Made by a program: the position numbers and the translations under genes. Below are positions 1 to 64,000 of a DNA stretch of 64,000 nucleotides, piece after piece. Source of the DNA: Tateyamaria omphalii (GTDB lineage: Bacteria > Pseudomonadota > Alphaproteobacteria > Rhodobacterales > Rhodobacteraceae); NCBI RefSeq assembly GCF_014651375.1, contig NZ_BMWT01000005.1, positions 186,001-250,000 of the forward strand, in the 5' to 3' direction. Under the pieces are notes generated by a model. The model was not told the origin of the DNA and did not search any database. It saw only the letters and a program-made list of their open reading frames with translations. Position 1 is the first letter of the stretch; each line of letters opens with the position of its first letter.

Positions 1-49
1 TCTTGGGCACGGCCAGAAATGCCAGCTTTGCCTTGTAAAACACCAACAT
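1..49 (-). CDS. Possible N-terminus of a divergent gene, cut by the window edge
   Basis: Reading leftward from an ATG at 47-49, the frame stays open for the 16 codons available (MLVFYKAKLAFLAVPK). An in-frame stop lies five codons upstream, so this ATG is the first possible start. A purine-rich AGGA stretch lies very close to it, closer than usual. In relatives a gene is often found divergent from recA, which makes a start here plausible, but 16 codons are too few to identify a protein. Confidence 0.25.
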   Translation of the reverse strand, partial: MLVFYKAKLAFLAVPK

Positions 50-170
50 GTCCTGCCCCGTTCAGCTTTTCTTCAACTTTGCTTTGGGCCGTAAACTACT
101 CCTTAACCCGTGTTGGAAAAAGGTGGTTACGTAGAAATTTATTGAAATGTTCCCGATTTGATCTCATAAG

Positions 171-185
171 GAACGCAAGGGGAAC
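171..185 (+). promoter_or_regulatory. SOS box (LexA operator) upstream of recA
   Basis: The bases read GAAC, seven spacer bases (GCAAGGG), GAAC, which is the direct-repeat LexA site known for alphaproteobacteria. It lies 62 bases before the chosen recA start, where SOS control of recA is expected. The match to both half-sites is exact. Confidence 0.75.
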
Positions 186-247
186 ATCGAAGCATCCTCG
201 GCAGTGATTGCCGCCCCCCGGCGGGTATGACACAAAGGACCAAAGCA

Positions 248-1258
248 ATGGCAACGGCAGACCTTTTGACCATGACAGACAAGAAATCGGCAGACAAACA
301 AAAGGCGCTCGACAGCGCACTGGCCCAGATCGAGCGTCAGTTCGGCAAGGGGTCGATCATGAAACTCGGCGATGAAAACGCCATTCAGGACATTAAGGCG
401 AGTTCAACCGGTTCGCTTGGACTCGACATTGCGTTGGGTATCCTGCACTGTGTGGCAGAGCAGCAAAAGGCGGGTGGGGTTTGTGCCTTTGTCGATGCAG
501 AGCACGCGCTGGATCCGCAATATGCCAAGAAGCTGGGCGTTAACCTTGATGAGCTGCTGATTTCGCAGCCGGACACAGGTGAACAGGCGCTTGAGATCAC
601 CGATACTCTGGTGCGCTCCGGTGCTGTGAACATGGTTATCGTTGATTCTGTGGCCGCTTTGACACCCAAATCAGAACTTGAGGGCGACATGGGCGACAGC
701 AGCGTCGGTGTGCAGGCCCGCTTGATGAGCCAGGCCATGCGTAAGCTGACGGGATCGATCAGCCGGTCGAACTGTATGGTGATCTTTATCAACCAGATCA
801 GGATGAAGATTGGTGTCATGTTTGGCTCGCCCGAAACCACCACAGGGGGCAACGCGCTGAAATTCTATTCTTCGGTGCGTTTGGACATCCGCCGCATTGG
901 AGCGCTGAAGGATCGTGACGAGGTCGTGGGCAATGCCACCCGCGTGAAAGTCGTCAAGAACAAGGTAGCGCCGCCGTTCAAGCAGGTGGAATTCGACATC
1001 ATGTATGGCGAAGGCATCTCGAAAATGGGCGAACTGCTCGATCTTGGCGTGAAGGCTGGTGTGGTCGAGAAATCGGGCTCCTGGTTCAGCTATGGTGATG
1101 AACGGATCGGGCAGGGGCGCGAGAACGCCAAGACCTTCCTGAAGGAAAACGGACGTATCGCCTACGAGATCGAAGACAAGATTCGTGCGGCGCACGGGCT
1201 CGACTTCGATATGCCCAAACATGAACAGATCGAGGATGACGATATCCTCGAAGCCTGA
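248..1258 (+). CDS. recA: RecA recombinase lacking the Walker A loop
   Basis: RecA forms filaments on single-stranded DNA, catalyses strand exchange and triggers LexA cleavage, using ATP. I chose the ATG at 248 because AAAGGA precedes it at good spacing and the protein then begins MATADLLTM, as in relatives; an upstream ATG at 227 has no such site. Walker B (VIVDSVAAL, about residues 129-137), loop L1 and the loop L2 region ([17 protein letters not shown]) and the C-terminus are all present. Between LDIALGI (ending at residue 65) and LHCVAEQQ (from 66) the segment of about 23 residues that carries GPESSGKT is absent. The frame is kept, giving 336 residues instead of about 356-360. ATP binding should be lost, so the product is predicted to be non-functional unless this is a sequence error. 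Confidence 0.93.
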
Positions 1259-1316
1259 TCGGTCAGGTGCAGGGGACGGACCCAGGCGCACCAGACGTGG
1301 TAAAGACAGTATCTGG

Positions 1317-1352
1317 AACAGGGTGTCGCGAAGGCGGCACCCTGTTTCGTTT
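1317..1352 (+). terminator. Rho-independent-like terminator after recA
   Basis: A 13-base-pair stem (1317-1329 with 1334-1346, one G-T pair) closes a GAAG tetraloop and is followed by a short T-rich stretch (TTTCGTTT). It sits between the recA stop at 1258 and the alaS start at 1416, so it probably ends recA transcription. The T tract is interrupted, so efficiency is uncertain. Confidence 0.65.
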
Positions 1353-1415
1353 GTGGACACTGCCGCGGCGCAGCGCTATGTCAGAGCGACCAATCAGACG
1401 CCCGGACCTACGCCC

Positions 1416-4103
1416 ATGCCATCGCTCAATGACATCCGCTCGACATTTCTGAATTACTTTGAAAAACAAGGACATGCGGTCGTGCCATCCAGCCCGCTGG
1501 TGCCACGCAACGATCCAACACTGATGTTCGTGAACTCGGGCATGGTGCAGTTCAAGAACCTGTTTACCGGGTTAGAGAAACGCGACTACACGCGCGCGAC
1601 CACAGCCCAGAAATGCGTGCGGGCCGGGGGCAAGCACAATGACCTCGACAATGTGGGCTATACGGCGCGTCACCACACGTTCTTCGAGATGCTCGGCAAC
1701 TTCAGCTTCGGCGACTATTTCAAGCACGAAGCGATCCCGTTTGCATGGAATCTGATCACGGGCGAGTTCGGTATCCCGAAGGAACGGCTCTATGTCACCG
1801 TGTACCATACCGATGACGAAGCGTTCGAGATCTGGAAGAAGGTCGGCGTTCCCGAAGACCGGATTATTCGCATCGCCACCTCCGACAACTTTTGGCAGAT
1901 GGGTCCGACCGGCCCCTGCGGCCCATGTACCGAGATTTTCTATGACCATGGCGAACACATTTGGGGCGGCCCTCCCGGCAGTCCGGAAGAGGATGGCGAC
2001 CGGTTCATCGAAATCTGGAACATCGTTTTCATGCAGAACGAGCAGTTCGAAGATGGCTCGATGGTCGATCTGGACATGCAGTCCATCGACACCGGCATGG
2101 GGCTTGAGCGGATCGGGGCGCTGTTGCAGGGCAGCCATGACAATTACGACACCGACCTGTTCAAGTCGCTGATCGAGGCGTCTGCGGATGCCACGGGTGT
2201 CGACCCTTACGGCGATCAGAACTTGCATCATCGGGTGATCGCCGATCACCTGCGTTCGACCTCGTTCCTGGTTGCGGATGGCGTGATGCCATCGAATGAC
2301 GGGCGTGGCTACGTGCTGCGCCGCATCATGCGTCGCGCGATGCGGCATGCGCACCTGTTGGGGGCCAAGGACCCGGTGATGTACCGTTTGGTACCTGCGC
2401 TGGTGCAGCAGATGGGCGCCGCCTATCCGGAACTGGGGCAGGCGCAATCGCTGATCACGGAAACGCTGCAGGCCGAAGAAACCCGGTTCAAGCAGACCCT
2501 CGACCGGGGGCTGAAACTGCTGGATGACGAGGTTGCTGGCCTGGCTGAAGGCGCGGACCTGCCGGGTGATGCAGCCTTCAAACTCTATGACACATATGGC
2601 TTCCCGCTTGATCTGACGCAGGATGCGCTGCGCGAAAAGGGATACGGGGTGGACACGGATGGCTTTGATGCCGCCATGGCCGAGCAAAAAGCCAAGGCAC
2701 GTGCCGCGTGGTCAGGTTCAGGCGAAGCTGCCGATGCCACCGTCTGGTTCGATTTGGTTGACAGTCACGCTGCCACCGACTTTCTGGGCTATGACACCGA
2801 AATCGCTGAAGGTGTGGTGCTTGCCATTGTCAATGAGGGCGCTGAAGTCCAATCGCTGGATGTTGAAGGCGGCGGTGCCTGGGTTGTCTTCAATCAGACC
2901 CCGTTTTACGCGGAATCGGGTGGGCAGGTTGCCGACCACGGATATGTGCGGAGCTTGGAAGGAAGCCAGGAAGAACACGAGACCCGGTTTTCGGGACATG
3001 TCAGCGATGTGCAAAAGCGGGCGGGCGGTCTTTACGCTCACTACCTGAAGGTGGACAGCGGTCAGTTGTCTGTCGGCGACCCGGTTCGGCTCGAAGTTGA
3101 TCATGCGCGTCGCACCACAATTCGCGCCAACCACTCGGCCACGCACCTGCTGCACGAGGCGCTCCGCAATGCGCTCGGGGACCACGTCGCACAGCGCGGC
3201 TCACTCAATGCGCCGGATCGCCTGCGCTTCGATTTCAGCCATGGCAAGGCGATGAGCCTTGAGGAATTGAACACGGTCGAGGCGGAGGTCAACGCCTATA
3301 TCCGCCAGAACGCGCCAGTCGAAACGCGGGTCATGACGCCGGATGATGCTCGCGCCTTGGGGGCACAAGCGCTGTTTGGTGAAAAATACGGTGACGAAGT
3401 CCGCGTGGTGTCCATGGGGACCGAAGCCGGATCCGGTAAGGGCATCAGCGGTGACACCTACTCGCTTGAGTTATGCGGCGGCACACATGTGCGTCAAACC
3501 GGCGACATTGGCGCTTTCGTCACGCTCGGTGACAGCGCATCCAGTGCTGGTGTACGCCGGATCGAGGCGCTGACGGGGCAGGCGGCAATGGACTATCTGC
3601 GCGGACAAGATCACCTGTTGGCCGAGACGGCCACCGAGCTCAAAGCGCAGGCCCAGGACGTTCCGGCGCGGGTCAAGGCCCTGATGGATGAACGCAAGGC
3701 GCTGGCCGCCGAAGTGGCGCAGTTGCGTCGCGATCTCGCCATGGCGGGCGGCGGGCAAGCCGCACCCGTGGCCGAGGATGTCAACGGAACGCCCTTCCTC
3801 GCGCAGGTGCTGAGCGGTGTGACAGGTCGTGATCTGCCCGCATTGATTGACGAACACAAAAGCCGCATGGGGACGGGTGCGATCCTTCTGATCGCGGATG
3901 CGGATGGCAAAGTGGCCGTGGCTGCCGGTGTCACGCAGGACAAGATCGACAGCGTGAACGCCGTTGATCTGGTTAAGGCCGCCGTAGTCGAATTGGGTGG
4001 TAAGGGTGGTGGCGGCCGCCCCGACATGGCTCAGGGCGGGGCCAAGGATGCAGCAAATGCGGACGCCGCCATTGCAGCGGCCAAAGCGGTCATGGGAGGA
4101 TAA
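1416..4103 (+). CDS. alaS: Alanyl-tRNA synthetase
   Basis: This cytoplasmic enzyme charges tRNA-Ala with alanine and edits mischarged serine or glycine. The 895-residue protein has the class II synthetase motifs ([11 protein letters not shown], the GNFSFGDYF region, [17 protein letters not shown]). The editing domain has its zinc-type residues HSATH (His573/His577) and CGGTH (Cys687/His691), and the C-terminal C-Ala region is present with a [15 protein letters not shown] end. The ATG at 1416 gives the usual N-terminus [11 protein letters not shown]; the frame is open further upstream, but that stretch runs through the recA terminator. No good Shine-Dalgarno is seen. It follows recA in the same direction, as in many alphaproteobacteria. 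Confidence 0.97.
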
Positions 4104-4104
4104 G

Positions 4105-4392
4105 ATGCCAGCACTCTGGATTGCACATGTCACGGTGACGGACGAAGAGGCGTACAAGAAATACGCCGCCGGGGCGACGATCGCCATTGCAGATCATGGG
4201 GGAACGTTCATCGCACGCGGCGGTCGCTACGTGCAGCTTGAGGGCAAAGATCGCCCCCGCAATGTGGTTGCTAAATTCCCGGACGTTGAAACCGCGGAGC
4301 GGTGCTACCATTCAGACGCGTATCAGACTGCACTCGAGCACGCTCGTGGTGCCTCTGAGCGCGAACTCCTGATTGTCGAAACGTCCGAGTAG
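4105..4392 (+). CDS. DUF1330 family protein
   Basis: A 95-residue protein with the DUF1330 pattern: WIAHVTVTDEEAYKKYA near the start, a GGTFIARGG segment and a C-terminal AYQTALEHARGASERELLIVE region. Members form a dimeric ferredoxin-like alpha/beta barrel fold; their role is not established. It begins one base after the alaS stop with GGAGG just upstream, so it is translated from the alaS message. Confidence 0.88.
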   Translation: MPALWIAHVTVTDEEAYKKYAAGATIAIADHGGTFIARGGRYVQLEGKDRPRNVVAKFPDVETAERCYHSDAYQTALEHARGASERELLIVETSE

Positions 4393-4394
4393 CC

Positions 4395-4441
4395 GTTTCT
4401 TCTGACTGAAAATACCATGGGGTCTGGGGCAACGCCCCAGT
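4395..4441 (+). repeat. Intergenic repeat with hairpin, copy 1
   Basis: About 47 bases after the DUF1330 gene match, in inverted orientation, the stretch before the cysteine desulfurase gene near 11840. The shared parts are GTTTCTTCTGAC, AAAATACCA and a GGGTCTGGGG hairpin segment. Here the hairpin is CTGGGGC-AAC-GCCCCAG (4424-4440). It lies between convergent genes (DUF1330 and typA) and may act as a bidirectional terminator. Sequences of this type are common between genes in Rhodobacteraceae. Confidence 0.6.
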
Positions 4442-4447
4442 CCCGAC

Positions 4448-6265
<1,818 letters not shown>

Positions 6266-6268
6266 ATC

Positions 6269-6327
6269 TGTCCTCAAGTAGCGTAGCGGTAGGACGTCAG
6301 TGTCCTCAAGTAGCGTAGCGGTAGGAC
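6269..6327 (-). repeat. Tandem duplication covering the typA ribosome-binding region
   Basis: Two perfect 27-base copies (6269-6295 and 6301-6327), 32 bases apart, lie directly before typA. On the typA strand each copy ends in TTGAGGACA, the probable Shine-Dalgarno, and starts with GTCCT, which could pair with AGGAC. Only the copy nearer the gene is placed to start typA. The five bases between copies differ. Confidence 0.85.
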
Positions 6328-6425
6328 ATAAATGTCCGATGCTGGCGACACGGTCTTGAGTAGACAGTGCGCCCGTTGTCCGGCCCATATAGCGCTGCAA
6401 TGCAGAATGAAAGGGCCAATGGCCT

Positions 6426-6761
6426 CTAGTGTGTCGCCGTGGTCGAGAAGAGTTGAATCACCACAATGCCCGTAATGATCAATCCCAATCCAAGGATGGC
6501 AGCCAGATCGAGGACTTGCCCAAACACCGCAAAGCCAATCAAGGCGATCAGGACGATCCCCAATCCAGACCAAAGGGCATAAGCGATGCCGACCGGAATG
6601 TATTTCAGCGCGATGCCCAGAAAGTAAAACGCGACCCCATAGGCCAGAACAACCAGCAGCGTTGGCCCCATCCGCGTGAACTGATTGCTGGCCTGAAGCG
6701 CGGTTGTGCCGATCGTCTCGGCGGCGACGGCCAGAACGAGGTAAACGTAATGAAGGGGCAT
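6426..6761 (-). CDS. Small multidrug resistance (SMR) efflux protein
   Basis: This 111-residue inner-membrane protein has four hydrophobic segments and the SMR signature, including the conserved membrane glutamate (Glu15 in AAETIGTT) that binds proton and cationic drug. It also has the stretch YIPVGIAYALWSGLGIVLI and a C-terminal FGQVLDLAAILGL segment as in EmrE. SMR proteins export quaternary ammonium compounds or guanidinium as dimers. It is 11 bases downstream of the Lrp-type regulator gene on the same strand, so the two probably form an operon and the regulator may control it. Confidence 0.92.
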   Translation of the reverse strand: MPLHYVYLVLAVAAETIGTTALQASNQFTRMGPTLLVVLAYGVAFYFLGIALKYIPVGIAYALWSGLGIVLIALIGFAVFGQVLDLAAILGLGLIITGIVVIQLFSTTATH

Positions 6762-6772
6762 TGGCGTGTCTT

Positions 6773-7231
6773 TCAGATGGGCAGGGCTGTGCTGTCCTTG
6801 ATCTCTTCCATAACGAAGCTGGCCGACACATCTGCAATGGGCACGTGATGGATCAGCTGTTGATACAGGTCATCATAACCCGCCATGTCTGATACGCGCG
6901 CCCGGACCAAATAATCCAGATCACCGGTCATCCGATAAGCGCTCAAAATGCCGGGAATGGCCTGAACCGCCCGATTGAATTTTTGCTGCCAGTCCGGATC
7001 GTGACTGTGCGTGCGAATTTGCATGAACACCATCAGGCTCAGCCCGACCGCGGCCGGGTCCAACAAGGCCACCCGGGATTTGACGGCGCCATTTTCTTCC
7101 AGCGCGCGTACCCGCCGCCAGCATGCATTCCTGCTCAGACCGACCCTGTCACCAAGCGTTTCTAGGGAAACGCCTGCGTCCATCTGCAATTCGCGCAGGA
7201 TTCGCATGTCTATGTCATCAAATGTCTTCAT
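6773..7231 (-). CDS. Lrp/AsnC family transcriptional regulator
   Basis: A 152-residue regulator with an N-terminal winged helix-turn-helix (DMRILRELQMDAGVSLETLGDRVGLS) and a C-terminal RAM/ligand-binding domain (about residues 70-145, YRMTGDLDYLVRARVSDM). This family usually responds to amino acids as octamers. I used the ATG at 7231; a TTG one codon earlier is possible. It precedes the SMR efflux gene. Confidence 0.93.
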   Translation of the reverse strand: MKTFDDIDMRILRELQMDAGVSLETLGDRVGLSRNACWRRVRALEENGAVKSRVALLDPAAVGLSLMVFMQIRTHSHDPDWQQKFNRAVQAIPGILSAYRMTGDLDYLVRARVSDMAGYDDLYQQLIHHVPIADVSASFVMEEIKDSTALPI

Positions 7232-7345
7232 CAACCCTATGTTGGTGGGAGCATGTCACATCGCAAGGCCCCCACTGGGGTCAAATTGGGAAAAAATATC
7301 TCGGACCCTGACATATGGTGATCGAAACCAATTCAGGAGTTTCAG

Positions 7346-7552
7346 ATGCTGACCCGTATGTTTCTGTCCCACCCCCGCAGCGTAGATGAAAGCTATGCGC
7401 AACATGCCGTTTTCGCGGGTGGATTTGCTGTCCGATTGTTCTTGGCTGGCGGCGCGGCGCTGGTCCATGCGGTGATCCCATGCCTGTTCGAAAAGACGGC
7501 AAGCAACATGATCGCTGGCATGTATGCCAAAACCCACAACCGTGGTCGCTGA
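7346..7552 (+). CDS. DUF6356 family protein
   Basis: A 68-residue protein beginning MLTRMFLSHPRSVDESYAQH with a hydrophobic middle (FAGGFAVRLFLAGGAALVHAVIP) and the ending EKTASNMIAGMYAK. This is the pattern of a small, uncharacterised protein widespread in Rhodobacteraceae (DUF6356). AGGAG lies about seven bases upstream. The stop is three bases before the next gene, so the pair is probably cotranscribed. Confidence 0.82.
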   Translation: MLTRMFLSHPRSVDESYAQHAVFAGGFAVRLFLAGGAALVHAVIPCLFEKTASNMIAGMYAKTHNRGR

Positions 7553-7555
7553 CGC

Positions 7556-8389
7556 ATGTGTAGATGGGCCGCTTACACAGGGGCACCCTTGTTCCTGTCG
7601 GACATGGTTGCAGAGCCGAAGCATTCGCTTGTCAATCAGTCGCTGTCAGCCGAGGAATGTAAGACGCCTGTCAACGCGGATGGGTTCGGTTTGGCGTGGT
7701 ACGCGCACAGACCGGAACCGGGGCTGTTTCGCGATGTGTATCCGGCGTGGTCCGACCCAAATCTCCAATCTATAGCCAGTCAGGTGAAATCCGGGATGTT
7801 TCTGGTGCATGTGCGGGCGTCGACCGAAACGGCCACCAGCCGAAACAACTGCCACCCGTTTGCCGTCGGGCGCTGGTCTTTTATGCACAATGGTCAGGTC
7901 GGCGGTTTTGGGGCGTTCCGCAAAAAGGCGGACATGCTGATCACAGACGCACTGTATGAACATCGCAAAGGGGCAACGGATTCAGAAACCCTGTTCCTTT
8001 TGGCGGCAGGTGCGGGGCTCGACAGCAATCCACGCAAAGCCATGGAACACGCCGTTTATCACCTTGAAGCCCTGTCAAAACGCCATGGAACTACACCGCA
8101 TATGCGGTTATCCGCCGCGTTCTCGGATGGCGAAACGCTTTATGCGGCGCGCTACGCGTCCGACGATAAGGCGCCATCGCTTTACTATCGGTGGAAGGAA
8201 AACTGGCAGGGATGGGCCATCGTGTCGGAACCTTTCGATGCCGAACATGACGGGTGGACCGAAGTGGCACAGGGAACGTTCCGTAGTTTCGGCCCGGACG
8301 GCGTGTCGACCAGCCGTTTTGTTCCACGTCATTTTGACGACCCCACCCCACGCGAAGCGGGGTCGCTGAACGACCAGAAGGTTGCCTAG
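7556..8389 (+). CDS. Class II glutamine amidotransferase
   Basis: A 277-residue protein with the N-terminal nucleophile Cys2 (MCRWAAYTG) and the class II (Ntn hydrolase) features [29 protein letters not shown] and [10 protein letters not shown]. Such enzymes release ammonia from glutamine, or act as related amidohydrolases of the YafJ/EgtC type; the true substrate cannot be told from sequence. It overlaps the end of icd, which faces it, by four bases. Confidence 0.9.
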
Positions 8390-9600
8390 CCGGCAAGCGC
8401 CTTGTTCAGGTTCTCGTCAATTTTTTCGAGGAACCCCATTGTGGTCAGCCACCCCTGATCGGGACCGACCAGCAAGGCAAGGTCCTTGGTCATGTGCCCG
8501 CTTTCGACGGTCTGAACGATCACCTTTTCCAATGTCTCTGCAAAGTTCTGCAGCGCCGTGTTGCCATCCAGCTTCGCCCGGTGCTTCAACCCGCCGGTCC
8601 ATGCATAAATCGATGCGATTGAGTTGGTCGATGTCTGCTCACCCGCCTGATGCTGGCGGTAGTGGCGGGTAACAGTGCCGTGCGCGGCCTCGGCTTCCAC
8701 GATCTTGCCATCGGGGGTCATCAACTGGGACGTCATCATGCCCAGCGATCCGAAACCTTGGGCAACCACGTCCGACTGCACGTCGCCATCATAGTTCTTG
8801 CAGGCCCAGACAAAACCACCATTCCATTTGATGGCACAGGCCACCATGTCGTCGATCAGGCGGTGTTCGTACCAGATACCTGCCGCTTCGAACTGCTCCT
8901 TGAACTCGGTGTCGTAAACCTCTTGGAAGACTTCGAGGAACCGCCCGTCATATTGCTTGAGGATCGTGTTCTTGGTTGACAAATAAACCGGCCAGCCAAG
9001 GCTCAGGCCATAGTTGAAGGACGCCCGCGCAAAATCGTAGATCGATGGATCGATGTTATACATCGACATGAACACGCCGGCGCTGTCCGCTTTGTAGACT
9101 TCGTGCTCGATCTCGGTTCCGTCTTCGCCCACGAATTTCATGGTCAATGTGCCCGCACCCGGGAATTTCATGTCAGTGGCTTTGTACTGGTCGCCAAAGG
9201 CATGGCGGCCCACCACGATGGGCTTGGTCCATCCGGGCACCAGACGAGGGACGTTGCGGCAGATGATGGGCTGGCGGAAGATGACGCCGCCCAGAATGTT
9301 GCGGATCGTTCCGTTGGGACTGCGCCACATCTTCTTCAGGCCAAATTCTTCAACCCGCGCCTCGTCCGGCGTGATGGTCGCGCACTTGACGGCAACGCCA
9401 ACCTCCTTGGTCTTTTCGGCGGCGTCGATAGTGATCTGGTCTTCGGTCCGGTCGCGTTCCTCGATCCCAAGATCGTAGTAGAGCAGGTCGATGTCCAAAT
9501 AGGGTTCGATCAGCTTCTTCTTGATGAAATCCCACATGATGCGGGTCATCTCGTCCCCATCCATTTCGACAATGGGGTTCTCTACCTTGATCTTGGTCAT
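8386..9600 (-). CDS. icd: NADP-dependent isocitrate dehydrogenase
   Basis: Converts isocitrate to 2-oxoglutarate and CO2 in the TCA cycle with NADP. The 404 residues match the eukaryote-like dimeric type found in alphaproteobacteria: [20 protein letters not shown] at the start, the substrate-binding [12 protein letters not shown] segment, [11 protein letters not shown], and the coenzyme loop [17 protein letters not shown]. Length and ends are normal. Confidence 0.97.
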
Positions 9601-9667
9601 GGATGGGTCCTTTGCAGCACTGTCAGTCGTGCATAGCGCTTAGCGGGTCAGAACCGATTTGGAAAGA

Positions 9668-9687
9668 CTGTATGCAACGGTATACAG
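9668..9687. promoter_or_regulatory. Inverted repeat upstream of icd
   Basis: The bases CTGTAT and ATACAG form an inverted repeat with eight bases between, 68 bases before icd and just beyond the 3' end of the HD hydrolase gene. This could be an operator for icd or part of a terminator for the upstream operon. No binding protein can be named. Confidence 0.3.
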
Positions 9688-9700
9688 AGGTTTTCCTGGA

Positions 9701-10276
9701 TTAGAGTGCGTCAAAGAAGGCGCTGATGCGTTTGCTGGCATAGTCCCAAAGCCCCGGCGCTCCGCGCTCGATCTTTGTGCCAACGCGGGTAGCTATGGTT
9801 TCCTCGGACACATTGTAGTCCGTCCAGCTGCCGCCGCCCGAGGCGAGGTTCAGCATCGGGGGCTGGAACCGGTCGAGCGCCTTTGCAAATTGCGCGGTTG
9901 GTGTTTCGGCAGCTTCGAACTCTTCCCAGATTGGGCGCAGCGTTTGGGCAATGTCGAGGGGCAGCAGGCCAAAAATACGATCAGCAGCGGCCTGTTCCTG
10001 TGCAGCGACAGCGGCGGCATCCACATCCTCGAAGATCGGATTGTCGCCCGCATCAATCTCGACCAGATCGTGCAGGATCAACATTTTGATAACGCGGTTG
10101 ATATCGACGTTCGGGCCCGCCTGATCCGCCAGAACGAGTGCATACAGCGTCAGATGCCAAGAATGTTCCGCGCTGTTCTCAGCCCGGCTGCCATCAGCCA
10201 GGGTCGTTGCGCGAAGGATGGACTTGAGCTTGTCCGCCTCGTTGAGAAAGGCGATCTGCTGGTCCAGCCTTGTCAC
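9701..10276 (-). CDS. HD-domain hydrolase (YfbR-like)
   Basis: A 191-residue HD-superfamily metal-dependent phosphohydrolase. The metal ligands appear as AEHSWHL (His38) and LILHDLVEIDAGD (His69-Asp70), with a later aspartate in KALDRFQP. Related proteins are 5'-deoxynucleotidases or similar nucleotide phosphatases; substrate here is not known. The GTG start overlaps the stop of the upstream 79-residue gene (GTGA), pointing to translational coupling in a three-gene operon. Confidence 0.85.
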   Translation of the reverse strand: MTRLDQQIAFLNEADKLKSILRATTLADGSRAENSAEHSWHLTLYALVLADQAGPNVDINRVIKMLILHDLVEIDAGDNPIFEDVDAAAVAAQEQAAADRIFGLLPLDIAQTLRPIWEEFEAAETPTAQFAKALDRFQPPMLNLASGGGSWTDYNVSEETIATRVGTKIERGAPGLWDYASKRISAFFDAL

Positions 10277-10512
10277 TCAGATGCCTGTTCCGCGCGATGC
10301 GCCTTGAGTTTCTGGGCCAGGAAGCGGCGCCCGGCATCATTGGCCATCCGCGTACGGATCGCTGTCAGGAATGCCTCTTCAAGTGTTTGCGACGACGCAC
10401 CCAGCACATCGCCCACTTCCATGAACAAGCGGTCGTTGCCCAGCTCGTTCTGTACGGCAAGGCATTCCTCGGCCAGTTTATTGGCCATTTCGACGACGAC
10501 GGGATCCGCCAT
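10273..10512 (-). CDS. Conserved small hypothetical protein
   Basis: A 79-residue, mostly helical, soluble protein (MADPVVVEMANKLAEEC at the start, basic end). I do not recognise a family. Its start overlaps the stop of the alpha/beta hydrolase gene and its own stop overlaps the start of the HD hydrolase gene, so all three are cotranslated. Confidence 0.75.
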   Translation of the reverse strand: MADPVVVEMANKLAEECLAVQNELGNDRLFMEVGDVLGASSQTLEEAFLTAIRTRMANDAGRRFLAQKLKAHRAEQASE

Positions 10513-11165
10513 TAACGCGTGGTCTCGGTCAGGCGACGTTTCACGTAATCGGTCGTGTTGCCGATCAGCGTGTCCAGGTGCGGCTCTTCAAAGAAGTGGC
10601 CAGCCCCTTCGACCTGTGTATGCGTGATGGTGATGCCCTTCTGCTCATGCAGCTTGGACACCAGCGCTTCGGTATCCGCGGGCGGTGCCACACGGTCGGC
10701 GGTGCCGTTGATGATCAGGCCCGAGGACGGGCAGGGCGCCAGGAACGAAAAGTCGTACATATTGGCGGGCGGTGACACGCTGATAAAGCCTGTGATCTCG
10801 GGCCGCCGCATCAAAAGCTGCATGCCGATCCACGCGCCAAACGAAAAGCCTGCGACCCAGCAGTGCTTGGAATTGTTGTTCATCGACTGCAGGTAATCGA
10901 GGGCCGAGGCCGCATCGCTCAGCTCGCCAATGCCCTGATCATATTCGCCCTGACTGCGCCCGACACCACGGAAGTTGAAGCGCAGAACGGTGAACCCCAT
11001 GTTGAAAAAGGCATAGTGCAGCGCGTGCACCACCTTGTGATTCATCGTGCCGCCAAACTGCGGGTGCGGATGTAAAACGATGGCAATCGGCGCATCACGT
11101 TCTTTTTGGGGGTGGTAGCGGCCTTCGAGGCGGCCTTCGGGTCCGGGAAAAATGACCTCGGGCAT
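10512..11165 (-). CDS. Alpha/beta hydrolase
   Basis: A 217-residue alpha/beta-fold hydrolase with an oxyanion region HPHPQFGGT, RFNFRGVGRSQG after the second core strand, and the nucleophile elbow GFSFG (Ser108). A late histidine in GAGHFF completes the triad. The family contains esterases and peptidases acting on small molecules; the substrate is not known. It heads the operon with the small protein and HD hydrolase. Confidence 0.88.
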   Translation of the reverse strand: MPEVIFPGPEGRLEGRYHPQKERDAPIAIVLHPHPQFGGTMNHKVVHALHYAFFNMGFTVLRFNFRGVGRSQGEYDQGIGELSDAASALDYLQSMNNNSKHCWVAGFSFGAWIGMQLLMRRPEITGFISVSPPANMYDFSFLAPCPSSGLIINGTADRVAPPADTEALVSKLHEQKGITITHTQVEGAGHFFEEPHLDTLIGNTTDYVKRRLTETTR

Positions 11166-11229
11166 ATGGTGTTCTGTCCTCGCGCGTCTTTTTTAGGTTC
11201 CGATTTCTTGACGAATTTGATCGGGCACC

Positions 11230-11244
11230 TTAGAACGGTTCTAA
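11230..11244. promoter_or_regulatory. Palindromic operator upstream of iscR
   Basis: TTAGAAC-G-GTTCTAA is a perfect 7-base inverted repeat with a one-base centre, 80 bases before the iscR start. Rrf2-type regulators bind palindromes of this kind and IscR usually controls its own operon, so this is a good candidate site for IscR. The exact published roseobacter consensus was not checked. Confidence 0.55.
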
Positions 11245-11323
11245 CTTTTTCGACAGGTCATTCATCCTGCAGTGGGCAACGATGTATGACCTTGTGTCGA
11301 TGACGTCAATTGGGGGTTTTGCC

Positions 11324-11785
11324 ATGAAACTGTCGACCAAGGGACGCTATGCGATGGTGGCGCTGGCCGACATCGCCATGCAGCCGGGCGACCAACTTGT
11401 CAGCTTGGGGGATATCTCGACCCGGCAGGACATCTCTTTGCCCTATCTTGAGCAGTTGTTTGTTAAGCTGCGCCGCGCCGATCTGGTGTCTTCGGTGCGT
11501 GGGCCGGGCGGGGGCTACAAACTCGCGCGGTCGGCCTCTGACATCCGTGTGGCCGACATTCTGGCGGCCGTTGATGAAAAGGTAGACGCCATGCACAAAG
11601 GGGCCGGGGCCTCTGGCGCGGCATCCGGGTCCAAGGCGCAGTCGCTGACCAACCGTTTGTGGGAAGGGCTAAGTGCGCATGTTTACGTTTTCCTGCACCA
11701 GACCCGCCTGTCGGATGTAATCGGGAATGAATTGGCCCCTTGTCCCGCAGTGCCCAACCTCTTTGCGGTGGTCGATGATGGCTGA
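11324..11785 (+). CDS. iscR: Rrf2-family iron-sulfur regulator IscR
   Basis: IscR represses or activates iron-sulfur assembly genes. The 153-residue protein starts MKLSTKGRYAMVALADIA and has the Rrf2 winged helix-turn-helix (LPYLEQLFVKLRRADLVSSVRGPGGGYKLAR). I chose ATG 11324 because it gives the family N-terminus and has GGGGG nearby; an ATG at 11282 would add 14 atypical residues. The three clustered cysteines that hold the [2Fe-2S] cluster in E. coli IscR are absent; the only cysteine is Cys140 near the end. This fits the single-cysteine IscR reported for Rhodobacter. It heads the suf cluster. Confidence 0.92.
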   Translation: MKLSTKGRYAMVALADIAMQPGDQLVSLGDISTRQDISLPYLEQLFVKLRRADLVSSVRGPGGGYKLARSASDIRVADILAAVDEKVDAMHKGAGASGAASGSKAQSLTNRLWEGLSAHVYVFLHQTRLSDVIGNELAPCPAVPNLFAVVDDG

Positions 11786-11791
11786 TGTCAA

Positions 11792-11839
11792 CTGGGGGCC
11801 AGCCCCCAGACCCCCTTGGTATTTTTGGTCAGAAGAAAC
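11792..11839 (-). repeat. Intergenic repeat with hairpin, copy 2
   Basis: This stretch between iscR and the desulfurase gene is an inverted relative of the repeat at 4395-4441. It carries a strong hairpin CTGGGGG-CCAG-CCCCCAG (11792-11809), followed on the plus strand by TTGGTATTTTTGG and AGAAGAAAC. The hairpin plus T-rich tract may partly terminate transcription from iscR, and the purine-rich end lies directly before the next start codon. Confidence 0.6.
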
Positions 11840-12970
11840 ATGAGCCGGGTCTATCTGGATCATAACGCAACGACACCTCTGCGCCCCGAGGCGCGAGAGG
11901 CGATGCTGCGCGCAATGGATGTGGTTGGCAATCCGTCGTCGGTCCATGCGGAGGGTCGTGCGGCAAAGGCGATTGTGGAAAAGGCGCGGGGGCAGGTTGC
12001 GGCGCTGATGGGCTGCGATGCGGGGGACATTGTTTTCACCTCCGGTGCGACCGAGGCGGCGGGCATGGCATTTCCTGATCTGTCTGGCGCGATCTTTTCG
12101 GATATCGAACACGATGCGGTGCGTGCCGCGGCATCGACAGGGGAGTTGGCACCGCAATATGTGCTGGACGTGGACACTGATGGCGTTTTGACAGGCACCA
12201 TCAATGGCGTGTCTATCTTTGATGGTATGTGGGATGACGTTGTCGCCATGCAGGCCGCCAACAGCGAGACAGGTGTCTTGCAGAAAACCTTGCCTATTGC
12301 GCAGGACATCTGGGCGACGAAACGGGGCGCTCTGATTGTCGTGGATGCTGTCCAGATGTGGGGCAAGCTCCCGTATAGCATCGCCAATAGTGGCGCGGAC
12401 TTTGTACTGTCGTCAGCGCACAAGTTTGGCGGGCCGAAAGGGATAGGTGCGCTTTATGTGAAAACCGGAGTTGAACCTGCCGTTCGGATCAAGGGCGGTG
12501 GACAGGAAATGGGCCGCAGGTCGGGCACTGAGAACGTCATAGGTATCGCGGGATTTGGGGCGGCAGCCGAGGCTTCACAACGGGATGTGGCCAATGGAAA
12601 ATGGGGCCGGGTCGAGAAACTTAGAAATATTCTAGAAAACGCTCTTGCTGCTGCGTCAAAGACAACTATTTTTGTCGGGAAAGAGGTGCAACGCCTGCCC
12701 AACACCTCCTGTTTCATCACGCCCGGCTGGAAGGGCGAAACACAGGTAATGCAGATGGATCTGGCGGGTTTTGCCATCTCGGCGGGGTCGGCCTGTTCCA
12801 GTGGCAAGGTCAAGGCAAGCCGCGTGCTGAAGGCGACGGGATATTCGGAGCTTGAGGCGGCATCTGCGGTGCGGGTGTCACTAGGGCTTGAGACAACGGA
12901 AGAGGACGTTTTGCGCTTTGTCGATATATGGGCGCAAAAACTGAAGAAACACGAGGCGCGGGCGGCGTAA
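11840..12970 (+). CDS. Cysteine desulfurase, class I (IscS/NifS type)
   Basis: This PLP enzyme takes sulfur from cysteine and passes it on for iron-sulfur assembly. The 376-residue protein shows [21 protein letters not shown], the PLP lysine in SSAHKFGG (Lys195) and the sulfur-carrying Cys319 in [10 protein letters not shown] on the long loop typical of class I. The ATG at 11840 gives the family start [12 protein letters not shown]; an in-frame ATG at 11816 lies inside the intergenic repeat. The cluster also has SufS, so two desulfurases are present. Confidence 0.92.
12621..12635. promoter_or_regulatory. Second TTAGAA-N3-TTCTA palindrome, inside the desulfurase gene
   Basis: TTAGAA-ATA-TTCTAG resembles the palindrome before iscR (TTAGAA-CGG-TTCTAA) with only the last base and the three centre bases different. 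It lies inside coding sequence about 370 bases before sufB. It could be an intragenic regulator site or chance. Confidence 0.25.
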
Positions 12971-12998
12971 ACCGCTCAGATGCGAGAGGATGTCTGAC

Positions 12999-14513
12999 AT
13001 GGAAAATGTAGTGGTCAAGGAAGGTGTCGATCAGGAAACGGTGGATGCCGTTGCCGAGGTTGGCGGTGCATACAAATACGGTTGGGAAACCGACATCGAG
13101 ATGGAGTATGCACCAAAGGGCCTGACGCCAGACATCGTCAAGCTCATCTCGGAAAAGAACGAAGAGCCCGAGTGGATGACCGAATGGCGCCTGCAGGCTT
13201 ATGAGCGCTGGCTGCAGATGAAAGAGCCGGACTGGGCCATGGTCGACTATCCTGAGATCGACTTTCAGGACCAGTATTACTACGCCCGTCCCAAATCGAT
13301 GGAGGTCAAGCCCAAGTCGCTGGACGAGGTCGACCCCAAGCTGCTGGCCACCTACGAAAAACTGGGTATTCCGCTGAAAGAGCAGATGATCCTTGCCGGT
13401 GTCGAAGGGGCCGAAAATGCACCTGCTGAGGGCCGCAAGGTCGCTGTGGATGCCGTGTTCGACTCCGTGTCTGTCGGTACGACTTTCCAGGCCGAGTTGA
13501 AAAAGGCAGGCGTCATCTTCTGCTCGATTTCCGAGGCGATCAAAGAACATCCCGAGTTGGTCAAAAAGTACCTTGGGTCTGTCGTTCCGGTGCAGGACAA
13601 CTTCTATGCCACGCTGAACAGTGCTGTCTTTTCCGATGGCTCGTTTGTCTACATCCCACCGGGTGTCCGCTGCCCGATGGAACTGTCTACCTATTTCCGC
13701 ATCAATGCGGAAAACACCGGCCAGTTCGAGCGTACGCTGATCATCGCGGACAAGGGCAGTTACGTGTCCTATCTCGAAGGATGTACTGCGCCGCAGCGCG
13801 ATACATCGCAACTGCACGCCGCTGTGGTCGAAATCGTGATCCTGGAAGATGCAGAGGTGAAGTATTCGACCGTGCAGAACTGGTATCCTGGGGATGAGAA
13901 CGGCAAAGGTGGCATCTATAACTTCGTGACCAAGCGCGCCGATTGCCGTGGCGATCGTGCCAAGGTGATGTGGACGCAGGTTGAAACTGGCTCTGCCGTG
14001 ACCTGGAAGTACCCGTCCTGCATTCTGCGCGGTGACGATAGCCAGGGCGAGTTCTACTCCATCGCCATCGCCAACAACATGCAGCAGGCCGATACCGGCA
14101 CCAAGATGGTGCACCTGGGCAAGAACACCAAGTCGCGCATCGTATCTAAGGGCATCAGCGCGGGCAAGGCGCAGAACACCTATCGTGGTCTTGTGTCCAT
14201 GCACCCAAAAGCCAAGGACAGCCGCAACTACACCCAGTGCGACAGCTTGTTAATCGGTGACAAATGCGGTGCCCACACGGTTCCGTATATCGAGGTGAAG
14301 AACAACTCGTCCCGCGTGGAACACGAGGCGACGACGTCCAAGGTGGATGACGACCAGCTCTTCTACTGCCGCAGCCGTGGCATGGACGAGGAAGAAGCGG
14401 TGGCCCTTGTGGTCAACGGCTTCTGCAAGGACGTGCTGCAGGCACTGCCCATGGAGTTCGCCATGGAAGCGCAGCAATTGGTTGCCATCTCGCTCGAAGG
14501 GTCGGTGGGCTGA
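12999..14513 (+). CDS. sufB: Iron-sulfur cluster scaffold SufB
   Basis: SufB is the scaffold subunit of the SufBC2D complex on which clusters are built. The 504 residues show the family pattern including [29 protein letters not shown], the SYLEGCTAP cysteine and the C-terminal [22 protein letters not shown] prefer the ATG at 12999 because GAGAGGA precedes it by eight bases; an ATG at 12990 directly abuts that site. Length is normal. Confidence 0.97.
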
Positions 14514-14516
14514 TCC

Positions 14517-14708
14517 ATGTCTGAACCGAAGGAACCCAGGTCCGCCTTTGTGACCATGGCCTTGTCCGTCCTTGGGGGCGCGGCACTTGGCGGTGGCGTG
14601 GGGGTGTTGTTCCTGCCTGACTTCGCCGCTGCGCTTGCCATCGGTGGGGCGATGACGGGCGGGGCAATCGGGGCGGCGTTCTTTCTTTTTGCCGGGGCTG
14701 ACCGATGA
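14517..14708 (+). CDS. Small membrane protein in the suf cluster
   Basis: A 63-residue protein with two glycine/alanine-rich hydrophobic segments (about residues 12-32 and 36-59). No family recognised. It starts three bases after sufB and its stop overlaps the next start (ATGA), so it belongs to the suf transcript. Confidence 0.7.
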   Translation: MSEPKEPRSAFVTMALSVLGGAALGGGVGVLFLPDFAAALAIGGAMTGGAIGAAFFLFAGADR

Positions 14709-15013
14709 AGGATCTGTCGAACACACAGCGGACCGACGTCAGGATCAAACGTCACGTGGTCTCGAATCTGGACGGCACACAGCAGGGCGGGCTGGCCTTT
14801 CTGATTGCTTTGATTGGCGGCATGATCGTGGCGGCTTCACTTGCGCCCGGCGCGTTGACGTCTTTCTGGGTGTGGCTTGCGCTTTTGATGCTGTCCGTTG
14901 CAGTGGCGACGGGAGCCCAACGGCTGTTTGCCCGCGATCCTGCGGAAGATGCGGAACAACGCGCGTCTTCTCAATTCAGCTCTGCGCAAAAGGGGCAGAT
15001 CAATGGCACCTGA
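14705..15013 (+). CDS. Membrane protein of unknown function in the suf cluster
   Basis: A 102-residue protein with a basic N-terminus (MKDLSNTQRTDVRIKRHVV), two predicted membrane segments (about 29-48 and 53-72) and a polar tail. No family recognised. It overlaps the preceding gene by four bases. Confidence 0.68.
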   Translation: MKDLSNTQRTDVRIKRHVVSNLDGTQQGGLAFLIALIGGMIVAASLAPGALTSFWVWLALLMLSVAVATGAQRLFARDPAEDAEQRASSQFSSAQKGQINGT

Positions 15014-15335
15014 TGCACCACGTAAGCCAAGTGGCCTTCAAGTCCGCTTTGGACATCCGGGACGTCTCCTACCGGAAACGCGGGAACTGACGCTGGTGAT
15101 CTTGGGTCACCTGATCGTGTTCATGTTGTCCATCGCCCATGACGAAATTGTTGCTGAAATGGTCTCCGATGGCTGGATCATCCAAAAGTACGCGGAACGG
15201 TTTGAGATCCTGATGGGGCTGATCCTCTTTATGTGCTGGGGCGCGCTGACGCTTCGGTTCGTCACAATTCTGCGACATGCCCGCGCCGCTGACGGCCTGT
15301 GCCGCGACTGCAGCGAGCCACATGGAAAACACTGA
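15003..15335 (+). CDS. Small membrane protein of unknown function in the suf cluster
   Basis: A 110-residue protein from the ATG at 15003, which overlaps the end of the previous gene by 11 bases. Two hydrophobic segments (about 30-46 and 70-88) flank a polar loop, and the tail has a cysteine pair (LCRDCSEPHGKH). Not recognised. An earlier ATG in the same frame at 14898 would overlap the upstream gene by 116 bases and is less likely. Confidence 0.55.
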   Translation: MAPDAPRKPSGLQVRFGHPGRLLPETRELTLVILGHLIVFMLSIAHDEIVAEMVSDGWIIQKYAERFEILMGLILFMCWGALTLRFVTILRHARAADGLCRDCSEPHGKH

Positions 15336-15345
15336 AGGTTAGACG

Positions 15346-15660
15346 ATGATCCTGACTACAACAAACACGGTCGAAGGCCACAAGGTCACCGACTACCGCG
15401 GCATCGTCGTGGGTGAAGCGATCATGGGGGCCAATATTGTCCGCGATTTCTTTGCCGGTGTCCGAGATATCGTAGGCGGTCGCGCCGGCGCATATGAATC
15501 CAAACTTCAGGATGCACGTGACATGGCCATGACGGAGCTAGAACAACGTGCGGCAGCGCTCGGCGCGAACGCCGTCATCGGAATAGACCTCGACTACGAG
15601 GTTGTTGGGGACTCAATGTTGATGGTCAGTGTCTCGGGCACCGCCGTCATTGTGCAATAG
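15346..15660 (+). CDS. YbjQ/UPF0145 family protein
   Basis: A 104-residue protein with the YbjQ pattern: [23 protein letters not shown], a [18 protein letters not shown] segment and [15 protein letters not shown]. Members form pentamers and are described as putative heavy-metal-binding proteins; function is not firmly known. Its place inside the suf cluster suggests a link to metal handling, which is inference. Confidence 0.88.
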
Positions 15661-15692
15661 CGCGCGACAGGCGCGAGACGAGGAAAACAAAA

Positions 15693-16448
15693 ATGCTGAA
15701 TATCAAAAACTTGCATGTTCAACTTGAAGAAGAAGACAAGCAGATTTTGAAAGGGGTCGACCTAACTGTCGAGGCGGGTAAGGTTCACGCGATCATGGGG
15801 CCAAACGGATCGGGCAAGTCCACTTTGTCCTATGTCCTGTCGGGCCGCGATGGCTATGAAGTCACGGAGGGCGAGGCGAAGCTGGACGGCGAAGACTTGC
15901 TCGAGATGGAGCCAGAGGAACGCGCCGCCGCAGGCCTGTTCCTCGCCTTCCAATATCCCGTTGAAATCCCTGGTGTTGGTAACATGACCTTCCTGCGCAC
16001 GGCAGTGAACGCACAGCGCAAGGCGCGGGGCGAAGATGAAATCAGCGCCGCTGACTTTCTCAAGGTGATCCGTGAGCGCGCGAAGGCTCTGAAAATCGAC
16101 GCGGACATGCTCAAGCGCCCGGTCAATGTCGGCTTCTCTGGTGGTGAGAAAAAGCGCAACGAAATCCTGCAGATGGCGATGCTAGAGCCCAAGATGTGTA
16201 TCCTTGACGAAACCGATTCCGGTCTCGACGTGGATGCGATGAAACTGGTTGCTGAAGGTGTGAACGCGCTGCGCAACGAAGGGCGCGGATTCCTTGTCAT
16301 CACGCACTACCAGCGTCTTCTGGACCACATTAAACCTGATGTCGTACACATCATGGCGGACGGCAAAATCGTGAAGACAGGCGGTCCCGAGCTGGCGCTT
16401 GAAGTTGAAAACAACGGCTATGCCGACATTTTGGCTGAGGTGGCGTAA
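15693..16448 (+). CDS. sufC: Iron-sulfur assembly ATPase SufC
   Basis: SufC is the ABC-type ATPase of SufBC2D. The 251 residues have Walker A GPNGSGKST (36-44), the Q-loop region FLAFQYPVEIPG, the signature FSGGEKKRNE, the SufC-type Walker B CILDETDSGLDVD and a switch histidine in VITHYQR. Its stop overlaps the sufD start (TAATG). Confidence 0.97.
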   Translation: MLNIKNLHVQLEEEDKQILKGVDLTVEAGKVHAIMGPNGSGKSTLSYVLSGRDGYEVTEGEAKLDGEDLLEMEPEERAAAGLFLAFQYPVEIPGVGNMTFLRTAVNAQRKARGEDEISAADFLKVIRERAKALKIDADMLKRPVNVGFSGGEKKRNEILQMAMLEPKMCILDETDSGLDVDAMKLVAEGVNALRNEGRGFLVITHYQRLLDHIKPDVVHIMADGKIVKTGGPELALEVENNGYADILAEVA

Positions 16449-17722
16449 TGGCTGAACCCGCACCAAAATCGAACCCGACCGAGGAACGTTTGGACACCCT
16501 CACCATGCCGCAAAACGGCTGGGCGGATGCCGCGCGCAAGGCGGCTTTGGCCCGTGTCCGTGAGATGGGGCTGCCCGGGCGACGCGACGAGTATTGGAAG
16601 TTCACGCGGCCAGACAGCCTCGTGCAGCCAACGGCCCCGGTTGCCGCGCTGTTCCAAAATGAAGAGGGCCCGTTGTTCGGCGACCTTGACCGGCTCAAGA
16701 TCGTTTTCGTCGACGGAGTCTTTGATGCAGAACAATCCGATGATCTGACGCTGTCCGGCGTGCGCATCGACCGGCTGGCTGAAAGTGCGGACATTCATTG
16801 GGCGTCCGACCTTTATGGAACGCTTGAGGGCAACGGCCACTACGTGCCCCGGCCTTTGGCAGCATTGAACACGGCATACGCCACTGACGGTGTGCTGATC
16901 CATGTCACGGATAAAGCTGAAAAGCCGATAAACTTCATCTACTTGCATGAAAACGAAACATCAGATGCTATCCTGCACCACGTGGTCAAACTCGATCCGG
17001 GGGCCGAGCTGACCCTTTTGGAAACCGGCCCGGCGGCGGCGCGGTTCAATAAGGCGATGGAAGTGGATGTGGCCGATGGCGCGACCTTCCACCATGTGCG
17101 TGCTCAAGGTCGCGACCATGAACGCCGTGCAGCGACGCATATCTTTGCGCGTCTGGGCGCTGAATCCGTGTTCAAGTCGTTCACGTTGACCGTGAATGGT
17201 CGTCTGACCCGCAACGAGTGCGTGATCGACATCACCGGCGACGATGCGGTCGCGCATGTTGCGGGGGCATGCGTGGGCGATGGCGATTTCCACCACGACG
17301 ACACCGTGTTTGTGACCCATGACGCGCTGCGCTGCGAAAGCCGCCAGGTGTTTAAGAAGGTGCTGCGCAACGGGGCGGTTGGTGTGTTCCAGGGCAAGAT
17401 CCTTGTAAAGGAAGGCGCCCAGAAAACAGACGGTTACCAGATCAGCCAGTCGCTACTTCTGGATGATGACAGCCAGTTCCTCGCCAAGCCTGAGTTGGAA
17501 ATCTATGCCGACGATGTGGCCTGTTCGCATGGGTCTACATCCGGCGCCATCGACGAAGAAGCGCTGTTCTACCTGCGCTCACGTGGCGTACCGGCCGAGA
17601 TTGCGACTGATCTGCTGACGTTGGCCTTCCTCGCCGAGGCTGTAGAAGAGATCGAAGACGAAGTTTTGCGCGACGCATTGGTCGAACGCCTGCAAGGCTG
17701 GCTGGAGCGTCACCGGGGCTAA
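16448..17722 (+). CDS. sufD: Iron-sulfur cluster assembly protein SufD
   Basis: SufD pairs with SufB in the scaffold complex and supports iron acquisition. The 424-residue protein has the SufB/SufD core: GVFQGKILVKEGAQKTDGYQ, ADDVACSHGSTSGAIDEEALFYLRSRG in parts, and the end LVERLQGWLERHRG. Translational coupling to sufC is likely because the stop and start overlap. Confidence 0.96.
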   Translation: MAEPAPKSNPTEERLDTLTMPQNGWADAARKAALARVREMGLPGRRDEYWKFTRPDSLVQPTAPVAALFQNEEGPLFGDLDRLKIVFVDGVFDAEQSDDLTLSGVRIDRLAESADIHWASDLYGTLEGNGHYVPRPLAALNTAYATDGVLIHVTDKAEKPINFIYLHENETSDAILHHVVKLDPGAELTLLETGPAAARFNKAMEVDVADGATFHHVRAQGRDHERRAATHIFARLGAESVFKSFTLTVNGRLTRNECVIDITGDDAVAHVAGACVGDGDFHHDDTVFVTHDALRCESRQVFKKVLRNGAVGVFQGKILVKEGAQKTDGYQISQSLLLDDDSQFLAKPELEIYADDVACSHGSTSGAIDEEALFYLRSRGVPAEIATDLLTLAFLAEAVEEIEDEVLRDALVERLQGWLERHRG

Positions 17723-17723
17723 A

Positions 17724-18206
17724 ATGGCCATCACGCAGAACATTACGGCCACATATCGTGGTCCGGGGCGCGTCGTGAGGCGTTTGCTTGAGCTTGGCCA
17801 GCGCGAAGATCGTGCGCTGGCCTATCTCATGGCGTCTTGTGCCCTGGTTTTCATTGCGCAATTGCCACGACTGGCGCGCGAGGCGCATTTGACCGGTCAG
17901 GATCTCAATATGCTGATGGGCGCTTCTCTGATGGCGTGGATTTTCGTAGCGCCGCTCTTGTTCTACGTGATTGCTTTTGCGGCACGTGGTGTCGGGCGCA
18001 TTTTGCGCGGGCAGGGCACGTCTTATGGCGCGCGGTTGGCACTGTTTTGGGCGCTTCTTGCGTCCTCACCATTGATCCTGCTGCATGGCCTGATCGCGGG
18101 CTTTGTTGGCCCGGGCATCCAGCTTCAGACCGTGGGCCTGATCTGGTTCATGGTGTTCATGTGGTTCTGGATCGGCGGATCCATCGCGCAGGAGCGAGCA
18201 GCGTGA
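17724..18206 (+). CDS. Yip1-like integral membrane protein
   Basis: A 160-residue protein with four to five membrane segments beginning near residue 33 and a short basic N-terminal region. The pattern (REDRALAYLMASCALVFIAQLPRLAR) is that of Yip1-domain proteins often found in this cluster in Rhodobacteraceae. Function unknown. It starts one base after the sufD stop. Confidence 0.75.
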   Translation: MAITQNITATYRGPGRVVRRLLELGQREDRALAYLMASCALVFIAQLPRLAREAHLTGQDLNMLMGASLMAWIFVAPLLFYVIAFAARGVGRILRGQGTSYGARLALFWALLASSPLILLHGLIAGFVGPGIQLQTVGLIWFMVFMWFWIGGSIAQERAA

Positions 18207-18808
18207 ACGCTGCCGCAGATCTGGCGGTCGACACGCTGCGGGACCCCAAAGAAGTGGCGCAGCGCATTATCGGATGGCATCTGGATCGGCAGACCCTCTA
18301 TTTTGCGCTGTTTGCCGTCGCTGCGGTCAATGCCATTCTGGCCTCTGCGCCCGTGGTGCTGGCCCCGGGTTCCATTGATCCTGCCGCGCAGGCGGCGATC
18401 CCGCTTCTGGCCTTGCTTGAACGGCCCTTTGCGCTGTTTGCGATGATCGCGGGCGGGCTTCTGGTCATGGTACATGGGCTGGTCTGGGCCGGGCGTGCCC
18501 TTGGCGGGCATGGCGAATTCACCGACATGTTGGCACTGCTGACCTGGTTGCAGGCGCTGCGTGCGGCTGCACAGGCCCTTGTGCTTGCGCTCAGCTTGAT
18601 CGTGCCGGCCATTGCGGGCCTTGTGGCGCTGGTCGTCGCGATCGTCGCGTTTTGGCTATTGTTGCATTTTGTCAGCGCAGCGTTGCGTTTTGACTCGCTG
18701 TTTCGTGCTTTTGGCTTGCTGATCATCGTGCTGGCCGGACTGTTTATTGGAATGATGATGCTTGTGACGCTGACCGGCGTGACGGCAGGAGGACTTGCGA
18801 ATGTATGA
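18203..18808 (+). CDS. Second Yip1-like integral membrane protein
   Basis: From a GTG at 18203, overlapping the previous stop (GTGA), the frame encodes 201 residues with about five membrane segments. The region before the first segment (LRDPKEVAQRIIGWHLDRQTLYFAL) resembles Yip1-type proteins. The two membrane proteins probably act together. It overlaps the sufS start by eight bases. Confidence 0.72.
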   Translation: MNAAADLAVDTLRDPKEVAQRIIGWHLDRQTLYFALFAVAAVNAILASAPVVLAPGSIDPAAQAAIPLLALLERPFALFAMIAGGLLVMVHGLVWAGRALGGHGEFTDMLALLTWLQALRAAAQALVLALSLIVPAIAGLVALVVAIVAFWLLLHFVSAALRFDSLFRAFGLLIIVLAGLFIGMMMLVTLTGVTAGGLANV

Positions 18809-20021
18809 TGTGAACGCCATCCGGGCGGATTTTCCCATTCTCAGCCGCGAGGTGAACGGAAAGCCGCTGGTCTATCTGGACAGCGGTGCGTCTGCCCAGA
18901 AGCCGCAGGTCGTCATCGATGCCATTTCCAAGGCGTACTCTGAAGAGTATGCGAATGTTCACAGAGGGTTGCACTTCCTTTCTAATCTCGCGACCGACAA
19001 TTATGAAAGTGTCCGTGGCAAGCTGGCCCGCTTCCTGAATGCAGGTTCCGAGGACGAAATCGTGATGAACTCGGGCACGACCGAGGGCATCAACATGGTG
19101 GCCTATGGCTGGGCTATGCCGCGGATGGAGGCTGGCGACGAAATCGTCCTGTCCGTCATGGAGCACCACGCCAATATCGTCCCTTGGCATTACTTGCGGG
19201 AACGGCAGGGTGTTGTTCTGAAATGGGTGGATGTGGACGCCACGGGCGCGCTTGATCCGCAGAAGGTTATTGATGCGATTGGCCCCAAGACCAAGCTGGT
19301 CGCCGTCACCCACATGTCCAATGTTTTGGGCACAAAAGTGGATGTGAAAGCAATCTGTGAAGGGGCACATGCCAAAGGTGTGCCGGTGCTGGTTGACGGG
19401 TCGCAGGCTGCCGTCCACATGCCGGTTGATGTGCAGGACTTGGGCGCTGATTTCTACGCCATCACGGGCCACAAACTCTACGGTCCCTCGGGGTCGGGTG
19501 CCATCTATTGCAAGGCCGAACGCATGGCCGAGATGCGCCCGTTCATCGGCGGCGGCGACATGATCAAGGAAGTGTTCAAGGACGGCGTGATCTACAACGA
19601 TCCGCCCCACAAGTTCGAGGCGGGCACACCAGGCATCGTGCAGATGATCGGGTTGGGCGTCGCTCTGGAATACATGATGGGCCACGGGATGGAGGCCATC
19701 GCGGCGCACGAAGATTCTTTGCGCGACTACACGGTGGAGAAATTGGGTGGGCTCAACTGGCTGCAGGTGCAGGGCACGACCCCGGACAAGGGCGCCATTT
19801 TCTCATTCACCTTGGACGGGGCAGGGCATGCACATGACATCTCGACCATCCTCGACAAGAAGGGTGTGGCGGTGCGGGCCGGTCAACATTGCGTAGGTCC
19901 GCTGATGGAGCATATGGGGCTGAACGCCACTTGCCGCGCGTCCTTTGGCATGTACAACACCAAGGAAGAGGTGGATGTGCTGGTGGACGCGTTGGAGCTG
20001 GCACACGACCTGTTTGCGTGA
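18801..20021 (+). CDS. sufS: Cysteine desulfurase SufS
   Basis: SufS (class II desulfurase) supplies persulfide sulfur to SufBCD, usually through SufE or SufU. The 406 residues show SGTTEGINMVAYG, EHHANIVPWH, the PLP lysine in ITGHKLYGPSG (Lys225) and the active Cys378 in NATCRASFG. AGGAGG lies seven bases before the ATG at 18801. A partner SufE/SufU gene is not in the window. Confidence 0.96.
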   Translation: MYDVNAIRADFPILSREVNGKPLVYLDSGASAQKPQVVIDAISKAYSEEYANVHRGLHFLSNLATDNYESVRGKLARFLNAGSEDEIVMNSGTTEGINMVAYGWAMPRMEAGDEIVLSVMEHHANIVPWHYLRERQGVVLKWVDVDATGALDPQKVIDAIGPKTKLVAVTHMSNVLGTKVDVKAICEGAHAKGVPVLVDGSQAAVHMPVDVQDLGADFYAITGHKLYGPSGSGAIYCKAERMAEMRPFIGGGDMIKEVFKDGVIYNDPPHKFEAGTPGIVQMIGLGVALEYMMGHGMEAIAAHEDSLRDYTVEKLGGLNWLQVQGTTPDKGAIFSFTLDGAGHAHDISTILDKKGVAVRAGQHCVGPLMEHMGLNATCRASFGMYNTKEEVDVLVDALELAHDLFA

Positions 20022-20023
20022 TC

Positions 20024-20039
20024 TGTCCCCGCGGGGACA
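20024..20039 (+). terminator. GC-rich palindrome after sufS
   Basis: A perfect 16-base palindrome TGTCCCCGCGGGGACA begins three bases after the sufS stop. It can form a stem only if the centre opens, and no T tract follows, so it may be a weak terminator or 3' stabilising element of the suf message. Confidence 0.4.
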
Positions 20040-20210
20040 AGGTGTGCGCTCGATTTACCTGATGTTTTACAAGTTGCGAAAGCGCAGGTAAGTCAATCAC
20101 TTGAGGTGCGTGCGCGGCGTTTTGTCGATGTTAACCAGCCGGACGCGATGCTGCTGCCTGAAACCGGACGGGGTTCAAAAAGGGCCACTGCGTCGCGCGG
20201 TGTTTCTTAT

Positions 20211-20231
20211 CGATTGTACGTTGTACAGTCG
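20211..20231. promoter_or_regulatory. Imperfect palindrome upstream of the MFS gene
   Basis: The arms CGATTGTAC and GTACAGTCG pair at eight of nine positions around a GTT centre, 57 bases before the MFS start. The place and symmetry fit a repressor site. The rest of 20040-20287 shows no gene I can support. Confidence 0.35.
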
Positions 20232-20287
20232 GGCGGGTGCGTATCGGTTTTTTGCGATCGCGCCGTGGTTCAATTTGGACATCTTCA

Positions 20288-21493
20288 ATGATCAAGACAG
20301 CGCTTACTGACAAATTGATGCAAGTGGCGCTGGTCGGTCTGACATTTATGGGTGTTGGCGCAGCGTCGGTAGCGCCACTACAGTCGATCATCGGGATCGA
20401 GGAGATTGGATTTTCCGATGCTGCCTATGCCGTGATCGTGACAAGTGGGGCGTTTTTCAGCGTCGTCGCATCCATTCTGGTCGGAATCTATACGGATCAG
20501 ACAGGACGGTTTCGCGAAGCGTTACTTGCTGCATTGGTGGTTGGCACCGTAGCCGGATTACTGATGTTTTTTGCGCCCTCCAAAATCGCCTTTCTGTTGG
20601 TGCATGTCGTGCTGTTTCCGGTGGGGGCAACGGCCTTTACCCAGTATTTTGCAATCTCGGTTGTCGCGGCCAATGAGAACCCGCAACTTGATCGTCCTTA
20701 TGCAGCAACGCTGTCACGAGCGACATTTTCCGCTGCGTTTGCCCTGACTCCCGTGATTTGGGGCTATGTGCTTGTTCAAGGAGTGGATGTGCTTGCGGCC
20801 TATGCCGTGGTGGCTGGTGCCAATATTCTGGCGTTTGTTGCAGTCATGATGTTGTGGCGCCGCAATCATTCGGTGTCTGAGACTGCGAAATCAGGTCAAG
20901 GAATTCTTGCGTCCCTGCTTGAACTGACTGATCTGGGCTTGCTAGTGCGTATGGTCTTGATCTGCGTGATCTCGGCCACGAATGGCCTGTACAATATTCT
21001 GTTAGGCTTGCTGATCCTGAACAACCTTGGAGGCGCTGAGTCTGATGTTGCGGTCTTTGCCGGGCTCGTCGCTTTTGTCGAAATTCCGGTCATGTTGCTT
21101 GCCGTTCGGTTTCTGCGTGTGATGTCCGCTTCGTTTCTGATCCTGATCGGTGTCGTGATTTATGGCGGGTTCCTTGCCATTCTGGGGGCTGTGCCGTCCA
21201 TCGGGTTCGCATGGTGGCTTGTGCTGCCAGCAGGAGTTGGCGCGGGTATCGTCCTTTCAATCCCGATTGGGTATGTCCAAAACCTTGTCGCGGATCGGGC
21301 TGGTGCAGGCAGTTCGTTGTTGTCTGTCAATCATTTTGGTGGTGCGATCATTGCGTCAGTGATTTTTGCATTGGGGTCTGGCGTGACCGACTACCAGGGC
21401 ATCGCCATGATCGGTGCGATGATTGCATGTGCATCCGCAGGTTGTCTTTACTTTTTGGACCAACGTCGGGACCGACGTGTTTCGGCGTTGTAA
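20288..21493 (+). CDS. Major facilitator superfamily transporter
   Basis: A 401-residue protein with about twelve membrane segments and the MFS loop pattern after the second segment (GIYTDQTGRFREALLAAL). The layout resembles sugar-efflux or drug-efflux MFS members, but no substrate motif is visible. The ATG at 20288 follows GGAC and begins MIKTALTDKLMQVALVG, the natural start of the first membrane segment; an upstream ATG at 20237 adds an unlikely arginine-rich piece. Confidence 0.88.
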   Translation: MIKTALTDKLMQVALVGLTFMGVGAASVAPLQSIIGIEEIGFSDAAYAVIVTSGAFFSVVASILVGIYTDQTGRFREALLAALVVGTVAGLLMFFAPSKIAFLLVHVVLFPVGATAFTQYFAISVVAANENPQLDRPYAATLSRATFSAAFALTPVIWGYVLVQGVDVLAAYAVVAGANILAFVAVMMLWRRNHSVSETAKSGQGILASLLELTDLGLLVRMVLICVISATNGLYNILLGLLILNNLGGAESDVAVFAGLVAFVEIPVMLLAVRFLRVMSASFLILIGVVIYGGFLAILGAVPSIGFAWWLVLPAGVGAGIVLSIPIGYVQNLVADRAGAGSSLLSVNHFGGAIIASVIFALGSGVTDYQGIAMIGAMIACASAGCLYFLDQRRDRRVSAL

Positions 21494-21848
21494 ACCACGA
21501 ATGGGCTAAAGGCCGCGTGAGTGAAAGGTAATTATTATCAGCTTGTTAAAGGTTTACTCTTTTGCGTTGTGGCGATTTGGCGAGAAATAGCCTGACGAAC
21601 CAAGACACACGTAAAAAGGGATGGACCTGAGACTCTACACCTGTAGAAAGAGGTCAGTTTGTAGCTAAAATCCGGCCAGTTGGTCGGGCAAAGTTCATTT
21701 AACTGCCCACAGTCAGTTCCAGCTCTCATTGTTTCTGAAACCCCGTGTTGGGGGTCAGGGAACTGTGTCGTCAACCGATGTCAAATCGGGGGGCTGGCAG
21801 TGCTGTGCCCTCGCTTCTCCTTCCTTCAATCCCCATGCGGAGTCCTCC
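21494..21848. other. Intergenic region without recognised features
   Basis: These 355 bases between the MFS gene and the exported BNR protein contain only short open frames with no ribosome-binding site or family resemblance. It presumably holds the promoter of the BNR gene, but I see no convincing -35/-10 pair. Confidence 0.4.
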
Positions 21849-24179
21849 ATGCTGAAACATCTGAGTCTCTTTCCAATCCTGATCGGCCTTGCCGGTCCAA
21901 CTGTCGCCGATCCAGTACGTTTGCCGATAACGGTAAAACCTTTTGACAACGTCAAACTGATTGGTCCCGCTCGTCAGAACCAAGAGCTGCGCCTGATCTA
22001 CCAAGGCGATGCGGGAAACACTGCGGAGTTTGCGTGCTATCGAAACGGAGAGCCGATTTTGGGGCTGTCCAAACGTCTGAGAACCTATCGGACGAGACCA
22101 GATGACATCGGAACACTTATCGAATGCTCGCTGACAGAGCCGCACAGCCAATTCGAGATGCGGTCACCACCTGTTGGACCAATCCGTACGGGAACGCTGA
22201 ATGCGGCTGACGAAACGCTTACCGTCGAAGAACTGCATTCAGTTCCGGATGGTGCGTACTCCACATATGTTAAAAACCTGCGCCATATGCCGTCGGTGGT
22301 GACGCACGAAGGAGAGATATTCTTTGTCTACGTTGACAATGAAAAGCGTCCCATAATTGGCAAGGTGGCACGAGACAAGAAAGTCACAACCGCACCGCTT
22401 GTCTCAGACAGCATGTTCAAGATTGAGGACGATAACCATCATAATTTTTCGATTGGTGTCGACAGCAAAGGGTTTTTGCATGTGGCGGGAAACATGCACC
22501 GCTATACAGGGCAGGGCAATTCGGCGGCGGAAAATGATAAGGGTCTGACAGCAATGTTCCGTGGCCAGCGCATCCTTCTATGGCGCAGCGCGGCTGAGGG
22601 GGACATTTCCCAATTCAATTTCAAGGGGCGTGCAAGCGATGGGGTGCCTGAAGGAACAGGGTTCACCTACACCGCATTCAAGTCTGGCATGGATGGCGAA
22701 CTGTATATGCGCGCGCGCATCAACCTTGGCCCGAAAGTACCATTTCGGTATCCGCTCAGCGCCCTGGCTCTGTATAAATATGACCCAACGCGACAAGTGT
22801 GGGATGCGATTGAAGGCGAGATCGACCCTCAGCAGTACAGAGCGTATTTCGATTTCACCCCACGTGCATTCTTGTGGGAAGACAATGGGAACGATGGCCG
22901 GGGGTACCAAGGGTATTTGTCTGGAATGACAATTGATTTTGACAATACGCTTCATGTCGCCAGCGCCGTGAACAACACCGACAGCGCGACGGCAAGCCAC
23001 ATTGTCTACGCTCGGTCAAAAGATGGAGGCACCAGCTGGGAACGCAGTGATGGAACTGCGATTGATGCACTGCCATTGCGGGTCGATCCGGGTCCAGGTC
23101 AGGCCGAAATCGTGTTTTCCCCAGCGGATCATGCCGGGGGATACTTCACGCAGGTCCACGTCGCTGCCAGCATGACAGGTGCACCAATCATGACAACCGG
23201 CTTGATGACTTCAGCGATAGACGGTGGTTTTGAAAACATCGGAGGATTTCGTGCATACGATAACCGCACCGAGGTGTGGTCTCCGCTGCTACCGGATCCG
23301 CTGAGCGCATCAAACGACACATTGGTTGTCACAGATGTGAATGGCATCACCACGATGATGCATCACAAGGGATCCGGTCGCATTTATCGCCTATATGATG
23401 GCGACGTGGTGGGCTATGAAACCCAGTTTGCCAAAGACCTGGATTTCAGTGGTTACGACGAACGTGCGCTGCGTGAGAAAGCCGCGATTGTCGGGCTGGC
23501 ATACCCGGCGACTTGCACGATAGCGCCGTGTCCAACCGGCTTAAAACTGTACAGCATCAAGACGGATGTCGCAGGAATTCCGTTACCAGAACTGGGTGCA
23601 ACCGAGGTTCAGTCCGAAGAAGATTGGAAATGGGCGCGCACCCAGATTGGTGGCGGAGAGGGTGCGGTTACGGTTGCCAACAACATCTTCAAATTCACAG
23701 GCACTGGTATGGGCTTTGGTGATGCGACATCGAACAGCCTGCAGTTCACGCACAAGCTTGTGTCTGGCGATTTTGAGTTTGTCGCACGGATCATTAACAT
23801 CGACTACACGTCCCCAAACAGTTTCGCGGGATTGATGATTGCGAATGGTGCCGATGAGACAAGCGACGCGGTTGCGGCCTATGTAAATGCAAGCGGAAAG
23901 CTGCGTACGCATGTGCAGGTGAGCGGTGCGAAAACTCCTTTGGATGTCGCGAACCGCGAAGCGAGCGAATGGTTGAAGATTGCGCGGATCGGCAAAGTAG
24001 TACGCGTCTATCACGGTTCTAACGGGACTGATTGGACCTTGTTGAGTGAGCGATTTGTCGGCTCTTTGAGCAATCAGCTTCATGTTGGACTGATCAATGG
24101 CGGCGCGGGCGTGCTCGGGTCAAATGACGACCCGAACGGGGTAGCTCGGATCGACAACATCCAGCTTTTCAAGATGTAG
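21849..24179 (+). CDS. Exported BNR-repeat protein, polysaccharide-lyase-like
   Basis: A 776-residue protein with a signal peptide (about residues 1-20, LSLFPILIGLAGPTVA). Its central part has the BNR-4 pattern: DDNHHNFSIGVDSKGFLHV followed by AGNMH, ARSKDGGTSW and later repeats. This arrangement is seen in ulvan-lyase-type families (PL24/PL25), where histidines in such segments are catalytic. The C-terminal 170 residues look like a concanavalin-like beta-sandwich (FEFVARIINIDYTSPNSFAGLMI). The start at 21849 has GGAG eight bases upstream. Substrate and activity are inferred; it could also be a non-catalytic binding protein. Confidence 0.75.
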   Translation: MLKHLSLFPILIGLAGPTVADPVRLPITVKPFDNVKLIGPARQNQELRLIYQGDAGNTAEFACYRNGEPILGLSKRLRTYRTRPDDIGTLIECSLTEPHSQFEMRSPPVGPIRTGTLNAADETLTVEELHSVPDGAYSTYVKNLRHMPSVVTHEGEIFFVYVDNEKRPIIGKVARDKKVTTAPLVSDSMFKIEDDNHHNFSIGVDSKGFLHVAGNMHRYTGQGNSAAENDKGLTAMFRGQRILLWRSAAEGDISQFNFKGRASDGVPEGTGFTYTAFKSGMDGELYMRARINLGPKVPFRYPLSALALYKYDPTRQVWDAIEGEIDPQQYRAYFDFTPRAFLWEDNGNDGRGYQGYLSGMTIDFDNTLHVASAVNNTDSATASHIVYARSKDGGTSWERSDGTAIDALPLRVDPGPGQAEIVFSPADHAGGYFTQVHVAASMTGAPIMTTGLMTSAIDGGFENIGGFRAYDNRTEVWSPLLPDPLSASNDTLVVTDVNGITTMMHHKGSGRIYRLYDGDVVGYETQFAKDLDFSGYDERALREKAAIVGLAYPATCTIAPCPTGLKLYSIKTDVAGIPLPELGATEVQSEEDWKWARTQIGGGEGAVTVANNIFKFTGTGMGFGDATSNSLQFTHKLVSGDFEFVARIINIDYTSPNSFAGLMIANGADETSDAVAAYVNASGKLRTHVQVSGAKTPLDVANREASEWLKIARIGKVVRVYHGSNGTDWTLLSERFVGSLSNQLHVGLINGGAGVLGSNDDPNGVARIDNIQLFKM

Positions 24180-24228
24180 GAGTCGGGAATGCGTCGTGGC
24201 TCTGGGTTTGCTTTCCAAGCAACTCAGG

Positions 24229-24254
24229 GCCCGCGCCGTACTGTTTGTACGGGC
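24229..24254 (+). terminator. Possible terminator after the BNR gene
   Basis: GCCCG pairs with CGGGC, and inside it CCGTAC can alternatively pair with GTACGG around TGTTT. CTTTG follows. It lies 50 bases after the BNR stop. No gene is supported between 24180 and 24459. Confidence 0.35.
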
Positions 24255-24459
24255 TTTGTGTGGTGTCCCCATTTCTAGCGCCGCTCTTGCGTGGGGAGTG
24301 GGCAGGCTCAAACTTTGGCATTGTGAGGCAGGCGACAACAGCCTTGCCGTGAACGTTCAGTTTTTGCCCCGCTGTTCGTCGCGGCCGCGTTGTGCGCGTG
24401 AGAACGTCTGCACGCAGCGGTACCGCAGTGAACGGGTATTGGGGAACCTTGTGTAGAAA

Positions 24460-24510
24460 TGGCGGACCATAGAGGATTCGAACCTCTGGCCTCTGCCTTC
24501 GGAGGGCAGT
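24460..24510 (-). other. 3' fragment of a tRNA-Arg(CCG) gene; prophage attachment site
   Basis: On the minus strand this reads as the 3' part of a tRNA: anticodon stem-loop CTGCC-CTCCGAA-GGCAG with anticodon CCG, a variable loop, T arm AGAGG-TTCGAAT-CCTCT, acceptor ATGGTCC, discriminator G and CCA. No D arm or 5' acceptor strand precedes it, so it is not a working gene. Integrases often use tRNA 3' ends as attachment sites, and the integrase gene ends 100 bases away. Confidence 0.8.
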
Positions 24511-24609
24511 TACAGAATGTCTGTTCGCCGCCCGTTCACTGTTTTCCCCTTGTTTCGTTCGCTTTGGAAAGGCGCGCATTCTACCCAATCTGTTACACGT
24601 AACAGATAC

Positions 24610-25635
24610 TCACCTCTCAATTGCCTTGATGGCTGACTGCTGGAAGTCCGGGCTGTGATGGCCATAGACACGCTCAATGGTCTCGGGGGATGTCGCGAAG
24701 TATCCTGCGGCGTCCCAAACGCTAGCACCTCCCTGCAAGACCCATGTGATGGCAGTATGCTTCAAAGTGTGCGGTGTTACTCCGCGCAACTGATCGCAGT
24801 CACAAGCCCTCGCAAAAGCGCGTTTTACATCACCCACGCGTGTGCCTTGGTATTCGACTGCCCATACGCTGCCAGAGGCTTTCCAGCGCCTCAGGTGCGC
24901 CAGTAGCTGTCTGGGGATGCGGGCGGGGGTCCGTCGCTTTGCCGTCTGCCTCTCAGCGTCCGCGCGGCGATACATGATCCCATTTTCAAGATCGAACCAA
25001 CCGCCGATAGTGTTCGATTCAAATCCCATCCGCAGTGTCGTGTCTTTGCGATTGCCCGTGTAAAGGCTGATGAGGATGAAGCGCGCCAAGTGTTTCGACT
25101 TGTGGCCCCGATACGCACGCCACAGCAATTGTGCGGCCTCGTCACGGGTGAGCCATCTGTCTTTGGATGGTGGCTTGTTGGGCAGCGTTACACTCGGGGC
25201 ATACGTTATGAAGCCCTCGCGATCGCAATAGTTCAGGGCGGCTTGAAGCGTTCCTAATTCTCGTCGTGTCGTCCCATCTGAGCGATCACGCCACTTTGCG
25301 TAGCGGCGGCATGTCTCGCCCTTTACGTCAGACGCCTTCAATTCAGACCAGAACGGCAGAAGCGCATCTATTGCGTATCCTATTCGTGCGGGATCAGCTG
25401 CCGTGTGAGCATATTCCTCCGCATAGATTGCAAGAACTTCGGCGCACGTTACGTTTTGCGGTTCATTTGCAGCACCTGTCCGCCCTTTGGTTGCGATGTA
25501 GGCTGCGAGGACCTTTTCAGCCGCTGCGCGGCTTGTGCAGCCCGTTGACCTGTCCTTTTGGCCGGTGTCTCGGATGTAGTAGTGGGGGCGGTGCTTGAAC
25601 TTGTGGAGCCTTGCTCCTTTGGCTGGTCTCGGCAT
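24610..25635 (-). CDS. int: Tyrosine-type site-specific integrase
   Basis: A 341-residue phage integrase. The N-terminal part (HKFKHRPHYYIRDTG) resembles arm-binding or DNA-contacting start regions of alphaproteobacterial phage integrases. A core-binding region lies around residues 60-140, and the catalytic domain follows with Arg196 (LYTGNRKDT), HTLK (His289-Lys292) and Tyr324 (ERVYGHHSP). The second arginine of the usual R-HxxR-Y set is lysine here. It is the last gene of the leftward operon and faces the attachment site. Confidence 0.93.
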   Translation of the reverse strand: MPRPAKGARLHKFKHRPHYYIRDTGQKDRSTGCTSRAAAEKVLAAYIATKGRTGAANEPQNVTCAEVLAIYAEEYAHTAADPARIGYAIDALLPFWSELKASDVKGETCRRYAKWRDRSDGTTRRELGTLQAALNYCDREGFITYAPSVTLPNKPPSKDRWLTRDEAAQLLWRAYRGHKSKHLARFILISLYTGNRKDTTLRMGFESNTIGGWFDLENGIMYRRADAERQTAKRRTPARIPRQLLAHLRRWKASGSVWAVEYQGTRVGDVKRAFARACDCDQLRGVTPHTLKHTAITWVLQGGASVWDAAGYFATSPETIERVYGHHSPDFQQSAIKAIER

Positions 25636-25787
25636 TTTTTGATAAGGTCCGGTATCGTTGTGGGGTCGATCCTGATAGCGCGGCCCATGCGCACCAAGAA
25701 TCCATGTTCCTCGGCGGCTGTGCGCAATGACGCTTTGGGCACACCAGTATCTTCTGCGGCTTTTTCAAGTGTCCAGAGTTTGCTCAT
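25449..25787 (-). CDS. Excisionase-like small DNA-binding protein
   Basis: A 112-residue protein whose first 55 residues look like a winged/MerR-type helix-turn-helix (LWTLEKAAEDTGVPKASLRTAAEE, then a basic GRAIRID turn). The rest is Ser/Thr/Gln-rich. Its position before int and its size suggest an excisionase. Its last 187 bases overlap the int gene in another frame, and its ATG overlaps the previous stop (ATGA). Confidence 0.7.
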   Translation of the reverse strand: MSKLWTLEKAAEDTGVPKASLRTAAEEHGFLVRMGRAIRIDPTTIPDLIKKCRDQPKEQGSTSSSTAPTTTSETPAKRTGQRAAQAAQRLKRSSQPTSQPKGGQVLQMNRKT

Positions 25788-26239
25788 CCTCGCGGGCCCT
25801 CCAACGCTGGCAGAATGTTCTTTTCTTCGACCCGCTCGTGAACGGTACGACCATCCGGCAAGAGTATCTGGCCAAGAAATGCAGCGTCGAAGCTGAGAAT
25901 GCCGGTTTCGATGGCAGTCAGCTGCCCCTTGATCCAGTCGCGCAGCATCGACCAGATCGCAATGTGACCTTGGTCGAGACACGCCTTTTCGTACTGCGTG
26001 CGGGTTTTCCGCATTCGCGTCGAGTACGGCTTCTCGCGCATCAGCGCAGACGCGTAACCCTTGGCGCTGGCTGTCACCTGAACCATGCGGCCCCGGTATT
26101 CGAACTGAATGGTGACCTCGCCGCTGTCGAAGTCCTCCATGGGCGCAAACTTGGAGCATCCGAATGCCTGGATGATCTTGCGGATGTCATCGAGGGCCTT
26201 CTGGCCGCTGGTGGCAGTTGCATAGGGTAGGCTGCTCAT
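25784..26239 (-). CDS. Phage protein of unknown function
   Basis: A 151-residue soluble protein (start MSSLPYATATSGQKALDDIR). I used the ATG at 26239, one base after the upstream stop; an in-frame ATG at 26272 would overlap that gene. Charged, mixed alpha/beta, with an EYRGRMVQVTASAKGYA segment. No family name assigned. Confidence 0.75.
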   Translation of the reverse strand: MSSLPYATATSGQKALDDIRKIIQAFGCSKFAPMEDFDSGEVTIQFEYRGRMVQVTASAKGYASALMREKPYSTRMRKTRTQYEKACLDQGHIAIWSMLRDWIKGQLTAIETGILSFDAAFLGQILLPDGRTVHERVEEKNILPALEGPRG

Positions 26240-26240
26240 A

Positions 26241-26489
26241 TCAAATCCCAAACTGTTCGCGATTGGCCGCATCTATGCAGCGCTTCCAGACACGGGCCTC
26301 GCGTGCCCATAGGTCGGGCGTGTTGAACTTCTTGGCTCGGCGCAGGAGGCGGTTATGCAGGCGCCTCAACTTGGTTGGCACCGTCTGCCAATGATCGCGG
26401 CACAGGAACGACCAGTCGGGCGGGTACTTCCGCGACCAGCGCTTGCAGCCGAAGGCCGCGCAGGTTTGCTTGGGGTAGGGGGCGGTCAT
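26241..26489 (-). CDS. Small cysteine/histidine protein, possible zinc binder
   Basis: An 82-residue basic protein. CAAFGC near the start and LCRDHW about fifteen residues later give a C-x4-C...C-x2-H arrangement that could hold zinc. The rest is helical and arginine-rich (LRRLHNRLLRRAKKF), which would suit nucleic-acid binding. Function unknown. Confidence 0.65.
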   Translation of the reverse strand: MTAPYPKQTCAAFGCKRWSRKYPPDWSFLCRDHWQTVPTKLRRLHNRLLRRAKKFNTPDLWAREARVWKRCIDAANREQFGI

Positions 26490-26671
26490 TTCGCAACCTC
26501 AAGGATCAAGGGCGGGAGGCCAACGACGAGGACTGATACTGCGATCAGGACGACGCCCAAGAAGCCGAGCGCTACAGCATTAACTTCTGTGTCTTCGCCT
26601 GGATCTGGGTCGCGCGCCTCTCCGAAACACAGCAGCAGGCAGAGCAGGCCGAGTACGAACGCAAGCATCAC
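26486..26671 (-). CDS. Small phage membrane protein
   Basis: A 61-residue protein with two hydrophobic segments (residues 2-16 and about 32-54) joined by an acidic loop (EARDPDPGEDTEV). It overlaps neighbours by four bases on each side. Function unknown. Confidence 0.6.
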   Translation of the reverse strand: MMLAFVLGLLCLLLCFGEARDPDPGEDTEVNAVALGFLGVVLIAVSVLVVGLPPLILEVAK

Positions 26672-27138
26672 CCTGCAACCTCCAACTTCTTGCGCCAGTC
26701 AAACAGCCCAAGCGCGCCTTTGACCGGAATGAAATCGACCGCCTGAACGTTGTCCAGAACCAGACCGTAAGGCCCGAAGAACCACGGGTCATTGCTGTGT
26801 TCGATGCAGTCTACAATCTCGGCTGTGCCGATGATGCCGCCGCGTTGAATGTCGCAAAGGCGCGGTGTCAAATCGCTGAGCGAAGGCGGTTCTTTTTTTG
26901 CCTCCTTGGTCGAAACGGGCTTTGTCCGGTGCCACGCCAAGACATCTTCGACACAATACGAGTAGGCAATTTCTTCGGGCGGCAATGGGGCCGTGGAAGC
27001 GTGCAAGCAGATCGGCCCGCGATAGTGAAAGCGTCGTGGCCTGTTCTCAATCCGCTTGCCTGCGTTGATGATGGCCCAGACCCAAGGTTGGCGGATGGAC
27101 AGTGCTTTGTCGGGCAGCATGGGGATTTGGCGGGTCAT
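26668..27138 (-). CDS. ASCH-domain protein
   Basis: A 156-residue protein with the ASCH/PUA-like pattern: ALSIRQPWVWAIINAGKRIENR, a short basic RRFHYRGPICLHAS strand and GGIIGTAEIVDC. ASCH proteins are predicted or shown to bind or act on RNA or modified nucleosides. They are common in phages; a role in coping with RNA-based or nucleotide-based host defence is possible but unproven. Confidence 0.82.
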   Translation of the reverse strand: MTRQIPMLPDKALSIRQPWVWAIINAGKRIENRPRRFHYRGPICLHASTAPLPPEEIAYSYCVEDVLAWHRTKPVSTKEAKKEPPSLSDLTPRLCDIQRGGIIGTAEIVDCIEHSNDPWFFGPYGLVLDNVQAVDFIPVKGALGLFDWRKKLEVAG

Positions 27139-28160
27139 GCTGCTTCTCCCTCAAAAGTCAGGCGCAACCCATCTGGCGTTTCTAGCGAAAGAATATGTGG
27201 TACCCGGCGGCATTCATTTTCTGCCTCTTCGCGCGTGTATATCCCTGCCTCGGCTCGGGAAGTTTGATAGCCTGAAAACCCGGTGCCGTAGTAGGCTTTC
27301 TCTTTTCGACTCCAGATCCGGCATGGTTCGCCGCCTCCCAAGCGAAGGCGTTTAAGAACCTCTGCGCGTGCAGTATCCCCATTTGCGGCGGCAGCGCGCA
27401 TTGCGCGTTCGATCGATTTGACGCGTAGCCTATGATTTCGTTTTTCGCGAAGACGGTCGGGCTGTCCGACGAAAAGTTCAAAGTTTGCCCTGTTCACACG
27501 CTCGTACCTGTTCAGAACGACCCACCACATGTTGTTGATGTTGTAGAATGCTCGCCCCTTGATGATCCGGCCTTTGACGTCGGTTGTCCAAACCTCGCCC
27601 CCATGAGTCAGGCTGTACGCATCAGCGGACGTGGCATTGCGCATCTGTGTGCAAATCGGATGGCCTGCCACCTTGTCCCTATGCCAGCTGTCCGCATAGC
27701 TTTTCTCGATCAACTGCATTGCTGTCAGCTTGCGCTTGGTGGCGTCTGTGCGATCAGTGATTGCGACACGAGACTTGCGCTCAAACAGCCGGATTATCTT
27801 GCGGGTGAGCATCGTGAAGCGCTGTCGGTCAAGATATTCCATGCGCTCAAACTTGCGGAAGTCGTATCTGGGGCCATACCGGTTATCGAGTGGCCATGTC
27901 GTTGCCCAGACTTTCAATTCGCAGCACCGACCATTTAATTGAAGCTCAGCACGCAAATTACCTTTTCGTGCCAATCTGTTCAAAGTAGGGTAGTTTGCAC
28001 ACACTTCGGGGTCTTCGGTGACCGACCATCCTTGGCGTCGCAATAAGCGTAACATCGCCTTGTATGCAAAAGCGCGAAATGTGGGGTCGTTTGCATTGTC
28101 CTGCCAAATCCCGATGCTGGTGTCGTGCAAGTTCATTGTTATTTCGCGGGCATTTTCCAT
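27135..28160 (-). CDS. Large early phage protein of unknown function
   Basis: A 341-residue protein. The ATG at 28160 begins MENAREITMNLHDTSIGIW; upstream in-frame codons overlap the next gene. It is rich in Arg, Trp and Tyr, with HTH-free mixed structure, a segment LRAELQLNGRCCELKVWAT and many basic residues, suggesting nucleic-acid contact. I do not recognise a domain. Confidence 0.72.
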   Translation of the reverse strand: MENAREITMNLHDTSIGIWQDNANDPTFRAFAYKAMLRLLRRQGWSVTEDPEVCANYPTLNRLARKGNLRAELQLNGRCCELKVWATTWPLDNRYGPRYDFRKFERMEYLDRQRFTMLTRKIIRLFERKSRVAITDRTDATKRKLTAMQLIEKSYADSWHRDKVAGHPICTQMRNATSADAYSLTHGGEVWTTDVKGRIIKGRAFYNINNMWWVVLNRYERVNRANFELFVGQPDRLREKRNHRLRVKSIERAMRAAAANGDTARAEVLKRLRLGGGEPCRIWSRKEKAYYGTGFSGYQTSRAEAGIYTREEAENECRRVPHILSLETPDGLRLTFEGEAA

Positions 28161-28444
28161 CACGAACTCCCTTCTGCCCGTGCTTGGGTGAGGGCGGACT
28201 CGGAGTGCTCGGCAACCAGCCTCTCCAGCGCCGCACACAGCATGATGCCCAGCCACTCGCGATGAAGCGCGTCGTTGCCTTCAACATGAGTGTAGTCAAG
28301 AGCAAACCCCTGATGGCCCGCCTTGAAGTGCGGTGCACCCGCAAGGCCGCTTGGCTCGTAGTGATGCCAGAAACGCTTGATGGCAGACGCATGACGCTGG
28401 CGAACCTCAACCATGTGCGCCTCCATTAGTTCCTTACTGTTCAT
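28160..28444 (-). CDS. Small phage protein of unknown function
   Basis: A 94-residue protein starting MNSKELMEAHMVEVRQRH. It overlaps the preceding short gene by 11 bases and the following gene by one base (TGATG type). Helical, His-rich in the middle. No family recognised. Confidence 0.62.
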   Translation of the reverse strand: MNSKELMEAHMVEVRQRHASAIKRFWHHYEPSGLAGAPHFKAGHQGFALDYTHVEGNDALHREWLGIMLCAALERLVAEHSESALTQARAEGSS

Positions 28445-28538
28445 GGGGCGCCTCCCGCACGGCTTCACGGTCGATCCGGTCGATTTCCGCAGCGGCCAGA
28501 GCGCCGGCACGCATGACAGAAATCAGGTTGATTTTCAT
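28434..28538 (-). CDS. Very small phage protein (34 residues)
   Basis: A short frame, MKINLISVMRAGALAAAEIDR and 13 more residues, has an excellent Shine-Dalgarno AAGGAGG eight bases before its ATG at 28538. It fits exactly between two phage genes. The amphipathic helical make-up is similar to small early phage proteins. Confidence 0.55.
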   Translation of the reverse strand: MKINLISVMRAGALAAAEIDRIDREAVREAPHEQ

Positions 28539-28539
28539 G

Positions 28540-28752
28540 TCAGCGCCCTCCTTCAATTGAGGTTAGCTTTGGCTTCGGTGCCGCTGTGGGCGCATCTTCC
28601 GAGTTGTCGGCGCGCAGGTTGTAGAGTTCGGACATCCGCTCTTGGATTTCCTCAATCAACGCGGCCTCGGTGGGGTCGTCGGTGGGGAGGTTCAGGAATG
28701 CGACCTGAGCCTCCGACCACTGACCTTTCCAATCACGCCACAGCCAGTTCAC
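28540..28752 (-). CDS. Small phage protein of unknown function
   Basis: A 70-residue protein from a GTG at 28752 that overlaps the previous stop (GTGA); a TTG four codons upstream is less likely. Trp-rich start (NWLWRDWKGQW), then an acidic helix. Not recognised. Confidence 0.58.
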   Translation of the reverse strand: MNWLWRDWKGQWSEAQVAFLNLPTDDPTEAALIEEIQERMSELYNLRADNSEDAPTAAPKPKLTSIEGGR

Positions 28753-29108
28753 GCGGCTACCCAAGATTGCTGGCCGACGGTGAACTTTCCGTCAGGGCTG
28801 AGCACGTGAAACAACTGGTCAAGCGTGAGATGCGCGTAGTTTCGAGGAATCTCTTTTACGTACGAGGGCTTTCCGTCCGGCCCATCACCCATCGGGCGGA
28901 TACGCGGGCCGGTTCCGTTCGGGCGTTCGATGCGCCCTTTCTTTACCACGGGGATGCTCGCTAATCTGCAGGGCACCCATTGGCCGTAAGTGTTGCGCGT
29001 CTCAGCGTAGTACATTGGCTTGTCACCGGACGACGGGTTGGGGGGTGTTACGCCGCCGTCCGATGTTGCGGTCTGCGCCGCACCTGCCTGCTCGTGAGTG
29101 GTGTTCAT
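28749..29108 (-). CDS. Phage protein of unknown function
   Basis: A 119-residue protein with a low-complexity N-terminus (about 30 residues rich in Ala, Thr, Gly, Pro) and a more ordered C-terminus (YVKEIPRNYAHLTLDQLFHVL). Its start overlaps the stop of the Sak4-like ATPase gene. Its place suggests a role with the recombination genes. Confidence 0.65.
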   Translation of the reverse strand: MNTTHEQAGAAQTATSDGGVTPPNPSSGDKPMYYAETRNTYGQWVPCRLASIPVVKKGRIERPNGTGPRIRPMGDGPDGKPSYVKEIPRNYAHLTLDQLFHVLSPDGKFTVGQQSWVAA

Positions 29109-30205
29109 TGGGCTTCCCCCGCGGCCGCGGCTTCCCCCGCGGCCGCGGCTTCCCCCGCGGCCGCGGCTTCCGCCGCCGCTTTCATGGCAGCCTCTTTTTC
29201 TTCGGCAGTGGGTTGGGGGTCGTCGCCCTCAAACAGGTCGTCACCGCCGCTTTCTTCCGCGGAAACTGCCGTTGACTTGAGTTCTTCTATGATCGTCTGA
29301 ACCACAGACTTTTGTTCTTGGCTCAGCGGTTTGTAGAATGCGTTCAGTGCATTCTTTCCCCCGCGTGCAGCAGCCCGTGCGTCGTCCAGCAATTTCTTGG
29401 CTTCGGGGTCCGTTCCACCTTCATCTGCCCATGCACGCATCTTTTCACCAACGGACACATCGACGCGCTTGTTGCCTGCAAACAGGCCGCGAAAATGATC
29501 GGGGCACTTGAGCAGAACAGGCTGACCGGGAAACTCCGGCGTCATCAACATGGACGCCGACATTTCGAAAATCAGATCGCGGTCCGCGGCAATGTCCCAT
29601 GGCAAGTCTGCGCGACGAAGTTTGGTGTCGCGCGCATTCTTCCGGTTGTTGCCGAAACCTTCTTGCATGACGGGTTTTGCGCGCATGCAGATGATGACAT
29701 GGGTCTTGGCCTGCACGATGCGCTCGACGAGGCGACGGTAGCGTGGCTTGACCGATGCCCAAGCCAATTGACCCACTCGTGCCGCCTTTTGGGCATCCCC
29801 GCCTGACAGGCGTTCAACCTCACGAGCTTGCATTTCAAGGACACCGCCAATGCCTTCCCAGGCGTGCGAGAAAGAGTCGATGACGATGGCCTTGGCGTCG
29901 GTCTTTTCGATCTGGTCGATGACCGCAATCCACCGTTCGGGCGGAAAGCCAACCATCTCGCCTTTGACCTCGGGCCCGAAGTTGTAGTGCTGCATCTCCG
30001 GGAAGTCGCGGCGGTAGTGCAGGGCGCGCTTGTTCTCGGTGTCGATGACCGCCACAGGACCGCCATCGGCCAGCCCACGCGCCATCAGCAGGGCCGAATA
30101 TGTCTTGCCCGTTCCGGATCCGCCGGCCATCGCAACAGCAACGCGCAGGGAGTAGTCTTGCGTCATCTCGATGTCGGGGAAGGTCAGTGTTTGATCAAGT
30201 GCCAT
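29105..30205 (-). CDS. Sak4-like phage recombination ATPase
   Basis: A 366-residue RecA-fold ATPase: Walker A AGGSGTGKT (residues 27-35), an acidic Walker B strand AIVIDSFSHAWEG (near 112-122), and CMRAK/KCPDHF segments typical of the AAA_24/Sak4 phage group. Sak4 proteins are RecA-like annealing or pairing proteins that work with single-strand binding protein. It sits next to an exonuclease gene, as in phage recombination pairs. The C-terminus ends in near-perfect AAAAGE repeats. Confidence 0.8.
   Translation of the reverse strand: MALDQTLTFPDIEMTQDYSLRVAVAMAGGSGTGKTYSALLMARGLADGGPVAVIDTENKRALHYRRDFPEMQHYNFGPEVKGEMVGFPPERWIAVIDQIEKTDAKAIVIDSFSHAWEGIGGVLEMQAREVERLSGGDAQKAARVGQLAWASVKPRYRRLVERIVQAKTHVIICMRAKPVMQEGFGNNRKNARDTKLRRADLPWDIAADRDLIFEMSASMLMTPEFPGQPVLLKCPDHFRGLFAGNKRVDVSVGEKMRAWADEGGTDPEAKKLLDDARAAARGGKNALNAFYKPLSQEQKSVVQTIIEELKSTAVSAEESGGDDLFEGDDPQPTAEEKEAAMKAAAEAAAAGEAAAAGEAAAAGEAQ
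29111..29164. repeat. 18-base tandem repeat, three copies
   Basis: The unit GGCTTCCCCCGCGGCCGC occurs three times without a mismatch and a degraded fourth copy follows. It encodes the AAAAGE repeats at the C-terminus of the Sak4-like protein. Each unit contains overlapping palindromes (CCGCGG and GCGGCCGC), so the copy number is likely to vary. Confidence 0.92.
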
Positions 30206-30207
30206 AA

Positions 30208-31455
30208 TCAGTCTCCAAAAATCTCAGTTGCAGAAATCGTGTTGTCAGGTGTGGGAAACGGCGCCTGAAAGCTGGCGGTCTTGGCATAGACATCCTTGCC
30301 AGTCGCAGATCGCCGTGCGTCCTGCTCAGCCTTCCGAGCCGTGAATTTGGCGTGGTAGAACTCGGGTACTTCAAGCGTGTGGACGTTGCGCGGGTATCCC
30401 GGCCAGTGACCTTGCTCGAGGCAGAGTTTCCAAATCTGGCGTGCGCGCTCAGTTTTCATTGCCGCGAGTTCGAGGTCCAGACTGGACAACTCAATCACAC
30501 ACACCTCATAGGGCGCGGTCTTTTCCTGAAAGACGAACCGGAACGCGCGATCCTCACCCGTGGCAGCACGCCAGACATCGAGGTAATGCCGAGCCTGAAT
30601 ATCGTACCCGTAGTTCATCACCGATCGCAGGCACGCCTCAGGGCTGGCGTCTTCGCAGGTTTTGAGGTCGTACAAAGGTAAGGATGGATCGGCTGGCGCC
30701 TGGTCAACCATGGCCCGGCAAGTTGCACCATCGATTTCAGCTATGGCAACGACCTCTGCGTCGTCCGGTGAGAACGAAACATTCAAGGCGCTGAGCGTTG
30801 CATCCAGCTTTGCGGACATCGCGAGGATATCGTTTTCTTGGTCAGCCTTGAGCGGAACGAGACCTTTGGCGCGGACGTCCGCCTCCCATTCCTTGGCAGC
30901 TTTGGTTGAGGCGGCACCGTTGGACGCTAGAACGTCGTCAGGGAATACGGCCCAATTCGACCGACCCTGCAGAATGCAGGCGTGCGCGGCCTTGCCCACG
31001 TCGAACGTCTTCTTGGTCGTGGGTTCCAAATCCGGATTCATCCGGGGGTGCGCCGTCCAGACGTGAAGCGGGCTTTGCGTGACCAGCTTTCGGGCCAGTG
31101 TCGAGGACAGGGATGGTTCAGCGCGGAGGTGATCAGCGTGATACCGATCCTCGGCGATGAAGTGATGGAAACCCGGCTCGAGAACGGTGCGGACAAGCGT
31201 CACCGCGCCGGTTGGCGTCTGGTGGCTCATGCCCTCGGTCAGAACGGTCTTGACCGCCCCATTGTCCGCCATAGCCGGAAAAATGACCGTGCCATCGCGC
31301 AACCAGACTTCGAGGACGCATTCCCCCGCTTTGATGTCCTCGTGCCGTTGCAGGACAGTCCCGGATGTGATCGCCTCGCAGAGTTCCGTGAGTGTGGCGT
31401 GCGCGTCGCGATCCGGGAAGCGTTCGGACAGACGTTCTAGGGCGTGGTCGGTCAT
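30208..31455 (-). CDS. PD-(D/E)XK exonuclease (RecE/DUF3799-like) with an extra N-terminal domain
   Basis: A 415-residue protein. Residues about 115-340 match phage PD-(D/E)XK exonucleases: SSTLARKLVTQSPLHVW, GKAAHACIL (His158), a D251...YDLKT core (Asp263, Lys265) and GYDIQARHY. Such 5'-3' exonucleases make 3' tails for annealing proteins like the neighbouring Sak4 homologue. Residues 1-75 (TDHALERLSERFPDRD, VWLRDGTVIFPA) are extra and look like a separate small domain. The C-terminal 60 residues are less conserved in look. Confidence 0.8.
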   Translation of the reverse strand: MTDHALERLSERFPDRDAHATLTELCEAITSGTVLQRHEDIKAGECVLEVWLRDGTVIFPAMADNGAVKTVLTEGMSHQTPTGAVTLVRTVLEPGFHHFIAEDRYHADHLRAEPSLSSTLARKLVTQSPLHVWTAHPRMNPDLEPTTKKTFDVGKAAHACILQGRSNWAVFPDDVLASNGAASTKAAKEWEADVRAKGLVPLKADQENDILAMSAKLDATLSALNVSFSPDDAEVVAIAEIDGATCRAMVDQAPADPSLPLYDLKTCEDASPEACLRSVMNYGYDIQARHYLDVWRAATGEDRAFRFVFQEKTAPYEVCVIELSSLDLELAAMKTERARQIWKLCLEQGHWPGYPRNVHTLEVPEFYHAKFTARKAEQDARRSATGKDVYAKTASFQAPFPTPDNTISATEIFGD

Positions 31456-32501
31456 AGCTTGACCTCCACATGTGGAATTCGGCCATCCAGCATCGCCTTT
31501 GCCACATCCTCACGTGGGATCGGCATTAGAGCAGCGGTAATTTCCGATAGAATGCGGTCGCGATGTTCGGTGTCACGCCGCCGTTTTTCCGCAGCTTCGC
31601 GCTGGACGCGTTCTTGCGCCGCAATTCGGTCGCGTTCTGCTTGGGCTGCAGCTTCGGCACGGGCGTTGGCCTCGTCCAATTCGCGCTGGTGGCGTTCTTC
31701 CGCCTCCTTAGCATCTCGCCGAGCCTGATCCTCGGCCTCCTGTTTAGCCTTCTCCGCAGCTTCAACTCGTTCGCGTTCAATTCGCTCAGTCCGTTCGCGC
31801 TCGGCCTTTTCCTGCGCCAATCGCTCTCGTTCCAAGCGCTCTTTTTCAGAACGCTCCCACTCAATTCGCTCGGCCTCAGCTTTCGCTTCTTGCTCTTTCG
31901 CAATGCGCGCAGCTTCGGCTGCACGAAGGCGTTCCAGTTCGGCGGCCTGTTGCTCGCGCTCAGTAGCACTGGTCAACGAAAAGCGCAGGGAAGAAAGGCA
32001 GTTTTCCTTGTTGGTCGCAGCCTCATCCTGAAATTCATCCCAGCTATCGTCGATTGGAATTGCGTCCAGCGTTGCAATCACATCCGCTAGATCGGACGAC
32101 GAAGCATCCCGATACCCGTCCTTCCATGCGAAGGCTGACAGTCGCGCCTTGAGGGTGGCGATACGTGCCTGCTCTGCGGCCTCCCATTCATCAAGGGGCT
32201 TGCGAACAGTCGCTTTCAGCGCATCGAGACGTTCCCTGACGACACGACGTTCCGCATCAACGGCATTGATGGCTGCGCGCTTCTTGTCGTTCAGCTCTTT
32301 GCCCGCCTTATCCAAGGCAGTTTTTGATCGTGCGATCTTGTGCGCGAGGCTGGCGATATTCTTTCGACCCTTTGCGGTCGTTACATCCGAAACCTGTGAC
32401 TCAACCTCTTTTTCGATTTCAGAGATGATCCGTTCGATTTCACCGGGCTTGCCATAGAACTCCGGCAGCTTCGGGCCTTCGATTGTCGCGAGTTGGTTCA
32501 T
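31452..32501 (-). CDS. DUF1351-like coiled-coil phage protein
   Basis: A 349-residue protein. Residues 1-160 resemble the DUF1351-type start of phage recombination-region proteins, with a helical DVTTAKGRKNIASLAHKIARSK segment. Residues about 195-320 are a long charged coiled coil rich in Glu, Arg, Ala and Lys. The C-terminus has SEITAALMPIPREDVAKAML, found in many such proteins. It probably supports the recombination pair; this is by association. Confidence 0.72.
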   Translation of the reverse strand: MNQLATIEGPKLPEFYGKPGEIERIISEIEKEVESQVSDVTTAKGRKNIASLAHKIARSKTALDKAGKELNDKKRAAINAVDAERRVVRERLDALKATVRKPLDEWEAAEQARIATLKARLSAFAWKDGYRDASSSDLADVIATLDAIPIDDSWDEFQDEAATNKENCLSSLRFSLTSATEREQQAAELERLRAAEAARIAKEQEAKAEAERIEWERSEKERLERERLAQEKAERERTERIERERVEAAEKAKQEAEDQARRDAKEAEERHQRELDEANARAEAAAQAERDRIAAQERVQREAAEKRRRDTEHRDRILSEITAALMPIPREDVAKAMLDGRIPHVEVKL

Positions 32502-32513
32502 CGTAGATACCTC

Positions 32514-32636
32514 TCAGCACGTCCCGCAGTAACGCGGGGCAGGGATGGGTTGATGTGGGTGAAACGTCGCCGCGCTCAGCACAGCGGCCAGACCGCCTGC
32601 CAGCGCAAAGGCGAGGGCTATGACGGCGATCCTCAT
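32514..32636 (-). CDS. Small exported or membrane phage protein (40 residues)
   Basis: Starts MRIAVIALAFALAGGLAAVL, a single hydrophobic segment, and ends PHQPIPAPRYCGTC. The ATG overlaps the previous stop (ATGA). Function unknown. Confidence 0.5.
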   Translation of the reverse strand: MRIAVIALAFALAGGLAAVLSAATFHPHQPIPAPRYCGTC

Positions 32637-32812
32637 GTCAGCACTGCGAAGGCGATAAGGAACGCTATTCCGAGAGCCGAAGCGTAGAAGCAGACTACAA
32701 AACCCCTAGCTGTCCCATTGCTTTTTTTCCGTGCCAGAATGTGCTTTCCGGGATGGCTGCAATTGTATTTCTGACACGGGTTCCACGATCCGCATTTAGG
32801 GCAGTCGGTCAT
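32633..32812 (-). CDS. Zinc-ribbon and membrane-segment small protein
   Basis: A 59-residue protein from ATG 32812 with CPKCGSWNPCQKYNCSH, a probable zinc-binding cluster, and one membrane segment at the end (VVCFYASALGIAFLIAFAVL). It overlaps the upstream gene by four bases. Confidence 0.6.
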   Translation of the reverse strand: MTDCPKCGSWNPCQKYNCSHPGKHILARKKSNGTARGFVVCFYASALGIAFLIAFAVLT

Positions 32813-33090
32813 ACCGACACCTCGTGATCCGTCAGGTACGCCTCGCATTGCGAAACGGCATACTCACCAAAGGCGCTGACCAGCATTTCCCGATCCAGAA
32901 GGTAGGGGCCGAACTTGCCGCCGATTAGGCGGGCATAGGCAAATTCGCGGCCATCAAGTGTCTCGTCATGTGCCGTCTCAAACGTGACCACGGATACATG
33001 CGCGTCGTCTGTCTCAAGGTCGTACTCCGCAACGTGGCCAGGGTGTGTGGGCCATGGCGTCACGACTGTGTTGTGGATGGCGTCGAGCAT
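32809..33090 (-). CDS. First gene of the leftward early operon
   Basis: A 93-residue protein starting MLDAIHNTVVTPWP, preceded by a strong AAGGAGA. It is acidic with a DGREFAYARLIGGKFGPYLL segment. Not recognised. It is the first gene after the leftward promoter. Confidence 0.68.
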   Translation of the reverse strand: MLDAIHNTVVTPWPTHPGHVAEYDLETDDAHVSVVTFETAHDETLDGREFAYARLIGGKFGPYLLDREMLVSAFGEYAVSQCEAYLTDHEVSV

Positions 33091-33173
33091 GAATCGTCTC
33101 CTTGTTACTGTCGCGATCCGCTGCCTGTTGGGACGGTGCCCGGGCTGGCCTGTGCATCTTCGGCGACAACTCA

Positions 33174-33202
33174 ATGGTAGATTTTAAAAAATCCAAAGTC
33201 AA
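33174..33202 (-). promoter_or_regulatory. Leftward early promoter (PL-like)
   Basis: On the minus strand TTGACT (33197-33202) and TACCAT (33174-33179) are 17 bases apart, a good sigma-70 layout. The spacer contains operator GATTTTTTAAAATC. Transcription would run into the operon ending with int. Confidence 0.65.
33180..33193. promoter_or_regulatory. Operator OL1 (GATTTTnnAAAATC)
   Basis: GATTTT-AA-AAAATC lies in the spacer of the leftward promoter, so a bound repressor would block RNA polymerase. The same motif recurs at 33209-33222 and three times before the Cro-like gene. Confidence 0.7.
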
Positions 33203-33208
33203 GAAATG

Positions 33209-33222
33209 GATTTTGAAAAATT
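33209..33222. promoter_or_regulatory. Operator OL2
   Basis: GATTTT-GA-AAAATT differs from the consensus at the final base only. Its centre is 29 bases from OL1, just upstream of the leftward -35 element. Confidence 0.6.
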
Positions 33223-33297
33223 CGATTTTAGCAATTCGCGCCTGATGTATGTTGCTTTAGTGGGAACGAAGCATTGGAAGGATGCGTTGTGGGGCCG

Positions 33298-33987
33298 ATG
33301 GAGCGTGAGCGACTCGCCGTCGACTGTTTGACGGCGTTGGAGGAGCAGGGCTTGGAGCTTTTGATGATCTATGAGCCCGACCAGGCGTTCGAGCTTCTCG
33401 AGAGCACCAATCGCGACTATTCGACGTTGCCGCTAGACCCGCGGCGAGTCGCGTTCACGAGAACGAATGCTTTTTGGATGTTTGCGATGAAAAAGGGCGA
33501 AGTTTACGCAGGCACAGGTGTTCGGTTTGACGACTTGGGAGATGAGACGTTTGACTCTTACTACCGCCGTACTTCGCAACCAACCTATGGAGTGCCGATG
33601 GCACCAACCGGCAGAACGGCACAAACAGCAACACCGATTGCAGGAAAGACAGCGTATTGGGGTGATTTGATATCGCCGAAGAACGGCTCGAAGAACCTCA
33701 ACTCAAACCACATTATGCGCCTTTTTTGCTACTACGGGCAGCATCGGGTGTTCAGTGATTTTCGTGCTGATTACAGCTATTGTTTTATGCGTGATAAGCA
33801 GTTCATTCGCGGCGCGCCACAGACGTTCGGATTCCTGTCCAGCCGCCCTTTCATCTGGGAATGGGACAATTGCCCATTTCCTGGTGGGTGCCCGGAATGG
33901 GTTCCATTCCTCGCGCGCACGGACTTCCAAGCATTGAGCTACAGCATAAAGAGGCTATTGGTCGACGACAGTACACCAGACAACTAG
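33298..33987 (+). CDS. Orphan protein in the immunity region
   Basis: A 229-residue protein starting MERERLAVDCLTALEEQG; a TTG at 33274 is a less likely start. Two parts are visible: a helical/strand N-terminal region with EVYAGTGVRFDDLGDETFDSYYRR, and an aromatic-rich C-terminal region (FIWEWDNCPFPGGCPEW). No family recognised. It runs opposite to its neighbours and overlaps the end of the second repressor-like gene by 33 bases, so it is likely an independently expressed cargo gene. Confidence 0.65.
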   Translation: MERERLAVDCLTALEEQGLELLMIYEPDQAFELLESTNRDYSTLPLDPRRVAFTRTNAFWMFAMKKGEVYAGTGVRFDDLGDETFDSYYRRTSQPTYGVPMAPTGRTAQTATPIAGKTAYWGDLISPKNGSKNLNSNHIMRLFCYYGQHRVFSDFRADYSYCFMRDKQFIRGAPQTFGFLSSRPFIWEWDNCPFPGGCPEWVPFLARTDFQALSYSIKRLLVDDSTPDN

Positions 33988-34632
33988 ACCCTTGGAGTTG
34001 TCCGCCATTGTTGTCTTGAATGCGGCGCGCAGAAAGTCAAACTTCGCGCGCTTTCCTCTTTCTGGCATGGGGTGGTTCAAAAAGACCGCCTCAACTCCAA
34101 AACCATTCTCCCATGCTGTACGCTGCCCATCATAGATCGCCCGCCGAGTTTCTGCATCAAACTTGAAGAACTGGTCTTGCAGGTATCCCACATCAGTAGT
34201 GTTGGCAGCTCTGGACGCTAAAGCAAGGCGTCCAGACACCTTGAGGAAAATTCGCTCGTCTTTTGGTTCGTCGTAAATTTGACAGTAGTGCAAGTAGTCT
34301 GAAAAACCGCTAATGTGGCCTGCGGACCTAACGTAGCACTGTACAAGCTTTTCAACTGTTGGCTCACCGATCCGTTCTGCTGTTGGCGCGGATGAGGAAG
34401 GTGTTGAGTAGCCCAGTAAATCGTTTGGCGTGCATCCCAAGTTTCTGCACATCCTGTCGATAGTGAATATGCCAGGTCCGACGCTGGATTTGTCGAACTC
34501 CCCATCCGCAATCTTTTGAGCGCGAGCTGCTGACGACTGTGATGCTAAGCTAAGGCTTCTAAATGATTCATACTGCGACAACTCAAAGTAGCGGAGAAAA
34601 TTGTTCCTAAAGACTAACGGGAGGTTATCCAT
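33955..34632 (-). CDS. Helix-turn-helix regulator with C-terminal sensor-like domain
   Basis: A 225-residue protein from ATG 34632. The N-terminal part resembles an XRE-type helix-turn-helix (SSAARAQKIADGEFDKSSVGP, TIDRMCRNLGCTPNDLL). Residues from about 100 on look like a PAS-type domain ending KGLVVWCTVVDQ. It could be a second phage repressor or a host-sensing regulator. Not cleavable by the usual LexA-type mechanism, as no S24 peptidase motif is visible. Confidence 0.65.
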   Translation of the reverse strand: MDNLPLVFRNNFLRYFELSQYESFRSLSLASQSSAARAQKIADGEFDKSSVGPGIFTIDRMCRNLGCTPNDLLGYSTPSSSAPTAERIGEPTVEKLVQCYVRSAGHISGFSDYLHYCQIYDEPKDERIFLKVSGRLALASRAANTTDVGYLQDQFFKFDAETRRAIYDGQRTAWENGFGVEAVFLNHPMPERGKRAKFDFLRAAFKTTMADNSKGLVVWCTVVDQ

Positions 34633-34789
34633 AAATGCAAAATCCAATCCTAGTGCAACTAATAAGATACACACTGGCTTGACCTGCGCGCAAGTGATGC
34701 GTCACGTTTTCTCGCATTACGAGTGAAGGCGATGTTTGGGGAACGCAAATTGGTTACTGTTAGGGAATTGACGCGACTGATTGAGGCAA

Positions 34790-35119
34790 TCAGTCCTGAT
34801 CAGCGGCGGGCTGTTGGGCGCGAAGCAAAGAAATTACCGCATCGGTCTGCTCTGGCTTTTCAGCCACATGCTGAAGAATCTCATCAGCGCCTTCAGGCAC
34901 ATCAAACCCGTACAGAAGCCAAATCAGGCTAACTCCAAGCACGTCACACACGCTTACCAGCTTTGACACCTGAGGGTCGCGGGATCCATTGATGACGCCT
35001 GATACATAGCTCACGCTGTTTCCAGAGCGGCGGGAAATCTCGTTTTGAGACATGTCGTTAGCGTCCACAGCCTCTTTCAGGCGGATGCGCATCTTTGCTT
35101 CGTCAAACTTGGCAGTCAT
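34790..35119 (-). CDS. CI-like repressor (XRE family, short)
   Basis: A 109-residue protein with a full helix-turn-helix: MSQNEISRRSGNSVSYVSGVINGSRDPQVSKLVSVCDVLGV. It is divergent from a Cro-like gene and separated from it by three operator copies, which is the layout of a phage repressor. There is no S24 autocleavage domain, so RecA-stimulated self-cleavage is unlikely. I used ATG 35119; an earlier in-frame ATG would start inside the operator array. Confidence 0.78.
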   Translation of the reverse strand: MTAKFDEAKMRIRLKEAVDANDMSQNEISRRSGNSVSYVSGVINGSRDPQVSKLVSVCDVLGVSLIWLLYGFDVPEGADEILQHVAEKPEQTDAVISLLRAQQPAADQD

Positions 35120-35134
35120 GCGCCGCAACCTATA

Positions 35135-35148
35135 GATTTTTGAAAATA
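35135..35148. promoter_or_regulatory. Operator OR3
   Basis: GATTTT-TG-AAAATA, one mismatch from the consensus, lies 16 bases before the CI-like start, where it could control the repressor's own promoter. Confidence 0.6.
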
Positions 35149-35156
35149 CATGCACG

Positions 35157-35170
35157 GATTTTAAAAAATT
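35157..35170. promoter_or_regulatory. Operator OR2
   Basis: GATTTT-AA-AAAATT, one mismatch, lies midway between the CI-like and Cro-like genes, 22 bases from OR3 and 25 bases from OR1 centre to centre. Confidence 0.62.
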
Positions 35171-35172
35171 CA

Positions 35173-35201
35173 TTGCGGGCGGATTATTTAAAATCTACTA
35201 C
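35173..35201 (+). promoter_or_regulatory. Rightward early promoter (PR-like)
   Basis: TTGCGG (35173-35178) and TACTAC (35196-35201) are 17 bases apart, and the spacer ends in operator GATTATTTAAAATC, matching the leftward promoter layout. The elements are weaker than consensus. It would drive the Cro-like gene eight bases downstream. Confidence 0.5.
35182..35195. promoter_or_regulatory. Operator OR1
   Basis: GATTAT-TT-AAAATC, one mismatch, directly precedes the -10 of the rightward promoter just as OL1 precedes the leftward -10. Confidence 0.62.
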
Positions 35202-35208
35202 TGCGAGT

Positions 35209-35436
35209 ATGCAGTACATCGAGCAACATAAAAAACACTGCCTTGAGCTACTGGAACGTGCACGCGAACACATGGCGGCAGCAAAGGTCAGTCCAACCTA
35301 CATGTGTCGAAAAGCGGGTGTTCAAATTCACGCGCTTGGGGTTCTTGAGAAGGGAACGGCCACGCCGGAGACTATGCAAAGGCTTTCTGACTACCTCGCT
35401 GATCAGGAGGCGACGTTGGACGCAGGTGCCACATGA
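35209..35436 (+). CDS. Cro-like regulator
   Basis: A 75-residue protein with a short helix-turn-helix (VSPTYMCRKAGVQIHALGVLEKGTA). It is divergent from the CI-like gene across three operators and is the first gene of the rightward transcript. Size and place fit a Cro-type protein. Confidence 0.65.
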   Translation: MQYIEQHKKHCLELLERAREHMAAAKVSPTYMCRKAGVQIHALGVLEKGTATPETMQRLSDYLADQEATLDAGAT

Positions 35437-35494
35437 CCCGCAACGACCTGTCCAAAGCCGTACAGCAGGCCTGCGCTGAGATTATCGCGAAGCC

Positions 35495-35809
35495 TCAACC
35501 GGGATTGGTGCCGTCATCGGATGGTGCGGGTTTTAGCCGGGAAGGAGGGTCGGCGGGATCGAACGGATCGTCTCCTTCTTCGAGCTGCTGGCCCAAAACG
35601 AGCAGTTCGTCTCTGATTTCTGAAGCGGGGAATCTGTCAGCGGTTAGCCGTAGCCGCGCTGCTAGACCAGATTTGTTGAACACCTGTGCGTCTATCAATC
35701 CGCGCAGTACGATCATTAAGATCATACGGTTTGCGAACGCCGTGGTTTCGATCTGGTCAAGGCGGTCGAGCAAATGATCAATCGCGGCTTGCCCTTTGAG
35801 TTCACTCAC
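35495..35809 (-). CDS. Phage cargo protein of unknown function
   Basis: A 104-residue protein from a GTG at 35809 (start SELKGQAAIDHLLDRLDQIE) with a helical body (RMILMIVLRGLIDAQVF). It is the last gene of a leftward cassette set within otherwise rightward genes. Not recognised. Confidence 0.6.
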   Translation of the reverse strand: MSELKGQAAIDHLLDRLDQIETTAFANRMILMIVLRGLIDAQVFNKSGLAARLRLTADRFPASEIRDELLVLGQQLEEGDDPFDPADPPSRLKPAPSDDGTNPG

Positions 35810-35821
35810 CTCGTCACCTCA

Positions 35822-36190
35822 TCAAACCGGGCAAAGGCTGTTGAACGCGATGCTTCCCGGTCTTGCCACTCCATAGAGAACGAACTGACCACCGTTCATC
35901 CGACCCGCGAAGGGGCTGAAACCAACAAACCCGCCAAACGAGTTTTTCGCGTTCACTTCACCGCAGACTGTATTGCTGATGGTGCCGTCGGCGTGTCGAT
36001 TTTCGAACCATCTGAGCTTACGAAACTGCGCGGAGTTCGGATCTTTGAAGTTGTGTGTGACCGAGTTCTGAACGGTTTGAATCTGGGCATCGGTCATCGG
36101 CAAACGCGTGCGGCTTTCAATAGGGCCTGCGCATGCGGCAAGCAGCGACAGGGCCACGCAAATAGCGCCAACAGTCGTGTATCGGTTCAT
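35822..36190 (-). CDS. Phage-encoded lipoprotein
   Basis: A 122-residue protein with a clear lipoprotein signal: MNRYTTVGAICVALSLLAAC, lipobox LAAC with Cys20. The mature part has Cys in NTVCGEVNAKNSFGGFVGF and another near the end. The fold resembles small phage/host surface lipoproteins. AGGA precedes the ATG. Such prophage lipoproteins can alter the cell surface and block other phages; that role is inference. Confidence 0.78.
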   Translation of the reverse strand: MNRYTTVGAICVALSLLAACAGPIESRTRLPMTDAQIQTVQNSVTHNFKDPNSAQFRKLRWFENRHADGTISNTVCGEVNAKNSFGGFVGFSPFAGRMNGGQFVLYGVARPGSIAFNSLCPV

Positions 36191-36229
36191 CAGAAATCCT
36201 TTTTTGGTTTTGTCAAATCGGCTTTAGGT

Positions 36230-36850
36230 TTACCAACCACAGCTTTCTCTGAGGGGTGTAATCACCTCATCGATGCCGCTGATGTCGAAGGCGAATTCTT
36301 GTGCGTTCTGGCTAAACGGCGTGAAGCGCACCAGCATTCTTTCCTTGCCAAGCATTCGCTTGATGAACGGGATGGCCTGCGCTCCGCGCCAATGACCCAA
36401 CGCCGAGCTGCTGGTGCTTGCGGTCATTTCGGTATGGGCCGCAGGATCTTTGTCAAGCCTGTAGTCTACGCGTCCGTATCCAGAGATGCCGCTTGTCATT
36501 TGACAGTTGGTCACGACGTAGATGGACGTCGTGTCTTCCTGGCACCTCAAAAACAGTCTCGGAATAGAGCTACCACCGCCAAACGAACGGCAGGTGGTCG
36601 CCGCATCTGCCGACGTGCTGATGAATACATCAGTGGTGTCTGCAAGTGCGGAAGTGGACGTTTCAACAGACCAATGCCTTGGAATTTCTGGCCGGTCTTC
36701 GGATGTGTCGATGGCGGTTTCGGCAACATACCCAGCTGCCGCATCGTAGCAGGCAAGCCGTTCGCTATCGGTGTGGATGTTTGTGCACTCCTCCGCCCAA
36801 ACCGGCCCCGAGAACAGCGCAAACGCGCCAAAACCAATCAATCGCTTCAT
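36230..36850 (-). CDS. VasI-like exported protein
   Basis: A 206-residue protein with a signal peptide (cleavage about after residue 19, VWA-EEC), then CTNIHTDSERLACYDAA, a beta-rich middle (RLFLRCQEDTTSIYVVTNC, RVDYRLDKDPA) and the ending ALGHWRGAQAIPFIKRMLG, LVRFTPF, IDEVITPLRESCGW. This is the pattern of VasI, a periplasmic protein first noted with type VI secretion and also seen in phages. The ATG at 36850 follows GAAGGG. Confidence 0.78.
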   Translation of the reverse strand: MKRLIGFGAFALFSGPVWAEECTNIHTDSERLACYDAAAGYVAETAIDTSEDRPEIPRHWSVETSTSALADTTDVFISTSADAATTCRSFGGGSSIPRLFLRCQEDTTSIYVVTNCQMTSGISGYGRVDYRLDKDPAAHTEMTASTSSSALGHWRGAQAIPFIKRMLGKERMLVRFTPFSQNAQEFAFDISGIDEVITPLRESCGW

Positions 36851-36943
36851 CAAAAATTACCCTTCTACCAAACCGGGCGCAACTTTGACGCGATTCAGCA
36901 TCGGGGGCAAGGATGATGAAGCGATGCATCTCACCCATTGAAA

Positions 36944-36959
36944 GAGGGCCGTCACCCTC
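36944..36959 (-). terminator. Small hairpin after the 57-residue gene
   Basis: GAGGG-N6-CCCTC forms a five-pair stem; on the minus strand it is followed by TTTC. It lies 15 bases after the stop of the small membrane gene and before the VasI-like gene. Confidence 0.3.
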
Positions 36960-36974
36960 GGTCTCAGCGGTGCG

Positions 36975-37148
36975 CTACCGTACTTTTTGCTTACGTCCAA
37001 GGATCAAGACGGCAAACAGGGCGAATACGCCAAAGATCAACCCAAGGACGAACCATACCATTTCATCGCGGCCACGCTTTGTTGCGGCTGAGGCGGTTGC
37101 AACTGCGCAAACCCCCCAAATGAAAAGCGCAATCCAAAGCCAATCCAT
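36975..37148 (-). CDS. Small phage membrane protein (57 residues)
   Basis: Starts MDWLWIALFIWGVCAVATAS and has a second hydrophobic stretch (VWFVLGLIFGVFALFAVLIL) before a basic RKQKVR tail. Two membrane segments with a positively charged loop (TKRGRDE). It is the first gene of the leftward cassette. Function unknown. Confidence 0.62.
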   Translation of the reverse strand: MDWLWIALFIWGVCAVATASAATKRGRDEMVWFVLGLIFGVFALFAVLILGRKQKVR

Positions 37149-37211
37149 TCAACAAACCCTCCACCATAGCGGGAATTACTGTGACGCTAAGCAGCATCAA
37201 AGGCAAGCCGC

Positions 37212-37418
37212 ATGACCGCTGTTTTCCTTGTCTGTTTGTCCTTCAACTGGATGGGGTCGTGCACGCTTATCGCGCGGACCGAGGTCAGGTTGAGAGACGC
37301 GCCGTCTCACTGCCTGCTCGTCGTTGATCCATCTATGCGCAACCGCATCGTCAGCTGTTCGATCGAAGGCGAGAAATCCAAGCCAATACCCGAGACAGAA
37401 GAGGGTGAGCCGACATGA
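37212..37418 (+). CDS. Small phage protein of unknown function
   Basis: A 68-residue protein with AAAGG upstream. The N-terminus is hydrophobic (TAVFLVCLSFNWMGSC) and may be a signal or anchor. The stop overlaps the next start (ATGA). It resumes the rightward operon after the cassette. Confidence 0.55.
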   Translation: MTAVFLVCLSFNWMGSCTLIARTEVRLRDAPSHCLLVVDPSMRNRIVSCSIEGEKSKPIPETEEGEPT

Positions 37419-37663
37419 CCACCACATGTCCCGACCACATCAAACTGCCGGCTGTCTGTAGGGTTCGAACCTTCCCACGTTCACACGATGAGCAAATCCT
37501 CGCGGCGCTGGATCAAAGGACTGATGGTCGCCGCTGGCCCGAGATTGCGACCAACGTCGGAATGACAACCAGTGCCTGCACCAACGCCTGCAACAAGGTC
37601 GTACGCGAAGACGTGGAGTTCAGCGGTGAGTCACGAGCCTCTGTCATGGCGGGGTATTGGTGA
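37415..37663 (+). CDS. Putative helix-turn-helix phage protein
   Basis: An 82-residue protein with WPEIATNVGMTTSACTNACNKVV, which looks like a GcrA- or sigma-type recognition helix pair. Likely a DNA-binding early regulator; not assigned to a family with certainty. Confidence 0.6.
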   Translation: MTTTCPDHIKLPAVCRVRTFPRSHDEQILAALDQRTDGRRWPEIATNVGMTTSACTNACNKVVREDVEFSGESRASVMAGYW

Positions 37664-38115
37664 TGGCACGTCGGTTTGTAAATCCGGATGTGGTTCGCCA
37701 GATGGCCAGCGACGGCTTGAACGCAGTCGAAATTGCGGAACTCACTGGCTTTCACCAGACAACCATTCTCCGTGCTGCCATGCGTGAGAACATTCGCCTG
37801 CCGGTCGCGATCGGGCGGGGGCGCAAAAAGTCATTCGAGGACGACGTGTTTATAGACGCCCAAAAGGCTGGCTGCACTCTCAGGGAAGCTGCCGATCGCA
37901 TTGGGTGTTCTTCGGAACTCGTGCGGACCAGAGCGAAGGCTCTTGGGATATGCTTCAGGGTTGATCCGAATTTCACGCGCGCGCGCCGCAGAAAACCAAG
38001 GCGTTCGAAGGCACGGAAGCCTGCGCCGACAACACACAACTTACCCAAAGTGAAAACCATGGCCGACTACGCGGCTGAGGAAGTCGCGGCAATGCGCAGA
38101 GCGAGGATGATTTGA
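37663..38115 (+). CDS. DNA-binding phage protein with two helix-turn-helix-like parts
   Basis: A 150-residue protein from ATG 37663, which overlaps the previous stop. Two segments look like helix-turn-helices: NAVEIAELTGFHQTTILRAA and LREAADRIGCSSELVRTRAK. They are followed by a basic linker (RARRRKPRRSKARKP) and a short acidic helix. It could be a regulator or a small-terminase-like protein. Confidence 0.65.
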   Translation: MARRFVNPDVVRQMASDGLNAVEIAELTGFHQTTILRAAMRENIRLPVAIGRGRKKSFEDDVFIDAQKAGCTLREAADRIGCSSELVRTRAKALGICFRVDPNFTRARRRKPRRSKARKPAPTTHNLPKVKTMADYAAEEVAAMRRARMI

Positions 38116-38786
38116 TGCTTGATCATTCGGAAGCCACACTCACACCAGAAATGGAGCAACAGTTCCGCTTGGCCGTCGAACTCGTTTGGGCAGAAAACAA
38201 GTGCTCGACTAGCTTCATTCAATGCAAACTCGCCATCGGATACAACGCGGCAGCGCGCATCGTTGAACGCATGGAAGTCTTGGGAATCGTATCCAAGGCA
38301 AATCACGTTGGGAAACGAGAAGTCCGAAGCCGCGAAGATTTACGATCTGCACTACGTATCCGCCAAGAAATCACCGACATAGCCGGTGAGGAAGCAGCAC
38401 CTATTTTGCTGAATGCGATTGTTGAGGGTTTGCGCTCTCTTCCGGCGCTCGAACTTGGGGCCGACGAAGCCCGATCCAAAATGGAAGAGAATGCGCGCAA
38501 GGGTCGGGCACCTATGAAGGAAGATCCCGACTTTCGCGATCACAACAACCAATCGTACCGCGTCACCGCCGACGAACTTCGCAGCTTTGTCGAACGTTTC
38601 GAACGGCTCGAGGCCGAGAAAAAGGACATAGCGGACAGTCAAAAGGAGGTCATGGCAGAGGCTAAGGCGCGTGGATACTGCGTGAAAACGCTGAAAAAGG
38701 TCATTTCCGAGCGCAAAAAAGATGCTGACCAACGAGCCGAGGAAGGCGCAGTTTTCGAAATGTATGCGGAGGCAGTAGGTCTATGA
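38115..38786 (+). CDS. Fusion of FtsK gamma domain and GapR (DUF2312) domain
   Basis: A 223-residue protein with two recognisable DNA-binding domains. Residues 15-70 (AENKCSTSFIQCKLAIGYN, AARIVERMEVLGIVSKANH) match the winged-helix gamma domain of the translocase FtsK, which reads orientation sequences (KOPS). Residues 148-223 (ADELRSFVERFERLEAEKK, EAKARGYCVKTLKKVI) match GapR, an alphaproteobacterial protein that binds overtwisted DNA and aids topoisomerases. The linker (71-147) is charged. No motor domain is present. A role in phage replication or DNA organisation is inferred. Confidence 0.8.
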   Translation: MLDHSEATLTPEMEQQFRLAVELVWAENKCSTSFIQCKLAIGYNAAARIVERMEVLGIVSKANHVGKREVRSREDLRSALRIRQEITDIAGEEAAPILLNAIVEGLRSLPALELGADEARSKMEENARKGRAPMKEDPDFRDHNNQSYRVTADELRSFVERFERLEAEKKDIADSQKEVMAEAKARGYCVKTLKKVISERKKDADQRAEEGAVFEMYAEAVGL

Positions 38787-39313
38787 TCACCTCCGCGCGG
38801 AAAATGAATTGGCGCCCCTTGCCCGACTTTTCCCGGTTTGAGGTTTCTGAATCCGGTGATGTTCGCTGCATAAAGAACAAGCGCCGACTGAAAGGATACA
38901 TCAACACCGATGGTTACCCGTCGTACGTACTTAGGGATGATACGGGTCGCGCACGCCACGTAGCGGCGCACCAATTGGTCGCAGAGTCGTTTCTCGGGCC
39001 AGCTGCTGGCTCAAAGATGGAGGTGGCACACAATGATGGTTCCCGCTTAAACGCACACTATTCCAATCTGCGTTGGGCTACTCGGCAGGACAACAGCGAT
39101 GACCGCTGTACCCACGGCACTACGGTCAGAGGCGTAAATAATCCAAAGGCAAAGGTCACTGAGGATGATGTCCGCGAAATCAGGCGGGAGTATCGCGCGA
39201 TCAAGTTGCCGGGCAGCGGTCGTCGTGTTGTTGAGATTGAGGAAAAGTACGGTCTTCACCGAGCGACAGTAGTTAGCATTGCGATGGGCCGCAGTTGGGG
39301 GCACGTCACATGA
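38783..39313 (+). CDS. HNH endonuclease with NUMOD4-like N-terminus
   Basis: A 176-residue protein. Residues 9-55 resemble NUMOD4 (WRPLPDFSRFEVSESGDVRC), and 60-105 are an HNH-type nuclease of the homing kind (HVAAHQLVAESFLG, VAHNDGSRLNAHYSNLRWAT). The C-terminal 60 residues contain a helix-turn-helix-like element for DNA recognition (EKYGLHRATVVSIAMG). It may be a free-standing homing endonuclease. Confidence 0.83.
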   Translation: MITSARKMNWRPLPDFSRFEVSESGDVRCIKNKRRLKGYINTDGYPSYVLRDDTGRARHVAAHQLVAESFLGPAAGSKMEVAHNDGSRLNAHYSNLRWATRQDNSDDRCTHGTTVRGVNNPKAKVTEDDVREIRREYRAIKLPGSGRRVVEIEEKYGLHRATVVSIAMGRSWGHVT

Positions 39314-39477
39314 CCCCAGACCCGCACATCTTCGACAAGATCGACTCATGCACCTCGTTGGAAGAACTCGGCGGCATGGTCGACGGATTCCGCCTTCGTG
39401 GTGAGGAGCCAACGTCCGAGGTTGCCGAGGCGATTGCCCGACGCCGTGTGGAACTGCAGCGGCGAGCGCGAACATGA
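39310..39477 (+). CDS. Small phage protein (55 residues)
   Basis: Starts MTPDPHIFDKIDSCTSLEEL at an ATG that overlaps the HNH stop; ends in a basic RRRVELQRRART helix. Not recognised. Confidence 0.58.
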   Translation: MTPDPHIFDKIDSCTSLEELGGMVDGFRLRGEEPTSEVAEAIARRRVELQRRART

Positions 39478-39629
39478 ACCGAAATCAGGCCCTTGCAGCC
39501 GTTCAAGACGCCAAGCGTCGTCGTGACACCCGGGCCCAGCATGAGGCGACAGCCAAGGCACGAGAGGCAACCCTCAACGTGCTCATGCGCGGTCGCCGCC
39601 GCTGGTGGCATCGAATTTGGAGGTGGTGA
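39474..39629 (+). CDS. Small basic phage protein (51 residues)
   Basis: A frame MNRNQALAAVQDAKRRRD... ends with GRRRWWHRIWRW. Start and stop overlap the neighbouring genes by four and one bases. The high Arg/Trp content suggests nucleic-acid or membrane contact. Confidence 0.5.
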   Translation: MNRNQALAAVQDAKRRRDTRAQHEATAKAREATLNVLMRGRRRWWHRIWRW

Positions 39630-39835
39630 TGACCAAGCGTGACTTTGCAGCCATTCCCGAAGCCCGTGACCACATTGGTGACGCACTCGCGGCCTCTGAC
39701 CGCGCGCAAGAGACCCTGACAGCTGCGGGGCTCAACGATCTGGCCCACCATCTAAAAGTGACCGTTGCCGGGCTCAGGCACTTTGCAGGGCCTGAGGGTG
39801 TCATGGCGTATGTGGAGAGGGGGGACGAGGAGTGA
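39629..39835 (+). CDS. Small phage protein of unknown function
   Basis: A 68-residue helical protein, MTKRDFAAIPEARDHIGDAL at the start. ATG overlaps the previous stop (TGATG) and its stop overlaps the following GTG. Not recognised. Confidence 0.58.
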   Translation: MTKRDFAAIPEARDHIGDALAASDRAQETLTAAGLNDLAHHLKVTVAGLRHFAGPEGVMAYVERGDEE

Positions 39836-40212
39836 CAGAACGCATCCGCGCCGCCGATCTCAAACGAGTGCTGGCCAAGCCCAAGAACAAGTACGGCGCT
39901 GAGAAGACGACCGTGCACGGAATCAAGTTCGATTCCAAGCGCGAGGCTAAGCGATACGCGGAACTCTTGGCACTACAGAAGGCCGGTGTGATCGCCGAAT
40001 TGCGCCTACAGGTGCCTTTGATGCTTGAGGGTCGGAGCGGGCCACTCAGGACGCGGACAGGTCGCCAAATGCGGATCACCGTCGATTTCCAGTACGTCGA
40101 ACTATGTACCGGGCTCACCATTTGGGAGGATGCGAAAGGGAGTCCCACGCGGGACTACGAGGTTCGGCGGGCTGTGGCAGCTGCTCAAGGCGTGGAGGTT
40201 CGCGAAGTATGA
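39832..40212 (+). CDS. DUF1064 family protein, nuclease-like
   Basis: A 126-residue protein with the DUF1064 pattern: KYGAEKTTVHGIKFDSKREA, ELLALQKAGVI, a QVPL strand, VDFQYVE and EDAKG. Members are predicted PD-(D/E)XK-type nucleases, possibly junction resolvases, in phage replication regions. GTG start overlapping the upstream stop. Confidence 0.82.
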   Translation: MTERIRAADLKRVLAKPKNKYGAEKTTVHGIKFDSKREAKRYAELLALQKAGVIAELRLQVPLMLEGRSGPLRTRTGRQMRITVDFQYVELCTGLTIWEDAKGSPTRDYEVRRAVAAAQGVEVREV

Positions 40213-41345
40213 GCGACCTTCAATGCGGTTTCTCGCCCTCAAAGGCACGGGGAAAGCGTCCGGTCCCCATGTGGGCTGACAGGTTCCTGCGGGACACGAT
40301 GGAACTGAGCGCCGAGGAAATCGGAGCCTATCACCTGGTTCTCTACGCGATGTGGAAGCGGCCTGATTGCAGTCTGCCAGCCGATAGCAAGAAGTTGGCA
40401 CGCATTGCCCGTGTGAGCGTCCGCAAGTGGAACAGCCAGATTGGACCATCGATCCTTCCACTCATGGATGAGTTGGACGGTGTCCTCACGAGTAAAAAAC
40501 TGACTGAAGAAGCGCGTCAGACTGAGCAGTGGTGCACCGCTCAACACGTCCGAAAATGCGAGGCGTGCAAATTAAGTCGAGATAAATCGAACTTTTCTGA
40601 CGCGCCTTCTTTCGGCAGAAAAGATATCGAAAATCCCGGCAAGTCATTGAAAACAAATGACCCACGATTAACCGGGGATACCACCCGGGATGAACCGGGG
40701 AACCTACCGGGGATAAACCATCCCAAAGACCCAACATATATGATTGGTGATGACGCGGGTACGCGCGAGACTGACGATCTGCCTTTTCCTGATGATGGAA
40801 ACCAATCGGTTCCGAATGACGTGAATCTGAGGGGCAGGCTGCTTGTCGTCTGCAAGGTCGATCCGCAGTCTGGCCTAACCGGGCATGGTGGGCAGATGCT
40901 CGGCACGGCTTCCGACATGCTGGTGGTCTCTCGGTGGAAATCTGATCTGCAGATGACCGACGACGAAATCGTCACCGTCGCAGCCGAGGTCATAGCCCGA
41001 AAGCCAGACGGACCACCAAATGGTTTCAGCTACTTTTCGAAGGCCATGGCCCGATACGCCGGTCAGCGTGACCAGCAAGCACTTTCCCCGATCACCCCAA
41101 CCGCAACGACAGGAGGCAGCCATGCCAGCACCTCACGAAACGGACCAGGCAATTCGATCGCAAGCGTCGCAGCTCGGCGTGTCGCTGAATTGGCACAAGG
41201 GCCGGATGTACGCGACCCGGTCAACCAACCAGTGCCCAGCCTTGGAGGCGATCATTCGCAGCGAGATGGTCCCGGCGACGGAGACGGAAATCTACGCTTG
41301 GTTGGGCGAACTGGATACGATGACGATCAAGCGCAAGGCCACTGA
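40209..41345 (+). CDS. DUF1376 phage replication-region protein
   Basis: A 378-residue protein. Residues 15-100 match DUF1376 (WADRFLRDTMELSAEEIGAY, LVLYAMWKR, LARIARVSVRKWN), a winged-helix found in phage replication initiators. The middle is polar and low-complexity; residues about 205-285 form another ordered part (ASDMLVVSRWKSDLQMTDDE). The last 75 residues overlap the next gene in another frame and look disordered (Gly, Asp, Ser-rich). Confidence 0.78.
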   Translation: MSDLQCGFSPSKARGKRPVPMWADRFLRDTMELSAEEIGAYHLVLYAMWKRPDCSLPADSKKLARIARVSVRKWNSQIGPSILPLMDELDGVLTSKKLTEEARQTEQWCTAQHVRKCEACKLSRDKSNFSDAPSFGRKDIENPGKSLKTNDPRLTGDTTRDEPGNLPGINHPKDPTYMIGDDAGTRETDDLPFPDDGNQSVPNDVNLRGRLLVVCKVDPQSGLTGHGGQMLGTASDMLVVSRWKSDLQMTDDEIVTVAAEVIARKPDGPPNGFSYFSKAMARYAGQRDQQALSPITPTATTGGSHASTSRNGPGNSIASVAARRVAELAQGPDVRDPVNQPVPSLGGDHSQRDGPGDGDGNLRLVGRTGYDDDQAQGH

Positions 41346-41856
41346 GTTCGACGCCCTGTTGACGCTCGAGGCGTACACGAAGCGGCTGCTCGATTTTCCG
41401 AAAGACTGCGTGCATCACGCGCTCTTGGTGAAGACTTGGAAGTTCTGGCCTGCATGGTCTGAACTGGCCGATGTGATCGCACCTCTGGTGGCGTTTCGGA
41501 ATGATGCCTTGCACGCGGTCCAGAACCCGGGGCCGCCTCAGATCGAGGCGCCTGATCGAAGGCCCTGCGGCAAAGACAGGGCGTCGGAAATCATGCAGGA
41601 AGCAGGCTTCACGGCCAAGCGCATCGCCGACATCCAGGCAGCACCGCCAACGGTAGCACCGTCTGACATCGATGCGGGGGCAGGGCACACGGCCAGCCAG
41701 CGTGTTCCGTACTCGGCCCGCCGACACCCCGACGACATCCGCATCAGCCGCCTGCGCAACCCGATCATGCGGGAATCGATGGGGCTGACAGAAGCGCAGG
41801 CGCAAGCCGAGATTGACGCAATTCTGAATGGCAAATCACAGGAGGATGCAGCGTGA
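41122..41856 (+). CDS. Phage replication-region protein of unknown function
   Basis: A 244-residue protein. The ATG at 41122 has AGGAGG eight bases upstream. The N-terminal 130 residues look folded (YAWLGELDTMTIKRKATEFD, VKTWKFWPAWSELADVIAP); the C-terminal third is rich in Ala and Pro. It overlaps the DUF1376 gene by 224 bases. The position suggests replication or helicase loading; not proven. Confidence 0.68.
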   Translation: MPAPHETDQAIRSQASQLGVSLNWHKGRMYATRSTNQCPALEAIIRSEMVPATETEIYAWLGELDTMTIKRKATEFDALLTLEAYTKRLLDFPKDCVHHALLVKTWKFWPAWSELADVIAPLVAFRNDALHAVQNPGPPQIEAPDRRPCGKDRASEIMQEAGFTAKRIADIQAAPPTVAPSDIDAGAGHTASQRVPYSARRHPDDIRISRLRNPIMRESMGLTEAQAQAEIDAILNGKSQEDAA

Positions 41857-42221
41857 ACAGATTGAGTATCCCAACTGCGGCCCGCGAAGTAATCAACGAG
41901 ACGGCGGCGCTGGCCCGCGTGTCCGTGGAAGACCTTTTGTCCCACAAACGCGATCGGCGCCTTGCTTGGCCAAGACAGGAGGCAATGACCGCGCTTCATC
42001 GAAGTGGACGGTTTTCTTTCCCACAAATCGGAGTCTTCTTCGACCGCGATCACTCGACAGTCCAGCACGCAAAAAGCCGGGTTCTTGAGCGCGAGGCTGA
42101 GGACGAGCAAGTCGCAGAACGCGTCTACCACCTGACGGTCATAGCAGAGCAGAAGTGCCGCAAGCCCAAGTTCTTTCGGCATGGGGCCGTTGGGTTCAAG
42201 AGCATGAGGGGGCACGGGTGA
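41853..42221 (+). CDS. Stand-alone DnaA domain IV-like protein
   Basis: A 122-residue protein whose residues 20-85 match the DNA-binding domain IV of DnaA: ARVSVEDLLSHKRDRRLAWP, RQEAMTALHRSGRFSFPQIG, then DRDHSTV (64-70), the DnaA signature that contacts DnaA boxes. There is no AAA+ ATPase domain. It may bind host or phage origin sites. GTG start overlapping the previous stop. Confidence 0.83.
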   Translation: MNRLSIPTAAREVINETAALARVSVEDLLSHKRDRRLAWPRQEAMTALHRSGRFSFPQIGVFFDRDHSTVQHAKSRVLEREAEDEQVAERVYHLTVIAEQKCRKPKFFRHGAVGFKSMRGHG

Positions 42222-42397
42222 TGGCAGAAGGCGGGTACTTTCGGGTCATCTTAACTGCTTTCGCGATCGACGACTCTGCGACAGCTGAAGAATTTTCGGG
42301 CAAGTTGGCCGATGCGTTCTCACAGATGCCAGAGGCGGAAGATTTGGCCTGCACAGTAAAGTGGGAATTTGTCTCTGATGAAGGTGAGGCTCCATGA
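42221..42397 (+). CDS. Small acidic phage protein
   Basis: A 58-residue protein, MAEGGYFRVILTAFAIDD..., acidic (EDLACTVKWEFVSDEGE). Its ATG overlaps the stop of the DnaA-like gene (TGATG). Not recognised. Confidence 0.55.
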   Translation: MAEGGYFRVILTAFAIDDSATAEEFSGKLADAFSQMPEAEDLACTVKWEFVSDEGEAP

Positions 42398-42606
42398 CCC
42401 TCGTCAGCCCCATCTACGCCCGCGGCCCAGCAACCAACCCAACCAGCGATCGAGACCGCAACCACGCCGCTCGCCGGGAGTTATTCCACGAACTGGGCGT
42501 GGTGGTGATCGATCCGGACGATGTGACTGACGACTGGACGCGGCAGGCAATCATTTCAGAGGCAATCAGGCAGTATGGGAGGCCGGAGGGTGGCAGCAGT
42601 TCTTGA
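42394..42606 (+). CDS. Small phage protein of unknown function
   Basis: A 70-residue protein (MTLVSPIYARGPATNPTSDR) with HAARRELFHELGVVVIDPDD. Starts by ATGA overlap. Not recognised. Confidence 0.6.
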   Translation: MTLVSPIYARGPATNPTSDRDRNHAARRELFHELGVVVIDPDDVTDDWTRQAIISEAIRQYGRPEGGSSS

Positions 42607-43129
42607 GCAGGACATCATAGCGTTGGATTGGGTACGGGCCCGCAAGACAGGCGAAGATCTGGCACGGCAACAGATCAGGCGCGGAGACCCGCTAGACGAC
42701 CGGGCAATCATGTGGGCGCTACTGTGTGATGCAGTGTCAGTGGCCTCTGTCGCATACCGGGGCCCGCCGTTCCAGAACTGGCCAGGTAAGTCTGCCATGC
42801 CGGAGGGCATCGACGAGGTGACCGTCTGGCACAAGGTGGCGGCGTATCTGCGTGGTGAGCTTGAGGAAATGCCGGAAGTGGAATCCCGGCAGCCAATGCC
42901 TGACGCATGGTCAGTGACGCGCTCGGAGGCGGTTCTGGCGCTGTATCACCGTCATGCACTGGTCGACAAAGGGGATTGGGCGGATATCCGAAAAGCCGTG
43001 TTCCTGCGGGCGTCGGGGTTGTCGGACAAGCGCGTGCGTCTGGTGACTGGGTTTTCGCGAGATCGGATCAAGTACAGCAAGCGACAGGCAGTTGATGATA
43101 TGATCGCTATGGTACGTTGTCGTTGGTGA
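42575..43129 (+). CDS. Last early-region phage protein, DUF6362-like
   Basis: A 184-residue protein. The C-terminal half (PDAWSVTRSEAVLALYHRHA, GLSDKRVRLVTGFSRDRIKY) looks like a helix-turn-helix of phage late-region regulators or DUF6362 proteins. The ATG at 42575 overlaps the previous gene by 32 bases; a GTG at 42590 is an alternative. Confidence 0.62.
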   Translation: MGGRRVAAVLEQDIIALDWVRARKTGEDLARQQIRRGDPLDDRAIMWALLCDAVSVASVAYRGPPFQNWPGKSAMPEGIDEVTVWHKVAAYLRGELEEMPEVESRQPMPDAWSVTRSEAVLALYHRHALVDKGDWADIRKAVFLRASGLSDKRVRLVTGFSRDRIKYSKRQAVDDMIAMVRCRW

Positions 43130-43178
43130 AATCAGATTTGTTTGCTATCAAAACACTGTTTGATTGAGGTGTTTTTTG

Positions 43179-44654
43179 ATGACGAATGAACAAGACGTTA
43201 GAAGTGCGCTTTTCTGGTTTTTGATTACAGCTGTTTCGCTGCCGGGTCTGTTCTTTTTTGCATCGTACGCGAGGGTGCAATTCCTTGTAGCGGCTGTCGA
43301 CACGCATAACAGTTTTACTGGATCCAACTTGTTGGGTTTTGGAGGTACACGCTTGGGCGTGTGGCTACCAACTTACGTGTTCATGCTGTTTGGCACGCTC
43401 ATCTTGGGGTACTTTTCTCTCAAGATTTACTGGGGAATTCGCCGATTGGTTGAGGATCCTTTAGACTGGCGAGTCGAAAAAGCCGGAATCTTGCGTCTAT
43501 ATTCGATGTTGATTTTCCTCGAGTTTCTGGGGCACTTGGTCTCGAGACTTCATCATGTTTCAAGCAACTCAATAGGCAGAACATTCGGCAGGCCGTCAGG
43601 ATTCCTTTCCACGTCTGTGGAGTTCTTGGGTTACAGTGTCAGCGTCTGGGATGCTCTGGGTTACGTTTTCTTACTTCTGTTGATCCCAATCATTCTTTAT
43701 TTGATCTCAACGTATATCGGCCTTACTAGAGCCTGGTTGGCGTCTGGGTTGTTTTTATGGAGTCAACTTTCTTCAGCCGTAGGCACTGATGGTGGCCAGC
43801 CACGAAACTCAGCGTCTAACGGTGCTCAACCAATAGCGAGCATTGTAAGGTTTGAAGCGATGGCCCGCCGAGCAATTTCTGGAGCGGAACTCAGAATTCT
43901 CGTTTTCACAGTCGCAATGTTCGTTACAGGTGTCACAGCAATTGCAATGTTCCAAGCGGTGTTTGAGGGCTCATCGACAAGACAAACCACTCGGTTGATC
44001 TCGAAAATCGAAAGCTCTCCGATTGTACTGAGCTCTGATTACTTCCAGATAAGTGGTGATTTGCGTACAGTAAGTAGCGCCATCGCTGCCAAACTAGACA
44101 CTCTAAAGTCGACTTTGGACATTGATCCAGCGGCGTCTTTTTTAAGGGAGCGTCCGGCAGCATCAGATCTTGTTGCTGCATTCCGTGAAGCAGATTTCAG
44201 TTTGGAGATCGATGCAGTCTCAGAAATACGTAGGCGGATAAACGACGCTCAAATCAACGTCACTGAGAAGCAAGACAACAAAAACGACTTTCTTTTACAA
44301 TTGGCTGAGATCAAGGATCAACTCGAGAGTGTTTCACGCACCAACTGGGATGTCATAGTTGTACGAACCGCGATCATCCTCTTGGCTGTGCTTGTAATCG
44401 GCATCTTCCAACGTCTCTTGATGTCAGCGGTGAACGAACGTCGATCATGGGAGAATAAGCTGGCCGCCATGGCGCTTCTTTCCAAAGAACGGCTGGATAG
44501 CAGCAGCGAGGTTCGAAATTTCCTGAAGATCATCTTGGCTGATCCGCTGGAACCGGCGAAGGCAGGTGCTTCGAAATTACCAGGCACTGACGTCGACGCA
44601 TTGGTCAATCGGCTTGAAGGGTTGGTGAATCCAAAACCGCCGGGATCGAAGTAG
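43179..44654 (+). CDS. Membrane protein with a long loop domain, likely cargo gene
   Basis: A 491-residue protein with about six membrane segments (near residues 11-33, 62-83, 104-121, 160-185, 239-260, 392-411). A helical, coiled-coil-like domain of about 130 residues lies between the last two (262-390), and a cytoplasmic or periplasmic tail follows. The ATG at 43179 has GAGG upstream. Its codons are more A/T-rich than those of the flanking genes and it has its own terminator, so it appears to be a separately acquired gene. I know no family; superinfection exclusion or defence are possible roles. Confidence 0.72.
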   Translation: MTNEQDVRSALFWFLITAVSLPGLFFFASYARVQFLVAAVDTHNSFTGSNLLGFGGTRLGVWLPTYVFMLFGTLILGYFSLKIYWGIRRLVEDPLDWRVEKAGILRLYSMLIFLEFLGHLVSRLHHVSSNSIGRTFGRPSGFLSTSVEFLGYSVSVWDALGYVFLLLLIPIILYLISTYIGLTRAWLASGLFLWSQLSSAVGTDGGQPRNSASNGAQPIASIVRFEAMARRAISGAELRILVFTVAMFVTGVTAIAMFQAVFEGSSTRQTTRLISKIESSPIVLSSDYFQISGDLRTVSSAIAAKLDTLKSTLDIDPAASFLRERPAASDLVAAFREADFSLEIDAVSEIRRRINDAQINVTEKQDNKNDFLLQLAEIKDQLESVSRTNWDVIVVRTAIILLAVLVIGIFQRLLMSAVNERRSWENKLAAMALLSKERLDSSSEVRNFLKIILADPLEPAKAGASKLPGTDVDALVNRLEGLVNPKPPGSK

Positions 44655-44722
44655 AAGTAAACGCTTGACCAATTCCCCATTTTCCGGCACAAATCTTGGC
44701 ATACTCGGAAGAGTTGCGCGAT

Positions 44723-44758
44723 AGGCTCGGGTGCATAGCACGCCGGGCCTTTCTTTTT
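44723..44758 (+). terminator. Strong rho-independent terminator
   Basis: A 12-pair stem with one bulged G and one G-T pair (44723-44734 with 44738-44750) closes an ATA loop and is followed by TTCTTTTT. It ends transcription of the membrane gene ahead of the terminase genes. A 20-residue frame at 44837-44899 just downstream is too short to support. Confidence 0.78.
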
Positions 44759-44898
44759 GGGGGTTAGACCCATGAAACCGCGCCGGGGAAAGCCCGGTAT
44801 CCCATAACCCAATCCAACCCGCCTGAACCCCGTGCAATGCCTGCGGCGGGGAAGACGTGGCAGCGTCGCAGGTGGGTTGGACCTCGGAGAGGAACGTG

Positions 44899-45258
44899 AT
44901 GGCAAACCCAAACCCCAGCCCGGCCACCCGGTTCAAGGTCGGGGATAGGCCAAATCCGCAAGGCAAGACGTCAGAGCAGCGTCGCTTGGAAATTGAAAAC
45001 GCGGAGCGCGCAACAAGGTTGCACAACCGCATGCTCGCGAGCCTTGAGCGTGAGCTTGAAGAGGCTGAAGAAGCAGGGGACAAGGCTGCGATCAAAATGA
45101 TCAACGCCAATATCTTGAAGTTGATCAAGGATGCGCAAGACCGCGGCCTTGGTTCACCCGAGCAGCTGATCGATCACAGGTCCAGTGACAAGAGTATGAC
45201 GCCGCAGGTGATAACACGTCGAGTGGTTGATCCGAAGTCTGATGGAACGGGGGAGTGA
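44899..45258 (+). CDS. Small terminase subunit-like (DUF5681-like) protein
   Basis: A 119-residue basic protein with the pattern FKVGDRPNPQGKTSEQRR near the start and a central helix (RMLASLERELEEAEEAGDK). It directly precedes the large terminase, with GGAGAGG upstream. It likely recognises packaging DNA. Confidence 0.68.
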   Translation: MANPNPSPATRFKVGDRPNPQGKTSEQRRLEIENAERATRLHNRMLASLERELEEAEEAGDKAAIKMINANILKLIKDAQDRGLGSPEQLIDHRSSDKSMTPQVITRRVVDPKSDGTGE

Positions 45259-46669
45259 AGACCAGCTTGAGCTGGAAATAGACACACCTCGTTGGGCCAT
45301 ACCGCTCCAAGCAAGTGAAACTGCTGTTGGACGTGTCGTCCGATACAAAGGAGCGTGGGGCGGTAGGGGGTCAGGTAAGTCCCATGAGTTTGCCGGGATG
45401 GTGGTCGAGGAAATGATCGCCGACCCTGATTGCAGCGTTGTCTGCGTCCGCGAGATTCAAAAGTCTCTTACTCTGTCAGCAAAGAAGCTGATTGAAGCGA
45501 AGATCGTCGCGTTCGGGGTTTCACATCTGTTCCGGGTTCTAAAGACCCATATTGAACGCATCGACGGATCGGGGATGTGCATCTTTCAGGGGATGCAGGA
45601 CCACACCGCGGACAGTGTGAAATCGCTCGAAGGGTTTAAGATTGCGTGGGTCGAGGAAGCACAAAGCCTTTCTCAACGCAGCCTTGATCTGTTGCGGCCG
45701 ACAATTCGCGCTGCGGGGTCACAAATCTGGTTCACTTGGAACCCTCGTCGACGCGGCGATCCAGTCGAAAAGCTCTTGCGAAGTGGTAAGGGCAAACGAG
45801 AGGACGCAATTGTCGTCAGGGCCAACTACACGGACAATCCGTTCCTGCCTGTTGAACTTCTTTGTGAGGCTAAAGATGACCTCGAAAACAACCCTGATGG
45901 GTTTGGTCACACCTGGTTGGGTGAGTACGAAAACATTGGGTCCAAGGTCGTCATTCCCGCGGCATGGATTCGATCAGCCATCGGGCTCGCGCAGGACTTG
46001 GGCTTGGAGATCACGGGGAAAAAGTATGCCGCATTGGATGTCGCTGGCGGTGAAGAGGGCGGTGACGAGAATGCAATGGCTCGCCGCAAAGGGCTTGAGC
46101 TGACGAAGCTCAGTACATGGAATGGTCTGGACACAGCCATCACGACGCAAAAAACGGCTCGGATCGCTGTCAATGAAGGCATAGACGAAGTCTACTACGA
46201 CAGCGTGAGCGTTGGTGAGGGTGTTACCGGAGAATGGGCGTCGATGGGGCGTCGCGGCGAGCAGCCTGACAACATGCAGTTCTTTCCTTGGTCGGGAGGT
46301 GATGCGGTTCTCAATCCGGAAGAACGCGTCGAACCAACGAACCCGGAAAGCCCTCTGAACAAGAACCAGTACCACAACCTGAAAGCGCAAGGTTGGTTCT
46401 CACTCCGGAAGAGGTTTGAGAACGCGCACAAGGCCCGAAACGGCAAACCGTTTGATGCGGATCACATGATCAGCATTCACCCGGAAATCGAAGATCTTGA
46501 GTTGCTTGAGGAAGAGCTTTCGCAACCGCAGCATAAACCAAGTGGAAAAGGCAAAACCATGGTCGACAAACAGCCGGATGGAGCTGCATCGCCCAATAGG
46601 GGTGACGCGACCATGATGGTGTTTTTCCCTGTTCAGCGTTTGCGACCCACAGCCCAGGTGTTCTTGTGA
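45242..46669 (+). CDS. Large terminase subunit (PBSX type)
   Basis: The packaging motor and nuclease. The 475-residue protein has Walker A GGRGSGKS (residues 40-47), Walker B IAWVEEA (134-140, with catalytic glutamates), the coupling motif SQIWFTWNPRR, and a nuclease domain with AALDVAGGEEGGDEN and YYDSVSVGEG. The ATG at 45242 overlaps the small-subunit gene by 17 bases; a TTG at 45227 is less likely. Confidence 0.92.
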   Translation: MERGSEDQLELEIDTPRWAIPLQASETAVGRVVRYKGAWGGRGSGKSHEFAGMVVEEMIADPDCSVVCVREIQKSLTLSAKKLIEAKIVAFGVSHLFRVLKTHIERIDGSGMCIFQGMQDHTADSVKSLEGFKIAWVEEAQSLSQRSLDLLRPTIRAAGSQIWFTWNPRRRGDPVEKLLRSGKGKREDAIVVRANYTDNPFLPVELLCEAKDDLENNPDGFGHTWLGEYENIGSKVVIPAAWIRSAIGLAQDLGLEITGKKYAALDVAGGEEGGDENAMARRKGLELTKLSTWNGLDTAITTQKTARIAVNEGIDEVYYDSVSVGEGVTGEWASMGRRGEQPDNMQFFPWSGGDAVLNPEERVEPTNPESPLNKNQYHNLKAQGWFSLRKRFENAHKARNGKPFDADHMISIHPEIEDLELLEEELSQPQHKPSGKGKTMVDKQPDGAASPNRGDATMMVFFPVQRLRPTAQVFL

Positions 46670-47940
46670 AGCACTTCTCGATCAAACAGTTCTTCGAGAA
46701 GGTCTTTGCCGCCGGAACCAAGCACGACCACTACACAGACTTCGGCTATCCCAAGCTGGTTACGTTCGAACATCTGCACCACATGTACGAGCGCAACGAC
46801 CTGGCCAAGGCTGCGGTCAAGAAGACGACGGAAAAGACGTTCCAGAACCTACCGGCAATCCTGTCTGGTGAGAGTGAGATTGCGGACCTCGCAGACGCTT
46901 TTGAGCGCCTTGGGTTCTGGGACAAGCTGTCTGACATCGATGAGTACGCGCAGGTCAGTGGCTATGCTGGTTTCGTCATTCGGGTCGCGGATGGCAAGAC
47001 GTTCGATCAGCCTGTGGATGGCTCGGTTTCGCTGGATGACATTGTCGAGTTGGTGCCCGCGTGGTCGGAGCAGCTCAAGGTTTCGGAATGGCATCTGGAA
47101 CAGACAGACGCCGATAAATATGGCAAGCCCCGGCTGTTCACGTTCCACGAAGCGGCGATGCAGACAGAAGGCGCCCAACGCTCTGTCGTTGTACATCCGG
47201 ATCGGGTGTTTGTCTGGTCGTCAGATGGCACGGTCAAGGCCAAGTCCTCGCTGCTCAGCGGCTACAACAACCTGTTGGATATGGAGAAGATCAGCGGCGC
47301 AGGTGGTGAGGGGTTCTGGAAGACTGCAGCCGCTCGGTTGAACATCGAGATCGACAAGGAAACCAACTTCGACACCTTTAAAAAGGCGGTTGAAGACGCC
47401 AGCGGTAAATCTTTCCAAGAGGCGCTGGATGACAAGGCCAAGAAGGTGAACGCGGGCTTTGACAGTTCCTTCATCACCCAGGGCATGAAGGTGGGGACGT
47501 TTTCGATTGCGCTGCCGCAGCCGAAGGAATTCTTCGACATCCCGCTGCAGGCGTTTGCCGCTGGCCGGTCCATGCCAACCAAGATTCTTGTCGGTATGCA
47601 GACGGGAGAGCGGGCCAGCACCGAGGACGCCAACGAGTGGAACAACACGATCATGGCACGGCGCAATCGCTGGACCATTCCTTCGATCCGCATGTTCCTC
47701 GAGAAACTGGAAATGCTTGGTGCACTGCAATCCGGTTGGTCCATCGAGTGGGACAGCCTGTCGGATGACACGCCCAAGTCCAAGATGGAGCGGGCAAAGA
47801 CAATGTCCGACATCAACAACACGCAGACCAATGTCGATGATCAACCGGTGTTCTCCGCATCGGAGATCCGCGAGGAAGCAGGCTACGAAGGCAATCTGCC
47901 CAGCCTGCTCGATGACGACGACGACATCGAAACCGAATAG
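46666..47940 (+). CDS. Portal protein (DUF1073-like)
   Basis: A 424-residue protein following terL by GTGA overlap. It has the portal-type pattern HMYERNDLAKAAVKKTTEKT, GYAGFVIRVADG, QAFAAGRSMPTKILVGMQTG and a TEDANEWNN segment. The portal forms the dodecamer through which DNA enters the head. The C-terminus is acidic. Confidence 0.82.
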   Translation: MKHFSIKQFFEKVFAAGTKHDHYTDFGYPKLVTFEHLHHMYERNDLAKAAVKKTTEKTFQNLPAILSGESEIADLADAFERLGFWDKLSDIDEYAQVSGYAGFVIRVADGKTFDQPVDGSVSLDDIVELVPAWSEQLKVSEWHLEQTDADKYGKPRLFTFHEAAMQTEGAQRSVVVHPDRVFVWSSDGTVKAKSSLLSGYNNLLDMEKISGAGGEGFWKTAAARLNIEIDKETNFDTFKKAVEDASGKSFQEALDDKAKKVNAGFDSSFITQGMKVGTFSIALPQPKEFFDIPLQAFAAGRSMPTKILVGMQTGERASTEDANEWNNTIMARRNRWTIPSIRMFLEKLEMLGALQSGWSIEWDSLSDDTPKSKMERAKTMSDINNTQTNVDDQPVFSASEIREEAGYEGNLPSLLDDDDDIETE

Positions 47941-47948
47941 GTGACAAC

Positions 47949-49112
47949 ATGAGCAAGCGCGTTCGCGTGAATGTCCGCACTGCGGTCAACACATCAGCTG
48001 TGCGTCGAACTGAGCGGAACGGGCGCGATGTGATCATTGTGCCGAGTGCGACGCTGCCCGATGACGTGGTGATGAACAACATCATGTATCCGGCGGATGA
48101 GATCGCCAAATCGTACATGACGCTTAACAGGAAACCGGCTCCCGCGGGCCATCCGTCTATCAACGGTGCCTTTGTATCGGCCAGTGATCCCGAGGGCATT
48201 AATCTGGGGTGGATCGGCGCGTGGAACGAGAACGTGCGTCAGGAAAAGATGGGCGATGGCCGCAATCGCGTTCTGATCGACAAGGTTATCGACGTTGAGC
48301 GCGCCAATGAGACAGCAAAGGGTCGTGAGACCCTCGCGGCGATCGAAAACGGCGACCCTATCCACACGTCAACCGGCCTATTGTGCAATCTCGACGCCGC
48401 GAACGGCGACGTCGATTACAGCCACGTAGCCCGTAACATGGAATTCGATCACGACGCCATTCTGCTGGATGAGCAGGGGGCGGCGACGCCAGAACAGGGC
48501 GTTGGCATGCTCGTCAATTCCGCAGGCGAACAAGAGAAAATCGAGGTCATCAACAGCATCTACGAGGACGCTGAACGTGAACTCGACTGGGCAGCAGAGT
48601 CAGCAGTTCGCGCCGCTGAGAAGCTGGTCAAGGCGCCCATGATGGAGCGCATCAAATCCGCAATGATGGAAGTCTTCACCGACTTCTACGGGCGGGAAAC
48701 CTCAGCAAACAAAGGAGATGCTGAAATGGCTGATGACAAACAGCTGAACGAGCTATCCGCGAAGGTGAACGCCCTCGAGGAAGGTCAAACCAAGATCAAC
48801 GAAGCGTTGGGTACGATTTCCGACTCCATTGGCACGCTGGTCAAAAACCAAAACGAGGCCGCTGAAAACGCCAAGGCTGCTGCCGAGGCAAAGAAGGCCG
48901 ATTTTGTGAACAAGGTGGTCGAAGCTAAGATCGACGGCATGACCGAAGACGTGGCCAAAGCTATGGATGAGGTTGCGCTGAATGCCGTCCTGAAGATGCA
49001 CGAAGCCACGAACACCAAGAAGGCTGCACCACTTGCAGGGGGCATGTTCGGCATCGGCAACGATGATGGTTCCGACGTGTTCAATCCTCTTGCCGGAGGT
49101 GCGAAGCAATGA
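47949..49112 (+). CDS. DUF2213 prohead protease with fused scaffold
   Basis: A 387-residue protein. The N-terminal half has the DUF2213 pattern (KPAPAGHPSINGAFVSASDP, DPIHTSTGLLCNLDA, HDAILL), a phage capsid maturation protease. The C-terminal third is a helical, Ala/Glu/Lys-rich scaffold-like region. An internal start within it is described separately. Confidence 0.82.
   Translation: MSKRVRVNVRTAVNTSAVRRTERNGRDVIIVPSATLPDDVVMNNIMYPADEIAKSYMTLNRKPAPAGHPSINGAFVSASDPEGINLGWIGAWNENVRQEKMGDGRNRVLIDKVIDVERANETAKGRETLAAIENGDPIHTSTGLLCNLDAANGDVDYSHVARNMEFDHDAILLDEQGAATPEQGVGMLVNSAGEQEKIEVINSIYEDAERELDWAAESAVRAAEKLVKAPMMERIKSAMMEVFTDFYGRETSANKGDAEMADDKQLNELSAKVNALEEGQTKINEALGTISDSIGTLVKNQNEAAENAKAAAEAKKADFVNKVVEAKIDGMTEDVAKAMDEVALNAVLKMHEATNTKKAAPLAGGMFGIGNDDGSDVFNPLAGGAKQ
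48726..49112 (+). CDS. Scaffold protein from an internal in-frame start
   Basis: Inside the DUF2213 gene, AAAGGAG (48711-48717) lies eight bases before an in-frame ATG at 48726. It would give a 128-residue protein (MADDKQLNELSAKVNALEEG...) equal to the scaffold part. The same arrangement is known for lambda C/Nu3. Evidence is the ribosome-binding site and domain boundary only. Confidence 0.6.
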   Translation: MADDKQLNELSAKVNALEEGQTKINEALGTISDSIGTLVKNQNEAAENAKAAAEAKKADFVNKVVEAKIDGMTEDVAKAMDEVALNAVLKMHEATNTKKAAPLAGGMFGIGNDDGSDVFNPLAGGAKQ

Positions 49113-49573
49113 CCACGGCAAACGTTGTATTCGCCGGTCCTGTTGAGACGGTCAAACCGCTGATGCGTGAGGCCATCATCAAGGACGGCCAAACTCTCGT
49201 GGGTGGTCATTTGGTCGAGATCGACGCGAACGAATGGCAGGCCCATTCCACAGCCGACGTGGGTGGCGACATCCACGTGATCGACATGGATACCATTGGT
49301 CAAAAGTTGGTCACCGACACACTGACCACCGGCCAATCGCACCCCGCGTTCACGCCCGAGGTTGGCAAATCCTACAATCTGATCCTCGCGGCGGGCCAGA
49401 CGATCGCAAAAGGCGCGTCGCTTTCTTCAAATGGAGATGGCTCGGTGAAGGCAACTCCCGCTGGCGGTGTGTCTGAGGCGTTGTTTACCGCCCAAGAGGC
49501 AATGACCACCACGGGCGCAACGGCACGCATCAAGGCGCGCTACAACCCAACCGGCGTGAACGCGACGGTCTAA
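49109..49573 (+). CDS. Capsid decoration-like protein
   Basis: A 154-residue protein between the protease and the capsid gene, where head decoration proteins usually lie. Beta-rich and Gly/Thr-rich (KDGQTLVGGHLVEIDANEW, AAGQTIAKGASLSSNGDG). Starts by ATGA overlap. The assignment is by position and make-up. Confidence 0.62.
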   Translation: MTTANVVFAGPVETVKPLMREAIIKDGQTLVGGHLVEIDANEWQAHSTADVGGDIHVIDMDTIGQKLVTDTLTTGQSHPAFTPEVGKSYNLILAAGQTIAKGASLSSNGDGSVKATPAGGVSEALFTAQEAMTTTGATARIKARYNPTGVNATV

Positions 49574-49589
49574 CCAGAAAGGCACTCAC

Positions 49590-50645
49590 ATGCTCTATTT
49601 TGATCCCGAGCGCCCTGAATGGGCCGCTCAGCGCAACCACGCTGCGCAAGCTGCGTTTGTCGGCAACACGCGCACGCTCGTGAACCGTCACAACGCCCAG
49701 ATGATGGGCAACGACGCTGCCGTTCTGCCGCGTGACGTGGCGCAGGAGTTTGACCGCCAACAGGTCGAGCTGATGCGCGCAAACAACCTTGTCCTGCTCA
49801 CTGATCTGCTGCCCCTGGCGCGTTCACTTGCGGTCGGCAAGATCGAAAGCATTCACCGTCGTGTGTCGGATAGCGGCAAGGCCGTGCGTTCGCTGACGGG
49901 CCGTGCTGTGGTTGATATCGATAAAGCCGGTTACGACTATGACAGCACGATCAAGGTCATCCACCAGGACGGCTTTGGTCGCGACTGGATGGAGATGCAA
50001 AGCCAGCGGACAGAAGCGTTCGACGGCCTTGTCGACGACCAGGCGAATTCGAACCGCACTGTCCTCGATAGTATGGCCGAACACATCTATGATGGTGCGC
50101 TTGACGAAGAAGGTCAGCTGATCACCTTCAATGGTACACAGGCAACCGGGATCAAGACGTCGACCAAGACCGTCGATATTAATCTCGGCGCCGGCGGTCT
50201 GAACATCAACTTTGCATCGGCTGCCGCCACACCAAGTCAGATCCGAGATGCGTTCATCCAACTGGTGAAGACGCTACGCGTGGACAACAACGTCGGCGAG
50301 AACATCACGTTCTACATTTCGGCGGAGATCGAAACCAACTTCCAGCGCTTCTACGGCACGGATGCTGGCGATTCCGGCAAGACGATCATGACAGTTCTCA
50401 AAGAACTGGCAGGCGTCGAGGACATCAAGGTCGATCGCATGCTTTCGGGCAACGAGATCGTTGGGGTGGTGCTGAATACCCGGTTCATCCGTCCGCTGGT
50501 GGGCATGGCCGTTTCGACGGTGCCTCTGTTCCGCGCGAACCCGATGGATGCCTACAACTACCTGACATGGGCAAACGTTGGCCTTGAAATCCGCGTCGAT
50601 CAAACCGGCAAGTCCGGTGTGATGTACGCACGCGCCATCGCCTGA
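49590..50645 (+). CDS. Major capsid protein
   Basis: A 351-residue protein with HK97-fold-type features: YDYDSTIKVIHQDGFGRDW, PSQIRDAFIQLVKTL, ITFYISAEIETNFQRF and a C-terminal VGLEIRVDQTGKSGVMYARA. Strong upstream AGAAAGG. It follows protease, scaffold and decoration-type genes, as expected. Confidence 0.88.
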   Translation: MLYFDPERPEWAAQRNHAAQAAFVGNTRTLVNRHNAQMMGNDAAVLPRDVAQEFDRQQVELMRANNLVLLTDLLPLARSLAVGKIESIHRRVSDSGKAVRSLTGRAVVDIDKAGYDYDSTIKVIHQDGFGRDWMEMQSQRTEAFDGLVDDQANSNRTVLDSMAEHIYDGALDEEGQLITFNGTQATGIKTSTKTVDINLGAGGLNINFASAAATPSQIRDAFIQLVKTLRVDNNVGENITFYISAEIETNFQRFYGTDAGDSGKTIMTVLKELAGVEDIKVDRMLSGNEIVGVVLNTRFIRPLVGMAVSTVPLFRANPMDAYNYLTWANVGLEIRVDQTGKSGVMYARAIA

Positions 50646-50648
50646 TCA

Positions 50649-50663
50649 GTCAGCTGGCCTGAC
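50649..50663 (+). terminator. Hairpin after the capsid gene
   Basis: GTCAG-N5-CTGAC with no T tract lies just after the capsid stop. It may stabilise the abundant capsid message or cause partial termination. Confidence 0.3.
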
Positions 50664-50698
50664 TTGTTCGGGTCAGCGCATCAAGAAAGGAATAGAAC

Positions 50699-51040
50699 AT
50701 GAAAAACCAGTTCTTCGTGACCGGTCTTGGCCTCAAGATCGACAAGGTGATGATCATGCCGGGTTCGACGCTGACACTGAACACTCCGGCGCCGGGTCAT
50801 TGGTCGCGCTTTGGAACCTCGGACTTGGCTGAGGCCGAGCAGCGTATGGAGGCCCAACATCTGACAGTTGCTACACCAGCAGCTGCGGTTCAGACTTCCG
50901 AGCCGACCGGAAAACCCAAGACCAAAAAGCGGCAGGGCTTGGAGCAACAGGCCACTGACAACAGCGTCGAGTTCACCGACGAGATGTCTGATGACGATCT
51001 GCTCACGGCTATCAAAGCCAAGAAAGCTGCAGCGGCCTGA
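50699..51040 (+). CDS. Head-region phage protein of unknown function
   Basis: A 113-residue protein with AAAGGAA upstream. Residues 1-55 look folded (FVTGLGLKIDKVMIMPG), the middle is a Pro/Thr/Lys linker (TGKPKTKKRQG), and the end is an acidic helix (DEMSDDDLLTAIKAKKAAAA). It resembles small head-completion or capsid-associated proteins by place. Confidence 0.62.
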   Translation: MKNQFFVTGLGLKIDKVMIMPGSTLTLNTPAPGHWSRFGTSDLAEAEQRMEAQHLTVATPAAAVQTSEPTGKPKTKKRQGLEQQATDNSVEFTDEMSDDDLLTAIKAKKAAAA

Positions 51041-51579
51041 TGCCAATCACGGTCGAGGACGGCACGAACGTTGCCAATGCTGACGGCTGGGCGGATCAGC
51101 CCACTTTCGAGCAGTGGCAGGTGGACTTTCAGGGGGCTGCGTCTGCAAAGGACGTTCCATCGCAGGAAGCCGCAATCCGTCGTGCCGTCATTTACCTTGA
51201 CTCTCTACCTTGGGTGGGCCGTAAAACACACGGTCGCGCTCAGGCACTTTCATGGCCGCGTTCCGGTGCCTCTGATGGATCGGGCGATGCTATCGGCGAT
51301 GCCGAAATCCCGGCAGAACTGATCCGCTCCCAGCACATGCTGGCATGGGCCGAGCTTCAAAGCGCGGGCATCCTGAACCCTTCGGTCAACATGGCAAACG
51401 CCAAGACGCTGACAAAGGCAGACGTCATTGCGTGGACACACACCGGTGCTGAGGGTTCCAGCATCGATGCCCACCGAACACTGGTCATGGGTGCACTCGA
51501 TACGATCATCGGACTTCTTGCCGAGGATGTGCGCGATGTGAAGGACTACGACACCACATATCTCGGGGTATTCGGGTGA
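51040..51579 (+). CDS. Head-tail connector protein (DnaT_2-like)
   Basis: A 179-residue protein with the DnaT_2/Ad1-type pattern: VEDGTNVANADGWADQPTFE, AAIRRAVIYLDSLPWVGRKT, ALSWPRSGA and EIPAELIRSQHMLAWAELQ. Proteins of this kind form the first adaptor ring under the portal. Confidence 0.78.
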   Translation: MPITVEDGTNVANADGWADQPTFEQWQVDFQGAASAKDVPSQEAAIRRAVIYLDSLPWVGRKTHGRAQALSWPRSGASDGSGDAIGDAEIPAELIRSQHMLAWAELQSAGILNPSVNMANAKTLTKADVIAWTHTGAEGSSIDAHRTLVMGALDTIIGLLAEDVRDVKDYDTTYLGVFG

Positions 51580-51962
51580 GCGGGGCAGCCATCGCGGCAG
51601 AAATTGCAGCGGCTCTTGGCGAAGTCGGCGATGAAACCGGCGCAGGCAAACTTGAGGCTACCATCAGCCGCCGCGGCGTGCTTGATGAAAGCACCACGCC
51701 ACCAACGCTAGGTCCGGACCAGACGTTCACGTTCACGGCAATGATCAGTCAGTTCACGACAAAGGAATTGGCGTCAGGCAACGTGCAGTCCGGTGACACC
51801 AAGTTTATCTTGTCTGAGGGCGAAACAGACCCGCGAAACGATGACAGCATCATCGTTGACAATATCGAATACGAAATCGAAGGCGTTGACCGTGTCGCGC
51901 CGGGCGGGGTAACCCTCATGTGGAAAGTGCATGCCCGTGGTGGCAGGCCGGTTACAGGGTAG
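51576..51962 (+). CDS. Head-tail joining protein
   Basis: A 128-residue beta-rich protein (FTFTAMISQFTTKELASGNV, DDSIIVDNIEYEIEGVDRV) from a GTG overlapping the previous stop. Its pattern and place fit a head-closure/stopper protein. Confidence 0.7.
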   Translation: MSGAAIAAEIAAALGEVGDETGAGKLEATISRRGVLDESTTPPTLGPDQTFTFTAMISQFTTKELASGNVQSGDTKFILSEGETDPRNDDSIIVDNIEYEIEGVDRVAPGGVTLMWKVHARGGRPVTG

Positions 51963-51964
51963 GC

Positions 51965-52990
51965 ATGGCAAGGCAAACACTCGCAGCGTTTCAGGCGGAA
52001 TTGGCCAAGATTGAGCCCACTCTTGCACGCGCCTTTGCAGAGGCCATGGCTGACGTGCGATCGACGGCTCAACGTGACCTGATCATTGCCGCCATCGAAC
52101 GCGGCGACGTTGAAGGAGTAGTGCAGGCCATTCGTCTCGGTCGTGAGTTCTTCGCACCTCTCGATGCTCGAATTGAAGATGCGTTCCGACAGGGGGCAAT
52201 CTGGCAGCTCACACAGTTGCCAAAAAAGGCGGGGCCGGAGGGCACTAACCTCATCGTCCGATTTGACCAGAGAAACCCGCGCGCCGAACAGTGGACGCGG
52301 GACCGGGGCGCGCGCTTCATCAGTGAGGTAACCGAGGATCAGCGGACCTTGGTTCGCGAAACCGTGCAACAGGGCATCGCTGATGGCGCAGGCGCCGACA
52401 AGATCGCACGCCGCCTCATCGGCACCACACAGGGCAACCAGCGCAAAGGCGGTGTCATTGGCCTGCACAGCAAGCAGGCATCCGCAGTGGCTCGCGCGCG
52501 GGATGAACTGAGCGATCCGGCAAGTATGCGGGGTTACCTTCGGCGCAAACGTCGTGACGGGCGTTTTGATCGAACGGTACTGAAAGCGATACGTGAGGAA
52601 CGTGCGCTATCTAGCCGTGAAATCGACAAGATCACCGGACGCTATGCCGACCGGCTCTTGCAGACGCGCGGTCGGCGCATCGCACGCACGGAGGCTCACA
52701 ACGCGTTTTCCGCAGGACGAAATGAGGCTGTGATGCAGATGGTCGACAGCGGACAGGTGCCGCCAACGGCGGTCAAGCTGGTGTGGCAGTCGACACCAAG
52801 TTTGCGAACGAGGGACACGCACCGGGCAATGAATGGGCAGGAGGTTCCTTTTGGTATTGCGTTTCAGAGCCCGTCAGGTGCGCTGATGATGTACCCGGGC
52901 GACGGCAGTTTAGGCGCGCCAGCGGAAGAACTGGTGAACTGCCGGTGCGGTGTGCGGCCAGAAATAGATTTTGTGAGTTTGGCGAGATGA
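51965..52990 (+). CDS. Phage head morphogenesis protein (Mu F-like)
   Basis: A 341-residue protein with the Mu gpF/SPP1 gp7 pattern: IARTEAHNAFSAGRNEAVMQ, then LVWQSTPSLRTRDTHRAMNG, and PAEELVNCRCGVRPEI. Such proteins are minor head components. The ATG at 51965 begins MARQTLAAFQAELAKIEP. Confidence 0.85.
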   Translation: MARQTLAAFQAELAKIEPTLARAFAEAMADVRSTAQRDLIIAAIERGDVEGVVQAIRLGREFFAPLDARIEDAFRQGAIWQLTQLPKKAGPEGTNLIVRFDQRNPRAEQWTRDRGARFISEVTEDQRTLVRETVQQGIADGAGADKIARRLIGTTQGNQRKGGVIGLHSKQASAVARARDELSDPASMRGYLRRKRRDGRFDRTVLKAIREERALSSREIDKITGRYADRLLQTRGRRIARTEAHNAFSAGRNEAVMQMVDSGQVPPTAVKLVWQSTPSLRTRDTHRAMNGQEVPFGIAFQSPSGALMMYPGDGSLGAPAEELVNCRCGVRPEIDFVSLAR

Positions 52991-53145
52991 AACAACAGGT
53001 GACATACACGTATTCGATTTGGCGCTTGCGGGTTGCGACGTGCGCTGCCGTGTTTCTCACGCCCTTCTTGTCTGAGATGGAAAGGAACAAATGTGCCCGA
53101 GCGTTGGGCGAATGGGTCGCAGCTTCCGTCAAGCTATCGCGCTAG
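52987..53145 (+). CDS. Small phage protein (52 residues)
   Basis: Starts by ATGA overlap (MKQQVTYTYSIWRLRVATC) and ends one base before the next gene. One weak hydrophobic stretch (ATCAAVFLTPFL). Not recognised. Confidence 0.5.
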   Translation: MKQQVTYTYSIWRLRVATCAAVFLTPFLSEMERNKCARALGEWVAASVKLSR

Positions 53146-53574
53146 ATGACACAGAGTTTCGCCGCACAGGTGCGCAACTGGTCGGAGAAGGCCAAGCGCA
53201 ATGCCGGTTTGGTCGTCGCGGATGCGGCGCAAGTGAAGTTCAAGGCAATGTCTCGGCGGCAGCCATCTGTGAAGGAAACGGGCGGCAGTTTTGAAGTCGG
53301 CAAGGTGCCGGTGGACGAAGGTGTCCTAATCAACACTATGATTTCGAGCCTCAACGGGTCGCAGGTTGGCGAGGGCGAGAACGCATACGTCGCTGGGTTG
53401 GCTGGGTTTGAGGCCGGCGACAGCATCTTGTTTGCCTTCACCGCCGAGTACGCGCAGGCGATTGAGTACGGGACGGTCAATTTTCCGGGCCGGTTCATGG
53501 TGCGCGAGGCGCTGAACAGCAACGGTGGCTGGCAGGCCCAGATCGACTTGTCGGCAGCGAAGTTTCAGGACTGA
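53146..53574 (+). CDS. Tail completion protein, HK97 gp10-like
   Basis: A 142-residue protein with the end typical of gp10-like neck/tail completion proteins (FTAEYAQAIEYGTVNFPGRF and MVREAL). Starts immediately after the previous stop. Lies between head and tail genes. Confidence 0.75.
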   Translation: MTQSFAAQVRNWSEKAKRNAGLVVADAAQVKFKAMSRRQPSVKETGGSFEVGKVPVDEGVLINTMISSLNGSQVGEGENAYVAGLAGFEAGDSILFAFTAEYAQAIEYGTVNFPGRFMVREALNSNGGWQAQIDLSAAKFQD

Positions 53575-53577
53575 TCA

Positions 53578-53961
53578 ATGGCAACGGTTATCGACGCACA
53601 GAACGCGCTCTTGGCGCGACTGCAAGCCATGCCTGATCGTCCAGCCATTGCCTATCCGAACGACAAGATCGTCGAGGCTAAGCCGCGCATTGTCGTCCAG
53701 TTTCCGGCTGCCGCGCAGACCACAAGAACGATTGGCGGGTGCTCACAAGGCGATGCGGAAATGGTTGCTCGCATCGAGACCAAGCAACACGAATTGACGA
53801 CTGAGGCGAACACCATCGCCGAGCAGATCATCGCATGGTTTCGGCCAGTTCAACGTTTTGGCGGTGTGACGATCATCGAAGCGCCGTCTGTGCGCGCACA
53901 GTTTTCGGAAGCGGGTAGCTTCCACCTTCCGGTCATCATCCGTGGCCGGTTCTACACCTAG
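53578..53961 (+). CDS. Tail terminator protein (DUF4128-like)
   Basis: A 127-residue protein matching the DUF4128 pattern (NALLARLQAMPDRPAIAYPN, AEMVARIETKQHELTTEAN, FHLPVIIRGRFY). Tail terminators cap the tail tube and set its end. Confidence 0.78.
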   Translation: MATVIDAQNALLARLQAMPDRPAIAYPNDKIVEAKPRIVVQFPAAAQTTRTIGGCSQGDAEMVARIETKQHELTTEANTIAEQIIAWFRPVQRFGGVTIIEAPSVRAQFSEAGSFHLPVIIRGRFYT

Positions 53962-53978
53962 CAGCCCAGGAGGCAAAA

Positions 53979-54458
53979 ATGAGCGATCTATTCCCCGTCG
54001 CCGGGGCAAAGTTTTACATTGGCGGTGCAACTGAAACGCAGGCCAACGATTTTATTGCCACCGACTTCTCCGCCGAAACGTGGGTTGAGGTCGATGGCTG
54101 GGAAACGGCTGGATCCAAGGGCGACACAGCAGAGTTGATCACCACACAGCTGATCAACCGAAATCGCGATGCAAAACAGAAGGGCACGCGCAATGCTGGC
54201 TCGATGCAAAACGTCTTTGCCAGCCTTCCGGGCGATGCCGGCCAAGCGGCGATGCGAGCAGCAGAAAGCAGCACCAACAACTTCGCATTCCGCGTCGTCT
54301 ACGACGATATCCCAGACGGCGGAACAACCGGTACGACGCACTACTTCGTGGGTCTGGTGATGTCGTGGCAGGACCAAGGTGGTTCCGCGAACACGACCCG
54401 CATGCGTCAGGCAACGGTAGAGATCAATTCCAACATCGTTGAAGTGGCGGCGGCATAA
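53979..54458 (+). CDS. Major tail tube protein
   Basis: A 159-residue protein with LFPVAGAKFYIGG at the start, TWVEVDGWETAG, ELITTQLINRNRDAKQKGTR, and FVGLVMSWQDQGGSANTTRM. It has the size, place and pattern of a siphovirus tail tube protein with AGGAGG upstream. Confidence 0.87.
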   Translation: MSDLFPVAGAKFYIGGATETQANDFIATDFSAETWVEVDGWETAGSKGDTAELITTQLINRNRDAKQKGTRNAGSMQNVFASLPGDAGQAAMRAAESSTNNFAFRVVYDDIPDGGTTGTTHYFVGLVMSWQDQGGSANTTRMRQATVEINSNIVEVAAA

Positions 54459-54862
54459 TGGACATTTCTGAGATTAAAGCAGCTTCCCAAGCGATGGATG
54501 AACCGCAGTGGGTTGGTGAGGACGTACACGGGCTCAAGGGTGTGAAGTTGCTTGTGGCTTCGCGCGACGGTCGCGATGCTCAACGCCAGATCAATCGCCT
54601 TGTTCGGTCGATCGGTCAGGATCAACGAGATGAAGACGGCACTCTGACAGAAGAAGCCCAAGAATCGCTTGATGACATGGTTCTGGCACGGTCGATCCAC
54701 GATTGGAGTGGCCTGACAGATGGTGCAAAGAAGCTGTCCTTCAGCGTCGAGACAGCCGAGGCGCTTTGCCAATCTAGCGTGTTCTATGCGGCGTTGCGTG
54801 ACTCGGTCGCGCATGTGACTAAAAAAGCCAACGTCCTGCTCGAGGACCTGGAAAAAAACTAG
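54458..54862 (+). CDS. Tail assembly chaperone G-like
   Basis: A 134-residue protein following the tube gene by one-base overlap. It ends EDLEKN at a slippery A-AAA-AAC-TAG. It matches the lambda gpG position; chaperones of this kind coat the tape measure during tail assembly. Confidence 0.8.
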   Translation: MDISEIKAASQAMDEPQWVGEDVHGLKGVKLLVASRDGRDAQRQINRLVRSIGQDQRDEDGTLTEEAQESLDDMVLARSIHDWSGLTDGAKKLSFSVETAEALCQSSVFYAALRDSVAHVTKKANVLLEDLEKN

Positions 54863-55200
54863 TCGACGCCGTCCGCGTTGTTGCGCAGGGCGGCGTTGCA
54901 AGCTTGGACTGCGGTGCGCTCGAATTTCTTGATGAATTCAAGGAACTGACGACCGACAGGTCCATTCAATACACGGGTGGAAAGCAACCATACATTGGCC
55001 CGATTCCGGCAGCGTCCATCCGGTCTGCGTCCGAAAGGTTCGGGTCCGAGGCGGCGTCATTCACCCGCTGCATCCGCGCAATGGATGTCGCCTATCTCGA
55101 AGTCGTCCGCAGACACCCGGACGAGCCAACCGTGAATTTGAGCCGAAACTTTGGCCCCGGCGACCTGCTGGCGGCTGGCAAACCATCAGGGGGTGCATGA
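54458..55200 (+). CDS. Tail assembly chaperone G-T fusion by -1 frameshift
   Basis: A ribosome slipping back one base at AAAAAAC (54853-54859) reads past the G stop and continues in the -1 frame from 54859 to 55200. This adds 113 residues (LVDAVRVVAQGGVASLDCGA...) and gives a 247-residue fusion. The -1 frame has no good start of its own. It ends two bases before the tape measure gene, as in the lambda G-GT system. Confidence 0.8.
54853..54896 (+). promoter_or_regulatory. Programmed -1 frameshift signal
   Basis: The heptamer A-AAA-AAC is in the correct zero-frame phase, the stop TAG follows at once, and a hairpin with ACGCCG/CGGCGT ends (54866-54871 with 54891-54896) begins six bases after the heptamer. 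Slippery site, spacer and structure are all standard. Confidence 0.82.
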
Positions 55201-55201
55201 T

Positions 55202-57391
55202 ATGGATATTGCGCTTCTCGGCGTCGAAGTGGACAGCAGTGGTGTAGTCAAAGGCACGCGCGACCTTGATCGCCTCGGTGATCAGGCAGCCCGCACCGAA
55301 CGCCAGACGAATAAGATGGCAACGGGCGTAAACCGAGGCATGACCGGGGCAGGGCGTGCTGTCGAGCAGTTTGGCCAACGCGCCAAGGTTTCGTCTTTCA
55401 ACACCGCAAATCTGGCCGCTCAGGGCAACGATGTAATTGTGATGGCCTTGGCCATGCAGAACCCGTTGCAGCTTGCTTTGCAACAGGGCACGCAAGTTAG
55501 CCAGGTACTCAACACCATGGGCAGCCGGGGCGACATCATCCGAAACCTCGGCGCCGCCTTCACTTCCATGATCAATCCGGTTTCGTTGGCGACAATTGGG
55601 ATCATTGCCGGTGGTGCCGCGCTTGTGCAGTGGGGTATTTCGGCGGCTGGCGCGGGTCGCGACGCCAAAGATTTCGAAGACACAATCGAAGATACCAGTG
55701 AAGCCGTTGAAGGTTACATCGATCTACTTCGATCGCAGGATGACGCTTTCGATTTAGGTTTCGGTCGTTTTCAAGATGACCTCAAGAGGACATCCCAAGC
55801 GTACAAAGACCTTCTGGCAATCGCCAAGGTCGATGCCATCAATTCTGTGGCCGCAGCAACGACAGCGCTTTCTGAAAGCGTCACAGGGTTCCGGTTGTTC
55901 AGCGGTGACAGCATGTTGCAGGGAGCGATCCCGAACGCTGGTGACCTCTTGGGGATTGAAACAGGCCTCCGCGGTAACATCACCGCAATGAAAGACGCTC
56001 GCGAGGAAGCGCGCCAGTTTCTCGAGCTCTTAGAACTGGTAAACACCAGCGACAGCTTGTCATCGCAATTGAGTGCGGCTCTGCAGCTTCGTGATGCCTT
56101 TGTCGCAATTGTTGGTCCTGCAGAGGACATGACCACACAGCAACTTGAGTTCATGCGCAATCTCTCCCTGTCCATTCAGCAAATGGAAGCGCTAGCGGCT
56201 GCGACAGATGACCAGGCAATTTCACAAGCTGCGGTTAGCGAGGAAATTCGCGCGGGCTTTGAAGCTGCGGCTGCGGCACAGACGACACTCACGGATGAAA
56301 CGACTGAATACATCAGTCGCATGGCGGACGCCTTTGAAGCGGCGTCTGACCTGAAAGAGGAAATTGGCGACGCCGCATTCGAGGCGGTGAGGTTGGCTGG
56401 CGTTGATATGGCTGGACCGATTTCAGCGGCCACATTGGAAGCTGCCAAACTAGCTGGCACCCTTGAGATTGCCGTGAGCGCCGCTGCATCTCTCCTGAAT
56501 CTGCAAAATAGTCTTGAGTACTCCGGTCGAGGCGGCAACCCTTTCCGTTTCGGTGATCCAATTGGCCGTGATCCCAATGCTGGAACAGGCACTCTTTCGG
56601 CAGATGCCCAGTCCCTGATTGATGCTGCCAATCGCAGATCGCGTCGCAGAGGTGGTCGCGGCGGCGGCCAAAGCGAGGCCGAAAAACAACGCCAAAAGGA
56701 TCTGCGCGCAACCGAGAAGATCCTAAATAGCCTGTTCACAGCACAGGACACTTACAACGACGCACTTGATCAGGCGAACCGCCTCTACAAGATCGGCCTC
56801 CTTCCCGCTGGAGCGTACCAAGAGCACCTCAAGCAGCTGAAGGTCGAACTGGCTGAGGCCGAGTTCGGACAGGTCTATCAGGCGATTGATGACATCTCTC
56901 AGTCGATGGCCGACGCCATTGTTCAGGGTGAGAACTTTGGCGATGCGATCAAGAACGTCATGCAGCAAGTAGCGGCAGACATTCTGGCATCTGGCATTCG
57001 TGAGTCCCTGTTGCAGGTTTTTAACATACCATCGATTGCTGGTGGTCGTCGGGGCGGAGGATTGCTGTCCAGTTTGTTCGCCGGCCTGTTTGATCAGGGG
57101 GGCAACATCCCGTCAGGACAATTTGGCATCGTAGGTGAGCGTGGACCGGAACTTGTTAGCGGACCAGCAAGTGTGATGGGCCGCCAAGACTTCAGCAACG
57201 CCATGCGCGGCGGAGGTGGGGCGCAAAAACTCGAAGTCGGTATTCATTTTGAAAACACGGGAGCGATGCGGGCGTTCGTCTATGATGCTGCAGGTCAGGT
57301 CGTCGCCGAGAGTCGACCAGAAATCGTAAGCGAAGCGGTCGGTTCCGTTCAGCGTGGTGCGCGGCGCTCAAAGAACTTCCTTGGGGTCTGA
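55202..57391 (+). CDS. Tail tape measure protein
   Basis: A 729-residue protein setting tail length. It starts MDIALLGVEVDSSGVVKGTR, has a hydrophobic region around 120-150 (FTSMINPVSLATIGIIAGGA), long helical segments and a Gly-rich end with QFGIVGERGPELVSGP, a common tape-measure tail motif. It is short for this family, suggesting a tail of roughly 100 nm; that estimate assumes the usual residue-to-length relation. Confidence 0.92.
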   Translation: MDIALLGVEVDSSGVVKGTRDLDRLGDQAARTERQTNKMATGVNRGMTGAGRAVEQFGQRAKVSSFNTANLAAQGNDVIVMALAMQNPLQLALQQGTQVSQVLNTMGSRGDIIRNLGAAFTSMINPVSLATIGIIAGGAALVQWGISAAGAGRDAKDFEDTIEDTSEAVEGYIDLLRSQDDAFDLGFGRFQDDLKRTSQAYKDLLAIAKVDAINSVAAATTALSESVTGFRLFSGDSMLQGAIPNAGDLLGIETGLRGNITAMKDAREEARQFLELLELVNTSDSLSSQLSAALQLRDAFVAIVGPAEDMTTQQLEFMRNLSLSIQQMEALAAATDDQAISQAAVSEEIRAGFEAAAAAQTTLTDETTEYISRMADAFEAASDLKEEIGDAAFEAVRLAGVDMAGPISAATLEAAKLAGTLEIAVSAAASLLNLQNSLEYSGRGGNPFRFGDPIGRDPNAGTGTLSADAQSLIDAANRRSRRRGGRGGGQSEAEKQRQKDLRATEKILNSLFTAQDTYNDALDQANRLYKIGLLPAGAYQEHLKQLKVELAEAEFGQVYQAIDDISQSMADAIVQGENFGDAIKNVMQQVAADILASGIRESLLQVFNIPSIAGGRRGGGLLSSLFAGLFDQGGNIPSGQFGIVGERGPELVSGPASVMGRQDFSNAMRGGGGAQKLEVGIHFENTGAMRAFVYDAAGQVVAESRPEIVSEAVGSVQRGARRSKNFLGV

Positions 57392-57394
57392 CCG

Positions 57395-58123
57395 GTGCCT
57401 GACGTCATAGCATGGCCACCCTTGGGCATCACGGCCTATGAACACACGCTGACCCGCCCGGTACAGCGCGAAACCGGCTTGGATGGTGAACCATACCTAA
57501 GCCAGTCGCTCAAAACGCGGCGGACCTACACGGCAAGAACGTCCGGCATTGGCCCTGACCGGTTTGGTGCTGGCTATGTGGAGATACTCAAGCACCTTCT
57601 GGATGGCAAACTCGCCCTTGTGAGCGTTCCCACGCTTCCGCGAGTTTGGATGGGAGCGGTTCGCGCCATGCCTGACCGGGGTGCGGATCAGATTACGTGG
57701 GTGACGCCGCCGGAGCCAGTGACGTGGCAGGATGGTTCGGCGGTTGGCTGGATCAACCGTGACCATATCATTGCCGTGGCCGGTGCCGACCAATCCGGGT
57801 TTAATTACATTGACTGTACCGGACTGCCGGTTTCGCAAACAGTTGCAGCACCCGGTGAAGCGGTCTCGATTGCAGGCGACACCGCCTATGTCCTGCGGCC
57901 CGCCAAAAGCAACGAGGACGGTGAGGCAAGGGTCTATCTGACCGGCCCGCTGACGAGCGGCAATGTACGCATCGGGGTCATAGAGGTGCGCACCTTTGAA
58001 ATCCCCGATTTTCCTCGCGCCCAACAGCCGGTCAACGGTGATTTCTTCTATGAATTTCAAATGCGGGAAGTGTTCGATGATGACTTTGACACGCCGTTGC
58101 AGGTGATCAATCCATGGAGTTGA
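57395..58123 (+). CDS. Distal tail-region protein
   Basis: A 242-residue protein from a GTG four bases after the tape measure. Beta-rich, with RRTYTARTSGIGPDRFGAGY and FFYEFQMREVFDDDFDTPLQ. In related phages a distal-tail or tail-tip component lies here. It overlaps the next gene by ten bases. Confidence 0.7.
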   Translation: MPDVIAWPPLGITAYEHTLTRPVQRETGLDGEPYLSQSLKTRRTYTARTSGIGPDRFGAGYVEILKHLLDGKLALVSVPTLPRVWMGAVRAMPDRGADQITWVTPPEPVTWQDGSAVGWINRDHIIAVAGADQSGFNYIDCTGLPVSQTVAAPGEAVSIAGDTAYVLRPAKSNEDGEARVYLTGPLTSGNVRIGVIEVRTFEIPDFPRAQQPVNGDFFYEFQMREVFDDDFDTPLQVINPWS

Positions 58124-58719
58124 GACGTGGTTTGGCACAGGCGCAGATCGATGCACGCAGGGAAAACCCTCTTTTCCCATGTTCGTTCGTGCACATCGAT
58201 TGGCCGGACATCGCGGTTCGGGTGTTTTCCGGGTCGGGTGTCATCCAGTGGGACGGCCAAACATGGAATGGCGTCACCACACGCCACGGGACAGTGGCCG
58301 ATATGGTGATCCCCGAAACGGGTGAGCAAGTCGCGCCGCGTGAGGCGACGTTTCGGATTATCGGTCAGATTGCCGAGGTTCTGAACGACGCCGCTGATCA
58401 ACGTGTTGCGGGGCGCGCGGTGAGAGTCTGGTCTGCGACAACAACGGAACCGGGCGGGAACGCGTTGGCAAGTGAACCAGTTTTGGAGTTCACAGGTTAT
58501 GTCAGCGATACGGGCTATCAAGAGCGCCGCCAAGGCGATGACGCGCCCACACCGGCCTTGCTGACTGTCGATGTCACCTCAGGCGTCTCAGCTCGTGCGA
58601 GCGCGGAAATGGTGCATTCGAGTGAGGATCAGCAGCGGCTCTATCCCGGCGACACCTTCTTTGACCGGACCGCGAACGCTAGAATCTGGGAAAGGACTGT
58701 GCGGTGGCCTGCAAATTGA
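58114..58719 (+). CDS. Tail-tip protein, DUF2163-like
   Basis: A 201-residue protein with VHIDWPDIAVRVFSGSGVIQ, WNGVTTRHGTVADMVIPETG and a C-terminal RTANARIWERTVRW. The layout is like DUF2163/gene transfer agent tail proteins preceding a cell-wall hydrolase. It overlaps the next gene by 16 bases. Confidence 0.68.
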   Translation: MELRRGLAQAQIDARRENPLFPCSFVHIDWPDIAVRVFSGSGVIQWDGQTWNGVTTRHGTVADMVIPETGEQVAPREATFRIIGQIAEVLNDAADQRVAGRAVRVWSATTTEPGGNALASEPVLEFTGYVSDTGYQERRQGDDAPTPALLTVDVTSGVSARASAEMVHSSEDQQRLYPGDTFFDRTANARIWERTVRWPAN

Positions 58720-59135
58720 CGGCAGAAACGGTCATGGAGGCCGTCCACAAGACAATGGAAGGTCCTTTTGTACGGGGTGTCAGTGATTGCTGCACCGCCG
58801 CCTGTCAGGCGTTCGGCGAGGTCTGGGGTGAAGACCCCTTGGGTCCGGTGGAGTACCGGACTGCAATCGGCGCTGCGCGGTTCCTGTTGCCTTATGGCGG
58901 CATCGATGGATGCGCAAAGGCAATTGCCGCGCGCGCCGGGCTTGTACTTGGCGACGCCGCACCCGGTGCCTTGGGTGTGATACGTCATCAAGCGGCTGCC
59001 ACATCGGATCCGGAGCTATCTCGCGGGTGGGTCATGGGCATCTGTGTTGATGGCCGCACCTGGGCAATCAAGGGCGAACACGGGTTCATCCTGGCGGAGT
59101 TTGATCTACAGGGGTGGCGTCCGAAATGGGCCTAG
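58704..59135 (+). CDS. NlpC/P60-like or DUF6950 tail-tip peptidase
   Basis: A 143-residue protein from a GTG, with a possible catalytic cysteine in GVSDCCTAACQAFGEVWG, and WVMGICVDGRTWAIKGEHGF carrying a later histidine region. This resembles small NlpC/P60-like proteins (DUF6950) of phage tail tips, used to open the peptidoglycan on entry. Confidence 0.7.
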   Translation: MACKLTAETVMEAVHKTMEGPFVRGVSDCCTAACQAFGEVWGEDPLGPVEYRTAIGAARFLLPYGGIDGCAKAIAARAGLVLGDAAPGALGVIRHQAAATSDPELSRGWVMGICVDGRTWAIKGEHGFILAEFDLQGWRPKWA

Positions 59136-61345
59136 CTGCTCTTGTCACGCTGATTAAAGCGGGTGCGAGTTTCGGGGCTGCCTTGACAGCCGTATATGGT
59201 GGAATTGGTTCTCTAGCTCTCAGGCTGGGGGCCGGATTTCTCTTGAACCGTGCCGCCGCCGCGATCTTTCGTCCTGACGCTCCGAGCTTTGGCACCTTGC
59301 CACAGGCAGACATAAGGCGAGAATTGCAGTTTCCGCGCGAGCGGCCCGCATATCGGTTCCCCTATGGTCGGTTTCGGGTGACGTGCACGCCGGTGCCATA
59401 CCCGGTGATTGGTGACCTGGCCTACGGGGCGTTCTTGGCAAGTTCACGTGAGAGTGCTGGACCGTTTGATGTCTACATCGAAAACCAGAAGATCAATTTC
59501 ACCGGCGATCCATATGACTTTGCGGGTCCGGGCGCTGTGGCTGCCGATGGTCCCTACAGAAACTACATTCGGTTCTGGATTGGGCGAGGTGGCCACACCT
59601 CGCCCCCGCAGTGGTATCTGGACAATGCGGGATACTTTCAGGGGGGTGATCCGCTTCGCTGGAAGCGGTCCGACGCAGGTCAGGGCAGGACAGTTGTGTT
59701 TGTTGTTATGGACCATGGTCCGCAAGATACAGCGCAGCAACGGTGGGCATCCGCTGTCCCATTGATTGAGCTTGAGGGGCCGTGGATGGCGGTCTGGGAT
59801 CCGCGCGATCCCGCCCAGACCTTTGAAGACAAATCGACATGGCAGTTTCGCGACGATCCATTCCTGTGCGCCCTGGACCTTGCCACCCAGAACCCGTTCC
59901 GACCGTACCGCGCGGAAAACCTGATGATTGACCTGTTCAGGGATGCGGCGGATGTCGCGGAACATCGGGTGCCCTTGAAGAACGGTGGCAGCGAGGCACG
60001 TTACCGCTGTGCTGGCGTGATTGTGTTGAACGGCCCGGAGCTTGAAGACCTGTTGCAGCCGTTCGTCGCTGCCGGGGCAGGGCGGACAATCGACTTGGGC
60101 GGGCAATTGGGCATCGTTCCTGGTGTGTGGCGGGAGCCGGTTGCGGAAATCACCAATAGTCTTGGTGGCGTCGCATTCTCAGCCATCAGGCCCGATGAGG
60201 AACGTTTCTCCGAAATTAGGGTTCAGTATACCAGTGAGACGCGGGACTATTCGCCTGCCGAGCTTCAACCATGGACCATTCCGCAACCCGAAGGCGTCGT
60301 GGCGACTGGTGGTGTCATGAGCCTTGATCTGAGCATGGTGCCATCTGCAACGCAGGCGATGCGGATCCGAAACATCAGGGGTAAGGAAAACGCGGCACAG
60401 AAGACGCTGGAAGTCATGGCGCTGCCTCATGAGGCGGCTGATATGATGCCCGGATCGATTGGCATAGCGAACCTGCCTGAACCGTATGGCAGTCGCATGA
60501 ACGGCTCTTATGAGGTCGTAACCATCGGTCATACCGCAGATTTGGTTGGTGACAACGGGTTCGCGATGCGCAGTCCCATCGCGTTCCGAGAACTGAGCGA
60601 AGACGTGTATGCTTGGAACCCGTTCGAGGATGAAGAAGATGTTTTTGATCCTCCCGCAAGTCTTCCACCCGGTGCCGTACAGCTTCCGGGTGAGATCAGC
60701 GTAGAGACAGGCAATACGGTCAATTTGAACACCGGCGGAACGATCATTCCGCGGATCAAATACACCTTTGGTCCATCATCATCCGGCGGCGTGACCGGGT
60801 ACGAAGTGCAGAGCAGCGTATCTGGTAATGAGGCATGGGTGAATGAGGGCTTTGTCTCGGTGCCAGATCCTGAGCCAACAGGTGGGGGTCCGTTCTTCGG
60901 CACGGAGCCAAGCACATCCGAACCAGCCATACTATCGGGGTTCATTCAGTCCGCTGCCGGGGAGCTGCGCGACTTAAGAGTTCGTGCCGTCGCTTCGGGT
61001 GGCGCGAGTGATTGGCGACAGATAGACGAGGTTGCCTCGGTCGTGAGCATTGTCCTTGCTGCACCGACCGTTGGCTCACCGATCCCCGGTACCGGCGAAA
61101 TCAGCGTCTCGTACACGGCTCCAAACAGCAACGAAGCCAAATCAATCGAGGTTTGGGGGTCAGACAGTGATGATGTCGGCTTGGGCGACATGCTGACGAC
61201 GATTCCGGTCACCAACGCGCAACAGGTGTCCTACACAGAAACCGGCCTGACGTCAGGCCAAACGCGCTACTATTTTGCCCGGTCTCGCGGCGACTTCGGC
61301 AACGCCAGCGCATTCACAGCGTCCATATCCGAAACAGCACTGTAA
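59126..61345 (+). CDS. Central tail protein (host-specificity J-like)
   Basis: A 739-residue protein. It starts with a hydrophobic glycine-rich segment (GLAALVTLIKAGASFGAALT), common in J-like proteins. A long tail-hub part follows (RELQFPRERPAYRFPYGRFR, WASAVPLIELEGPW, LATQNPFRPYR). The C-terminus from about residue 520 has fibronectin type III-like repeats (GEISVSYTAPNSNEAKSIEV). It probably forms the tail tip hub. ATG 59126; a GTG at 59114 is an alternative. Confidence 0.8.
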   Translation: MGLAALVTLIKAGASFGAALTAVYGGIGSLALRLGAGFLLNRAAAAIFRPDAPSFGTLPQADIRRELQFPRERPAYRFPYGRFRVTCTPVPYPVIGDLAYGAFLASSRESAGPFDVYIENQKINFTGDPYDFAGPGAVAADGPYRNYIRFWIGRGGHTSPPQWYLDNAGYFQGGDPLRWKRSDAGQGRTVVFVVMDHGPQDTAQQRWASAVPLIELEGPWMAVWDPRDPAQTFEDKSTWQFRDDPFLCALDLATQNPFRPYRAENLMIDLFRDAADVAEHRVPLKNGGSEARYRCAGVIVLNGPELEDLLQPFVAAGAGRTIDLGGQLGIVPGVWREPVAEITNSLGGVAFSAIRPDEERFSEIRVQYTSETRDYSPAELQPWTIPQPEGVVATGGVMSLDLSMVPSATQAMRIRNIRGKENAAQKTLEVMALPHEAADMMPGSIGIANLPEPYGSRMNGSYEVVTIGHTADLVGDNGFAMRSPIAFRELSEDVYAWNPFEDEEDVFDPPASLPPGAVQLPGEISVETGNTVNLNTGGTIIPRIKYTFGPSSSGGVTGYEVQSSVSGNEAWVNEGFVSVPDPEPTGGGPFFGTEPSTSEPAILSGFIQSAAGELRDLRVRAVASGGASDWRQIDEVASVVSIVLAAPTVGSPIPGTGEISVSYTAPNSNEAKSIEVWGSDSDDVGLGDMLTTIPVTNAQQVSYTETGLTSGQTRYYFARSRGDFGNASAFTASISETAL

Positions 61346-61354
61346 GGGGCAGAT

Positions 61355-62386
61355 ATGCCAGATTTTCGCACACCCGTTGTCGGAACGGAGGTGAATGTAC
61401 AAGCATTCGATACAGCTTTGACAGCGGCCTTGAATGGCCTTGATGCCGATCTGCGTGAAGAGATTTCCGCCATTGTCGGCAGCTTGCGACTGGTCGGGGA
61501 TTGGGACGCCGGTGGCAACTTTCCCGCTGGAGCCGCTCAGAGCGACTATTTCATTGTCGATCAAGGCGGGACAAGTGGTGGAGTAGCGTTCGAGCGGGGT
61601 GATTGGCTTATCGCCGTTGCTGTGTCACCCAGCACGACAGTGTATGCCGAGAATTGGGTTCGGTTCCGTCCGTTTGCTTCTCGCCAGCCCGTGCCTTTCA
61701 GTTTCGTATCAGATGGGACTGCCGGTCCATATGCTTTGCCTGCGCCTCCGAACGACAGGGTGTTGGTGGACGTTCGACTTGGCAATGTTGTTCAGGATGT
61801 CGGGCAGTATTCGGTCTCTGGCTCTTCGTTGACCTTTGTAGAGGCTGTGCCGTCAGGGCTGAGCATCAGCGGTGAGATACGCTATGGTGACCGGCTGGTT
61901 CTGCCGTCCACTTTTCCGGCGGGTACGGAATCTGCACCCGGCTTGGCGGTGACGGGAGACACAGATACGGGGTTGTACCAACCATCGGCCAACCAATTGG
62001 CCGTCGCTGCCGATGGCGGTTTCAGAGTACCACTCTTGATCCCACAAAGGACGTACACTGCAAGGTCATTTGTGAACAGTGACACTGCCTTCTTCGTTGA
62101 ACTGCCGGGAACGTCGACGACGTTAGTCGCTTGTCTGGCCGTGAACATCATCGACCACGCATGGCTCATTTCCATCACGGGCACGGTCTCGACAGTAGAA
62201 GCCTTTGCCACCTTGGCAGAAGCATCTGCTGGGGTTGTGGAGTTCACGACAGGACCTCTTTCTGGCCTGACCGGGACGGACGGAAAGATCACGCTTTCAC
62301 TAGACAGCTCTGCCAGCCCGCCAAGGCTCTGGATTGAGAACCGGCTGAGCAGCAACCGCTTCTTCTCTCTGACACTTTTTGGTTAA
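61355..62386 (+). CDS. Tail fibre protein
   Basis: A 343-residue protein with tail-fibre traits: a start PDFRTPVVGTEVNVQAFDTA, a middle with WDAGGNFPAGAAQSDYFIVD, and the TGDTDTGLYQPSANQL segment seen in many phage fibres. The C-terminus is beta-rich and ends NRFFSLTLFG. It likely trimerises. Confidence 0.75.
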   Translation: MPDFRTPVVGTEVNVQAFDTALTAALNGLDADLREEISAIVGSLRLVGDWDAGGNFPAGAAQSDYFIVDQGGTSGGVAFERGDWLIAVAVSPSTTVYAENWVRFRPFASRQPVPFSFVSDGTAGPYALPAPPNDRVLVDVRLGNVVQDVGQYSVSGSSLTFVEAVPSGLSISGEIRYGDRLVLPSTFPAGTESAPGLAVTGDTDTGLYQPSANQLAVAADGGFRVPLLIPQRTYTARSFVNSDTAFFVELPGTSTTLVACLAVNIIDHAWLISITGTVSTVEAFATLAEASAGVVEFTTGPLSGLTGTDGKITLSLDSSASPPRLWIENRLSSNRFFSLTLFG

Positions 62387-62399
62387 GCAAGGATCGAAC

Positions 62400-63587
62400 A
62401 TGGGTTTCAATCTCATTTCACCGCGCATGGTCGAGGGCCTGCGCGACAGACCTCTACTCATCTTGATCTTGGGTCAATCGAATGCGGCGAACAGCAACCC
62501 GCAGGCCCAAGGGGGCGACCTGGTTGTAGACGATCTCATCAAAGCTTTGGACGATTCCGCGTTTGTTGTCGTCAACCCAACGACAGGCGCTGGCGTGCAT
62601 GCTGTCGGCTACAACAATCTGGCATTCCAAATGGCAAAGCGCGCGCGCCGCGATGGATACGGCGAAGTGTTCATTGTTCAAGAAGCGGTTGGCGGTGCGA
62701 CGATCGACCAATTCATCGGCACAGGTCCACAAGCGCCCCGGTACACGTCCATGCAGGCAAAGATGAATGCCGCGCTCTCGTCTCCTGAGTTGGCAGCAAA
62801 GGCTTTCGACTTTGTTGTAATTTGGATGCAAGGCGAGAGTAACGGCGGCCCCGGCTTTGAGCTGAGCCAATACGGAGCGCAGTTTGGCACGCTCAAGGGG
62901 CAATTGCGATCTGAACCATGGTGGAAGGCGGGAACACAGATTGTTTGTGGCTCCATGCCGCCCCTATCATCCGCGCGGATTGTTGACGCGTTTTTCGTGA
63001 ACACGCTTCCGAATGACGACGATCCATACACGGTCACCGCCGACCTGCGTTCGTTCACCGCCGGTGCGGATCAGCTTCATTGGACGGGTGAAGAACTCGA
63101 TGAGGTGGGGGCACGGTTCTACGACACGTGGCGACGCAACATTGCCCCCGCAACTCCGACGCAAGACCGTGTCGCATCAGAGTATGTTTTGTTCAGCGGC
63201 GAGCACGTGAATGGCCGGGGATTGGGAATTCGCTGGGATGAAGCACCGTTGCAGGGAACGATTGGTGTGTCGTCCTACAGCTTTGCGGACAACCAGGTTT
63301 TTGTTACCCCCGCCAGTCTGACATTCGACAGCGATGATGGCTTTGTCAGGGCCAACGGTGATTTCTTTGTCAGCGGCCATTTGGAGTGCCTTTCAGGACT
63401 GACATTCGACAGCCAGTTTGGTTCTGCGTTTGTCGATGTTACAAATGCGGTCAACACCAGCGACGGAAAGAAGGCCGGAACCGCTTACTTCGATGCAGCC
63501 AACAACCGCCTAATCGTTGCGACCGGTCCTGCAGACAATGCCAGTTGGGTGTTTTTTAATCCAGCAGGGGCGATTTCCCCCGTCTAA
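62400..63587 (+). CDS. Tail protein with SASA/SGNH-type esterase domain
   Basis: A 395-residue protein. Residues 18-245 match sialate O-acetylesterase-like (SASA, SGNH-fold) enzymes: LILGQSNAANS (Ser27), VIWMQGESNGG and a histidine in DQLHWTGEE. The C-terminal 130 residues look like fibre repeats (QVFVTPASLTFDSDDGFVRA). It likely removes acetyl groups from surface polysaccharide during adsorption. The ATG at 62400 is preceded by AAGGA; a GTG-type start at 62379 overlaps the previous gene. Confidence 0.8.
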   Translation: MGFNLISPRMVEGLRDRPLLILILGQSNAANSNPQAQGGDLVVDDLIKALDDSAFVVVNPTTGAGVHAVGYNNLAFQMAKRARRDGYGEVFIVQEAVGGATIDQFIGTGPQAPRYTSMQAKMNAALSSPELAAKAFDFVVIWMQGESNGGPGFELSQYGAQFGTLKGQLRSEPWWKAGTQIVCGSMPPLSSARIVDAFFVNTLPNDDDPYTVTADLRSFTAGADQLHWTGEELDEVGARFYDTWRRNIAPATPTQDRVASEYVLFSGEHVNGRGLGIRWDEAPLQGTIGVSSYSFADNQVFVTPASLTFDSDDGFVRANGDFFVSGHLECLSGLTFDSQFGSAFVDVTNAVNTSDGKKAGTAYFDAANNRLIVATGPADNASWVFFNPAGAISPV

Positions 63588-63625
63588 GCCCAACCCTGAA
63601 CCGCGCAGAAACTGCGCCTGACTTG

Positions 63626-63647
63626 CCCGCCGCGTGCGGGTTTTTTT
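63626..63647 (+). terminator. Strong rho-independent terminator after the tail genes
   Basis: CCCGC-CGCGT-GCGGG followed by seven T residues. It ends the morphogenesis operon just before the endolysin gene; a second small hairpin (GCGCAGAAACTGCGC) lies 10 bases upstream. Confidence 0.85.
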
Positions 63648-63660
63648 GTGGAGAATTGAC

Positions 63661-64000
63661 ATGAACCGCGAAGATTTCTTCGCTGCCCTGCGGAAGCGGG
63701 ACAGCGGTGTATTCGGCACGTCTCTTTCGCAAGGGCAAGTCGATGGCTGCGAGGCCATTCTGGACGCCTGCTATGAGGCTACAGCGTCTCTTGAGCAGGC
63801 CGCATACATCCTTGCAACAGGGTACGGTGAAACAGGCGGGAAAATGCAGGCCGTCCGTGAAAACCTGAACTACAGAGCCAGCGCCATTCGCAAGCACTTC
63901 GGCTCGCATCGGCGCCAAGGCTACACCCCAGAACAGCTTGCACGAAACCCTCAGAAGCTCGCCAACACCGTCTATGGTGGTGAGTGGGGGCGCAAAAACC
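63661..64000 (+). CDS. Endolysin (GH19-like muramidase), truncated by the window edge
   Basis: The visible 113 residues start MNREDFFAALRKRDSGVFGT. They show a helical domain with YILATGYGETGGKMQAVREN (Glu57 as the likely acid residue), then KLANTVYGGEWGRKN, as in GH19/lysozyme-type phage endolysins. Good spacing from a GGAGAATTG sequence. The rest lies beyond 64000. Confidence 0.82.
   Translation, partial: MNREDFFAALRKRDSGVFGTSLSQGQVDGCEAILDACYEATASLEQAAYILATGYGETGGKMQAVRENLNYRASAIRKHFGSHRRQGYTPEQLARNPQKLANTVYGGEWGRKN

What the first reader, a model, noticed from the sequence alone, without database searches (positions are those of the whole stretch)
248..1258. recA is in frame but lacks the Walker A (P-loop) segment
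The reading frame goes from LDIALGI (residue 65) straight to LHCVAEQQ (residue 66). RecA proteins have about 23 residues between these points, including GPESSGKT, which binds ATP. The rest of the protein is intact and the loss is a multiple of three (about 69 bases at the 442/443 junction). A strain with this allele should be recombination- and SOS-deficient. It could be a genuine deletion, a laboratory allele, or an assembly/sequence error.
Basis: partly seen in the sequence, partly recalled or inferred. Interest (0 to 1): 0.9.

Follow-up and report, generated by a model that had tools for sequence, protein, structure and literature searches.

The report
recA gene missing its ATP-binding stretch
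In this marine bacterium's genome record the main DNA-repair gene recA has lost a clean 69-base piece that holds the ATP-binding loop; the gene would be dead as written, but the loss looks brand new or may exist only in the record, so it is a curiosity to re-sequence rather than a new kind of RecA.

Summary
The only recA found in this genome (248-1258) reads in frame but lacks exactly 23 codons (69 bp, junction 442/443, on a codon boundary). The lost stretch holds the Walker A loop. All 99 relatives' recA rows compared have it. In a sample of 120 family genomes, 116 match a Walker A pattern; of the other four, this is the only one where a recA without Walker A was seen. The stretch was not found elsewhere in the genome, nor a second RecA, nor ERF, RecT or Ku.

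The rest of the gene is pristine: selection looks unrelaxed, with one private residue in 320 columns; the SOS box and LexA are intact. So the loss is evolutionarily brand new, not an adapted P-loop-less RecA. As written it should be null for recombination and SOS induction (inferred, untested).

Relatives show no repeat at the breakpoints. Without reads I cannot decide between a deletion in the sequenced clone (about 0.5) and an error or alteration of the record (about 0.45). Interest is low to moderate until a PCR or reads settle it.

The parts
248..1258 (+). recA with an internal 69-bp, 23-codon in-frame loss; 336 aa
   Evidence: TIGR02012 488.3 bits, cut-off 325.3; PF00154 and PF21096
442..443 (+). 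deletion junction, on a codon boundary (codon 65 / codon 66); 0-1 nt of junction microhomology as judged from relatives
171..185 (-). SOS box GTTC-N7-GTTC upstream of recA, conserved in relatives (that this is the LexA operator is recalled knowledge)
   Evidence: a box within 250 bases upstream in 91 of 99 relatives, all 19 genus relatives among them
488..514 (+). retained FVDAEHALD stretch (residues 81-89) with the invariant glutamate E85 (catalytic Glu by recalled RecA biochemistry)
635..667 (+). retained Walker B stretch [11 protein letters not shown] (residues 130-140; label recalled), D133 invariant
785..895 (+). retained [37 protein letters not shown] (residues 180-216; DNA-binding loop region, label recalled)

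Best explanation
This is an ordinary chromosomal recA, in the genus that holds Tateyamaria sp. syn59 (Rhodobacteraceae), from which one very recent event removed 23 codons: the stretch before the P-loop, the whole Walker A motif and the residues just after it. As written, the product should not bind ATP. It therefore should not form the active filament on single-stranded DNA, exchange strands or stimulate LexA self-cleavage, so the allele is null (inferred). It is not an adapted P-loop-less RecA. Shown: the gap, the lack of the segment and of a second RecA in the genome by the searches made, unrelaxed constraint on the rest of the gene, intact LexA and SOS box. Inferred: the null phenotype. 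Undecided: whether the cells carry it (about 0.5) or only the record does (about 0.45). The confidence below is for 'one-step, brand-new, loss-of-function as written'.
For: 23 residues missing against 99 of 99 relatives' rows, all with GPESSGKT. In a family sample of 120 genomes, 116 match a degenerate Walker A pattern (the places were not checked to lie in recA); of the 4 without, one has a full-length recA with a variant Walker A, two gave no recA hit, and the fourth is this genome. A single recA in the own genome; the segment's best match elsewhere is E 0.106. Constraint outside the gap: median pairwise dN/dS of this gene 0.018 (18 pairs with a value of 19; 0.019 for the 10 with dS below 1.5) against 0.025 among the 108 pairs of the other 19 with dS below 1.5; private residues 1 of 320 columns, in the variable C-terminal tail. 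SOS box kept and LexA with both domains. Of 38 ORFs compared over about 41.5 kb around recA, recA alone lacks 10 or more residues against the nearest relative G011. E. coli RecA K72R, a single change in this loop, is reported to cut ATP hydrolysis about 600-fold (PMC5663514, passages).
Against: No phenotype or expression data. A null recA should be costly in a free-living bacterium, which argues against a stable state. No repeat at the ends and no Ku hit in the genome, so the route of a real deletion is unexplained. Besides I328, residue G302 is also rare (shared by at most 3 of the 99 rows), though not private within the genus set. AlphaFold did not help: mean pLDDT 52.5 for this protein and 59.1 for an intact control, both too low to compare folds.
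Confidence: 0.9

Rival explanations
1. Record only: the cells have an intact recA, and the 69 bp were lost in assembly, curation or some other alteration of the sequence record. This agrees with the best explanation in everything except the physical existence of the allele.
For: The loss is blunt and falls exactly on codon boundaries; judged from relatives the junction would have 0 nt (84 of 99) or 1 nt (15 of 99) of microhomology. No unusually stable structure in the stretch in the two relatives folded (z -0.70 and +0.58). No sign of relaxed constraint in the gene. No other recA without Walker A was seen in the family sample.
Against: Assemblers usually drop sequence at repeats (recalled), and none is seen here. 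The assembly looks good: 100% complete, 0.75% contamination, 22 contigs. About 41.5 kb around the gene shows no other loss of 10 or more residues against G011.
Confidence: 0.45
2. Real null allele, buffered by the prophage in the same window: a DUF3799 (exonuclease VIII-like) nuclease next to a P-loop AAA_24 protein could offer annealing-type recombination in place of RecA.
For: 30208-31455 matches PF12684 and phrog_412 'exonuclease VIII'; the adjacent 29105-30205 matches PF13479 AAA_24 above its cut-off. Phage Sak4 is described as a RecA-core-only, ATP-dependent annealing protein (PMC5928155, passages).
Against: The AAA_24 protein's PHROG (phrog_1366) has no known function, and no solved structure matched at E 0.01. 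The link to Sak4 is my own inference. Prophage genes are probably repressed, and no annealing protein is known to me to trigger LexA cleavage. It would not explain why recA broke.
Confidence: 0.04
3. A functional P-loop-less RecA kept for an ATP-independent role, as some Rad51 paralogues work without a complete Walker A (recalled).
For: The frame is open and everything else is conserved.
Against: The conservation is exactly what an intact ATPase would show up to a very recent event. No second RecA was found for it to assist. No other genome examined was seen to share the gap.
Confidence: 0.02

Closest known systems
RecA (TIGR02012 equivalog; PF00154; E. coli RecA)
   Same: Orthologue by sequence (488.3 bits against a cut-off of 325.3) with RecA C-terminal domain, Walker B stretch, conserved Glu and loop region, SOS box upstream
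   Different: Lacks 23 residues that equal positions 55-77 of the 353-residue E. coli chain (54-76 in the usual numbering without Met, recalled), worked out from the match of query 66 to chain 78; these include the Walker A lysine
RecA Walker A point mutants (E. coli K72R; B. burgdorferi K88R)
   Same: Same functional element hit
   Different: Those are single substitutions in a full-length protein that still binds ATP (PMC5663514; PMC4786428; passages); here the whole element is gone
Laboratory recA deletion alleles (recalled)
   Same: Expected phenotype: recombination- and SOS-deficient
   Different: Those that I recall are mostly large or marked deletions; this is a short, unmarked, in-frame loss in a wild-type-looking genome

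Membership tests
RecA (TIGR02012 / PF00154) | overall sequence above the curated cut-off | tested here: met
   TIGR02012 488.3 bits against 325.3; PF00154 404.8 against 27
RecA (TIGR02012 / PF00154) | Walker A P-loop (GPESSGKT) | tested here: not met
   absent from the protein; 99 of 99 relatives' rows have it; the Walker A pattern has 0 matches in the own genome
RecA (TIGR02012 / PF00154) | Walker B and conserved Glu stretch | tested here: met
   [11 protein letters not shown] at residue 130 and FVDAEHALD at 81; D133 and E85 invariant, most other columns of these stretches invariant or nearly so, in 30 sequences
RecA (TIGR02012 / PF00154) | RecA C-terminal domain (PF21096) | tested here: met
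   92.7 bits against 27
RecA (TIGR02012 / PF00154) | same chromosomal neighbourhood as relatives' recA | tested here: met
   ORFs on both sides match the stretches fetched around recA of G011, G004 and G002, and of G016 with only about 5 kb upstream fetched; gene order itself was not checked
RecA (TIGR02012 / PF00154) | ATP-dependent filament formation, strand exchange, LexA co-protease | not testable with these tools
   needs protein or strain

The most novel reading that the evidence does not exclude
A free-living marine alphaproteobacterium that really lives with a P-loop-less RecA, either as a natural RecA-null or with RecA doing an ATP-independent job, with the prophage nuclease/AAA pair covering some recombination.
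Probability: 0.03. Interest if true: 0.75.

Novelty: new member of a known kind. Interest (0 to 1): 0.27.

Why it matters
If the cells carry it, the strain is a spontaneous recA-null. Work on its gene transfer, prophage induction or DNA repair would then be misleading, and it would be a ready-made RecA-minus marine strain. If only the record carries it, it warns that a genome scored 100% complete can hold a silent loss in a core gene that family models do not flag: TIGR02012 still scores far above its cut-off.

Tried and rejected
Second RecA or a displaced copy of the segment elsewhere: not found. The six other places have E 0.106 or weaker; I read one of them (L113, the place at C4:175813-175935), which by eye is a P-loop kinase-like ORF. 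Rescue by phage-type annealing proteins of Pfam ERF or RecT: no hit. Ku-type end joining as the route of a blunt deletion: no Ku hit. Slippage between direct repeats: 0-1 nt of junction homology in 99 of 99 relatives. In a scan of 20 nt either side of both breakpoints in three relatives, one (L006) had short repeats of 6-7 bases, in registers that would not give this junction. Hairpin bridging the ends: not seen in the two relatives folded.

The same junction in other genomes: 9 of 295 family genomes match a degenerate junction pattern, one of them this genome. I fetched 4 of the other 8 and none reads as recA. The remaining 4 were not fetched; all 4 code F at the junction position, as do two of the four that I read. 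AlphaFold comparison: inconclusive.

Literature: the searches (9 of 9 papers listed; 15 of 146; 9 of 9; 15 of 88; 10 of 10; 8 of 100) listed nothing that I recognised, from titles and abstract openings, as a natural or recorded RecA with the P-loop deleted. Only open-licence PMC papers are held.

Full report
WHAT IS THERE. The frame 248-1258 (+) encodes a 336-residue RecA. NCBIfam calls it recombinase RecA (TIGR02012, 488.3 bits, cut-off 325.3), and Pfam finds the RecA core and the RecA C-terminal domain. Between I65 and L66 exactly 23 residues are absent relative to 99 recA rows from relatives, each of which contains GPESSGKT. The junction 442/443 lies between codons. From the match of query residue 66 to residue 78 of the 353-residue E. 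coli chain, the loss equals positions 54-76 in the usual numbering without Met: the stretch leading into the P-loop, the P-loop with its lysine, and the residues just after it (numbering convention and lysine recalled).

WHERE IT IS. The window is G000:C5:186001-250000 of a 4,747,451-bp, 22-contig genome scored 100% complete and 0.75% contaminated. The SOS box (171-185) upstream is present, and a box stands within 250 bases upstream in 91 of 99 relatives, all 19 genus relatives among them. Downstream lies a gene that I read by eye as alaS.

NEIGHBOURHOOD CHECK. Over about 41.5 kb around recA the ORFs match the stretches fetched around recA in G011, G004, G016 (about 5 kb upstream only) and G002; gene order was not checked. 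Of 38 ORFs chosen by conservation, recA alone lacks 10 or more residues against the nearest relative G011. Other differences in that call: a 9-residue gap in the read-through part upstream of alaS against G011; a 48-residue gap in one ORF against G002, in a 58%-identity alignment; several smaller gaps against G016 in one 24%-identity alignment; and extra residues in this genome, up to 11 at a time against G011 in one 68%-identity ORF, and 26-30 in the ORF 4451-6457 against three relatives.

IS IT UNIQUE. All 19 other genomes of the genus have the segment. In a family sample of 120 genomes at 95% completeness or more, 116 match a degenerate DNA pattern for GPESSGKT. The places were not checked to lie in recA, and the pattern also admits other residues at the serines: one extra match in G123 plainly is not GPESSGKT. 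Of the four genomes without a match, G078 has a full-length recA with GPEASGKT, G083 and G088 gave no recA hit at E 0.001 (490 and 300 contigs), and the fourth is this genome. A degenerate pattern for the junction matched 9 of 295 genomes, this one included; four of the other eight were read and are not recA.

IS ANYTHING REPLACING IT. The own genome shows one RecA, no copy of the missing segment, and no ERF, RecT or Ku hit. LexA is intact with DNA-binding and S24 peptidase domains. A prophage-like region in the same window (about 24.6 kb onward) carries an exonuclease VIII-like DUF3799 protein next to an AAA_24 P-loop protein. AAA_24 proteins include, by my recollection, Sak4-type annealing proteins; PMC5928155 (passages) describes Sak4 as RecA-core only. 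I did not test whether this protein is one.

HOW OLD IS IT. Pairwise dN/dS of the remaining 318 codon columns is no higher for this gene than among relatives: median 0.018 over the 18 of 19 pairs with a value, or 0.019 over the 10 with dS below 1.5 (my reading of the table), against 0.025 over the 108 pairs of the other 19 with dS below 1.5. The nearest relative is at dS 0.84 with 8 non-synonymous differences. Against the 19 others the gene has 1 private residue in 320 columns, I328 in the variable tail; the others have 0 to 14. Against all 99 rows two residues are rare, G302 and I328. If the gene had been free of constraint since the loss, a rough Poisson bound (1 observed, upper limit 4.7, about 730 non-synonymous sites; my arithmetic) puts the event within the last 1-2% of this lineage's terminal branch. 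So the loss is very young, or is not in the organism at all.

HOW COULD IT ARISE. In 84 of 99 relatives the junction would have no shared base and in 15 of 99 one. Single-strand folding of the segment in two relatives gives nothing unusual. Bacterial deletions of this size often have short repeats at their ends, and assemblers usually drop sequence at repeats (both recalled), so the ends favour neither route. A blunt, codon-exact edge is also what a made deletion or an edited record would show; chance alone gives a codon-exact edge in about a third of in-frame losses, more where one base is shared. I put about 0.5 on a real deletion in the sequenced clone and about 0.45 on a change of the record.

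WHAT IT WOULD DO. The Walker A loop binds the phosphates of ATP (established knowledge). K72R in E. coli RecA, a single change there, still binds ATP but hydrolyses it about 600-fold more slowly (PMC5663514, passages). Without the whole element ATP binding should be lost, and with it the extended filament, strand exchange and stimulation of LexA cleavage (inference). With LexA intact the SOS regulon would stay repressed. AlphaFold models of this protein and of an intact control were both of low confidence (mean pLDDT 52.5 and 59.1, pTM 0.49 and 0.59), so they say nothing about folding.

VERDICT. This is a broken copy of a very well-known gene, one event deep, of undecided physical reality. It is worth a PCR; it is not a new class of RecA.

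Noticed in passing
window 24610-63587: Prophage-like region that begins about 3 kb past the last ORF that matches G011 (near 21.5 kb): integrase (24610-25635), exonuclease VIII-like DUF3799 protein (30208-31455), primosomal-type protein (40104-41345), large terminase (45227-46669), tape measure protein (55151-57391), tail fibre protein (59114-61345); its far end is not seen in the window.
   Followed up: partly
window 29105-30205 (-): P-loop AAA_24 protein directly beside the DUF3799 nuclease; PHROG 1366, unknown function; could be a Sak4-type annealing protein.
   Followed up: partly
genomes G083 and G088 (unnamed, same family): No recA hit at E 0.001 although scored 98% and 100% complete; both are fragmented drafts (490 and 300 contigs), so perhaps assembly gaps.
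   Followed up: no
window 24523-24537, 58447-58461, 59431-59445, 60727-60741: Four further GTTC-N7-GTTC matches, no more than chance gives (5 found in all with the recA one, 2.77 expected).
   Followed up: no
G078 (L150): RecA with a variant Walker A, GPEASGKT, in a full-length gene.
   Followed up: no
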